From Rhodospirillaceae bacterium (GTDB lineage: Bacteria > Pseudomonadota > Alphaproteobacteria > Azospirillales > Azospirillaceae), in contig JAJUIU010000028.1 in the NCBI GenBank assembly GCA_029267445.1, positions 1 to 43,112 of the forward strand: DNA of 43,112 nt, read 5' to 3'. Shown here in pieces: positions 1 to 43,112 of the stretch. Below the pieces are notes generated by a model. That model had not been told where the DNA came from and ran no database searches. It worked only from the letters and a program-made list of their open reading frames with translations. The stretch's first letter is position 1. Every line of letters starts with the position of its first letter. Position numbers and translations under genes: made by a program.

Positions 1-299
1 GCGGGGGCCGGAGCCGCTGCGGCGGGCTTGGCCTGCGCCGGCTTGGGGGCCGCGGCGGCCCCGCCCTCCCCGATCAGGCCCAGCACGGCGCCGACGCCGA
101 CGGTGTCCCCCTCGGCCGCGATGATCTCGGTCAGCGTGCCCGCCTTCTCGGCGTTGACCTCGAGCGTGACCTTGTCGGTCTCCAGCTCCACCAGGGGCTC
201 GTCCACCTGGACCGTGTCACCGACCTTCTTCAGCCAGCGGGCGATGCTCGCTTCGCTGACCGATTCGCCGAGGGTGGGTACCTTGATCTCCGTCGCCAT
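1..299 (-). CDS. sucB: Dihydrolipoyllysine succinyltransferase (2-oxoglutarate dehydrogenase E2), N-terminal part
   Basis: E2 core subunit of the 2-oxoglutarate dehydrogenase complex, which carries the succinyl group on a swinging lipoyl arm and passes it to CoA. Only the first 99 codons are present; the gene runs off the left edge. The visible part is one lipoyl domain (residues 2-76, starting [14 protein letters not shown]) with the lipoyl lysine in ETDKVTLEV (Lys43), followed by the start of an Ala/Pro-rich linker. It lies 65 bp downstream of sucA on the same strand and is surely co-transcribed with it. The GES and ETDK signatures and the sucA neighbour make the identification secure; pyruvate dehydrogenase E2 is the only realistic alternative and the context argues against it. 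Confidence 0.95.
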
Positions 300-364
300 G
301 GTCGGTCGGGCCTTTTTCTTTCCGTGTCCTTAGGGGCTCAATTCGTCGGAAGCGCCGGCCGGGG

Positions 365-3286
<2,922 letters not shown>

Positions 3287-3327
3287 GATCGTCCGCGCGG
3301 GTTGGCCGTCGCCAGGAGGTTGAGGCC

Positions 3328-3356
3328 TTGGAAAAGGTGGACCGGTTTTACGTCAA
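3328..3356 (-). promoter_or_regulatory. Possible sigma-70 promoter of sucAB
   Basis: Reading the minus strand, CTTGACG (-35 hexamer TTGACG at 3351-3356) is followed after 17 bp by TTCCAA (3328-3333). The -35 is excellent for an alphaproteobacterial housekeeping promoter, the -10 is poor. It lies 42-70 bp upstream of the sucA start in the 262-bp gap between sucA and the divergent gene at 3549; nothing else recognisable is in that gap. Confidence 0.3.
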
Positions 3357-3548
3357 GCGCCTGAGGCCTTCAATATGCACCGGTGCCGTAACAGACCGTC
3401 ATTCTGTGCACGGTACGACAAGGATTGGCGCGATGACGCAATTTTATGTCCATGTCCGTGTCCCGACCCATGTGGCGACGCGCGAAGGAGGTTCCAACGC
3501 GACGTCGCGCCGCTGGCGCCCCGCGACGGCGCGGCCTAGCCTGTGACG

Positions 3549-4778
3549 ATGCGCCGCCTCCTGGTCCTGCTCGGCCTGCTGCTGGTCTGCGGGCATGCCG
3601 CCGCCGACCCCGGCCGCGCCGTGGCGGAACGCGGCTGCGCCGCCATCGCGGAGCGGGTGGCCCGGCATCCTGGCGACGGGCCCCTGTTCCTGCGCAGCTG
3701 GGAGACGGCGGAGGGCCGGCCGTTGGAGGAGCCGGCGCTGCGCGACGCGGCCTTCACCTACGACAACGCGCTGGCGGCCATCGCCCTGCTGGCCTGCGGA
3801 CGCCCGGCCGAGGGGCGGCGGATCGGGGACGCGCTGCGCCTCGCCGTCACGCGCGACCGGCACTGGACCGACGGCCGCATCCGCAACGCTTACCGCGCCG
3901 GGCCGGTGCCGGCCGACACGGCCCCCCTGCCCCCCGGCTGGTGGAACGCGGGCGCCAACCGGTGGGAGGAGGACGCGTATCTGGTGGGGACCGCCACCGG
4001 CAACGTGGCCTGGGCGGCGCTGGCCCTGCTGGCGCTGCTTGAGGCCACGGGTGAGGCCGGGTACCTGGACGCCGCCGCGCGGGCGATGGGCTGGGTGCTG
4101 GACCATACCCGCGCCGGCGAACCACCGGTGTTCCAGGGCGGATACCACGGGCACGAGCCCGAGCCGGTCCGCCTGACCTGGGCCGCGACGGAGCATGCGA
4201 CGGACCTGGTCCCCGCCTTCGCACGGCTGCACCGGCTGACCGGCGACGCGCGCTGGCAAGTGGCGGCAGGGGAGGCCCGGGCCTTCCTGGACCGGATATG
4301 GGACGGGGCGGAGGGCCGGTTCCTGATCGGGCTGCTGCCGGACGGAGCGCCGAACCGGGCAGGCTCCGGCCTCGATTCGCAGCTCTGGCCCCTGCTGGCC
4401 GTGGCGGACCATCCGCCGGAATGGCGCCGGGCGCTGGACTTCGTCGACCGGGCGCATGGCGTGGACGGCGGCTACGACTTCGACGCGGACCGGGACGGGC
4501 TGTGGGTGGAAGGCACGGCCCAGGCCGCCCTGACTTTCCGCGCCGTCGGCCGGGGGGAACGGTCGGACGCCCTGCTGGCCGAGATGGCGAAGGAATGGTC
4601 GCCCGGCGGCCTGCTGTTCGCCACCCGGGACGCCAGCATCACAACCGGCCTCGCCATCGGGCCGGACAGCGCCACCGCCGACTTCCTCTACTACCGCCGC
4701 CCGCACCTGGGCGCCACCGCCTGGGCCGTGCTGGCGGCATTGGGCTGGAACCCGTTCACGGGAGGGCGGGTGCCGTGA
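3549..4778 (+). CDS. Exported protein of the six-hairpin (alpha/alpha-barrel) type, function unknown
   Basis: 409 residues with a Sec signal peptide (residues 1-20, hydrophobic Leu-rich core, cleavage near AAADPG). The mature part is a series of amphipathic helix pairs with aromatic-acidic loops (AFTYDNALAAIALL near residue 72, NVAWAALALLALL, LYDP-free, GWNPFTGG at the end), the pattern of six-hairpin glycosidase folds. I see acidic residues suited to a glycoside hydrolase but cannot assign a family or substrate. The ATG at 3549 is preferred over the in-frame GTG at 3543; neither has a clear ribosome site. It sits divergent from sucA and 68 bp upstream of a secreted cyclophilin, with which it may be co-transcribed. 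A non-catalytic alpha/alpha-barrel protein is equally possible. Confidence 0.75.
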   Translation: MRRLLVLLGLLLVCGHAAADPGRAVAERGCAAIAERVARHPGDGPLFLRSWETAEGRPLEEPALRDAAFTYDNALAAIALLACGRPAEGRRIGDALRLAVTRDRHWTDGRIRNAYRAGPVPADTAPLPPGWWNAGANRWEEDAYLVGTATGNVAWAALALLALLEATGEAGYLDAAARAMGWVLDHTRAGEPPVFQGGYHGHEPEPVRLTWAATEHATDLVPAFARLHRLTGDARWQVAAGEARAFLDRIWDGAEGRFLIGLLPDGAPNRAGSGLDSQLWPLLAVADHPPEWRRALDFVDRAHGVDGGYDFDADRDGLWVEGTAQAALTFRAVGRGERSDALLAEMAKEWSPGGLLFATRDASITTGLAIGPDSATADFLYYRRPHLGATAWAVLAALGWNPFTGGRVP

Positions 4779-4846
4779 GCCTGTGGCCATTGCCGGAGCC
4801 GCGCACCTCTGAAAGACTGCGAACAAGCAATACGGGGAACCCCTTT

Positions 4847-5755
4847 ATGATCCGCCGCACCCTTCTGCTCGCCGCCGCCCTCGCCCTCCTCGCCACACCC
4901 GCCGCCGCGCAGGACGCGCGGAAGCAGCCCCTGCCCGCCGAGGTGATCGCGGCGTCGAAGCCGGAGGACTGGCGGCGGCCGGACCCGAAGCACACCCTGT
5001 ACCTTGAGATGCCGGGCGGGCGCGTGACCATCGAGCTGGCGCCGCAGTTCGCGCCCCTGCATGTGGAGAACATGCGGGCGCTGGCGGCGGAGGGCGGCTA
5101 TGCCGGGGCCGCCGTGCTGCGGGTGCAGGACAACTACGTCACCCAGTGGGGCCGGGGCGACGAGCTGCCGGACCCGGAGTTCAAGACGGCCAAGGCCAGC
5201 CTGCCGCCGGAGTTCACGGTGAAGGGTGGTGCGGCCTCCCTGCCCTTCGCGAAGCTGCCGGACCCGGACGCCTACGCGCCGGAGGTGGGGATCGTCGGCG
5301 GCTTCCCGGCGGGGCGCGACCCGGCCACGGGCGAAGCCTGGATGGCCCATTGCTACGGCATCGTCGGCGTCGGGCGCGGCATGGCGGCCGACACGGGCAA
5401 TGGCGGCAGCCTCTATGTCGTGATCGGGCACAGCCCCCGGGCGCTGGACCGCAACATCACGCTGGTCGGCCGCGTGCTGGAGGGGATGGAGCTGCTGACC
5501 GCCCTGCCGCGCGGGACCGGGCGCCTGGGCTTCTACGAGAGGCCGGAGCAGCGCGCGCCGATCACCGCCATCCGCTTCGCCGACAGCGTGCCGGAGGCCG
5601 AGCGCACGGCCGTGGAGGTTCTGCGCAGCGACAGGCCCGTCTTCATGGAGTGGGTGGAGGCCCGGCGCCAGCGCAAGGACGACTTCTTCCACGTGCCCAG
5701 CGGCCGCCTGGACCTGTGCAACGCCCTGCCGCCGGTGCGGAAGGCGGGCGGCTGA
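4847..5755 (+). CDS. Exported cyclophilin-type peptidylprolyl isomerase
   Basis: 302 residues with a clear Sec signal peptide (1-22, ending PAAAQD). The cyclophilin domain occupies about residues 48-240: it begins LYLEMPGGRVTIELAPQFAP and continues with HVENMRALA, then YAGAAVLRVQDNYVTQWG, the local equivalent of the FHRVI.GFM.QGGD segment, and later LYVVIGHSPRALDRNITLVGRVLEGM. The classical catalytic Arg is present in VLRVQDN but the Gln-Gly-Gly segment is altered, so activity is plausible rather than certain. A C-terminal tail of about 60 residues lies beyond the domain. It would act on proline isomerisation in the periplasm. The start at 4847 gives the only good signal peptide; the frame is open upstream but noncoding in character. 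Confidence 0.88.
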   Translation: MIRRTLLLAAALALLATPAAAQDARKQPLPAEVIAASKPEDWRRPDPKHTLYLEMPGGRVTIELAPQFAPLHVENMRALAAEGGYAGAAVLRVQDNYVTQWGRGDELPDPEFKTAKASLPPEFTVKGGAASLPFAKLPDPDAYAPEVGIVGGFPAGRDPATGEAWMAHCYGIVGVGRGMAADTGNGGSLYVVIGHSPRALDRNITLVGRVLEGMELLTALPRGTGRLGFYERPEQRAPITAIRFADSVPEAERTAVEVLRSDRPVFMEWVEARRQRKDDFFHVPSGRLDLCNALPPVRKAGG

Positions 5756-5765
5756 GGGGGCCGGC

Positions 5766-6317
5766 TCAGGGCTTTGCCGCGGCCTGCCGGATGTGGGCGG
5801 CGAGGCCGCCGAGCTGCATGCCCTGCACCTTGTCCACCACGGCGGCGAACTTCGGCACATCCTCGGTGGCGTAGCCGCCGGCGCGGTAGCTCAGGGTGAT
5901 GCGCGTGCCCTCCGGCACCGGCGCGAACGTCCAGTCCAGGGCCCCGTGCAGCCCCATGCCCTGGAGCGGCCCAAGCCCGCCCAGCATGCGCAGCATCCGG
6001 CCCGGATCGACGAATGCGATGCGCATATGCTCCACCTGCCGCTCGCCCTCGATCTCGCAGAAGCAGCCGCCGGCCTTGGCCTCGATGGACAGGTTGGCCG
6101 CCTTGCCGAACCAGGTGTGGTCGGCCGGCCACCAGACGCCGACCTTGTCCACCAGGGCGCGCCACGCCGTCATGGGATCGCCCGGCACCACCTCCACATT
6201 CTCGATGGTGAAGCCCAGGGGCGAGGCGTCCAGCACCTTGGCCGTGGCCGGGCTCGCTCCAGCCGTGAGGACCACCGCCACCGCGCCCGCGCCGATGAAC
6301 CGCGCCGCACGTCCCAT
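5766..6317 (-). CDS. Exported SRPBCC (START-like) family protein
   Basis: 183 residues. Residues 1-26 form a Sec signal peptide (MGRAARFIGAGAVAVVLTAG, cleavage near ATAKVL). The remainder fits the SRPBCC/polyketide-cyclase fold: an N-terminal strand (FTIENVEVVPGDPMTAWRALV), a helix with VGVWWPADHTW, central strands including CFCEIEGERQVEHMRI, then TFAPVPEGTRITLSYRAGG and a long C-terminal helix. Members bind hydrophobic ligands; no ligand can be named. The ribosome site GGGGAGGGG lies 5-8 bp before the ATG. It converges with the cyclophilin gene (10-bp gap) and is downstream of sucD, separated by a terminator. Confidence 0.82.
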   Translation of the reverse strand: MGRAARFIGAGAVAVVLTAGASPATAKVLDASPLGFTIENVEVVPGDPMTAWRALVDKVGVWWPADHTWFGKAANLSIEAKAGGCFCEIEGERQVEHMRIAFVDPGRMLRMLGGLGPLQGMGLHGALDWTFAPVPEGTRITLSYRAGGYATEDVPKFAAVVDKVQGMQLGGLAAHIRQAAAKP

Positions 6318-6410
6318 CGCACCCCTCCCCCATTAGGATCGTTCGGGGAAGGCTAATCCCATGCGTGCCGTGGGGGCAATGGGTGGGCGGAGGGGTTGGC
6401 AGCATGAGAA

Positions 6411-6436
6411 AGGCCGCCCGGTTTCCCGGGCGGCCT
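6411..6436 (-). terminator. Intrinsic terminator after sucCD
   Basis: Perfect 11-bp stem (6411-6421 with 6426-6436) closed by a 4-nt loop; on the minus strand it is followed by TTTCTCAT. It lies 29 bp beyond the sucD stop codon. Confidence 0.85.
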
Positions 6437-6464
6437 TCGTATCTTCCGACGATGCTTGGGCGGA

Positions 6465-7340
6465 TCAGCCCTTCAGCGCCTTCACCATCGTGCTGCCCAG
6501 GCTGGCCGGGCTTTCGCTGACGTGGATGCCGGCGGCCTTCATGGCGGCGACCTTGAACTCCGCCGTGTCGTTGCCGCCGGAGATCACCGCACCCGCATGG
6601 CCCATGCGGCGGCCCGGAGGGGCGGTGCGGCCGGCGATGAAGCCGACGACGGGCTTCTTCAGGCCGGTCTCCTTGATGAACTCGGCACCCTTCACCTCGG
6701 CGTCGCCGCCGATCTCGCCGATCATGATGATGCCCTCGGTCTCGGGATCGTCGGCGAAGAGCTTGAGGGCGTCGACGAAGTTCGTCCCGTTCACCGGGTC
6801 GCCGCCGATGCCGATGCAGGTGGTCTGGCCGAGGCCGGCGGCCGTGGTCTGGGCCACGGCCTCATAGGTCAGCGTGCCGGAGCGGCTGACGATGCCGATC
6901 TTGCCGCGCTTGTGGATGTGGCCCGGCATGATGCCGATCTTGCACTCGTCCGGCGTGATCACGCCGGGGCAGTTCGGCCCGATCAGCCGGGTGCCGGAGC
7001 CCTGGAGCGCGCGCTTCACGCGGACCATGTCCAGCACCGGGATGCCCTCGGTGATGCAGACCACCAGCGGCAGGCCGGCGTCGATCGCCTCCAGGATGGC
7101 GTCGGCCGCGAAGGGCGGGGGCACGTAGATGACGGAGGCGTTGGCCCCCGTCTCCCGCACGGCCTTGTCCACCGTGTCGAACACCGGCAGGTCCAGGTGC
7201 TTGGTGCCGCCCTTACCGGGGGTGACGCCGCCAACCATCTTGGTGCCGTAGGCGATCGCCTGTTCGGAGTGGAAGGTCCCCTGGGCCCCGGTGAAGCCCT
7301 GGCAGATGACCCGCGTGTTCTTGTTGACGAGAACGGCCAT
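6465..7340 (-). CDS. sucD: Succinyl-CoA synthetase (ADP-forming) alpha subunit
   Basis: Alpha subunit of succinyl-CoA synthetase, which converts succinyl-CoA to succinate with substrate-level phosphorylation. At 291 residues it has normal length. The N-terminal CoA-binding Rossmann domain begins [18 protein letters not shown] and has the GGVTPGKGG and [13 protein letters not shown] segments; the C-terminal ligase domain contains GPNCPGVI and the phospho-histidine loop GHAGA (His248). The ATG at 7340 lies only 2 bp after the sucC stop, so the two are translationally coupled in one operon. The cytoplasmic alpha2beta2 complex is formed with SucC. Confidence 0.97.
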
Positions 7341-7342
7341 GG

Positions 7343-8539
7343 TTACGCGGCCTCCTTCACGGCCTTGACGATCTTCTCGGCGGCGTCGGCCAGGTTGTCG
7401 GCCGACACGATGGGAAGGCCGGATTCGGCCAGGATCTTCTTGCCGAGGTCGACGTTGGTCCCCTCCAGCCGGACGACCAGCGGGACGTGCAAGCTGACCT
7501 CGCGCGCCGCCGCCACCACGCCTTCGGCGATGACGTCGCAGCGCATGATGCCGCCGAAGATGTTGACCAGGATGCCCTCGACGTTCGGGTCGGACAGGAT
7601 GAGCTTGAAGGCCGTGGTCACACGGTCCTTGGTGGCGCCGCCGCCGACGTCCAGGAAGTTGGCGGGCTCCCCGCCATAGAGCTTGATGATGTCCATGGTC
7701 GCCATGGCGAGGCCGGCGCCGTTCACCATGCAGCCGATGTTGCCGTCGAGCTTGACGTAGTTGAGGCCGTGCTTGGTGGCCTCGGTCTCCGACGCCTCCT
7801 CCTCCGACTCGTCGCGCAGCTCCTCCACCTCCGGGTGGCGGTAGAGGGCGTTGTCGTCGAAGTTCATCTTGGCGTCGAGCGCGATCACCTCGCCGGCCCC
7901 GGTGACGACCAGCGGGTTGATCTCCACCAGGCTCATGTCCAGGTCCACGAAAGCCTTGTACATGGCGGTCAGGAACTTGGCGCACGCACCCACCTGCTTG
8001 CCTTCCAGCCCCAGGGCGAAGGCGACCTTGCGGGCGTGGTAGCCCTGGAGGCCCTCCACCGGGTCGATCGCGACCTTCACGATCTTCTCCGGGTGGCTGT
8101 GGGCCACCTCCTCGATCTCCATGCCGCCCTCGGTGGAGGCGACGACGGTGACGCGGGAGGAGGCGCGGTCCAGCAGCATGGAGAGGTAGAGCTCGCGCTT
8201 GATGTCGGCCCCCTCCTCCACGTAGATCCGCTTGACCTCCTTGCCCTCCGGCCCGGTCTGCTTGGTCACCAGGACCTTGCCGATCATGGCGCCCGCGTTG
8301 GCGACCACGTCGTCCACGGACTTGACGACGCGCACGCCGCCCTTGCCGTTCGGAGCCTCCTTGAAGCGCCCGGCGCCGCGGCCGCCGGCGTGGATCTGGG
8401 ACTTCACGACCCAGATCGGGCCGCCCAGTTCCTCGGCCACCTTGCGGGCCTCGTCGGGGGTGTAGGCGACACCGCCGCGGGGTACGGCGACGCCGTATTT
8501 CTTCAGCAGGCTTTTGGCCTGGTATTCATGGATGTTCAT
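7343..8539 (-). CDS. sucC: Succinyl-CoA synthetase (ADP-forming) beta subunit
   Basis: 398-residue ATP-grasp subunit that binds nucleotide and succinate. It starts with the family-typical [17 protein letters not shown], carries [17 protein letters not shown] in the ATP-grasp domain and [10 protein letters not shown] in the Mg/nucleotide site, and ends with the CoA-ligase domain containing [23 protein letters not shown] and [15 protein letters not shown]. The frame stays open 39 codons upstream, but that extension is Arg/Pro/Ala-rich, overlaps the hairpin leader and is not family sequence, so 8539 is the start. It is transcribed with sucD from a promoter near 8655-8682. Confidence 0.97.
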
Positions 8540-8575
8540 GCGGGATCGCCGGCTTTCCTGGTGGGACGATCCGGC

Positions 8576-8649
8576 CGGTCCGGCGGGCAGGCCGGACCGC
8601 GAAGCCCGGCGCCACGGGGGCACGGCCGCGCGCGGGGCCTCCCCGCGCG
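8576..8649 (-). promoter_or_regulatory. Two strong hairpins in the sucCD 5' leader
   Basis: Within the 5' leader expected for sucCD there are two perfect 9-bp stems: 8576-8584 with 8591-8599 (6-nt loop) and 8629-8637 with 8641-8649 (3-nt loop, almost all G/C). The second would be at the extreme 5' end of a transcript started from the promoter at 8655-8682. They may protect the mRNA end or regulate it; no known riboswitch consensus was recognised. Confidence 0.4.
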
Positions 8650-8654
8650 GCGGC

Positions 8655-8682
8655 ACTTTAGCACCGGACGATTACGGATCAA
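8655..8682 (-). promoter_or_regulatory. Sigma-70 promoter of sucCD
   Basis: Minus-strand TTGATC (8677-8682) and TAAAGT (8655-8660) are separated by 16 bp, close to the housekeeping consensus, predicting a start near 8648 and a leader of about 110 nt before sucC. Confidence 0.5.
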
Positions 8683-8774
8683 CCGCGGAAAGGCGACGCC
8701 CCGCCGCAGGGCAGCATGGCCCGGCGCGCAACCCGACCGGATGGGGTAACCGCTTGATCGCGCGCCATGAAAAA

Positions 8775-8799
8775 GGGGGCTCCGCCGCGCGGAGCCCCC
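8775..8799 (-). terminator. Intrinsic terminator after the DUF1838 gene
   Basis: Perfect 10-bp G/C-rich stem (8775-8784 with 8790-8799), 5-nt loop, followed on the minus strand by five T residues (8774-8770). It lies 31 bp beyond the stop of the gene at 8830. Confidence 0.88.
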
Positions 8800-8829
8800 C
8801 TTCGGCGAAGTCGCGGTGGCCGCTCCCGC

Positions 8830-9741
8830 TCACTCCTTCTTCGGCGCGGGTTCCCGCTTGATGCCGGCGCGCTGGTCCATGACCTTCTCGTAGTAGGTCC
8901 AGGACGTCTCGTTCGGGCGCGGGTCGTTGGCCGGCGGCGGGCTGTCGTACTCCGGATAGTTCTTCCGGATCTCGTCCTTCAGCACGGCCGGCAGATCGTC
9001 GAAGCTGGCGACGCGCAGGCCCACGGCGTTGAAGTAGAGGGCGCCGTCCCTGGTGCCCATGTTCATCCAGGGCAGCCAGGGCGCCACGCGGGCCCAGGAC
9101 ACGGCCGCCGACGGCGCCCAGTCCTTGGAGGCGTCCAGCAGGTCGTCCGTCTGGGCGAAGAAGTTGAACAGCTCCACCGCTTGGTAGTTCGGGATGTCCT
9201 TCTGGTAGCTATCGGCCAGCGGGTTCGGGTACCAGAGCGGCACCTCGATCGCCATCTTCATCACCGGTCCCATGACCTTGCCGGGGAACCGGTACTCCCC
9301 GCCGCCGCGGGCCGACATGGCCATGAAGTTGTTCACCGGATCGTTGGCCACGTGCAGCACCTCCACCGTCTCGTTGGTGAAGGGGTTGGTCCAGTTGCGC
9401 AGCACCTCGCCGGTCTTCGGATCGAGGTAGAGCATGATCTCGCGGCTGACGAGGCGCGCACCCGGCCCGCGCTTCTCATCCACCATGGAATGGCAGGCGC
9501 GGACGTTCATTCCCACCACGCGGAACAGCAGCCGGTCGCGCTCCACGTTCGGCAGGCGGGAATAGGCGTTGCCCTCCCAGAAATAGAAGCCGGGCTTGCC
9601 GTCCTCGGTCGAGCACTGGATCTTGCGCATCGCCTTGAAGGCGTCCTCCGGCTTGGAGAGATCCAGCTTCTGGGCGCTGGCCGCCCCCGCCGTGAGGAGC
9701 AGCGCCAAGGCCGCCCCGATCGCACCCTTCATCCCACGCAC
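8830..9741 (-). CDS. Exported DUF1838 family protein
   Basis: 303 residues with a Sec signal peptide (about 1-23, ending ASAQKL). The mature protein matches DUF1838: DAFKAMRKIQCSTEDGKPGFYFWEGNAYSR is the type of opening, followed by RLLFRVVGMNVRACH, SREIMLYLDPKTGEVLRNW, a central MAMSARGGGEYRFPG, and SWARVAPWLPWMNMG near the end. The function of this family is not known to me; the many Trp/Tyr/Asn positions suggest binding of an organic ligand. A GTG start at 9741 is chosen because GGGAGG sits 6 bp upstream; the in-frame ATG at 9732 would be 15 bp away. It is a single-gene unit on the minus strand upstream of sucCD, with its own terminator. Confidence 0.82.
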   Translation of the reverse strand: MRGMKGAIGAALALLLTAGAASAQKLDLSKPEDAFKAMRKIQCSTEDGKPGFYFWEGNAYSRLPNVERDRLLFRVVGMNVRACHSMVDEKRGPGARLVSREIMLYLDPKTGEVLRNWTNPFTNETVEVLHVANDPVNNFMAMSARGGGEYRFPGKVMGPVMKMAIEVPLWYPNPLADSYQKDIPNYQAVELFNFFAQTDDLLDASKDWAPSAAVSWARVAPWLPWMNMGTRDGALYFNAVGLRVASFDDLPAVLKDEIRKNYPEYDSPPPANDPRPNETSWTYYEKVMDQRAGIKREPAPKKE

Positions 9742-9945
9742 CTGACACCTCCCTGGTTTATCGGACCGTTGGGGGGAGTGTGCCGCAACCCGGCATAAAG
9801 AGCTAGCATTAGGTCATTTTGTGCGGACCCCTGGGCCGCTTTGCGCGATCGATCGCGGACCGCAACTTTCGGATCGCCTGGGCGATGCGGCCGGGGCACC
9901 TTGGGTTCCCGAATTCGCCGCCCTCCCGGACAAGGACGCACCCCC

Positions 9946-10734
9946 ATGACGAGCCCCGCCGACACCTTCCGCGCCCTGCATCAGGGCCCCGAAATACTGG
10001 TGCTGCCCAACGCCTGGGATGCCGGCAGCGCCCGGCTGATGCAGACGCTGGGGGCGAAGGCGGTCGCCACCACAAGTGCTGGCGTCGCCTGGAGCCACGG
10101 TTACCCGGATGGCGACGCGCTGCCCTTGGAGGCGCTGGTGTCGACGGTGCGGACCATGCGGCGGGTGCTGACCGTCCCGCTCAGCGTGGATGTGGAGGGG
10201 GGATATTCCGCCGATCCCGACCATGCGGCAGCCAACGTGGCGGCGGTGGTGGCGGCCGGCGCCGTCGGCATCAACATCGAGGATGGGGCGGCGCCATCGG
10301 AACTCTTGTGCGCCAAGCTTGCCCGCATCCGCGCCTCCGTCGGTCCGGGCCTGTTCATCAATGTGCGGACGGACGTGTATCTGCGCGGTCTCGCCGACAA
10401 CCGGGTGGCGGCGGTGCTCGCCCGGGCGGAGGCCTATCGCGCGGCCGGGGCGGATGGGCTGTTCGTGCCGGGCCTTTCGACGCCGGAGGACATCCGGGCG
10501 GTGGTGGCGGCCTGCGATCTTCCCCTCAACGTGATGGCGGTGCCCGGCCTGCCCCCGGCCGACGCGCTCCAGGCCCTTGGCGTGCGCCGGTTGAGCGCCG
10601 GGTCGGCCATCATCCAGACCCTATGGGCGGAAGCCTGGGGACTGTCGGGCGAGTTCCTGCGCCTGGGCCGCGCCGACCTCGTGGCCGGCACGGCCATGCC
10701 CTATGGCGAGATCAACGGCCTGTTCACGCGGTGA
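9946..10734 (+). CDS. PEP mutase / isocitrate lyase superfamily enzyme
   Basis: 262-residue TIM-barrel protein of the phosphoenolpyruvate mutase/isocitrate lyase superfamily, whose members make or break C-C or C-P bonds next to a carboxylate. Visible signatures are LVLPNAWDAGSAR (18-30), ATTSAGVAWSHGYPDG (41-56), the metal-site SVDVEGGY (Asp82, Glu84) and GINIEDG (108-114), then NVRTDVYLRG and MAVPGLP. It lacks the KKCGH motif of true isocitrate lyase and is half its length, so it more likely resembles oxaloacetate-decarboxylase-like or methylisocitrate-lyase-like members; the substrate is undetermined. A GGA sits about 10 bp before the chosen ATG, and the frame upstream of it is unlike the family. 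Confidence 0.9.
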   Translation: MTSPADTFRALHQGPEILVLPNAWDAGSARLMQTLGAKAVATTSAGVAWSHGYPDGDALPLEALVSTVRTMRRVLTVPLSVDVEGGYSADPDHAAANVAAVVAAGAVGINIEDGAAPSELLCAKLARIRASVGPGLFINVRTDVYLRGLADNRVAAVLARAEAYRAAGADGLFVPGLSTPEDIRAVVAACDLPLNVMAVPGLPPADALQALGVRRLSAGSAIIQTLWAEAWGLSGEFLRLGRADLVAGTAMPYGEINGLFTR

Positions 10735-10770
10735 GAGCCGAATCGGCTATCGCCACACCCCCGCAAACGA

Positions 10771-10803
10771 AAACCCCGCGCCGGTCGCCCGGGCGCGGGG
10801 TTT
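10771..10803. terminator. Bidirectional terminator between convergent genes
   Basis: Perfect 12-bp stem (10771-10782 with 10792-10803), 9-nt loop, A-rich on the left and T-rich on the right, so it can stop transcription from both the PEP-mutase-like gene (ends 10734) and mdh (ends 10834). Confidence 0.85.
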
Positions 10804-10833
10804 CGCGGGTGTCGGCGTTGTGCCGCCGGGTGA

Positions 10834-11948
<1,115 letters not shown>

Positions 11949-12071
11949 GGTTCCGAACGCTCAGGTCGGGCCCGCGTTCCGGACATTGCGCGGCACGGGT
12001 CCGGGGCCGGGAACCGGGCCGCCCGACGGGGGGTTTCCGAAGGGTGCCCCCAGCTTCGGAACGAGACACGC

Positions 12072-12533
12072 ATGGCCCGCCGGACCACCGCCACCATCGC
12101 CATCGCCGCCGCCCTTCTGGCCGCCGCCGCCATGCAAGCGGGCCCCGTCGCGGCGCAGGCGCCCGGCGGGACCTCGCGCATGCCGGCGCCAGGGGCACCG
12201 GCGGAACCGGTCGGCCCCTGCGAGCGGAACGCCAACCTGCTGCAAATCCTGATCCCGCCCGACGTGCACGCGATCCCGGTCTGGATCCGGCCCTTCACGG
12301 ACCATGACGAGACGCCGCCGGACCTGCTGGCGCTGTGGACCGAGTGCCGGCCCCGGCTGGCCGCCGCCGAGCCGCTGATCGACTGGGCCGGGCGCGGCCG
12401 GGGCCTGAAGCCGCTGGTGGATGTGGACGACGTGGCCCGCGAGGCGGACGCGCAGCGCCGGAACCTGCCGGACCGCACGCCCACCGACCGGCAGCTCCGC
12501 CAGGGCGACCCCCTGCCCGCCACCCGGCCCTGA
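12072..12533 (+). CDS. Small exported protein, unknown function
   Basis: 153 residues; residues 1-30 form an Ala-rich Sec signal peptide ending PVAAQAPG. The mature part is Pro/Ala/Asp/Arg-rich with no recognised domain; two Cys residues (in GPCERNAN and WTECRPR) could pair in the periplasm. The central segment PPDVHAIPVWIRPFTDHDETPPDL looks like a short ordered unit. The ATG at 12072 gives the signal peptide; earlier in-frame codons do not. It is a solitary gene, divergent from mdh and convergent with the DUF2336 gene (20-bp gap). I do not recognise its family. Confidence 0.65.
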   Translation: MARRTTATIAIAAALLAAAAMQAGPVAAQAPGGTSRMPAPGAPAEPVGPCERNANLLQILIPPDVHAIPVWIRPFTDHDETPPDLLALWTECRPRLAAAEPLIDWAGRGRGLKPLVDVDDVAREADAQRRNLPDRTPTDRQLRQGDPLPATRP

Positions 12534-12553
12534 GTGGACCGGTCGCCACCGGA

Positions 12554-13873
12554 CTATTCGATATCGAAGAAATCGAGCTGCCAGCGCATCTCCGCCTCCG
12601 TCAGCGGATAGTCGGTGCCGTGCCGCGCGTTCAGGAGCTGACGCGGCGGGATGCGCGCCCCTTTCGCCTGCAGCTCGCGGGCACAGCGCATCGACAGTCC
12701 GGCCCGCCATGCCAGCGCCGTCACCGCCTTGGGGCTGGCCGTCGCCAGCAGCCGGTCCACCGTGGCCACGTCCGTCCCCGCCAGCAGCGCCAGGGCGGCC
12801 CGGACGAAGGCCCGGTCGCTCCAGGCCAGCGCGTCCCACACCGCCGCCTCGTTAAGCTGCCCGGCGCGGAACAGGCGCAGCGCCTTGTCCTCCGCCGGTT
12901 CGCGCCCGTCATAGTCGCGCGCGAAATCCAGGCGCCGGCCCGCCACGCCGGCGATGGCGGCGCGGGTCTCCGTGTCGAAATCCCCCCTCTCCGCCAGGAT
13001 GCGGCGCACCGCCTCGTCCACATGCTCCGCCAGTCGCAAGGCGATGCGGGGCGGCAGGCCGGGCCGGGCGGCCAGCGGGGCTTGAAGGTCGGCGTCGACC
13101 CGGGCGCGGTCGGCCAGCATCTCCAGCGCGGTCTCGCCGATCTCCGCCCCCGGATTGGCGGCGAGCAGGCGGTCCGCCTCCGGATCGTCCACGGCCAGCA
13201 CGGCGTCCACCACCGGGGCCGACAGGCTGGCGCGGCCGGCGATGGCCTGGGCGACCCAGCCCTCCCCCTGGCCTTCGGCGCGGCTGGACAGGATCGCCAT
13301 CAGCTCCGCGTCGGACAGCTGGGCGCAGCTGCGCAGGACGGGTTCCGCCACCTCACGCGCCACGTCGCGGGCGAGCTTGGCGATAAGCTGCGGCGGCGCG
13401 CAGTCCACATCCTTGATGGCGCTGGCGACGGCGGCGCGGACCCGTGCGACCTGATCGGCGGCCAGCATCTCCAGCGCGTGCTCCGCCACGGCGCGCAGCG
13501 CCTCCTGGTCGGCGGGCTGCAGGGTGGGAAGCTGGCGGGCGACCTTTCCGCCCAGCAGGGCGCGCACATCCTCCCGCCGGTCGCGGGCGAGGCGCGGGGC
13601 CGCCCGCAGCGGGGTGGCCGGGTTGGCGGCGACCGCCTTCAGCACCTCCGGCTCGTCGTCGTCCGACAGGTAGAACAGCAGTTCGGCCGGCGCTTCGGGA
13701 TCGCGGGCGAGGTCGAGCCGCACCTCCCCATCCCGGCTCATCGCCATCGCCTTCATCCGCTCATACGCCTGCACCCCCCGGCCTGCCGGGCCGGCGGCCT
13801 GGGATGCGGCAGGCTGGGCGGCGGCAGGCTGGTCGGCGACTGGGGACTCCGGCTTGTCGGGGGCGTCGCTCAC
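12554..13873 (-). CDS. DUF2336 domain protein (helical-repeat)
   Basis: 439 residues from a GTG at 13873 that has AGGA five bases upstream; the frame is open to 14077, but the extra 68 codons overlap the divergent patatin gene's start and look noncoding. After a disordered Pro/Ala/Gln leader (about 1-32) the protein is almost wholly alpha-helical, with HEAT-like repeats containing LARDPEAPAELLFYLSDDDEPEVLKAVAANP and similar LA.D....VR units, the signature of DUF2336 proteins of Rhodospirillales and relatives. These are cytoplasmic, of unknown role, often guessed to be scaffolds or regulators. It ends at an unusual Phe-Phe-Asp-Ile-Glu tail. Confidence 0.8.
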   Translation of the reverse strand: MSDAPDKPESPVADQPAAAQPAASQAAGPAGRGVQAYERMKAMAMSRDGEVRLDLARDPEAPAELLFYLSDDDEPEVLKAVAANPATPLRAAPRLARDRREDVRALLGGKVARQLPTLQPADQEALRAVAEHALEMLAADQVARVRAAVASAIKDVDCAPPQLIAKLARDVAREVAEPVLRSCAQLSDAELMAILSSRAEGQGEGWVAQAIAGRASLSAPVVDAVLAVDDPEADRLLAANPGAEIGETALEMLADRARVDADLQAPLAARPGLPPRIALRLAEHVDEAVRRILAERGDFDTETRAAIAGVAGRRLDFARDYDGREPAEDKALRLFRAGQLNEAAVWDALAWSDRAFVRAALALLAGTDVATVDRLLATASPKAVTALAWRAGLSMRCARELQAKGARIPPRQLLNARHGTDYPLTEAEMRWQLDFFDIE

Positions 13874-14066
13874 GGGGGTCCTGGCGGCTGCGGACGGGGG
13901 CGGCAGAATCCCCGATCCGCCCGGACGGTTCAACAGCCCACCGAGACCGGACCGGGCAAGGTCACCGGCATGGCCGGACAGGCGCCAGTCGACGCAGGCC
14001 GGCCCCGCCATTAGAATGACGGGACAGCTCCTCCACCCCCGGTGCCCACAACGACGGACCCCGCCC

Positions 14067-15110
14067 ATGCCCGCCAAGGGTCAGAAGAAAGGTGCCGACC
14101 GGCCCACCGTCAGCCTCGACCTCGCCCTGCAGGGCGGCGGCGCCCACGGCGCCTTCGCCTGGGGCGTGCTGGACCGACTTCTGGAGGAGCCCTGGCTGGA
14201 GATCGACGGCGTGTCCGGCACCTCCGCCGGCGCCATGAACGCCGCCGTGCTGGCCGACGGCTTCGCGGCGGCGGGGCGCGAGGGGGCGCGTGCGGCGCTG
14301 GAGCAGTTCTGGAAGCGCGTCTCCCACGCCGCCATGTTCAGCCCGATCCGGCGCGGCCCGCTGGACGTACTGCTGGACCGCTGGACGCTGGACAGCTCGC
14401 CCATGTTCCTGGCCATGGACATCGCGGCGCGCCTGTTCTCCCCCTACGACCTGAACCCGATGGGTGCCAATCCGCTGCGGGACATCCTGGCCGAGAGCAT
14501 CGATTTCGGCCGTCTGGCGCGGACGAAGATCCGGCTGTTCGTGACCGCCACCAACGTCCGCACCGGGCAGGGCCGGGTCTTCCGGAACGCGGACGTGACG
14601 CCGGACGCCCTGCTGGCCTCGGCCTGCCTGCCCTTCCTGTTCCAGGCGATCGAGATCGAGGGCGACGCCTACTGGGACGGCGGCTATGCCGGCAACCCGA
14701 CGCTGACGCCGCTGGTCAACGAGTGTGGGGCCAAGGACATCCTGCTGGTGCAGATCAACCCGGTGGAGCGCAAGGGCACGCCCCGCACCGCGCGGGAGAT
14801 CATCAACCGGGTGAACGAGGTCTCCTTCAACGCCACGCTGCTGAAGGAGCTGCGCATGATCGCCATGCTGCGGGAGGTGGCGAACCCCGGCGACTGCGAA
14901 GGTGCGCGATGGGCGGCCATGCGGATGCACCGGATCGCCAGCGAGGCGATGTCGGACCTGGGATACTCCTCCAAGCTGAACGCGGAGTGGGCCTTCCTCT
15001 GCCATCTCAGGGACGAGGGGCGGAAAGCGGCGGACGCCTTCCTGGAGGATCACGGCGACGACCTCGGCCATCGCTCCACCCTCGACATCGACGCGGTGCT
15101 GGACCGCTAG
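14067..15110 (+). CDS. Patatin-like phospholipase
   Basis: 347-residue serine acyl hydrolase with a Ser-Asp dyad. The oxyanion loop is GGGAHG (23-28), the nucleophile elbow GTSAG (Ser53) and the catalytic aspartate DGG (Asp204) in YWDGGYAGNP. No signal peptide; such proteins act at the cytoplasmic side of the membrane or are exported by other routes. The PxxCLPFLFQAIEI and LLVQINPVERKG segments are typical of the bacterial patatin subgroup found beside PHB and lipid genes. The ATG at 14067 is the first codon before the conserved domain; the ribosome site is weak. It is divergent from the DUF2336 gene, and the two may share control. Confidence 0.93.
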   Translation: MPAKGQKKGADRPTVSLDLALQGGGAHGAFAWGVLDRLLEEPWLEIDGVSGTSAGAMNAAVLADGFAAAGREGARAALEQFWKRVSHAAMFSPIRRGPLDVLLDRWTLDSSPMFLAMDIAARLFSPYDLNPMGANPLRDILAESIDFGRLARTKIRLFVTATNVRTGQGRVFRNADVTPDALLASACLPFLFQAIEIEGDAYWDGGYAGNPTLTPLVNECGAKDILLVQINPVERKGTPRTAREIINRVNEVSFNATLLKELRMIAMLREVANPGDCEGARWAAMRMHRIASEAMSDLGYSSKLNAEWAFLCHLRDEGRKAADAFLEDHGDDLGHRSTLDIDAVLDR

Positions 15111-15119
15111 GGCGGACGC

Positions 15120-16355
15120 TCAGGATGCGGGCGCCGCACCCGGCCGGCGGGCCAGCAGGTCCACCGTCACGGTGACCTCCAGCGCCACCCAGTTGCCGCT
15201 GGACCACTGGCCCTGGCCGACACCGTAATCCGTGCGGATCAGCTGAACCTCGCCCCGCGCCCGGGTGGCGTCGCCCTCCGGCGTCAGGGTGAAGGGCAGG
15301 GTCAGCGGCTGGGAGATGCCCCGGATGGTGAGCGTGCCCTCGGCCTCGTACGCGTCGGGGCCGGTGCGGCGGAAGGCCGTCGCTTCGAACCGCGCCTCCG
15401 GGAACTGGCCGACGTCGAACCAGTCCGCGCCCGGCATGGCCGTGTCCTTCTGGCTGTCGCCGGTGCGGGCACTGCCGGTGTCGATGACGACCAGCGCGCG
15501 CCCCGTTTCCGGAGCTTCAGGGTCGAAGACGATCTCCGCCGTGAAGCGGTCGAATCGGCCGGAAAAGGCGGTGCCCATCTGCGATCCGGTGAAGCCCAGG
15601 GTGGAGGCCGCCATGTCGACCACCCAGGCGTCCGCGGCGGCCGACGCGGCGGGCGGTGCCGCCACCGTCGGGGTGGTCGTCTCCGCCGGGCCGCGCAGGG
15701 ACAGGACGGCGACCAGCGCCGCCACGGGCAGGACGACGAATCCGGCCTCCCGCAGGGTCGGGGCGCGGGACGGCAGCATGCGGGCCAGCATCCCGTCCTT
15801 CAGGATCAGCGCGTGGCGCAGCGCCGCCCCCACATGCACGGCCACCAGCGCCAGCATGACGTAGCCGCCGATGGCGTGCGCGTCGATGAACACCGTTTCC
15901 AGCGTCCGCCGCGTCTCCATCGATTCGGGCGCCGGGAGATGCGGGACGGTGAACAGGTCGAACCAGGTGGTCGGGATGTTGAGTGTGGAGACCGACACCA
16001 GCGCCCACCCGCCCAGCGGCAGCGCCACCAGCAGCACGTAGAACCCGGCGTGGCCCAGCGTCGCCGCCATCCGCTCCCAGCCGGTCATGGTGTCCGGCAG
16101 GGGTGGGGGCGGGTTGGCCAGCCGCCAACCGATCCGCGCCAGCGTCAGGACGAGGACCGTCAGGCCCAGCGCCTTGTGCCACTGGAACAGGCTGTAGGCG
16201 AGCGGCCCCTCCTCCATCCGGGTCATGACGAGCCCGCTGGCGAGGAGGAGCAGCACGGCGAGCGCGATGGCCCAGTGCAGGGTCATCGCCACACCGGAGT
16301 AGCGCCGGAGGGGGCCGGCGTCCGCCGTCGCGGCCGGTTCGGAGCGCATGAGCAT
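15120..16355 (-). CDS. Cytochrome b561 - YceI fusion protein
   Basis: 411 residues combining two modules. Residues 20-190 are a membrane cytochrome b561 domain with helices near 24-44, 57-77, 99-121 and 158-185 and the expected heme histidines (His27, His60, His102, His160, His174 and His181 are the candidates). A fifth helix (207-223) leads to a YceI lipocalin-like domain (about 243-403; begins WVVDMAASTLGFTGSQMG). YceI domains bind isoprenoids such as ubiquinone, so the fusion probably moves electrons between quinone and a periplasmic partner. The ATG at 16355 has GGGAGG 8 bp upstream. It follows a free YceI gene by 30 bp, in one operon. Fusions of this kind are known in proteobacteria. Confidence 0.93.
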   Translation of the reverse strand: MLMRSEPAATADAGPLRRYSGVAMTLHWAIALAVLLLLASGLVMTRMEEGPLAYSLFQWHKALGLTVLVLTLARIGWRLANPPPPLPDTMTGWERMAATLGHAGFYVLLVALPLGGWALVSVSTLNIPTTWFDLFTVPHLPAPESMETRRTLETVFIDAHAIGGYVMLALVAVHVGAALRHALILKDGMLARMLPSRAPTLREAGFVVLPVAALVAVLSLRGPAETTTPTVAAPPAASAAADAWVVDMAASTLGFTGSQMGTAFSGRFDRFTAEIVFDPEAPETGRALVVIDTGSARTGDSQKDTAMPGADWFDVGQFPEARFEATAFRRTGPDAYEAEGTLTIRGISQPLTLPFTLTPEGDATRARGEVQLIRTDYGVGQGQWSSGNWVALEVTVTVDLLARRPGAAPAS

Positions 16356-16385
16356 GGCCGGGCCCTCCCGTCGGATGCCGAAGCT

Positions 16386-17033
16386 TTACTGCTGCAACAG
16401 GAACTCGGCGCCGATGCGCAGGGTCACCTTCTCGCCCACGGCCGGGGCGTAGGTGGAGATGCCCCAGTCGGTGCGGTTGATGGTGGTCTCAGCGTCGAAG
16501 CCGATGGTGTAGGCCTTGCTGATGAAGTTGACGCCCGCCTGGTTGAAGGTGGCGTCCAGCGTGACCGGACGGGTCACGCCCTTCAGCGTCAGGTCGCCCG
16601 TCACCTTGGCCGTGCTCGGGCCGGTGCGCTCGATCTTCGTGCTGCGGAAGGTGGCGGTCGGGAACTTCGCCGTGTCGAAGAAGTCCGGCGAGCGCAGGTG
16701 CGCGTCCAGCTTGTCGTCGTTGCTGTCGACGGCGGCCACGTCGATGGTGATGTCGACCTTGCTGTTCTCCGGCTTGGCCGTGTCGATCACCAGCGTGCCG
16801 TCCATCTTCGGGAAGGTGCCGAAGTACGTGGAGAATCCCAGATGGCTGATCGCGTAGGTGACCTTGGCGTGGGTCGGCTCGACCCGGTATGTGCCGGACT
16901 TCACCTGGGCCGGGTCCTGCGTGACCTCCTGGGCCAGGGCGGGGGCGGCGCCGGTGAGGGCGGCGGTGAAGGCGACCGGACCGGCGACCAGGGTGGCGGC
17001 CAGGACGGCGGAGGAGAGAAGTGCCGAACGCAT
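16386..17033 (-). CDS. Exported YceI family protein
   Basis: 215 residues; Sec signal peptide 1-34 (ending PALAQE), then one YceI domain (42-213): GTYRVEPTHAKVTYAISHLG, GTFPKMDGTLVID, KVDITIDVAAVDS, DDKLDAHLRSPDFFDT, GVTRPVTLDATF, then INRTDWGISTY. These are periplasmic lipocalin-like beta-barrels that bind polyisoprenoid or quinone-like molecules and respond to stress. The ATG at 17033 has AGGAG 9 bp upstream. It is the first gene of the YceI/cytochrome b561-YceI pair and lies 115 bp downstream of the sensor-kinase gene. Confidence 0.95.
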   Translation of the reverse strand: MRSALLSSAVLAATLVAGPVAFTAALTGAAPALAQEVTQDPAQVKSGTYRVEPTHAKVTYAISHLGFSTYFGTFPKMDGTLVIDTAKPENSKVDITIDVAAVDSNDDKLDAHLRSPDFFDTAKFPTATFRSTKIERTGPSTAKVTGDLTLKGVTRPVTLDATFNQAGVNFISKAYTIGFDAETTINRTDWGISTYAPAVGEKVTLRIGAEFLLQQ

Positions 17034-17096
17034 GATGTGAACTCCTGGAGGGGGGTGGAACGACATGGCCAAGAAGTAGCGCCGACATCCCCTGAG

Positions 17097-17125
17097 CAAT
17101 AAGTGAGCCCGTCCGCGACTCATTG
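17097..17125. promoter_or_regulatory. Imperfect inverted repeat upstream of yceI
   Basis: CAATAAGT (17097-17104) and ACTCATTG (17118-17125) form 8-bp arms with one mismatch and a 13-bp spacer in the gap between the kinase and yceI genes. The T-N11-A-like symmetry would suit a dimeric regulator; none is encoded nearby. Confidence 0.25.
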
Positions 17126-17148
17126 TTGCGGAATACGGAAAAATCGGA

Positions 17149-19347
17149 TCAGGCGCCGACGGCCACCGGCGGGCGCGTCAGCCGGTCGGCGATATCCAAC
17201 GGCCGGCAGGATGTCATCGCCGGCCAGCGGATGGACACGGCGGTCCCCGTCACCGGGCAGGAGGCGATGTCGAGCTGGGCGCCGCAGCGGGCGGCCCGCT
17301 CCCGCATGCCGCGGATGCCGAAGCCGTTGCCCTCCGCCTCCGGGCGGAAACCGGCGCCGTCGTCGCGGACGGTCACGGTCCCGCGCCCATCCGGCGCGTG
17401 GGCGAGCGCGACCTCGATGCGTCGGGCCCCCGCATGCCGGGACGCGTTGTTCAACGCCTCCTGCACGATGCGGAACACCTCCGCCTCGATCGCCGAGGGG
17501 AACTGGATGTCGGCGTCCACGCGCACGATCACCGGCGGACCGCCCGTGCGTTCCACCGCCTCGGCGAGGCTGCGCACGGCGCCGCAGAAGCCGCGCTCCT
17601 CCAGCACCAGCGGGCGCAGCGCCCGCACCGACCGGCGGGCGGCGATCAGGTTCTCCTGCGCCAGCGACTCCAGCGCCTCCAGGGTGGCGACGGCGCGCGG
17701 CGTCAGCCTGTCCCGCTCCCGCCCGATCAGCTTCAGGTTCATCAGCACGGCGGTGAAGCCCTGCGCCAGCGTGTCGTGGATCTCACGGGCGAGGCGGTTG
17801 CGCTCGTCGGTCACGGCGGCGTGGCGCGCGGCCTCGCCCAGCCGGCTCAGCTCCAGCGCCAGGGTCGCCTGCTGCGACAGCGCGTTCAGCAGTTCCAGCG
17901 CTTCCGCCGCAGGCTCCACGTCGGTCGTGAAGGTGAGGCCGAGGAACCCCACCGTCCGCTCGCCCAACGGCATCGCCGCCAGCAGCACCGCCCTGTGCCC
18001 CTGCGCCCGGTGCCACTCCACCGTGCCGGGGGCGAGCAGGCCCGTCGGCCCGCCGTCCAGCGGCACCCACAGGGGGCGTTGGCGCCGGCCCAGGATCTCC
18101 AGCGCGTCGGGTTCGCCGACGGGCATCAGGCGATCGCCGCCGAACGGGTAACCCGGGATGGTGTCGGTGAACCGGCCCATGACATGGGCCCCGACGACCC
18201 GGATCGCGTTGGCGCCGGGTTCGAGGACGAAGGCGGCGGCACCTGCGGCGCCGACATGGGCGCAGGCCTCCGCCAGGATGCCGGCGAGCAGGCCCGGCAG
18301 CTCGCCGCCGACCGCCAGGGTGGCGTTGACCCGGCGCAGGGCGGCGTTCGCCCGTTCCACCTGGGCCAGACGTTCGACCGCCGCCGCCTCCCGCTCCCGC
18401 GCGACGGCGGCCGCCACGGCCCGCTCCTGCGCGCGGGCGCCCAGGCGGGTGAGCCGCAGGGCGAGTGCCGCCTGCTGGCCCAGCGGCGTGCACTGGACCA
18501 GCCGGTCCTGGGTCACCGGCGACTGCTTGGAGAAGCACGGCCCCATGAATCCCAGGACCTGATCGCCCACGAACAACGGGATCACGCCCACGACCTGGTG
18601 CCCCATCATGCGGTGCCAGTCGACGGACACCAGTCCATCCGGCCGGGGCTCGTCGTCCACGTCGAGCAGGAGCGGGCGCCGCTCGCGGCATAGGCGCCGC
18701 CAGAAGCCGATACGGTCGGTGGGAACGGCCTCCCGCCAGAGCGCGAAGCGGGGATCGGCGGCGATGTCGATGGACCGGCCCCGGGTCACGTAGCCGACCA
18801 TGCGCATCAGGCCCGTGATGTCGTCATGGACGAGGATGCCGTTGCTGACGGCGCCGGTGAGTTCCGCGCTCTCCATCAGGACGGTGTTCAGGAAGTCGTC
18901 GATGCCGCCGTCGCTGACCAGCCAGGAGGTCGACCGCCGCAGCACCTCGTTGGCGCGCTCCAGCGAAACCTTCGCCTCGGCCAGTTGGAGCTGGTCTGAC
19001 ACGTCCACCACCGTGGCCTGGACGGCGGGAAGCCCGCGCCACAGGATGCGACGGGCCAGGACGTCGACATGGATCGGCGTCCCGTCGGAGCGCAGGTTGC
19101 GGACGGCCCTGACGGCGGGCGGTGACGCCCCGCCCTCCAGCGCGCGCCAGACGATTCCGGCCTCCTCCAGCGCCTCGGCGGGGATCACGGCCCGCAGCGT
19201 CGCCCGCCGCAGATCGTCGAGCGACGCGTAGCCGAACATGTCCAGATACGCCGCGTTGGCGAACAGGACCTCCATGCCCCGGTGGATCAGCACGCCCTGG
19301 AGCGAACCCTCCACCAGCATCCGATAGTCGCCGGATTCCATCGACAT
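17149..19347 (-). CDS. NarL/DegS-type sensor histidine kinase (PAS-GAF-GAF-HisKA_3)
   Basis: 732 residues, cytoplasmic (no membrane helix). A PAS domain (about 6-120, MLVEGSLQGVLIHRGMEVLF) is followed by a short coiled coil, a first GAF domain (about 140-300), a coiled coil (305-345), a second GAF (345-505), the HisKA_3 dimerisation domain with the phospho-acceptor His524 in REIHDTLAQG, and an HATPase_c domain with EALNNASRHA (630-639), RDDGAGF (661-667) and GFGIRGMRER (675-684). The start is uncertain: 19347 (MSMESG), 19341, or a 41-residue longer form from 19470. No response regulator is adjacent, so it is an orphan. It is divergent from the sox operon and may sense a redox or sulfur signal for it; that is only inference from position. 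Confidence 0.9.
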   Translation of the reverse strand: MSMESGDYRMLVEGSLQGVLIHRGMEVLFANAAYLDMFGYASLDDLRRATLRAVIPAEALEEAGIVWRALEGGASPPAVRAVRNLRSDGTPIHVDVLARRILWRGLPAVQATVVDVSDQLQLAEAKVSLERANEVLRRSTSWLVSDGGIDDFLNTVLMESAELTGAVSNGILVHDDITGLMRMVGYVTRGRSIDIAADPRFALWREAVPTDRIGFWRRLCRERRPLLLDVDDEPRPDGLVSVDWHRMMGHQVVGVIPLFVGDQVLGFMGPCFSKQSPVTQDRLVQCTPLGQQAALALRLTRLGARAQERAVAAAVAREREAAAVERLAQVERANAALRRVNATLAVGGELPGLLAGILAEACAHVGAAGAAAFVLEPGANAIRVVGAHVMGRFTDTIPGYPFGGDRLMPVGEPDALEILGRRQRPLWVPLDGGPTGLLAPGTVEWHRAQGHRAVLLAAMPLGERTVGFLGLTFTTDVEPAAEALELLNALSQQATLALELSRLGEAARHAAVTDERNRLAREIHDTLAQGFTAVLMNLKLIGRERDRLTPRAVATLEALESLAQENLIAARRSVRALRPLVLEERGFCGAVRSLAEAVERTGGPPVIVRVDADIQFPSAIEAEVFRIVQEALNNASRHAGARRIEVALAHAPDGRGTVTVRDDGAGFRPEAEGNGFGIRGMRERAARCGAQLDIASCPVTGTAVSIRWPAMTSCRPLDIADRLTRPPVAVGA

Positions 19348-19984
19348 CGCCGCGCATCCCCAGGTCGTCGGCCCATGCCTCCGGGAACGATGTTTCATCG
19401 GCGCTGCGGTGTTCAAGCCGCATGGGGCGCGCCCGTGCCGTCTGTCCGCCTGTCGGCGCGGGCCGGCCATGCAGGCTCGTCTTGTGAATTATCCGAATTC
19501 CACATGGCGCACGTGGTAAAGATTTTTCACCACGCGTTTCGCTGTGGCAAAAATGGATTGACGTCCTGGAGTTTGTACAATTCCGGCTGCGAGTAACGAA
19601 TGAGCATCGGCCGCACCTTCGCGGCGCGAGGCCAGTCGTCGACCCTCCCCCGCCATAGGCGGAGCAAGTCCCCGCCAAATGCGGGGACGATTTCACAGGG
19701 GGACAGGGCGGAATGGTCTTGGCGCCGACACGCTCCCAGGGATCGCAAGGCCCGCTCGATCCTGAACGCCCGCGACCGGGTCGATTCACACCCTATCGAG
19801 GACATGCGAGGTACTGCAATGCAGCAAGAATGGCGAACCTATTTCACGTTGCCAAAATATTCCACCGCAGTAATGTTGACCGGCCGCGACAGTTCCCGGA
19901 CGCAACCACGGGCGACGCACGGCATGGAGGAGACGCGGTCCGGACCGCTCGGCGGAGACCGGATCCCGGTTCGGGAAGGCGCAG
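19348..19984. other. Long intergenic region between sensor kinase and sox operon
   Basis: 637 bp without a convincing gene. Its most AT-rich part (19480-19600) has the makings of divergent promoters: on the minus strand TTGCCA (19545-19550) and AAAAAT (19522-19527) with 17 bp spacing; on the plus strand a palindrome TTGTACAA (19573-19580) just after TTGACG (19558-19563). CGTGGT (19512-19517) and ACCACG (19529-19534) form an inverted repeat. Further along are a small hairpin (CCGCCATAGGCGG, from 19650) and a perfect 8-bp hairpin (19668-19675 with 19681-19688, loop CAAAT). A plus-strand open frame (19600-19995) overlaps the soxXA start but has no recognisable homology. Confidence 0.6.
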
Positions 19985-21280
19985 ATGCACACTAGCAAGC
20001 GATCGATCATCCATGCGGTCCGGTCCGGCGCGGTGATGTCCGCCCTCGCCGGCCTCGCCCTCGCGGGCCTGCCGGACAGCGCCGCCGCCAAGGAGGCCAA
20101 GTTCGAGAAGGTGCCGATGACGACCGAAGGGTCGGCCGGCCCGACCCCCTGGGAACGCTACAAGGGCTGGAACAAGGCCACCTGGGACACCTACAACTCC
20201 CTGACCGAGCGCAAGCGCACCCCGCCGCCTCCCGGCGAGGGGCAGGTCAGGAAGATCGCCACGCCGATCGAGGGCAACGCCGAGAACGGCAAGAAGCTGG
20301 CCTTCGACCGCTCGCGCGGGGGTGGGTGCCTCGCCTGCCACGTGATGGGTCCGGAGACGGCCGAGCTGCCCGGCAACGTGGGCGTCGACCTGTCGGAGGT
20401 CGGGGCCGCCGGGCACGACGACACCTACCTGTTCAACTACATCTGGGACCCGCGCGCCTACAATCCGGAGAGCGTGATGCCGCCCTGGGGCGCGCATGGC
20501 TTCTACACGGAGGAGGAGGTGCGCGACATGGTCGCGTTCCTGAAGACGCTGAAGACCCCAGCCGTGTTCAAGAACGCCCTGGACGATCCGGAGAAGCGCC
20601 CGATCCCGGTGGAGGACCGCGACTGGCAGGACCCGTTCGTGAACCCTGCGGCCGAGGCGTTCGACACTGGCAAGGACGTGTTCGCCAAGGCGGGTGCGAA
20701 CGGGAAGTCCTGCGCCAGCTGCCATGAGGACGCCAACGCCCTCAAGGGCTGGGCGGTGGGCATGCCGAAGTGGCACGCGGGCATGAAGAAGGTGATCGGC
20801 ATCGAGGAGTTCGTGGCCCGCCACGCCAAGGCGACCATGGACACCGACATGCTGATGCAGAGTGCCGACAACATCACCCTGTCGGTCTATCTGCGGTCGC
20901 TGTCCAACGGCATGCCGATCAAGGTCGACACCGAGAGCAAGCAGGCCAAGGCGATCATGAAGGAGGCGGAGACGCTGATGACCACCAAGGTGGGCCAGCT
21001 GAACTTCGCCTGCGTGGACTGCCACAGCCCCGAGAAGGGTGCCCTGAAGTGGATCAGGGGCCAGTATCTGGGCGAGAGCGCCGGCCAGATCCCGCACTTC
21101 CCCGTCTGGCGCACGAGCCGCAACGAGACCTGGGACATCCGCAAGCGCCTGCAATGGTGCAACGTCCAGGTCCGGGCCAACGAACTGCCGCCCGACGCGC
21201 CGGAGTACGGCGTCCTGGAGTACTATCTGACGGCCCAGAGCAACGGGATGGAGATGGAGTCGCCGGGCATCCGCCATTGA
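19985..21280 (+). CDS. soxXA: Fused SoxX-SoxA cytochrome c, triheme
   Basis: 431 residues with an N-terminal Sec signal (about 1-35, ending DSAAAKEA). Residues 95-195 are a SoxX domain: heme c motif CLACH (115-119) and a distal Met165 in SVMPPWG. Residues 220-431 are SoxA: heme motifs CASCH (243-247) and CVDCH (343-347) and the catalytic cysteine WCNVQVRA (Cys392), the cysteine-persulfide heme ligand. SoxXA couples thiosulfate oxidatively to the SoxY cysteine. In the classical organisms SoxX and SoxA are separate subunits from adjacent genes; here one polypeptide carries both, in gene order X then A. Ribosome site GGGAAGG lies about 5-11 bp before the ATG. First gene of the sox operon. Confidence 0.93.
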   Translation: MHTSKRSIIHAVRSGAVMSALAGLALAGLPDSAAAKEAKFEKVPMTTEGSAGPTPWERYKGWNKATWDTYNSLTERKRTPPPPGEGQVRKIATPIEGNAENGKKLAFDRSRGGGCLACHVMGPETAELPGNVGVDLSEVGAAGHDDTYLFNYIWDPRAYNPESVMPPWGAHGFYTEEEVRDMVAFLKTLKTPAVFKNALDDPEKRPIPVEDRDWQDPFVNPAAEAFDTGKDVFAKAGANGKSCASCHEDANALKGWAVGMPKWHAGMKKVIGIEEFVARHAKATMDTDMLMQSADNITLSVYLRSLSNGMPIKVDTESKQAKAIMKEAETLMTTKVGQLNFACVDCHSPEKGALKWIRGQYLGESAGQIPHFPVWRTSRNETWDIRKRLQWCNVQVRANELPPDAPEYGVLEYYLTAQSNGMEMESPGIRH

Positions 21281-21338
21281 TCCGGACGGCCCGGCTTCCG
21301 ACATTGGATCACGAAGCAGACGAGTTCAGGAGAGACGC

Positions 21339-21821
21339 ATGACGACCAACCTTCATCTCGACCGCCGGGTGGCGCGGCGGACCGTCCTGCGCGGGGCCGC
21401 GACGGCCGCGGCGGCGGCCGGCACCGTCGGCCTGTTCGGCGCCTCGGCCTTCGCCACGCCGGAGAAGGCGAACGAAATGATGACCAAGCTCCTGGGCGGG
21501 AAGACGGCCAAGGAGGGCAGGGTCACCCTGACCATGCCGCAGATCGCCGAGAACGGGAACACGGTGCCGCTGACGGTGTCCGTGGACAGCCCGATGACCG
21601 ACAAGGACTACGTGAAGGCCGTCCACATCCTGGCCGACGGCAACCCGGAGCCGGCGGTGGCCAGCTTCGGCTTCACCCCGGCCAGCGGCAAGGCCGAGGT
21701 GTCCACCCGCATGCGCATGGCCAAGACCCAGAACATCCTGGCCGTTGCCGAGATGAGCGACGGGTCCGCCTGGATGACCAAGACCGAGGTCAAGGTCACC
21801 ATCGGCGGCTGCGGCGGCTGA
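21339..21821 (+). CDS. soxY: Thiosulfate-oxidation carrier protein SoxY
   Basis: 160 residues. A twin-arginine signal (RRTVLRG from residue 13, Ala-rich core, cleavage near ASAFATPE) exports it, probably folded and together with SoxZ. The mature part is the SoxY immunoglobulin-like domain; it ends GGCGG, whose Cys158 carries the sulfur intermediates through the Sox cycle. AGGAGAG sits just upstream of the ATG. It lies 58 bp after soxXA and 22 bp before soxZ. Confidence 0.97.
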   Translation: MTTNLHLDRRVARRTVLRGAATAAAAAGTVGLFGASAFATPEKANEMMTKLLGGKTAKEGRVTLTMPQIAENGNTVPLTVSVDSPMTDKDYVKAVHILADGNPEPAVASFGFTPASGKAEVSTRMRMAKTQNILAVAEMSDGSAWMTKTEVKVTIGGCGG

Positions 21822-21843
21822 CGCGGAAGGAGGAGAGAGAACC

Positions 21844-22164
21844 ATGTCGAAGGCACGTATCCGCCTGCCCTCCACCGCGAAGAAGGGCGAGGTCATCGAG
21901 ATCAAGAGTCTGGTCAACCACGCGATGGAGTCCGGCCAGCGCAAGGATTCGGCGGGCAATCCGATCCCGCGCAAGATCATCAACAAGATGACCTGCAGCT
22001 TCAACGGGAAGGAGGTCATGAACGCGACCCTCCACCCCGGCATCTCCGCCAATCCCTACATCTCCTTCTTCGTGAAGGTGGAGGAGAGCGGCACGTTCGA
22101 GTTCGCCTGGACCGAGGATGACGGCAACGTCATCAAGGAAACGGCGCAGATCACGGTCGGCTGA
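21844..22164 (+). CDS. soxZ: Thiosulfate-oxidation carrier partner SoxZ
   Basis: 106 residues, normal size. No signal peptide; it leaves the cell as a complex with Tat-exported SoxY. Family segments visible are MSKARIRLPSTAKKGEVIEI, IPRKIINKMTC and LHPGISANPYISFFVKVEESG. It has one non-terminal Cys and forms the SoxYZ heterodimer. A strong ribosome site (AAGGAGG) precedes it. Confidence 0.97.
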   Translation: MSKARIRLPSTAKKGEVIEIKSLVNHAMESGQRKDSAGNPIPRKIINKMTCSFNGKEVMNATLHPGISANPYISFFVKVEESGTFEFAWTEDDGNVIKETAQITVG

Positions 22165-22194
22165 GGCCGGCAGGCACGCAGACAGTCCGACAGC

Positions 22195-22238
22195 CCCGCC
22201 CCCGACCGGGGGCGGGTGACCGGGAATCGTTTTCCCGG
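22195..22238 (+). promoter_or_regulatory. Tandem hairpins between soxZ and soxB
   Basis: Two adjacent perfect stems: 9 bp (22195-22203 with 22208-22216, loop GACC) and 7 bp (22220-22226 with 22232-22238, 5-nt loop), in the 139-bp soxZ-soxB gap, the longest gap inside the operon. There is no T-run after either, so an mRNA-stability or processing element or a partial attenuator is likelier than a terminator. Confidence 0.45.
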
Positions 22239-22303
22239 AACGGGCGGGGCTTGCCCGGTTCCGGGGATGCATCGGGGGCGACGCGCATGGGGGCGCAACA
22301 CGG

Positions 22304-23992
22304 ATGAACAGGCGCGATTTCCTGCAGGTGGCCGCGGCCGCCGCCACGGTGCTGGGCGTCGGCCCCGGCGGTCTCGCCCGCGCGGCGACGGCCCAGGGGA
22401 TTTCACAGGGCGACCTGCTGCGGTTCCCGGCGAAGGGCAACGTCACGCTGCTGCATGTGACGGACATCCACGGCCAGCTCCGCCCCGTCCATTTCCGCGA
22501 ACCGTCGATCAATCTGGGCGTGGGGGAGGCGGCGGGCCTGCCACCCCACATCACCGGCAAGGACTTCCTGAAGGCCTTCGACATCAAGGCCGGGAGCCCC
22601 GAGGCCTTCGCCCTGACGATGGAGGATTACGTAGCCCTGGCCCGCCAGTACGGCCGCGTCGGCGGGCTGGACCGGCTGGCCACCCTGGTGAAGGCCATCC
22701 GGGCGGAGCGCGGAGACAAGGTGCTGCTGCTGGACGGCGGCGACAGCCTGCAGGGAAGCTGGGGTGCGCTGCAGACCAAGGGCGGCGACATGGCCCGGGC
22801 GCTGAAGGCGCTGGGGGTGGAGGGCAGCACCGGCCACTGGGAGTTCACCTACGGCAAGGACCGCGTGCCCGGCCTGATCGAGGAGCTGGGCTGCCCGTTC
22901 CTCGCCTGCAACGTGAAGGACACGGAGTGGGAGGAGAACGTCTTCGACGGCACCCACATGTACGAGCGCGGCGGCGTGAAGATCGCCGTGGTCGGACAGG
23001 CCTTCCCCTACACCCCTGTGGCCAATCCGCGCTGGCTGATGCCCAACTGGTCCTTCGGCATCCGCGAGGAGACGATCCGCGAGCAGGTGGAGGCGGCCCG
23101 CGCCGCCGGCGCCCAGCTCGTCGTGCTGCTGTCCCACAACGGCTTCGACGTGGATCGCAAGGTGGCCAGCCGGGTCGAGGGCATCGACGTCATCCTGACC
23201 GGGCACACCCATGACGCGCTGCCGGTGGCGGTGCAGGTCGGCAGGACCCTGCTGATCGCCTCGGGCAGCCACGGCAAGTTCCTGTCCCGCCTGGACCTGG
23301 ACGTGCGCGACGGGCAGGTGAAGGATTTCAGCTACCGCATCATCCCGGTCTTCGCCGACGCCATCGCCCCCGATCCGGAGATGGCGAAGCTGGTGGAGGA
23401 TCTGCGCGCCCCCTACGCGGCGGAATACGCCAAGGTGGTGGGGGAGACGGACGGGCTGCTGTTCCGCCGGGGCAACTTCAACGGCACCTGGGACGACCTG
23501 ATCTGCGAGGCGCTGCTGGCCGAGCGGGACGCGGAGATCGCCCTGTCGCCGGGGTTCCGCTGGGGCACCACCCTGCTGCCCGGCGAGAAGATCACCATGG
23601 AGGATGTCTGGAACCAGACCGCCATCACCTACCCGGCGGCATACCGGATGGAGATGAGCGGCCAGATGCTGAAGGACATCCTGGAGGACGTGGCCGACAA
23701 CCTGTTCAACCCCGACCCCTACTACCAGCAGGGCGGGGACATGGTACGCGTCGGGGGCATGGGCTACACGATCGACATCGCCAAGCCCATCGGCAGCCGC
23801 ATCGGCGGCATGACCCATCTGAAAAGCGGCAAGCCCATCGACCCGGCGCGGAACTACGTCGTCACCGGCTGGGCCAGCGTGAACGAGGCGACGTCCGGAC
23901 CGCCGATCTGGGACATCGTGTCCGCCCATATCGGCAAGCGGAAGGTCGTCACCGTGAAGGACAACCAGTCGGTCCGGATCGTCGGCGCCTGA
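22304..23992 (+). CDS. soxB: Thiosulfohydrolase SoxB
   Basis: 562-residue dimanganese hydrolase that releases sulfate from the SoxY-bound thiosulfonate. A Tat signal peptide (MNRRDFLQVA, cleavage near ARAATAQG) exports it to the periplasm. Metallophosphatase-type metal-site segments are HVTDIHGQL (Asp54, His56), DGGDSLQGS (Asp144), GHWEFTYG (177-184), LSHNGFD (His278) and GHTHD (300-304); the C-terminal 5'-nucleotidase-like domain continues to the end. The ribosome site is poor; a six-codon open frame at 22287-22307 overlaps the soxB ATG as ATGA, so re-initiation after it is conceivable. The upstream 139-bp gap has two hairpins. Confidence 0.97.
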   Translation: MNRRDFLQVAAAAATVLGVGPGGLARAATAQGISQGDLLRFPAKGNVTLLHVTDIHGQLRPVHFREPSINLGVGEAAGLPPHITGKDFLKAFDIKAGSPEAFALTMEDYVALARQYGRVGGLDRLATLVKAIRAERGDKVLLLDGGDSLQGSWGALQTKGGDMARALKALGVEGSTGHWEFTYGKDRVPGLIEELGCPFLACNVKDTEWEENVFDGTHMYERGGVKIAVVGQAFPYTPVANPRWLMPNWSFGIREETIREQVEAARAAGAQLVVLLSHNGFDVDRKVASRVEGIDVILTGHTHDALPVAVQVGRTLLIASGSHGKFLSRLDLDVRDGQVKDFSYRIIPVFADAIAPDPEMAKLVEDLRAPYAAEYAKVVGETDGLLFRRGNFNGTWDDLICEALLAERDAEIALSPGFRWGTTLLPGEKITMEDVWNQTAITYPAAYRMEMSGQMLKDILEDVADNLFNPDPYYQQGGDMVRVGGMGYTIDIAKPIGSRIGGMTHLKSGKPIDPARNYVVTGWASVNEATSGPPIWDIVSAHIGKRKVVTVKDNQSVRIVGA

Positions 23993-24043
23993 GGTCGCGG
24001 GACCTCTGGCGGCGACGGCGGACCAAGCGTTCGGGGGAACGAG

Positions 24044-25327
24044 ATGAACGGGGAGAAGACAACGGGCGGGCTCGGACGGCGGCGCTTCCTGACCGGAAGC
24101 GCCAAGCTGGCCGCAACGGGCCTGCTGGCGGGCGGAGCGGTCACCGCGAGCGGTATCGTGCGGGCCGAGGGCATCCCGAAGGAGCTGCCGGACCATTCCC
24201 GCTACCTGGGGCCCGGCGTGACGGACGAGCCTTACGGCGTGCCGTCCCAGTACGAGGCGCACGTCATCCGCCGCAATGTGGAATGGCTGACCGCCTCGGC
24301 CGAGAGCAGCGTGAACTTCACGCCGCTGCAGGACCTGCACGGCATCATCACGCCCAACGGCGTCTTCTTCGAACGGCACCATTCGGGCCGCGCCGACATC
24401 GACCCGAAGACGCACCGGCTGGTCATCCACGGCCTGGTCGACCGCGAGGTCAGTTTCACCATGGAGGACCTGCTGCGCTTCCGCCCGGTGGACCGCATCT
24501 TCTTCACCGAATGCGCGGCCAATGGCGGCATGGAATGGCGCGGCGCCCAGCTTAACGGCGTGCAGTTCACGCGCGGCATGCTGGGCTGCGCCCAGTGGAC
24601 CGGCATCCCGCTGAAGACCCTGTTCGACCATGTCGGGCTGAAGCCGAAGGCGAAGTGGCTGCTGGCCGAAGGCGGCGACGCCTCCGCGCTCACGCGCTCC
24701 ATCCCTATGGAGAAGGCGCTGGACGACTGCATGGTCGCCTTCGCCCAGAACGGGGAGATGCTGCGGCCGGGCCAGGGCTATCCGATCCGGCTGGTGGTGC
24801 CGGGCTGGGAAGGCAACATGTGGGTGAAGTGGCTGCGCCGGCTCGAGGTCGGGGACCAGCCTTGGTACACCCGCTGGGAGACCAGCAAGTACACCGACCT
24901 GATGCCCAGCGGGAAGGCCTACAAGTTCACCTGGGTGCAGGAGGCCAACAGCGTCATCACCAGCCCCAGCCCGGAGAAGCCGCTGAACGGGGCCGGCCCC
25001 TACATCATCCGGGGCCTCGCCTGGTCGGGCCACGGCAAGGTCAAGCGGGTGGACGTCTCCACCGACGGGGGCAAGAACTGGGTCACGGCCCCGCTGGAGG
25101 AGCCGGTGATCAGCAAGGCGCTGGTGCGCTTCTACCTGCCCTGGCGCTGGGACGGGAAGTCGTCCGCCCTGCTGCAGAGCCGGGTGATCGACGAGACCGG
25201 CTATGTCCAGCCCACCATCGCGCAGCTGCGCGAGGCGCGGGGCGTGCACTCGATCTACCACAACAACTCGATCATGACGTGGCTGGTGAACCCGACGGGC
25301 GAGGTGGAAAATGTCCAGGTCGCTTAA
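24044..25327 (+). CDS. soxC: Sulfane dehydrogenase SoxC, molybdoprotein subunit
   Basis: 427 residues. It is the molybdenum subunit of Sox(CD)2, which oxidises the sulfane sulfur on SoxY and yields six electrons per thiosulfate. A Tat signal (GRRRFLTGSA, residues 11-20) exports it with cofactor inserted. The Mo-pterin domain contains the ligand Cys157 in RIFFTECAANGG; the C-terminal dimerisation domain has VSTDGGKNWV and FYLPWRWDG, as in sulfite oxidases. The presence of soxCD predicts complete oxidation of thiosulfate to sulfate without sulfur globules. The 3' end overlaps soxD by 17 bp. Confidence 0.96.
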   Translation: MNGEKTTGGLGRRRFLTGSAKLAATGLLAGGAVTASGIVRAEGIPKELPDHSRYLGPGVTDEPYGVPSQYEAHVIRRNVEWLTASAESSVNFTPLQDLHGIITPNGVFFERHHSGRADIDPKTHRLVIHGLVDREVSFTMEDLLRFRPVDRIFFTECAANGGMEWRGAQLNGVQFTRGMLGCAQWTGIPLKTLFDHVGLKPKAKWLLAEGGDASALTRSIPMEKALDDCMVAFAQNGEMLRPGQGYPIRLVVPGWEGNMWVKWLRRLEVGDQPWYTRWETSKYTDLMPSGKAYKFTWVQEANSVITSPSPEKPLNGAGPYIIRGLAWSGHGKVKRVDVSTDGGKNWVTAPLEEPVISKALVRFYLPWRWDGKSSALLQSRVIDETGYVQPTIAQLREARGVHSIYHNNSIMTWLVNPTGEVENVQVA

Positions 25328-25955
25328 GCTCCTCCCCCTCGCGCTTGCGGTCCTGGCCCTGCCGGCCCTGGCCGATCCCAACCTGCCGAAGAAGGGCGAG
25401 CTGGGCACCACCCTGAAACCGGAGGAGGTCGCCCGCTGGGACATCGACGTGCGCCCCGACGGCCAGGGCCTGCCGCCCGGCAAGGGGACCGCGCGGGAGG
25501 GCGAGCAGGTCTGGATGGAGCAGTGCGCCTCCTGCCACGGCGAGTTCGGCGAGGGCGTGGACCGCTGGCCGGTGTTGATGGGCGGCAAGGGCAGCCTCGC
25601 CACCGACGCGCCGGTGAAGACGCCCGGCAGCTACTGGCCCTACGCCAGCACGGTCTGGGACTACATCTACCGCGCCATGCCCTTCGGCAACGCGCAGTCG
25701 CTGACCCACGACCAGGTCTACGCCCTGACGGCGTACATACTGAACATGGACGACGTCATCCCGGCCGACTTCGTGCTGGACGCCAAGACGCTGCCCACCG
25801 TGAAGATGCCGAACGCCGACGGCTTCGTCGTCGATCCGCGCCCGGAGATGAAGGCGGCCGATCCCTGCATGAAGAACTGCAAGGCGGAGGTGACGATCAC
25901 CGGGCATGCGCGCAAGATCGGCGTGACGCCCGAGGAACAGGCCCCGATGCAGTGA
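25311..25955 (+). CDS. soxD: SoxD cytochrome c subunit of sulfane dehydrogenase, short monoheme form
   Basis: 214 residues with a signal peptide (1-21, ending PALADP). It has a single heme motif CASCH (72-76) with a probable Met123 ligand (RAMPFGNAQS), and a C-terminal pair CMKNC (Cys186, Cys190) that could form a disulfide. It passes electrons from SoxC to the respiratory chain. The well-studied Paracoccus SoxD is much longer and diheme; here only one heme-binding site exists, so this is a short variant. It starts within the end of soxC, with a GAGGTGG ribosome site in the soxC coding sequence, so the two are coupled. Confidence 0.92.
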   Translation: MSRSLKLLPLALAVLALPALADPNLPKKGELGTTLKPEEVARWDIDVRPDGQGLPPGKGTAREGEQVWMEQCASCHGEFGEGVDRWPVLMGGKGSLATDAPVKTPGSYWPYASTVWDYIYRAMPFGNAQSLTHDQVYALTAYILNMDDVIPADFVLDAKTLPTVKMPNADGFVVDPRPEMKAADPCMKNCKAEVTITGHARKIGVTPEEQAPMQ

Positions 25956-25969
25956 GGACACCCCCGCCG

Positions 25970-26536
25970 GTGACCGACCAAGCCCCCCTCTCCCGCCGCC
26001 GCTTCGCCCTGCTGGCCGCCGCGACCCCGCTGCTGGGGTTCGCCCGGCCGGGGGTGGCGGCGACGGTGATGGGGGATGACGGGCTGCATACCCAGGACTG
26101 GTTCCTGCAGACCTTCCTGCACCTGCCGGAGGACACGGCGGAGGCGCACGCTGCGGGCAAGCTGCTGGCCGTGGTGTGGGAACAGAAGGGCTGCCCCTAC
26201 TGCCGCGACCTGCACCAGGTGAACTTCGCCGATCCGGACATCGCCGCCTACGCCCGGGCGAAGTTCAACTGGATCCAGATGAACCTGTTCGGGGAGCGCG
26301 AGGTGACGGACCTGGACGATACCGCGATGCCGGAGAAGCAGCTCGCCCGCAAGGCGCGGGCGACCTTCACCCCCACCATCCAGTTCCTCGCCATGGACCC
26401 GCAGCCGCGCGAGGTCACCCGCATGCCGGGATACCTGAAACCGGCTGAATTCATGCTGATGCTGCGCTATGCCGCCGAGGGGCACTGGCGTGGTGCGGAT
26501 TTCCCAACATGGGCCAAGACGCGGCAAGGAGCCTGA
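25970..26536 (+). CDS. soxW: Tat-exported thioredoxin-like protein, SoxW type
   Basis: 188 residues from a GTG at 25970 (GAGGA about 11 bp upstream). An apparent Tat signal (SRRRFALLAAATPLLG, 8-23) precedes a thioredoxin-fold domain with the CPYC redox site (75-78, in EQKGCPYCRDLH), then TPTIQFL and PGYLKPAEF. SoxW-like proteins are thought to keep Sox proteins in the right thiol state, receiving electrons through SoxV/CcdA. The SoxW name rests on the WEQKGCPYC/NLFGEREV pattern and position after soxD; a more general DsbE-like role is possible. It overlaps the hydrolase gene's ribosome site. Confidence 0.75.
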   Translation: MTDQAPLSRRRFALLAAATPLLGFARPGVAATVMGDDGLHTQDWFLQTFLHLPEDTAEAHAAGKLLAVVWEQKGCPYCRDLHQVNFADPDIAAYARAKFNWIQMNLFGEREVTDLDDTAMPEKQLARKARATFTPTIQFLAMDPQPREVTRMPGYLKPAEFMLMLRYAAEGHWRGADFPTWAKTRQGA

Positions 26537-26558
26537 ACCGGATGAGCCTGAACCGGAT
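26529..26558. repeat. 15-bp perfect tandem duplication at a stop/start junction
   Basis: GAGCCTGAACCGGAT occurs twice in a row (26529-26543 and 26544-26558). The unit contains the soxW stop codon and, with the following base, an ATG, so both stop and start are present twice. Only the first copy has AAGGAG in front. Confidence 0.9.
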
Positions 26559-27405
26559 GAGACACGCCATCGCCGCCAGCCTGCTGGCCCTCGCCGTCGC
26601 CGCACCGGCCATGGCCGGGGAGCCGGTCAGCCGCCAGCAGGGCGGCGTCACCGTGCTGGGCGACATCGCCCTGGCGCCTGGCAAGACCCTGAAGGACGGC
26701 GTCGTGCTGATGTTGCACGGCAGCCTGCAGCACCGGGACCAGGAGCTGCTGGCGGCACTGGAGGAACGGCTGACGGAGCGCGGGCTGAATACCCTGTCCG
26801 TCAGCCTGTCGCTGGGCGTGGACAAGCGGGAGGGGCCGTTCGACTGCGCCCAGCCGCACCGCCACCGCCACCAGGACGCGGTGGCCGAACTCGCGGGCTG
26901 GGTGGATCACCTGAAAAGCCAGGGTGCGGGGCCGATCACTCTTCTGGGCCACAGCCGGGGCGGCAACCAGGTGGCCCGCTACCTCGCGGCGGGCGCCGAT
27001 CCTGCGGTGGCGAAGGCCGTGCTGGTGGCACCCGCCACCGGCTTGGACCCGGCGCAGTCCGCCGAGCTGCTGAAGCTGGCGGAGGGCAAGGCGGACGACG
27101 CGCTGGTGGATGTGCCGCGCTTCCTCACCTGCCCGGCGGGCAAGGCCACCGCCGCCAGCATCCGCTCCTACCATGCCGACGATGGCGGCTTCTCCACCCC
27201 CGCCCTTCTGCCCAAGGTGAAGCCACCCGTGCTGGTGCTGGCGGCCAGCGACGACGCGGTGGTGCCCGACCTGCCGAAACTGATGGCGGACGTGAACCAG
27301 CCGAACGTCACCTTCCGCACGATCGACCAGTCCGACCATTTCTTCCGCGACTTCGCCGCCGACGACACGGCCGACGCCATCGCGGAGTTCCTGGAGACGC
27401 CGTGA
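26542..27405 (+). CDS. Exported alpha/beta hydrolase of the sox locus
   Basis: 287 residues. Signal peptide 6-25 (ending PAMAGEP), then an alpha/beta-hydrolase fold: VLMLHGSLQHRD (oxyanion region), nucleophile GHSRGG (Ser138), acid Asp237 or Asp238 in LAASDDAVV and His266 in SDHFF. Similar hydrolases accompany sox genes in other proteobacteria; their substrate is unknown. The ATG at 26542 has AAGGAG 10 bp upstream, but the duplicated sequence offers a second ATG at 26557 (MRHAIA), which gives an equally good signal peptide. It lies 5 bp after the soxW stop and ends 19 bp before the convergent soxS. Confidence 0.88.
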   Translation: MSLNRMRHAIAASLLALAVAAPAMAGEPVSRQQGGVTVLGDIALAPGKTLKDGVVLMLHGSLQHRDQELLAALEERLTERGLNTLSVSLSLGVDKREGPFDCAQPHRHRHQDAVAELAGWVDHLKSQGAGPITLLGHSRGGNQVARYLAAGADPAVAKAVLVAPATGLDPAQSAELLKLAEGKADDALVDVPRFLTCPAGKATAASIRSYHADDGGFSTPALLPKVKPPVLVLAASDDAVVPDLPKLMADVNQPNVTFRTIDQSDHFFRDFAADDTADAIAEFLETP

Positions 27406-27424
27406 GGCGCCCAAACCGCGCGGA

Positions 27425-27790
27425 TCAGGAGGGCGCCTTGGCCGCGTGCTTCTCCAGCAGATCGTTCAGCAGGCCCCAGAAGAAATCCTCGCCCGGATAC
27501 CCCTGGATGCGCCCGATCTCCCGCCCCTCATGGATCAGCACGAAGGTGGGGGTGAAGACGACACCCTTGATGAACTTCAGGTCGTCCGGCGGGCTGCGGA
27601 GCTGCACCGCGCGCAGGGGGGCCGCCTTGCCCTCCGCCGTCTTCGGGTACGCGTCGCCGACCTCCGCGTGCCACTGGGCGCAGTACGCGCAGCCCGGCGC
27701 TTCGAACATGACGAGTTCCAGCGCCCGTGCCGGCACGGCGGTCAGCGTCAGGACGGCGGCGATGACGAGGGCGCGGAGCATTCCCCCCAT
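27425..27790 (-). CDS. soxS: Periplasmic thioredoxin-like protein SoxS
   Basis: 121 residues: signal peptide 1-23 (ending PARALE), then a minimal thioredoxin fold with CAYC (34-37, in FEAPGCAYCAQW), and TPTFVLIHEG before IGRIQGYPGEDFF. SoxS proteins reduce the SoxY cysteine and reactivate the carrier. The start could be 27790 (MGGM) or 27781 (MLRAL); neither has a good ribosome site. It is divergent from soxV/ccdA, 35 bp apart, so the two probably share a promoter region. It is distinct from the SoxW-like protein: shorter, Sec-exported and with a different active site. Confidence 0.75.
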   Translation of the reverse strand: MGGMLRALVIAAVLTLTAVPARALELVMFEAPGCAYCAQWHAEVGDAYPKTAEGKAAPLRAVQLRSPPDDLKFIKGVVFTPTFVLIHEGREIGRIQGYPGEDFFWGLLNDLLEKHAAKAPS

Positions 27791-27825
27791 GTACGCCCGC
27801 AGCGACGGCTGGACAAGGCGGGGCG

Positions 27826-28569
27826 ATGCTTGACGTGTCCCATCTCGGGGCCGCCGGGGCCGGGCTGCTGAGCTTCCTCAGCCCCTGCGTGCTGCCGCTG
27901 GTGCCGCCCTATCTCTGCTTCATCGCCGGGTTGTCGCTCGACCAGATGACGGCGCCCGGCGGAGGTGACATGACGGCGGCGCGGCGCTGGCAGGTGCGGC
28001 TGTCGGCGGTGGCCTTCGTGCTGGGCTTCGCCACGGTGTTCGTGCTGCTGGGCGCGACCGCGTCCGCCGCCAGCCGCCTGCTGGCGGAGCATATCGACAC
28101 GCTGGCGAAGATCGCCGGGGCCGTGATCCTGGTCATGGGGCTGCATTTCCTGGGCATCATCCGCATCCCGCTCCTGTACCGGGAGGCGCGGGTGCATGTG
28201 GCGGCCAAGCCGGCCGGGCTGATCGGCGCCTATGTGATCGGGCTGGCCTTCGCCTTCGGCTGGACGCCCTGCGTCGGCCCCGTGCTGGCGACCATCCTGA
28301 TGGTGGCGGCCAGCGACACCAGCCTGACCTACGGGGCCAGCCTGCTGCTGGCCTACGCCCTGGGCATCGGCGTGCCGTTCCTGCTGGCCGCCCTGGCGAT
28401 CGAGCGGTTCATGGGCTTCATGAAGCGCTTCCGCCGCCACCTGGGCACGGTGGAGAAGGCGATGGGCGGGCTGCTGGTGGCGACCGGCGTGCTGTTCATC
28501 GCGGGCGCCATCCCGGTCATCGCCGGCTGGATGCTGGAGACGTTCCCCGCCCTGGGCCGGATCGGCTGA
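27826..28569 (+). CDS. soxV: CcdA/SoxV thiol-disulfide transporter
   Basis: 247-residue inner-membrane protein with about six hydrophobic helices (near 10-35, 58-82, 92-114, 128-150, 160-180, 212-235). Both half-repeat redox cysteines are present: Cys21 in FLSPCVLPLVPPYL and Cys149 in FGWTPCVGPVLA. CcdA/SoxV carries electrons from cytoplasmic thioredoxin to periplasmic SoxS/SoxW-type partners, which fits its divergent position from soxS. It could also serve cytochrome c maturation (CcdA); the location argues for the Sox role. AAGGCGGGG before the ATG is an acceptable ribosome site. Confidence 0.88.
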   Translation: MLDVSHLGAAGAGLLSFLSPCVLPLVPPYLCFIAGLSLDQMTAPGGGDMTAARRWQVRLSAVAFVLGFATVFVLLGATASAASRLLAEHIDTLAKIAGAVILVMGLHFLGIIRIPLLYREARVHVAAKPAGLIGAYVIGLAFAFGWTPCVGPVLATILMVAASDTSLTYGASLLLAYALGIGVPFLLAALAIERFMGFMKRFRRHLGTVEKAMGGLLVATGVLFIAGAIPVIAGWMLETFPALGRIG

Positions 28570-28597
28570 ACCCGTCCGGCGCCTCTTGCCCGTCCGC

Positions 28598-29062
28598 TCA
28601 GGGCCGGACGTAGCTCCAGCCCTGGAGCTGCCGTTCCACGATCTCGGCGATCCCGGCGGTGACCACCTCCACGCCCTGGATCAGCTCCTCCGGCCTGTGG
28701 CCCGTCGTCTCCATCGTGTTGCCGCAGCCGATGAACTCCACCCCGTACTGGAGCAGGCTCTCCACCCGCTCCCTCACCGGCGAGGATCTGGCGTACAGCG
28801 CCTCCATCCCCGGACCGAAGGCGACCACAGCCACCTGCACATTGTCCTGGCCGTAGAACTTCTGCAGGTTCACCGCATTGTAGAGGATGTTGTTGATCAC
28901 CTTCGGATCGTCACTGGTGAGCTGCAGCATGATCCGGCGCGGATTGTCGAAGCCCGGCTTCGGATCGGCCAGCACGGTTTCCTTCGCGACGGCCGGCGTC
29001 GGCAGCGCCAGGGCCGGCACGATCGCCAGCAGGGCCGAGAGGGCGGCCACCTTGATCGACAT
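28598..29062 (-). CDS. Exported DsrE family protein of the sox locus
   Basis: 154 residues with a signal peptide (about 1-26, ending TPAVAKET). The DsrE fold is seen in RIMLQLTSDDPKVINNILYNA, then VQVAVVAFGPG and the cysteine-bearing IGCGNTM (Cys113), the likely persulfide-carrying cysteine. Related cytoplasmic DsrE proteins relay sulfur; exported versions occur near sox genes and may bind sulfane sulfur in the periplasm. The ATG at 29062 has GGAG 8 bp upstream; the frame's earlier ATG at 29080 lacks one. It converges with soxV (28-bp gap). Confidence 0.85.
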   Translation of the reverse strand: MSIKVAALSALLAIVPALALPTPAVAKETVLADPKPGFDNPRRIMLQLTSDDPKVINNILYNAVNLQKFYGQDNVQVAVVAFGPGMEALYARSSPVRERVESLLQYGVEFIGCGNTMETTGHRPEELIQGVEVVTAGIAEIVERQLQGWSYVRP

Positions 29063-29296
29063 GGGAACACTCCAGGACAACTGGGGTCGCGGTACGCCGG
29101 GCGGACCGGCCAGCCCCGATCATAGGCCGAAGCGGGTGGCTCTGACGACGCCCGAGACGCCCGCCTCGGCCCCGTCCAGCCCCTACCCCGCAAGAGACGG
29201 GATCGATCCCGAAAGGTGACACCCCGGCGGCGCGGACGCACCGGTAGGGTTGCGCCCGCGTCCGACCCGGGCGCCGCCACACAGGAAGAAGCGCCG

Positions 29297-29749
29297 ATGC
29301 GGTCCGCCGCCATTCTGACGACCGTCCTTCTCACCGCCCTGGCACTGCCGGGCAGCCTCCGCGCGCAGACGGCCGACCCTGCGTCTCCCAGGCCCACGTC
29401 GCCCGCCGCCGACGCGCCCCTTTCGGCCGACCGCGTCCAGCGCTTCGGCGCGCTGTGCCTGGAGACCAAGCGGGCCCAGGCGGGCAAGCCGGGGTCAATG
29501 CAGGCCATGAAGGAGGTCGACCTCGACGCGCTGGCCCGCAAGCATGGGTTCAGCGGCCAGGAGGAGGCGATGGAGATCGCCATGCGCATCGCCATGACGG
29601 AGATGTACGCCTCCGACCCCGCGGCGGCGGAGGAGATGATGGCCGGGCCGATGGACCCGGAGATGAAGGCGGTGCTGGCGCGGGCGCTGAAGGACGCGCC
29701 GGCCGTGGCCGCCAACGCCGACGCGCTGAAGGCCTGCAAGGCCGGTTGA
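29297..29749 (+). CDS. Small exported alpha-helical protein, unknown function
   Basis: 150 residues: signal peptide 1-23 (ending SLRAQT), a Pro/Ala linker, then a Met/Ala/Glu-rich helical region (AMEIAMRIAMTEMYASDP, AAEEMMAGPMDPEMKAVLARALKDAP). Two Cys (54 and 147) could pair. No domain is recognised. A good ribosome site (AGGAAG) precedes the ATG. It is divergent from the DsrE gene and 61 bp upstream of the DUF2254 gene. Confidence 0.7.
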   Translation: MRSAAILTTVLLTALALPGSLRAQTADPASPRPTSPAADAPLSADRVQRFGALCLETKRAQAGKPGSMQAMKEVDLDALARKHGFSGQEEAMEIAMRIAMTEMYASDPAAAEEMMAGPMDPEMKAVLARALKDAPAVAANADALKACKAG

Positions 29750-29810
29750 CGCAGGCGGCGGGAACGGCGCGGCGGGAACGGGGGGGCGCGCCCTCCTGTT
29801 CGGATCAGGG

Positions 29811-31148
29811 ATGCGCGACCGTCTCCGCCATGTCTGGACGATCATCCAGGGCAGCCTGTGGTTCGTGCCCGTGCTGATGGGCGCGGCGGCAGCAGCCCTG
29901 GCGATCCTGCTGTTGAACGTGGATACCGGGCTGATCCGCGACGCCGGGGAGTTCTGGCTGCTCTACACCGGCGACGCCGAGAACGCGCGGGAGCTGATGT
30001 CGGCGCTGCTGTCCGGCATGATCACCATGACCTCGTTGGTGGTCTCCATCACCATGGTGGTGCTGACCCTGGCCGCCGGACAGATCGGGCCGCGCCTGAT
30101 CCGCAGCTTCATCCAGGACCGGGTGACACAGGCCGTGCTGGGCCTCTTCCTGGCCGACATCCTTTATCTGCTGGTCGTGTTCCGCACCATCAACGGCCCG
30201 CCGGAGGGCAGCGGCGGCGGGGGCAGCGTGCCGCATCTGGCGGTCAGCACAGGAACCGGGCTGACCGTGCTGTGCCTGCTGGTGCTGCTGTTCTACATCC
30301 ACAAGCTGGCCCGTTCGATCATCTACGACACCGTCATCCGCAACGTGACGACGGAACTGCAGGAGACGGTCGCCCGCCTGATGCCCGCGGCGGACGAGAC
30401 CGACCCGCGGGATGAAGAGGGTCCGGAACCCGCTGGACACGGCGCGCCCGTCTCCCTGGACCGCGACGGCTATGTCCAGGCCATCGGCCATGACGGGTTG
30501 GTCGAGGCCGCCCGGAAGGCCGGGGCGGTGATCCGCCTGCGCGCCGGGGCCGGCGACTTCGTCCTGGCGGACACACCCGTTGCCACCGTGCATCCGCCGT
30601 CGGACGCGGTCGCGGCCGCCGTACGGGACGCCTTCGTCATCGGCCCGGAACGCACGCCGGCCCAGGATGTCGGCTTCGGCATCCGCCAGCTTGTGGAGAT
30701 CGCCACCCGCGCCTTGTCGCCCGGCCTGAACGACGTGTTCACGGCCATCGCCGTGATCGACAACCTGTCCGCCGCCCTGGCCGACATCTTCCGGCACGAC
30801 CCGGAGCCGGGGCGCCTGCGCGACGGGGACGGGACGGTCCGGATCGTGCGCGACGTGCCGGACCATGGCGCGCTGGTCGGCGCCGCCTTCGACCAGATCC
30901 GGCATTCGGGCGGCGGCAACCCGGCCGTCCTCACGCGGCTGGCGGACGCGATCGGGCGCCTCGCCAGCGTCGCCCGCCGGGAGGATCAGCGTGATGGCCT
31001 GCGCCGGCAGCTTGACGCGGTGCGCGCCACGGGGGAGCCGACCATCACCGTGCCCCGCGACCGGGAACGCCTGCGCCACCACTGCGACCGCGCAGCCCGG
31101 CTGCTGGCGGCGGCGACGGCGCCGGACATGAGGAAAGCCGGATCCTGA
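29811..31148 (+). CDS. DUF2254 family membrane protein
   Basis: 445 residues. Four helices lie in the N-terminal third (about 14-35, 64-93, 108-124, 151-168), with the conserved SLVVSITMVVLTLAAGQIGPRLI segment in the second; the rest is a soluble part with FVLADTPVATVHPP, ERTPAQDVGFGIRQLVEIATRALSPGLND and DHGALVGAAFDQIR, all typical of DUF2254. Function unknown; the strong conservation of the second helix suggests a channel or transporter-like role. The stop codon lies in the loop of the following hairpin (31135-31160). Confidence 0.9.
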   Translation: MRDRLRHVWTIIQGSLWFVPVLMGAAAAALAILLLNVDTGLIRDAGEFWLLYTGDAENARELMSALLSGMITMTSLVVSITMVVLTLAAGQIGPRLIRSFIQDRVTQAVLGLFLADILYLLVVFRTINGPPEGSGGGGSVPHLAVSTGTGLTVLCLLVLLFYIHKLARSIIYDTVIRNVTTELQETVARLMPAADETDPRDEEGPEPAGHGAPVSLDRDGYVQAIGHDGLVEAARKAGAVIRLRAGAGDFVLADTPVATVHPPSDAVAAAVRDAFVIGPERTPAQDVGFGIRQLVEIATRALSPGLNDVFTAIAVIDNLSAALADIFRHDPEPGRLRDGDGTVRIVRDVPDHGALVGAAFDQIRHSGGGNPAVLTRLADAIGRLASVARREDQRDGLRRQLDAVRATGEPTITVPRDRERLRHHCDRAARLLAAATAPDMRKAGS

Positions 31149-31160
31149 CGGACCCGGCTT
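31135..31160. terminator. Hairpin between convergent genes
   Basis: 11-bp stem with one mismatch (31135-31145 with 31150-31160), loop TGAC. It overlaps the DUF2254 stop codon and, on the minus strand, is followed by TCCTC; it may stop the minus-strand PRC-barrel operon, whose last stop is at 31203. Without a real T-run it is a weak candidate. Confidence 0.45.
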
Positions 31161-31202
31161 CCCCCTATGCGTGCGATGCCGAACCGGCTTGCTGGCGCGG
31201 CC

Positions 31203-32648
31203 CTACTGGCGCGGCGGCCTGCGGATGTCGTCGGTGTTGCCCGGCGAATCCGTGCCGTCGGTGGGGCCGGTCCTGGCGTCGGGCCGATCGCGCCCGCTCA
31301 GCGCCGTCTCGGGTGCGGGCTCGATGTCCGTGGCGCGCTGCTCGTTGTTGCGCACCCGGTAGCGCAGCTCGACCGGATCGCCCGGCTGGTACTGGCTGAG
31401 GTCGACGTCCCCGGCGACGCGGTAGGAACTGCCGTTCTCCAGCGTGATCGTCCGGTTCCGCGTGTCGACGGAGGCCACCGTGCCCAGCACCGCGCGGTCG
31501 ATCTCAGCACCGGCCTGACCGCCCTGGCCCTGCTGGCCGCCCGGCTGCTGGCTCCCCGACTGCTGGCCCCCCGACTGCTGGCGATCCTGCCGCTGGCCAT
31601 AGGCGTCGGAGCCGTAGCCCCGCTGGCCGCCCATCTGGCCCTGCTGCTGGGCCTGCCGGCCCCGCGTGTCGCCCTGCATGCCGGCCTGATCCTGCGGGGC
31701 GGCGACGATGCCGATCAGCAGCGCGTCGGGCGAGAGCGTGAAGGACTGCCCCTCGGCCGCCAACTCCAGATCCTGGAACGAGATCGGCACGAGGTTCGCG
31801 GCCGCGCTTCGGCCGCCGGTCTGCTTCGCCAGGACGTAGGAGACGGTCCCGCTGTCGGCGTTGATCATCACCATGTCCACCTGACCGACGGTGCGCCCGT
31901 CCGGCAGCGCGATCTCCAGCCCCTGCATACGCTCGACCGTGGTCACGGCCGGCGGGGCGAGCATGCCGACCACGCCGTGGCCGACCACCATGCCCCTGTC
32001 ACCGCCCTGGGCTCCACCGCCCCGCTGCTGGCCCTGCCGCTGGCCCTGCTGCGGGCGCTGCTGCTGGCGCTGCCCCTGGGCCTGCTGACCGGCGGGGGCG
32101 TAGTATTCGACCAGCTGGGCGATCACGCGCGGGCTGGTGACCTCGGCGATCTCCTGGTCGGTGAAGGTCGGGACCTGCCGCACGGTGCTCATCGGCACCT
32201 TGGCGACGATCTCGCCCGTGTCGCCCAGGTTGATGTCGATGGCGTGCCACGGCATGGCGACCATCGGTGCGCCGCCTTGCGCGCCGCCCTGCGCTCCCTG
32301 GGCCTGCTGGCCCGGCTGTCCCTGCCGCTGGGTCTGCAGCGCGGATGCGCGGACCAGCAGCGTGGTGACGAGGCCGGTCGCGGGATCGACGATGATGTAG
32401 TCCACCCGGCCCAGACGCTGCCCGTCGCGGGTCACCACGTTCTTGCGGACGAGCTGGTTGGCCGAGATCAGGCGGGCCGACACGGCCTCCGGCGACACGG
32501 TCCGCTGGGTGCCCGTCGCGTACGGCCCCGTCCGGTCCATCTGTCCACCCGGCTGCCCACCCGGCTGTCCACCCGGCTGGCCCTGCTGCGCCAGGGCGGC
32601 GCCGCTGAGGCACAGGGTGAGCGCGGTCGTCATCAGAAGGGATTTCAT
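31203..32648 (-). CDS. Exported protein with two PRC-barrel domains and Gln/Gly-rich linkers
   Basis: 481 residues; signal peptide 1-20 (ALAQQG). A short GGQP repeat (24-36) leads to a first PRC-barrel (about 54-175, with LVRKNVVTRDGQRLGRVDYIIVD), a Gln/Arg-rich linker (187-215), a second PRC-barrel (236-315, with ALPDGRTVGQVDMVMINADSGT), another Gln/Gly-rich linker (320-380) and a C-terminal DUF1344/OB-like domain (385-442, GTVASVDTRNRTITLENG). PRC barrels bind proteins or surfaces; the exported alphaproteobacterial ones are of unknown function. The ATG at 32648 has AGGAG 7 bp upstream. Third gene of a minus-strand trio of low-complexity exported proteins. Confidence 0.88.
   Translation of the reverse strand: MKSLLMTTALTLCLSGAALAQQGQPGGQPGGQPGGQMDRTGPYATGTQRTVSPEAVSARLISANQLVRKNVVTRDGQRLGRVDYIIVDPATGLVTTLLVRASALQTQRQGQPGQQAQGAQGGAQGGAPMVAMPWHAIDINLGDTGEIVAKVPMSTVRQVPTFTDQEIAEVTSPRVIAQLVEYYAPAGQQAQGQRQQQRPQQGQRQGQQRGGGAQGGDRGMVVGHGVVGMLAPPAVTTVERMQGLEIALPDGRTVGQVDMVMINADSGTVSYVLAKQTGGRSAAANLVPISFQDLELAAEGQSFTLSPDALLIGIVAAPQDQAGMQGDTRGRQAQQQGQMGGQRGYGSDAYGQRQDRQQSGGQQSGSQQPGGQQGQGGQAGAEIDRAVLGTVASVDTRNRTITLENGSSYRVAGDVDLSQYQPGDPVELRYRVRNNEQRATDIEPAPETALSGRDRPDARTGPTDGTDSPGNTDDIRRPPRQ
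32541..32576. repeat. 12-bp tandem repeat coding GGQP units
   Basis: Three copies of a 12-bp unit (CTGTCCACCCGG with one variant base) within the PRC-barrel gene, giving three GGQP-type repeats just after the signal peptide. Confidence 0.85.
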
Positions 32649-32745
32649 CGGAGTTCTCCTGCGGCTGGGGATCGGACGGGGGGCGCCGGCCGATGCCGAC
32701 GCCACCCATCGCTCCCGCATTGGGTTCACGCTGCGCGGACCGGCG

Positions 32746-33981
32746 TCAGAGGACGCCCTCGTCCTCGCCGATCAGGCCGTCGTTCTCGCCGAGCCAGCCC
32801 GCGTCGCTGCCGAACAGCCCGCCGCTGTCGTAGCCGGCGGCCTCCCACTCGTCGGCCTCGATCACGCCGTCGGCGTTCCGGTCCCATTCGCCGAACAGGC
32901 CCTCGTCGTAGATGCCGGAGGCGAACTCGTTCTCATCGAGCCAGCCGCTGTCGTCGGCATCCCAGTCGCCGAAGAAGTCGCCGTCGAAGTAGGTGTCGGC
33001 CTGCGCACCCCACTCGTTGCGGGTGACGCGGGCGTTGTTGTCACGGTCGAAGCTGTTGTAGAGCCCCACCGCGACCTCGTCGTACGGGGCCGCCTGTCCG
33101 GTGTTCGCGGCGGCCTGTCCGCTGTTGCCGCCCGTGTTTCCGGCCGTCCGGATCTCCCGCATGGTGACGCGGTCGTTCCCGTCGCGGTCGATCTGCTGGA
33201 ACAGGTTGCTCCGGCGCACACCCTGCTGGAACTCGGACTTGGTGATGCGGCCGTCGCCGTCGCGGTCGAAGGCGGCGGGGTCGAGGTTGGCGTTCTCCTC
33301 GCCGAACATGCGGTCCACGCCGCGGTCCCATTCGGCGATGGTCAGCACGCCGTTGCCGTTCTGGTCATAGCGGCCGAACAGCATGTCGGCGAAGGCCTGC
33401 TGGTCGAACGACCGGCCCTGCTGACCCTGCTGCCCCTGCTGAGCCTGCTGGCCCTGGCCGTCCCGGGCCATCGCCTGGCGCTGGCCGCCTGACCGCATCA
33501 TGGCCGGCCGGTTCACGTCATAGGCCTTGCCCTCGTAGCTGACGGCGTTCGCCTGCAGGATAACGCGTTGCTGCCCGACCATCACCGGCCGGCCGCGCAC
33601 GGCGAGCTCCGCACCCGGACGCAGCCGGATGCCCAGCCGCTCGGTGCCCAGGTCGACGACGGCGCGGTTGCCGCCCTCGGTTTCAAGCAGGACCAGGGTG
33701 GCCGGCTGCTTGCTGCCCCGCACGGGGACGCGCCGGGCGTCGACGATGGTGCCCTTGATCTGCCGGTACTCCATCGGCATCTGCTGCGCCTGCTGCTGGC
33801 GGTTCTGCCGCATCTGCTGCTGGCCGCCCTGGCGCTGCTGCTGCATCTCCTGCTGGCGGGTCTGCTGCTGGCCCTGCTGCTGGCCCTGCTGGGCCTGCTG
33901 GGCCTGGGCCGCACCGGTCAGCGCCACGGCGGAAACGGCAAGGCTGGCGGCGATGAGCCGCGGATCGAATCGCTTGCTCAT
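32746..33981 (-). CDS. Exported Gln-rich protein with six EF-hand loops
   Basis: 411 residues. Signal peptide 1-27 (TGAAQAQQ), a poly-Gln stretch (28-68), a small beta domain (72-150, GTIVDARRVPVRGSKQPAT) and then six EF-hand loops starting at Asp206, 239, 265, 312, 341 and 367; the third and fourth are less standard at position 6. It ends GLFGSDAGWLGENDGLIGEDEGVL. It probably binds calcium outside the cell or in the periplasm; the ligand-binding count is inferred from the loop pattern. The GAGGAG ribosome site precedes the ATG at 33981. Between the acidic-protein gene (40 bp upstream) and the PRC-barrel gene. Confidence 0.88.
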   Translation of the reverse strand: MSKRFDPRLIAASLAVSAVALTGAAQAQQAQQGQQQGQQQTRQQEMQQQRQGGQQQMRQNRQQQAQQMPMEYRQIKGTIVDARRVPVRGSKQPATLVLLETEGGNRAVVDLGTERLGIRLRPGAELAVRGRPVMVGQQRVILQANAVSYEGKAYDVNRPAMMRSGGQRQAMARDGQGQQAQQGQQGQQGRSFDQQAFADMLFGRYDQNGNGVLTIAEWDRGVDRMFGEENANLDPAAFDRDGDGRITKSEFQQGVRRSNLFQQIDRDGNDRVTMREIRTAGNTGGNSGQAAANTGQAAPYDEVAVGLYNSFDRDNNARVTRNEWGAQADTYFDGDFFGDWDADDSGWLDENEFASGIYDEGLFGEWDRNADGVIEADEWEAAGYDSGGLFGSDAGWLGENDGLIGEDEGVL

Positions 33982-34021
33982 GTCAATCGCTCCTCGGACT
34001 GTTTCGGAAGTGACGGGGGGC

Positions 34022-34375
34022 TCAGAACCAGTCGAACCAGCCCTCGTCCTCGAAATCGTTGTCGTAGTAGCCGGCGGTATCCCGCTCGTACTCGGTGTCG
34101 AGGCCGGCCTCCTCGCCGACGATGCCGTCGTTGTCGCCGAACATGCCGTCATCGGCGCCGTCGGTCATGGCGACCTCGTCGTCGTAAAGGCCGCCGCCAT
34201 AGCCGTAGTCGTCGTAGTAGTCGTAATCGGTGAAGAGGCCCTGCCCGTCGCCGTACTCGTAAGCCTCCTCATCCTCCCACCACTGGGCGGCGGCCGGCAT
34301 GGGCGCCGCGAACAGCAGGGTTGCGGCGATCATGGCGGTGCCGCTCCTCAGGAGCCGGTTCTTCCATTCGGCCAT
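34022..34375 (-). CDS. Small exported very acidic Asp/Glu/Tyr-rich protein
   Basis: 117 residues; signal peptide 1-30 (ending PAAAQWW). The mature part is extremely rich in Asp, Glu, Gly and Tyr, with little sign of a folded core, and ends WFDWF. Residues 78-91 (MFGDNDGIVGEEAG) resemble the C-terminus of the EF-hand protein encoded next (LGENDGLIGEDEG). It could bind calcium or other cations by charge. First gene of a three-gene minus-strand set; an EcfG-like promoter lies 109-133 bp upstream. No family recognised. Confidence 0.72.
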   Translation of the reverse strand: MAEWKNRLLRSGTAMIAATLLFAAPMPAAAQWWEDEEAYEYGDGQGLFTDYDYYDDYGYGGGLYDDEVAMTDGADDGMFGDNDGIVGEEAGLDTEYERDTAGYYDNDFEDEGWFDWF

Positions 34376-34483
34376 CTCTTCCTCCGTCTTCGCTGGATCC
34401 GCCGGCGCCCGGGCCGTCCCATCGGGGGCGGCCTCCCGGCCCGCTTGCGCGCGTGCCGCGGCACCGGCGATCGGCCCCCTCCC

Positions 34484-34508
34484 AACCGGAGCCGTCCACG
34501 GCCGTTCC
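34484..34508 (-). promoter_or_regulatory. EcfG-like general-stress promoter candidate
   Basis: Minus-strand GGAAC (34504-34508) followed after 16 bp by GGTT (34484-34487), a near match to the GGAAC-N16/17-CGTT sites used by alphaproteobacterial EcfG sigma factors. It would drive the acidic protein, EF-hand and PRC-barrel genes. Confidence 0.45.
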
Positions 34509-34562
34509 CTAAAAAAGTCCCATCCAGGCCACGGGCCCGGCCAGGAATGCGGGGGGAATGGG

Positions 34563-37466
34563 TCAGCGTCGGGACATGCCGGCCAGCAGCTCCGGCAGCG
34601 TCACCGTCGTCCGCCCGCCGAGCTGCTTCACCTGGCAGCGGCAGCTGAAGCCGTCTGCCACGATGGGCACATGGCCGGGCGTGTTGCGGACCGACGGCTC
34701 CCAGGCCTGGGCGTAGATGGCGCGGGAGACATCGTACTTGCGTGTCTCGTACCCGAAGGCGCCGGCCATGCCGCAGCAGCCGCTGTCGGCAACCTCCGGC
34801 TCCGCCCCCGCGCGGCGCAGCAGCTCCGCCGTCGCCGACAGGCCCAGCACGGACTTCTGATAGCAGTGGCCGTGCACCACCACCGGCCCCTGAAGCCGGG
34901 GCGGGTGCCAGTCCAGCACCTCCAGCAGGAAGCGGTCCAGCATCAGGGTGCGCTCCGCCAGGACCTTGGCGCGCGGATCGTTGGGGAACAGGTTCAGCAG
35001 CTCGTCCTTGAAGGTGGTGACACAGCTCGGCTCCACCCCCACCACCCAGGCCCCGGCATCAAGTGCCGGCCCCAGCTCCTCCAGGCAGTCCAGCAGCAGG
35101 TCCCGCGCCTCGTCCAGCCAGCCGAAATCGTAGAGGGGGCGGCCGCAGCAGGCGTCCCGCTTGGTGATCCGCACGTCGCAGCCGGCCGCGCGGAGCAGGG
35201 CCAGCGCCCCGTGCAGGGGTCCCGGCTCGAAATGGTTGGAGAAGGTGTCGGTCCACAGCACCACCAGCGGCCCCGGTCCGGGCCGTTCCGCGAACCCGGA
35301 CCGGAAGGTGCGGGCGGCGAAGGTAGGCACCGGCCGGTCCGGGTGGATGCCCGCCACCTCGCGCGACATTCGGCCGAACACGGGTAGGCCAGTGCCGAGG
35401 TTCGGCGCCCAGGGTACGGGCGCCAGCATGCGGGCCCAGCGGTGGATGCGCCCCATGCTGTAGGCCGCGCGGGGGCGCATCTTGCCGGCGTAGTGGTGGG
35501 CCATGAACTCCGCCTTGTAGGTGGCCATGTCCACGTTCACCGGGCAGTCGGACTTGCAGCCCTTGCAGGAGAGGCAGAGGTCGAGGGCGGAGTGCACCGC
35601 CTCGCTGGCCCACCCGTCGCGGATGGGGTCGCCCTGCAGCATCTCCTGCAGCAGGTGGGCGCGGCCCCGTGTGGAGTGGCGCTCGTCCAGCGTGGCCTTG
35701 TAGCTGGGGCACATGGTGCCGCCCTCGCGCCGGCGGCATTTGCCCACGCCCACGCAGCGCAGTGCCGCGCGGGTGAAGTCCCCGCCCTCCTCCGCATAGC
35801 TGAACCAGGTGTCGCCGGGGGCGCGCTGATTGAACCGGGGGCCCAGGCGCAGGTCGGCGTCCAGCGGGCGCGGATCGACGACGATGCCGGGGTTCATCTT
35901 GTTGTGCGGGTCCCAGATCGCCTTGAACTCCCGGAAGGCCTGGATGATCTCCGGCCCGAACATGCGCTCCAGCAGCTCCGACCGCGCCTGCCCGTCGCCA
36001 TGCTCGCCGGAATTGCTGCCGTCATGGCGGCGCACAAGCTCCGCCGCCTCGAACAGGAAGGCCCGCATGCGGCGGACGTCCTCGTCGGTGTGCAGGTTGA
36101 AGTCGATCCGGGTGTGGACCAGCCCGTCGCCGAAATGGCCGTACATGGCGCCGTGGTAGCCGTACCGGTCGTAAAGGTCGTAAAGGTCGCGCAGGTAGTC
36201 GCCCAGCCGCGCGGGGTCCACGGCGCTGTCCTCCCAGCCGGGCCAGGTGTCCCGCTCCTGTCCGGGCACGAAGGCGGTGCCGCCCAGGCCGGATTCCCGA
36301 ACCAGCCACAGGCGCTTCTGCTTGCGGGGATCGACCATCAGCCGCATGTCCTGGACGGCGCGGTTGGGGCCAAGGTCGTCCATCACCCGCCGGGCCTTGT
36401 CGGCCGCCTCCTCCGCCGTGTCGCCGCCGAACTCCACCAGAAGCCAGTTGTCCCCGCCCGGCAGCAGCTTCACGTCGTCGGGGTGCAGGTCCTTCTTTTT
36501 CATGTTGTCGACCAGCCGCCGGTCGATCCCTTCGATCCCGTCGGGGCCGAACTCCAGCAGGCGCGGCACGAAGTCGGCAGCACGGCAGATGTCGTCGAAC
36601 CCGATCGCCAGCAGCACCTTGTGGGCCGGATCGGGAATCAGGCGCAGGGTGGCGTTCAGCACGCTGACGCAGGTCCCCTCCGTCCCCACCAGGGCGCGGG
36701 CCACATCGAACCCGCTTTCGGGCAGCAGCTGGTCCAGGTTGTAGCCGGACACGCGGCGGGGGATGGCCGGGAACCGCTCCCGGATCAAGGGCGCGTAGCG
36801 GTCGCGCAGGGCCCGCAGCCGGCCGTAGATGGCGCCCCGCCGCCCGCCGCTGGCGATGATGGCCGCGAGCTCGTCCTCCGGCGTGGGGCCGACCTTCAGG
36901 CGCAGCCCGTCATAGGTCATCACCTCCATCTCCAGCACATTGTCCACCGTCTTGCCGCCGACGACGGAATGCACCCCGGCGGAGTTGTTGCCGATCATCC
37001 CGCCCAGGGTGTTGTGGTCGTGGGTGGACGGGTCGGGGCCGAAGCGCAGGCCGTGCGGCCGGACGGCCGCCTGGAGGGTGTCCAGGATCGTTCCCGGCTC
37101 CACCACCGCGCGGCGGCCCGCCGGAACGACGGCCAGGACCCGGTCGCACCAGCGCGAACTGTCGATCACCACCGCCTCGTTCGCGCACTGGCCCGCAAGG
37201 CTGGTGCCCCCGCCCCGGTGCAGCACCGGGGCGCCATGCCGCGCGGCCACGGTGACCGCCCGCGCCAGCGCCTCCACCGAGCGCGGGACCACCACGCAGA
37301 TCGGCACCCGGCGGTAGTTGGACGCGTCGGTGGCGTAAAGCGCGCGGGAGCCGGTGTCGAACCCCACCTCCCCGTCCACCTCCCGCCGGAGGTCGGCCTC
37401 CAGCGCCTTCAGATCGAGGCGGCGCTGGGCTTGGGCTTGATGCGTGTCGAAACGGGCGAAGGCCAT
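34563..37466 (-). CDS. FAD- and Fe-S-binding 2-hydroxyacid dehydrogenase (YdiJ/Dld-like)
   Basis: 967 residues, two fused enzymes in one chain. The N-terminal half is a FAD-linked oxidase (PCMH-type) domain with VLHRGGGTSLAGQC and THDHNTLGGMIGNNSAG; the C-terminal half is a GlpC-type Fe-S domain with CVGVGKCRRREGGTMCPSY, CLSCKGCKSDCP and late CCG pairs (DACCGRP, SGCCGMAG). E. coli YdiJ of this type is reported to act on D-2-hydroxyglutarate; lactate or other 2-hydroxyacids are alternatives. It is likely a cytoplasmic flavoenzyme feeding electrons to the chain. GAAGGAG precedes the ATG at 37466. Last gene of the operon with the ThDP enzyme and enolase-superfamily enzyme. Confidence 0.92.
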   Translation of the reverse strand: MAFARFDTHQAQAQRRLDLKALEADLRREVDGEVGFDTGSRALYATDASNYRRVPICVVVPRSVEALARAVTVAARHGAPVLHRGGGTSLAGQCANEAVVIDSSRWCDRVLAVVPAGRRAVVEPGTILDTLQAAVRPHGLRFGPDPSTHDHNTLGGMIGNNSAGVHSVVGGKTVDNVLEMEVMTYDGLRLKVGPTPEDELAAIIASGGRRGAIYGRLRALRDRYAPLIRERFPAIPRRVSGYNLDQLLPESGFDVARALVGTEGTCVSVLNATLRLIPDPAHKVLLAIGFDDICRAADFVPRLLEFGPDGIEGIDRRLVDNMKKKDLHPDDVKLLPGGDNWLLVEFGGDTAEEAADKARRVMDDLGPNRAVQDMRLMVDPRKQKRLWLVRESGLGGTAFVPGQERDTWPGWEDSAVDPARLGDYLRDLYDLYDRYGYHGAMYGHFGDGLVHTRIDFNLHTDEDVRRMRAFLFEAAELVRRHDGSNSGEHGDGQARSELLERMFGPEIIQAFREFKAIWDPHNKMNPGIVVDPRPLDADLRLGPRFNQRAPGDTWFSYAEEGGDFTRAALRCVGVGKCRRREGGTMCPSYKATLDERHSTRGRAHLLQEMLQGDPIRDGWASEAVHSALDLCLSCKGCKSDCPVNVDMATYKAEFMAHHYAGKMRPRAAYSMGRIHRWARMLAPVPWAPNLGTGLPVFGRMSREVAGIHPDRPVPTFAARTFRSGFAERPGPGPLVVLWTDTFSNHFEPGPLHGALALLRAAGCDVRITKRDACCGRPLYDFGWLDEARDLLLDCLEELGPALDAGAWVVGVEPSCVTTFKDELLNLFPNDPRAKVLAERTLMLDRFLLEVLDWHPPRLQGPVVVHGHCYQKSVLGLSATAELLRRAGAEPEVADSGCCGMAGAFGYETRKYDVSRAIYAQAWEPSVRNTPGHVPIVADGFSCRCQVKQLGGRTTVTLPELLAGMSRR

Positions 37467-37501
37467 GCATGGGCTCCTTCATGCTGTCCGGCGGCCCGCC
37501 G

Positions 37502-38593
37502 TCAGACCGCGAACCGCGCCGCCGCGTCGCGCCGCAGGGTGAGGCCCAGGCCGGGGCGGTCGGTCGCCGGGACCAGATCGCCGCCGACGGGCGCCAGCGC
37601 CCCGTCGAACAGCAGCGCCTCGATCCGGGCGTGGTCGTAGAAGTACTCGACGTGGCGGACCCGTCGGCTCGCCAGCGCCAGATGCGCGTGCAGCGTCGGT
37701 GCGGTATGGGCGGACAGGACGGCGCCGAACGCGTCGGCCAACGCCACGGCCTGGAGGAATCCGGTCACCCCGCCGCAGCGCGTGGCGTCCGGCTGCAGCA
37801 CGTCGACGGCCCCCGCTTCCAGCATGCGGCGGAAATGGATCGGGCCGTCCCCGTACTCCCCGGCGGCGACGTCCATGCCGGCCGGCCCCTCCCGGCACAG
37901 GCGGGCCAGACCGGACAGGTCGTCGCCGCTCACCGGCTCCTCGAACCAGACCACACCGACATCCGCCGCCGCGTCGGCCAGCGCCAGCGCGTGCGGAACG
38001 GTGAGCGCGCCGTTGGCGTCGATCATCAGATCGACATCCGGCCCGATCACGCCCCGCGCATGGGCCATCCGGTCGGGATCGTCCTCCGGGGCGCGGCCGA
38101 CCTTGATCTTCACCGCGCGCACGCCCGTCGCCAGGAAGCCCTCGAGATGGCGGGTCATCGCCGCCGCGTCGAAACTGGTGAAGCCGCCGCTGCCATAGGC
38201 GGGCACCCGGTCGCGCGCGGCGCCAATCAGGCGGAAGAGCGGCAGGCCGAGCAGCCGGGCCTTCAGGTCCCAGAGCGCGGTGTCCAGCGTGGAGATCGCC
38301 GCCATGGCGATGCCCGACCGGCCGATGTTGCGCACGGCCCGCACCATCCGGTCGAAGCCCGCACGGGTGTCGACGGCGGGAAGACCCGTCAGCAGCGGCG
38401 CCAGCGTCCGCCGCGCCAGGTCCGCCGCCGCCGGGTCGCCATAGCCGTAGCCGAGGCCGGTCACGCCGCCCGCCCGCACTTCGGCCACCAGCAGGGTGGT
38501 CGAATCCCAGTCCAGCGTGCCGTCCTGTTCCGGCGTCTCCGTCGGGATGGTGAAGGCGGCGACCTCCACGGCCTCTATGCGCGGGTCCGTCAT
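37502..38593 (-). CDS. Enolase-superfamily enzyme (mandelate racemase/muconate lactonizing type)
   Basis: 363 residues. The capping domain is followed by a barrel with the catalytic KIK pair (Lys162, Lys164 in VKIKVG), metal ligands Asp192, Glu218 and Glu246 (MIDANGAL, WFEEPV, AGEYGD), Asp269 and the catalytic His296 (SAHTAP). This is the pattern of the mandelate-racemase subgroup, many of which are sugar-acid dehydratases. Substrate unknown. It lies 10 bp upstream of nothing but the ThDP enzyme's stop (overlapping transcription unit) and 35 bp before the FAD/Fe-S gene. Confidence 0.9.
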   Translation of the reverse strand: MTDPRIEAVEVAAFTIPTETPEQDGTLDWDSTTLLVAEVRAGGVTGLGYGYGDPAAADLARRTLAPLLTGLPAVDTRAGFDRMVRAVRNIGRSGIAMAAISTLDTALWDLKARLLGLPLFRLIGAARDRVPAYGSGGFTSFDAAAMTRHLEGFLATGVRAVKIKVGRAPEDDPDRMAHARGVIGPDVDLMIDANGALTVPHALALADAAADVGVVWFEEPVSGDDLSGLARLCREGPAGMDVAAGEYGDGPIHFRRMLEAGAVDVLQPDATRCGGVTGFLQAVALADAFGAVLSAHTAPTLHAHLALASRRVRHVEYFYDHARIEALLFDGALAPVGGDLVPATDRPGLGLTLRRDAAARFAV

Positions 38594-38603
38594 AGCCGGA
38601 CCC

Positions 38604-40358
38604 TCAGATCAGCTCCCGCACGGTCTGGCCAGTCACGCTGCCGATGATCTTGCCTGCCGCCGGGGTGCCCCGCGCGATCGACTTGGCGAAGCGGTAGGCC
38701 TGCCCCGGCTTGATGTGCGGCGGCATCGGCGGCAGGTGGGGATCGACGATGGCGTCGATGATCACCGGGCCCGGCGTGTTCAGCGCCTGCTGCAGCACGT
38801 CGCCGCAGAGCTTGGGATCGCTGATGGTGTAGCCGGTGCCGCCGCAGGCGCGGGCGAAGGCGGCGAAGTCGATGGGGGCGAGGTCGCAGACATATTCCGG
38901 GTTACCCAGGAACACCATCTGCTCCCACTTGATCTGGCCCAGCGCCCGGTTGTTGACGATCACGACCTTGATGTTCAGCCCGTACTTCACGGCCGTGACG
39001 AAGTCGGCCATCAGCATGCTGAAGCCGCCGTCGCCGACGAAGGCCACCACCTGCCGGTCCGGGAAGGCGAGCTGGGCCGCGATGGCGTAGGGCAGGCCCG
39101 GCGCCATGGTGGCGAGGTTTCCGGACAGCGTGTGCATCTGCCCGCGCTTCGCCGGGATCTGCCGCGCCCACCATGTGGCGATGGTGCCGCTGTCGCAGGT
39201 GACGATGGCCGTGTCGGACAGGCGCTTGCCCAGCTCCCACGACACCACCTGCGGGTTCATGGGCATGTCCATGGCGGTGCCGCGCGTCTCCATCAGGCGC
39301 AGCCAGTCCCGCTTCTCCGCCTGCGCACGCTCCAGGAAGGGCCGCTCCCGCCGACGGCGCACCAGCGGCAGCAGCGCGTCCAGGGTCAGCGCGCTGTCGC
39401 CGACCAGCCCGATCTCCATCGGGTAGCGCAGGCCCAGGCGCATCGGGTCGATGTCGATCTGGATGCCGCGCGCCTGGCCCGCCGGGGGCAGATATTCGAT
39501 GTAGGGGAACGAGCTGCCGACCATCAGCAGCGTGTCGCAGTTCATCAGCGCGTTCTGCGACGGCTCGGTACCCAGCAGGCCGATCTGCCCGGTGGTGTAG
39601 GGGCTGTCGTCCGGCACCGCCGCCTTGCCCAGCAGCGCCTTGACGATCACGGCACCCAGCTTGTCGGCCAGCCGCTCCAGCTCGTCGGTGGCGTGCAGGG
39701 CGCCCTGCCCGGCCAGGATGACGATGCGCTCCCCCCGGTTCAGGATGTCGGCGGCGGCACGGATGTCCCCCTCGTCCGCCATCCGGGCGGAGCGGGAATA
39801 AAGGCTGGAATGGTGGCCGGGCGTCTGCCGCTTGGATGGCTTCTCGTCGTCGGAGGTCCAGTCCTGGACGTCCACCGGCACGGTCAGGTGGGCGACACCC
39901 CGGTAGGCCAGCGCCGTGCGGCAGGCCACGGGCGCCAGGTTCGCCATGTGGCCGGGTCCGCCCACCCGCTCGTTGAAGACGGAAACATCCTCGAACAGCT
40001 TGTCCAGGGCGACGTCCTGCTGGGTGTGGGTGCCCACGAGGTCGTGGAACTGCAGGCCCGTGATGGCCAGCACCGGCTGCTGGTCCAGCTTGGCGTCGTA
40101 CAGCCCGTTCAGCAGGTGGATGCCGCCGGGGCCGGAGGTGGCGACGCAGACTCCGAGCTTGCCGGTGAACTTCGCCCAGCCGCAGGCCATGAAGGCGGCC
40201 GCCTCCTCGTGCCGGGTCTGGATGAAGCGGATGTCGTCCTTGGCGACGCGGAAGGACTCGATGATGCCGTTGATGCCGTCGCCCGGAATGCCGAACACGG
40301 TATCCACGCCATAGTCGATCAGCGTGTCGACGAGGATGTCGGACGTCGTTCTGGCCAT
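38604..40358 (-). CDS. Thiamine-diphosphate enzyme, pyruvate oxidase (PoxB)-like
   Basis: 584 residues from ATG 40358 (GGGGAG ribosome site); the 48 further upstream in-frame codons are not family sequence. The three-domain ThDP layout is visible: catalytic Glu51 (TRHEEAAAFMACG), a central Rossmann domain (190-330, LAGQGALHA) and the cofactor motif GDGGF with NN 25-30 residues on (442-470). It is close to the quinone-linked pyruvate oxidase family and acetolactate-synthase-like proteins; PoxB-like C-terminal lipid-binding helix is not obvious. Pyruvate-to-acetate oxidation is the best guess. First gene of a three-gene operon, divergent from the CsbD gene. Confidence 0.92.
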   Translation of the reverse strand: MARTTSDILVDTLIDYGVDTVFGIPGDGINGIIESFRVAKDDIRFIQTRHEEAAAFMACGWAKFTGKLGVCVATSGPGGIHLLNGLYDAKLDQQPVLAITGLQFHDLVGTHTQQDVALDKLFEDVSVFNERVGGPGHMANLAPVACRTALAYRGVAHLTVPVDVQDWTSDDEKPSKRQTPGHHSSLYSRSARMADEGDIRAAADILNRGERIVILAGQGALHATDELERLADKLGAVIVKALLGKAAVPDDSPYTTGQIGLLGTEPSQNALMNCDTLLMVGSSFPYIEYLPPAGQARGIQIDIDPMRLGLRYPMEIGLVGDSALTLDALLPLVRRRRERPFLERAQAEKRDWLRLMETRGTAMDMPMNPQVVSWELGKRLSDTAIVTCDSGTIATWWARQIPAKRGQMHTLSGNLATMAPGLPYAIAAQLAFPDRQVVAFVGDGGFSMLMADFVTAVKYGLNIKVVIVNNRALGQIKWEQMVFLGNPEYVCDLAPIDFAAFARACGGTGYTISDPKLCGDVLQQALNTPGPVIIDAIVDPHLPPMPPHIKPGQAYRFAKSIARGTPAAGKIIGSVTGQTVRELI

Positions 40359-40460
40359 GGCGAAGCGCTCCCCTTCTCCGGCGGTCGATGTCGGCTGGTC
40401 CCTCCCCAACCGGCCCGGTCCCGAAATGTCACCGCGAAAGCGACGGGAAGGCGGTCGCCA

Positions 40461-40486
40461 GGAACCGATCCGCCCGGGGGCCTGTT
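40461..40486 (+). promoter_or_regulatory. Second EcfG-like promoter candidate
   Basis: GGAAC (40461-40465) followed after 17 bp by TGTT (40483-40486), 45 bp upstream of the CsbD gene. One mismatch from CGTT. CsbD and membrane-tail proteins are frequent general-stress genes, which agrees. Confidence 0.4.
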
Positions 40487-40530
40487 GGACCGGCATCCCC
40501 ACCCCATCCCGTCAGCGCCGGAGAGCCGCC

Positions 40531-40986
40531 ATGCAGACCGCCTGGGACCGCATCGAGGACGACTGGCACGCCTATGCCCCCATGGCGAAGGCGAAGTGGA
40601 AGCGGGCCGATCCCATGATCATCGACGCCACCGGCGGGCGGCGTGACGCGCTGATCGACGCGGTCGAGCGCGCCTATGACATCAGCCGTGAACAGGCCCG
40701 GCGGGAGGTCAGTTACTGGATGACCACGGCCCCGCACGACCGGGCGGCAAAGGCCGACAATCTGCGCGCCGGGCGCCGCCGGGTGGAGCGGCGCACGGGC
40801 CAGCAGCGGCCCCGGATCGATGCGGCGGGACAGGACCGGAGCACCGGTGCGGGATGGATGGAGCCGGTGCGGGACTACGCCCTGGCCCCGGTGGACCAAG
40901 TCCGCCAGCACCCCGTCGGCGCCATGCTGGTGGCGGTCGGCGTCGGGCTGCTGATCACCCGGTTCGTCGCCGCCGGCCGGCGCTGA
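40531..40986 (+). CDS. CsbD-like protein with a C-terminal membrane helix (ElaB/YqjD-like tail)
   Basis: 151 residues. Residues 3-63 fit the CsbD stress-protein domain (WDRIEDDWHAYAPMAKAKW, then ISREQARREVSYW). A basic Arg-rich linker (75-110) leads to a single helix (129-147, HPVGAMLVAVGVGLLITRF) like the ElaB/YqjD/DUF883 ribosome-associated membrane anchors. The combination suggests a stress protein tethered to the inner membrane. The start at 40531 is chosen by the domain. It is divergent from the ThDP operon and 63 bp before the next gene. Confidence 0.85.
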   Translation: MQTAWDRIEDDWHAYAPMAKAKWKRADPMIIDATGGRRDALIDAVERAYDISREQARREVSYWMTTAPHDRAAKADNLRAGRRRVERRTGQQRPRIDAAGQDRSTGAGWMEPVRDYALAPVDQVRQHPVGAMLVAVGVGLLITRFVAAGRR

Positions 40987-40990
40987 GGTG

Positions 40991-41018
40991 CGTTCGCTGA
41001 CGGGCGTTCGCTGACGGG
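40991..41018. repeat. 14-bp tandem repeat
   Basis: CGTTCGCTGACGGG twice in a row in the intergenic gap, immediately after the CsbD gene. Confidence 0.85.
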
Positions 41019-41049
41019 CATCTCTGGAGGGGGTTTCAGGAGGGCGGCC

Positions 41050-41436
41050 ATGACCGAGGCCATCGGGCACCGTTGCTGGGCCATCGCGGACGGCTACATC
41101 CCGGCCTGGAGCAACGGGCCGCCGCCGGAGATGGAAAGCCATGAGGGCCTTTGCATCCTCAACGCGGGCGGCGATCCGGCCTCCGTCGCCGTGACCGCTT
41201 ACTTCGAGGACCGGGAGCCGTCCGGCCCCTACCGCTTCACGGTGGCGCCCCGCCGCACCCTGCACATCCGACTGGAAAAGCTGGACGACCCCGCCCCCAT
41301 CCCGCGCGGCCTCGGCTATGCGCTGGTGGTGCGGTCGGACCGGCCGGTGGTGGTGCAACAGACACGGCTGGACAGCCGGCAGGCGGAGAACGCCATCTTT
41401 TCCACCATCGCCTTCCCGGTGACCGGAATCGGCTGA
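41050..41436 (+). CDS. Anabaena sensory rhodopsin transducer (ASRT) homologue
   Basis: 128 residues, very like the beta-rich soluble transducer of Anabaena sensory rhodopsin: IGHRCWAIADGYIPAW at the start, ESHEGLCILNAG, VTAYFEDREPSGPY, RRTLHIRL, IPRGLGY and then VVVQQTRLDSRQAENA near the end. In Anabaena it forms a tetramer that relays a light signal; many bacteria have the gene without a rhodopsin, where its role is unknown (carbohydrate or DNA binding has been proposed). No rhodopsin occurs in this window. An AGGAGG ribosome site precedes the ATG. It may be co-transcribed with the CsbD gene. Confidence 0.92.
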   Translation: MTEAIGHRCWAIADGYIPAWSNGPPPEMESHEGLCILNAGGDPASVAVTAYFEDREPSGPYRFTVAPRRTLHIRLEKLDDPAPIPRGLGYALVVRSDRPVVVQQTRLDSRQAENAIFSTIAFPVTGIG

Positions 41437-41455
41437 GGCCGTTCTCTTCCGTCCC

Positions 41456-41484
41456 TTGAACAGGCCCGCATACCATCCATTTAC
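41456..41484 (+). promoter_or_regulatory. Likely promoter of the RHH regulator gene
   Basis: TTGAAC (41456-41461) and ATTTAC (41479-41484) with 17-bp spacing; the -10 overlaps the first two operator half-sites. Confidence 0.4.
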
Positions 41485-41511
41485 CATCCACTGGGATGGT
41501 TGAAGGATGGT
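41472..41511. promoter_or_regulatory. Four-half-site operator with 11-bp period
   Basis: ACCATCC at 41472-41478 and 41483-41489, then the reverse complement GGATGGT at 41494-41500 and 41505-41511. All four starts are 11 bp apart (one helical turn), arranged as two direct copies facing two inverted ones. This is the classical geometry for cooperative binding of ribbon-helix-helix dimers, here immediately before and over the start of the RHH gene. Confidence 0.85.
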
Positions 41512-41520
41512 GTGAGCGAG

Positions 41521-41937
41521 ATGGAGCCGGTGTCGGAAACGCGTCCGCGACCGCAGGACAGCGAGAAGATCACGATCAACCTGGGTTTCGTCGACCTGGG
41601 CCATATCGACCTGCTAGTCCAGGAAGGCTTTTATTCCAACCGCACCGACTTCATCCGGACCGCCATCCGCAACCAGATCGACCGTCACGGCGACGCGGTG
41701 CGACAGGCCGTGACGCGCAAGAGCGTCGATCTCGGCCTGCGCCACTTCACCCGCGCCGATCTGGAGGCGGAACGGGCGGCGGGGCGGATGCTGGAGGTGC
41801 GGGTCCTCGGACTCGCCAGCATCGCTCCCGATGTCACGCCCGACCTCGCCCGCGCCACCATCGCCAGCCTCACAGTTCTGGGGGCGCTGCACGCCAGCGC
41901 CGCCGTGAAAGCGGCCCTTTCGGACCGCATCCGATGA
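41521..41937 (+). CDS. Ribbon-helix-helix (CopG-type) transcriptional regulator
   Basis: 138 residues from ATG 41521. The N-terminal RHH domain (about 12-55) has the strand EKITINLGF, then HIDLLVQEGFYSNRTDFIRTAIR; the C-terminal part is alpha-helical (oligomerisation or ligand domain) and ends SDRIR. It is placed in the family of short alphaproteobacterial regulators found before PHB-depolymerase-type esterases. Alternative starts are GTG 41512 (GAAGGA four bp upstream) and TTG 41500, but these lie in the operator array. Probably represses its own promoter and the esterase 20 bp downstream. Confidence 0.85.
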   Translation: MEPVSETRPRPQDSEKITINLGFVDLGHIDLLVQEGFYSNRTDFIRTAIRNQIDRHGDAVRQAVTRKSVDLGLRHFTRADLEAERAAGRMLEVRVLGLASIAPDVTPDLARATIASLTVLGALHASAAVKAALSDRIR

Positions 41938-41957
41938 CCAATAAGGACAGACACGGA

Positions 41958-43112
41958 ATGAACCCGAATTTCGCCGCCGGCATGGAGGAGGCGACCCGCC
42001 TCACCCGGTCCGGACGGCTCGCCGAGGCGTCCGCCCTGATCCAGCGCCTGCTGAACGGCGGCCGCGATCAAGCGCCCGGAACCAACGCCCCGGCCCCCAC
42101 CGCCCCTGCTCCCACCGCCCATGACGGGCGGACAATCGAGACGGATTATGTGGTTCTGGACGCGGCCGACGCCGCCGCCCGGCCGGACCCTGCACCGCGT
42201 CCACAGGCCAGGACGGACCGCAGGCCCCGCACCGGGCTGGCTGAGACGCTGGCGAAGCTGAAGGCGATGACCGGCAAGGCGCGCCCCGCACGGGTGCAGG
42301 AGCCGCTGCCCGAGGGGGCCGCGTTCCTCAGCGAAAGCTTCGGCAACGCCGCCGGAACGCGGAACTACAGGCTTTACGTCCCGGCCCGCCGGGCGGACGG
42401 GCCGATGCCGCTGCTGGTCATGCTGCACGGCTGCACCCAGGACCCCGAGGACTTCGCCGCCGGTACCCGCATGAACGCGGTGGCGGAGGAGCTGGGGTTC
42501 CTGGTCGCCTACCCGGAACAGCCCCGGTCGGCGAACCCGCAGGGCTGCTGGAACTGGTTCAAGCCGGAGGACCAGCGGCGCGACCGGGGCGAGCCGTCGA
42601 TCCTGGCGGGCATCGTCCGCCAGATCGCCGCGACCCACCCGGTCGACAAGGGCCGGATCTATGTCGCCGGACTATCGGCGGGCGGGGCCACCGCCGCCGT
42701 GCTGGCGACGGAGTATCCGGACCTGTTCGCCGCCGTGGGCGTGCATTCCGGCCTCCCGGCCGGGGTGGCGCGCGACATGCCGTCGGCCTTCCAGGCCATG
42801 CGCCAGGGTGGCGCCGGAACCGCTGCCCGGCGGCCCGTGCCGGCCATCGTCTTCCATGGCGACCGGGACGGCACCGTGCATCCGGCGAACGGGGAGGCCG
42901 TGGCGGCACAGCTCGCGGGTGGGTCCACCGGTCTCAGGTCGGAGACGCGGCGGGACGGCACGCCGGGCGGCCACGCCTACAGCCGGACGATCCACCAGGA
43001 TCCCGACGGGCGCACGGTGGCGGAGCACTGGACCGTCCACGGGGCGGGTCACGCCTGGATGGGCGGCAGCCCAAGCGGAAGCCACACCGACCCGCGCGGG
43101 CCGGACGCCAGC
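41958..43112 (+). CDS. PHB-depolymerase-family esterase (C-terminus cut off)
   Basis: 385 codons are present up to the window edge; the missing end is probably short. A helical N-terminal segment (1-38) and a Pro/Ala-rich linker (40-85) precede the alpha/beta-hydrolase domain: oxyanion HGCTQ (157-161), lipase box GLSAGG (Ser240), acid in HGDRDGTV (Asp304) and catalytic His365 in HGAGHAWMGG. This matches the intracellular/exported PHB depolymerase or LpqC-type esterases; polyhydroxybutyrate is likely but other esters are possible. AAGGA precedes the ATG. Directly follows the RHH regulator, with which it forms an operon. Confidence 0.9.
   Translation, partial: MNPNFAAGMEEATRLTRSGRLAEASALIQRLLNGGRDQAPGTNAPAPTAPAPTAHDGRTIETDYVVLDAADAAARPDPAPRPQARTDRRPRTGLAETLAKLKAMTGKARPARVQEPLPEGAAFLSESFGNAAGTRNYRLYVPARRADGPMPLLVMLHGCTQDPEDFAAGTRMNAVAEELGFLVAYPEQPRSANPQGCWNWFKPEDQRRDRGEPSILAGIVRQIAATHPVDKGRIYVAGLSAGGATAAVLATEYPDLFAAVGVHSGLPAGVARDMPSAFQAMRQGGAGTAARRPVPAIVFHGDRDGTVHPANGEAVAAQLAGGSTGLRSETRRDGTPGGHAYSRTIHQDPDGRTVAEHWTVHGAGHAWMGGSPSGSHTDPRGPDAS

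Follow-up and report, generated by a model that had tools for sequence, protein, structure and literature searches.

A single-chain SoxX-SoxA cytochrome in Azospirillaceae belongs to a fused clade with histidine at the presumed heme-1 cysteine site

Introduction

A single open reading frame at the head of a sox gene cluster in a contig of Rhodospirillaceae bacterium (JAJUIU010000028.1; 43,112 nucleotides, hereafter the window) appears to carry both SoxX and SoxA, which raises the question of whether one polypeptide provides the whole SoxXA cytochrome and, if so, how it compares with the SoxXA proteins already described. An earlier note on this DNA had read the gene as a fusion with three heme motifs and knew of no well-described example. 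In this study, we follow up that reading with curated family models, genomic context, the distribution of fused chains and SoxA phylogeny.

Results

Domain architecture of the fused chain

Both domains pass their curated NCBIfam cut-offs on one frame, as the earlier note had supposed: the SoxX model matches residues 112-189 with 72.3 bits against a cut-off of 61, and the SoxA model matches residues 221-430 with 162.3 bits against a cut-off of 110. The CXXCH motifs at residues 115, 243 and 343, Met165 and Cys392 all lie where they had been placed (Table 1). The solved SoxA chains 2c1d_A, 1h31_A, 3oa8_A and 3ocd_A match the C-terminal part of the chain, while the solved SoxX chains 1h31_B and 3oa8_B match its N-terminal part. 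Arg376, Arg388 and Cys392 align with Arg206, Arg218 and Cys222 of 1h31_A, and the presence of CLACH together with Met165 is consistent with a SoxX heme whose presumed distal ligand is methionine. An AlphaFold2 model, built from an alignment of only the window, L093 and L094 proteins, reached a mean pLDDT of 40.2 and a pTM of 0.34.

Table 1. Features of the fused gene and of the genes downstream of it in the window
Feature	Position	Strand	Basis or remark
Fused soxXA gene	19985..21280	+	One ATG-initiated frame, 431 aa plus stop
Probable Sec signal peptide, residues 1-35	19985..20089	+	Sequence features only (positively charged N-terminus, a hydrophobic stretch and small residues); cleavage site assumed
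Conserved N-terminal segment, residues 44-73	20114..20203	+	Carries W-x-R-Y-K-G-W; no family match
SoxX domain, residues 112-189	20318..20551	+	TIGR04485
SoxX heme motif CLACH 115-119	20327-20341	+	Sequence motif
Met165, presumed SoxX heme ligand	20477-20479	+	Sequence position
Interdomain linker, residues 193-220	20561..20644	+	Between SoxX and SoxA model matches
SoxA domain, residues 221-430	20645..21274	+	TIGR04484
SoxA heme motif CASCH 243-247 (heme 1)	20711-20725	+	Sequence motif
His280, column of presumed heme-1 distal Cys in other SoxA	20822..20824	+	Alignment
SoxA heme motif CVDCH 343-347 (heme 2)	21011-21025	+	Sequence motif
Active-site region	21110..21160	+	Arg376 21110-21112, Arg388 21146-21148, Cys392 21158-21160 (catalytic heme ligand)
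soxY	21339..21821	+	TIGR04488 above cut-off
soxZ	21844..22164	+	TIGR04490 above cut-off
soxB	22304..23992	+	TIGR04486 above cut-off
soxC	24044..25327	+	TIGR04555 above cut-off
Cytochrome c at soxD position	25311..25955	+	214 aa, one CXXCH; no SoxD model match

The segment ahead of the SoxX domain gave zero matches to the family models searched; its W-x-R-Y-K-G-W stretch occurs in the window protein and its close kin, and W-x-R-Y in 22 of 27 further fused rows.

It could be argued that cleavage after export separates SoxX from SoxA and that the enzyme works as the usual heterodimer. A linker of about 28 residues does lie outside both family models, and the sequence data are compatible with processing; against this, the linker is conserved, with Pro206, Pro208, Glu210 and Arg212 invariant across seven core rows of the alignment, and inspection of residues 193-220 revealed no second signal peptide. 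We consider such cleavage very unlikely.

Operon and genome context

From the fused gene onward the order is soxXA-Y-Z-B-C followed by a soxD-like gene, and the location of soxY, soxZ and soxB directly downstream is the context expected for a Sox-pathway gene. Classical SoxD is a diheme protein longer than the 214-residue cytochrome found at the soxD position, homologues of which also follow soxC in L093 and L095. The window genome (4.23 Mb, rated 100% complete) contains a single SoxA match, the fused chain, and four SoxX matches, of which only the fused chain exceeds the cut-off and three weaker ones fall below it; the absence of a separate soxX or soxA, noted earlier for the window, is thereby extended to the whole genome for soxA and, above the cut-off, for soxX.

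Neighbourhoods searched with the window's Sox proteins preserve the order XA-Y-Z-B-C-D in L093 and L095, place the fused gene between Y-Z and B in L094, and show Y, Z and a broken B behind soxXA in L133. In this second soxXA-Y-Z-B copy of Indioceanicola profundi (G054:C1:903463-905141; L133:4461-6145) soxB is split into two frames, and the copy therefore looks damaged or misread. No other sox genes were found adjoining the fused gene in L126-L130 (about 17 kb each) and L131 (4 kb). Among ten tested genomes with fused chains, SoxZ is above its cut-off in all ten and SoxB in nine, the fragmented genome G1122 yielding partial SoxB matches only. The fused query has one match each in G1089 and G947, among the matches listed, and more than one SoxA-like match in G836, G1145, G935 and G1122, so that in these four genomes the fused chain need not be the sole SoxXA.

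Alternatively, the chain might be a TsdA-like thiosulfate dehydrogenase with an extra cytochrome domain, producing tetrathionate rather than serving SoxYZ. TsdA, according to a passage of PMC4423706, likewise joins in a single chain a catalytic domain whose heme is Cys-ligated and an electron-transfer domain with a His/Met heme; Pfam PF21342 spans both the SoxA and TsdA families, and the isolated position of the fused gene in L126-L131 would suit an enzyme acting outside the Sox system. On the other hand, the SoxA equivalog model is above its cut-off, the NCBIfam matches of the window protein include no TsdA-named family, the gene stands in an operon with soxYZBC, and SoxZ accompanies every fused chain among the genomes tested. 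Furthermore, the serine that PMC4423706 describes as invariant in TsdA, four residues past the catalytic cysteine, is Val396 in the window protein. A TsdA-like enzyme is thus highly improbable, and the chain is better read as a SoxXA.

Distribution of fused chains

Within the window's family, 21 of 82 genomes gave matches at E<=1e-3 and 61 gave none. Both domains are covered in two, the window genome and that of Indioceanicola profundi (G054, Azospirillaceae), which has two fused copies with 75 and 72% identity to the window protein; in 18 others the SoxA matches, at 23-32% identity, leave SoxX uncovered, and G057 has a weak N-terminal match only. Wider samples gave matches in 62 of 385 genomes of the class (E<=1e-15), spanning both domains in the window genome and G207, and in 43 of 398 genomes of the phylum (E<=1e-20), the window's own being the sole spanning one. 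Scanning contigs with patterns from the N-terminal segment named two loci, L093 from an alphaproteobacterial MAG and L094 from a Rhodocyclaceae MAG (54%). In viral contigs two stretches matched a pattern, neither of which encoded a relative.

In the class of G589, matches were obtained in 156 of 369 genomes (E<=1e-6) and spanning ones in at least six (G1089, G947, G836, G1145, G935 and G1122), a lower bound since same-frame SoxX was examined in 30 loci. L094 comes from G1170, whose family gave matches in 7 of 346 genomes (E<=1e-30), five of them fused. The fusion is most uniform in the order of G1089, where 22 of 42 genomes have matches and all 22 loci are fused; the sampled genomes of this order form one family with 25 genera, and 25 is also the number of GTDB genera given for Beggiatoaceae in PMC11172852.

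Photoactive yellow protein, used across ten genomes with fused chains as a marker for Halorhodospira, is above its cut-off only in Indioceanicola (G054), and none of the gammaproteobacterial-class genomes among them has one above cut-off; the order of G836 is represented by one genome. A photoactive-yellow-protein-like frame of 134 aa also occurs at G000:C59:22282-22647, with 78.1 bits under a cut-off of 143.

The joining of two genes by an assembly or sequencing error, for which one might cite the draft state of the assembly (174 contigs) and loci elsewhere in which a single stop is all that parts soxX from soxA within a frame, is so improbable that it can be set aside, since the same fused architecture recurs in other genomes (twice in Indioceanicola, and within the clade described below in a total of 32 further loci). 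The gene itself contains zero N and zero internal stops, and its third-position GC is 0.91-0.96 across five segments including the linker; the earlier note had named such an error as one threat to its reading.

Histidine at the heme-1 site

A cysteine about 35 residues after the heme-1 motif (residue 114 of 1h31_A) is presumably the distal ligand of SoxA heme 1. In this column 1h31_A and 2c1d_A have Cys and the window protein has His280, so that it falls outside the classical diheme SoxA as defined by Cys at the presumed heme-1 distal site. Counting loci, with references, fragments and repeats left out, the column is His in all 33 loci of the clade to which the window protein belongs and Cys in all three fused chains outside it; among 71 unfused loci bearing heme 1 it is Cys in 64, Ser in 3, Glu in 2, Met in 1 and His in 1. 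The first alignment, of 118 rows including three PDB references and three overlapping fragments (L033-L035), had given His in 8/8 clade rows and Cys in 3/3 fused rows outside the clade; its 76 unfused rows with heme 1 divided into 69 Cys, 3 Ser, 2 Glu, 1 Met and 1 His. Loci added later served as a test of the histidine, which was present in 27 of 27 fused rows, 25 of them new because L136 and L143 repeat earlier loci; the 22 loci of the Beggiatoaceae group (L143-L164) have it without exception. Arg376, Arg388 and Cys392 are likewise conserved in 33/33 clade loci. As the 33 loci form one branch, the histidine probably reflects one ancestral change rather than 33.

The cysteine is retained in all 32 unfused loci that have no heme-1 motif, in keeping with a position adjacent to that heme. 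A non-Cys residue (Met, Glu, Ser or His) occurs in seven unfused heme-1-bearing SoxA (L030, L052, L063, L038, L039, L076 and L079), so the site varies outside the fused clade too. The loss of an arginine close to the C-terminus, an idea based on SoxA numbering, was rejected, its column not being among those conserved in at least 75% of unfused SoxA.

Phylogeny and origin of the fusion

The careful SoxA tree comprised 91 rows, of which 36 were fused; three PDB references were among the unfused remainder. The window protein groups with 32 further fused loci in one clade with 100/100 support that is present in 100% of 200 bootstrap trees, and three fused chains, L099, L100 and L101, fall outside it; the spread of the fusion, proposed earlier as a check, comprises a clade of 33 loci plus fused chains elsewhere in the SoxA tree. 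L100 and L101 group with unfused SoxA, with support, in a 64-row tree. A single group of all fused chains found no support: it appears in 0% of the 200 bootstrap trees, the 64-row tree agrees, and the SoxA trees need three changes, of which the starred branches force at least two. Such a group is likewise unsupported in a quick SoxA tree of 117 rows, and the SoxX tree, with 108 rows and few columns, forces at least two changes.

The simplest reading of these trees is that SoxX and SoxA were fused at least twice separately. One old fusion with later splits may serve as an alternative, the change counts being blind to gain and loss, and L099, on a long and weakly placed branch, may represent a third place of fusion. 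In a lineage other than the window's, L132 (G938, 8640-9219) and L109 (G1032) have soxX and soxA in one frame, separated by one stop and a few codons, a layout that could give rise to a fusion.

A tree of 33 fused chains, for which we picked the outgroup, brings the four alphaproteobacterial rows together (100/100) and likewise the 22 Beggiatoaceae rows. The window and Indioceanicola proteins are nearer to those of Beggiatoaceae and Rhodocyclaceae than to the SoxA of their own family, which we read as horizontal transfer; a fused gene common to Azospirillaceae, Rhodocyclaceae and Beggiatoaceae would be explained most simply in this way.

Discussion

Judged by its sequence, the chain joins a SoxX domain to a diheme SoxA domain within one frame, keeps the catalytic residues, and heads a soxY/Z/B/C operon in a genome with no separate soxA. 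It is therefore very probable that the whole SoxXA of the Sox pathway is encoded by this gene as a single periplasmic polypeptide that carries three c-type hemes and follows ordinary chemistry, with heme 1 predicted to be bis-histidine ligated. The chain would be exported and its three hemes attached; thiosulfate would be oxidatively conjugated to Cys392, a ligand of heme 2 (His347/Cys392), with the aid of Arg376 and Arg388; the two electrons would move to that molecule's own SoxX heme (His119/Met165) and then to a soluble acceptor, and the sulfur group would be passed to the cysteine of SoxY. Arg388 precedes Cys392 by four residues, as Arg119 does in TsdA, and Arg376 would be the SoxA-invariant arginine mentioned in PMC4423706 if precursor numbering is chain numbering plus 26, an offset that we infer. 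A heme edge distance of 10.7 A is given for SoxAX in the same source.

Throughout the clade, heme 1 (His247) would have His280 rather than cysteine as its second ligand. A Cys-to-His change made to the active-site heme of TsdA raised the potential by 80 mV and inactivated the enzyme, as reported in a passage of PMC9562282; since the change here affects heme 1 and leaves the active heme as it is, the protein would be expected to stay active. We are moderately inclined to regard the window clade as a SoxXA class of its own, a triheme protein in one chain in which heme 1 has switched from His/Cys to bis-His ligation, the catalytic thiolate is the sole Cys ligand, and heme 1 possibly works in electron transfer.

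The observation of a fusion is real and well supported, and the architecture itself is already known. Fused SoxXA is in print for Halorhodospira (PMC8877833) and Beggiatoaceae (PMC11172852), whereas the earlier note knew of no well-described example; of the earlier interpretation the fusion with three heme motifs stands, and the predicted change of heme-1 ligand had been overlooked. Although the fusion is thus on record, our literature search, with most subscription papers outside its coverage and hence weak as evidence of absence, turned up neither a structure nor spectroscopic data for any fused SoxXA. It found no report of a heme-1 histidine either, which with the same coverage is equally weak evidence. 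The new points are modest, namely the lineage of the host, the finding of fused chains in separate SoxA lineages, and the histidine at heme 1. They extend the fusion to Azospirillaceae, where it is the window genome's only SoxA, and show fused chains at two or more places in the SoxA tree, while the clade-wide Cys-to-His replacement offers a natural variant for probing the role of heme 1. SoxAX has been called highly recalcitrant to mechanistic analysis (in a passage of PMC4423706), and a single chain, its domains held at 1:1 and just one of its hemes thiolate-ligated, could be simpler to produce and to study by spectroscopy.

Among known systems, the SoxXA of Halorhodospira is described in an excerpt of PMC8877833 as fused, a single triheme protein, and by that description resembles the window protein in having SoxX N-terminal to diheme SoxA. 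In Beggiatoaceae, passages of PMC11172852 state that a separate soxX was not found and that SoxAX is fused as in other members of the family, and one soxAX accession per strain is listed for Beggiatoa leptomitoformis in PMC7356093. Both soxAX primers for B. leptomitoformis given in PMC11507549 match L153 without a mismatch, in facing orientation (in L161 the forward primer has an exact match and the reverse primer none within three mismatches), and L153 and the window protein fall in the same 33-row clade (100/100). As excerpted, PMC11507549 also reports that SoxAXYZ proteins were detected in a Beggiatoa relative without significant change in level, and that soxAX and soxB transcripts were on average about 15-fold higher on endogenous sulfur alone than with sulfide; a relative of the window protein is thus a known, expressed gene.

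The window protein shares with Beggiatoaceae SoxAX, as described in parts of PMC7356093, PMC11507549 and PMC11172852, the domain order, the SoxA clade and the heme-1 histidine, and has 49% identity to L126 (= L096), the sole Beggiatoaceae locus compared; unlike the branched Beggiatoaceae system, which by a passage of PMC11172852 has no SoxCD, it heads a soxYZBC(D) cluster. Like TsdA as outlined in PMC4423706, it unites in one chain an electron-transfer domain and a catalytic domain with a Cys-ligated heme. TsdA differs in having its catalytic domain first, two hemes, and thiosulfate rather than SoxYZ as second substrate. With the SoxAX of Rhodovulum sulfidophilum and Paracoccus (1h31, 2c1d) both of its domains are homologous and the catalytic Arg and Cys align, but theirs are separate chains with Cys at the position of His280.
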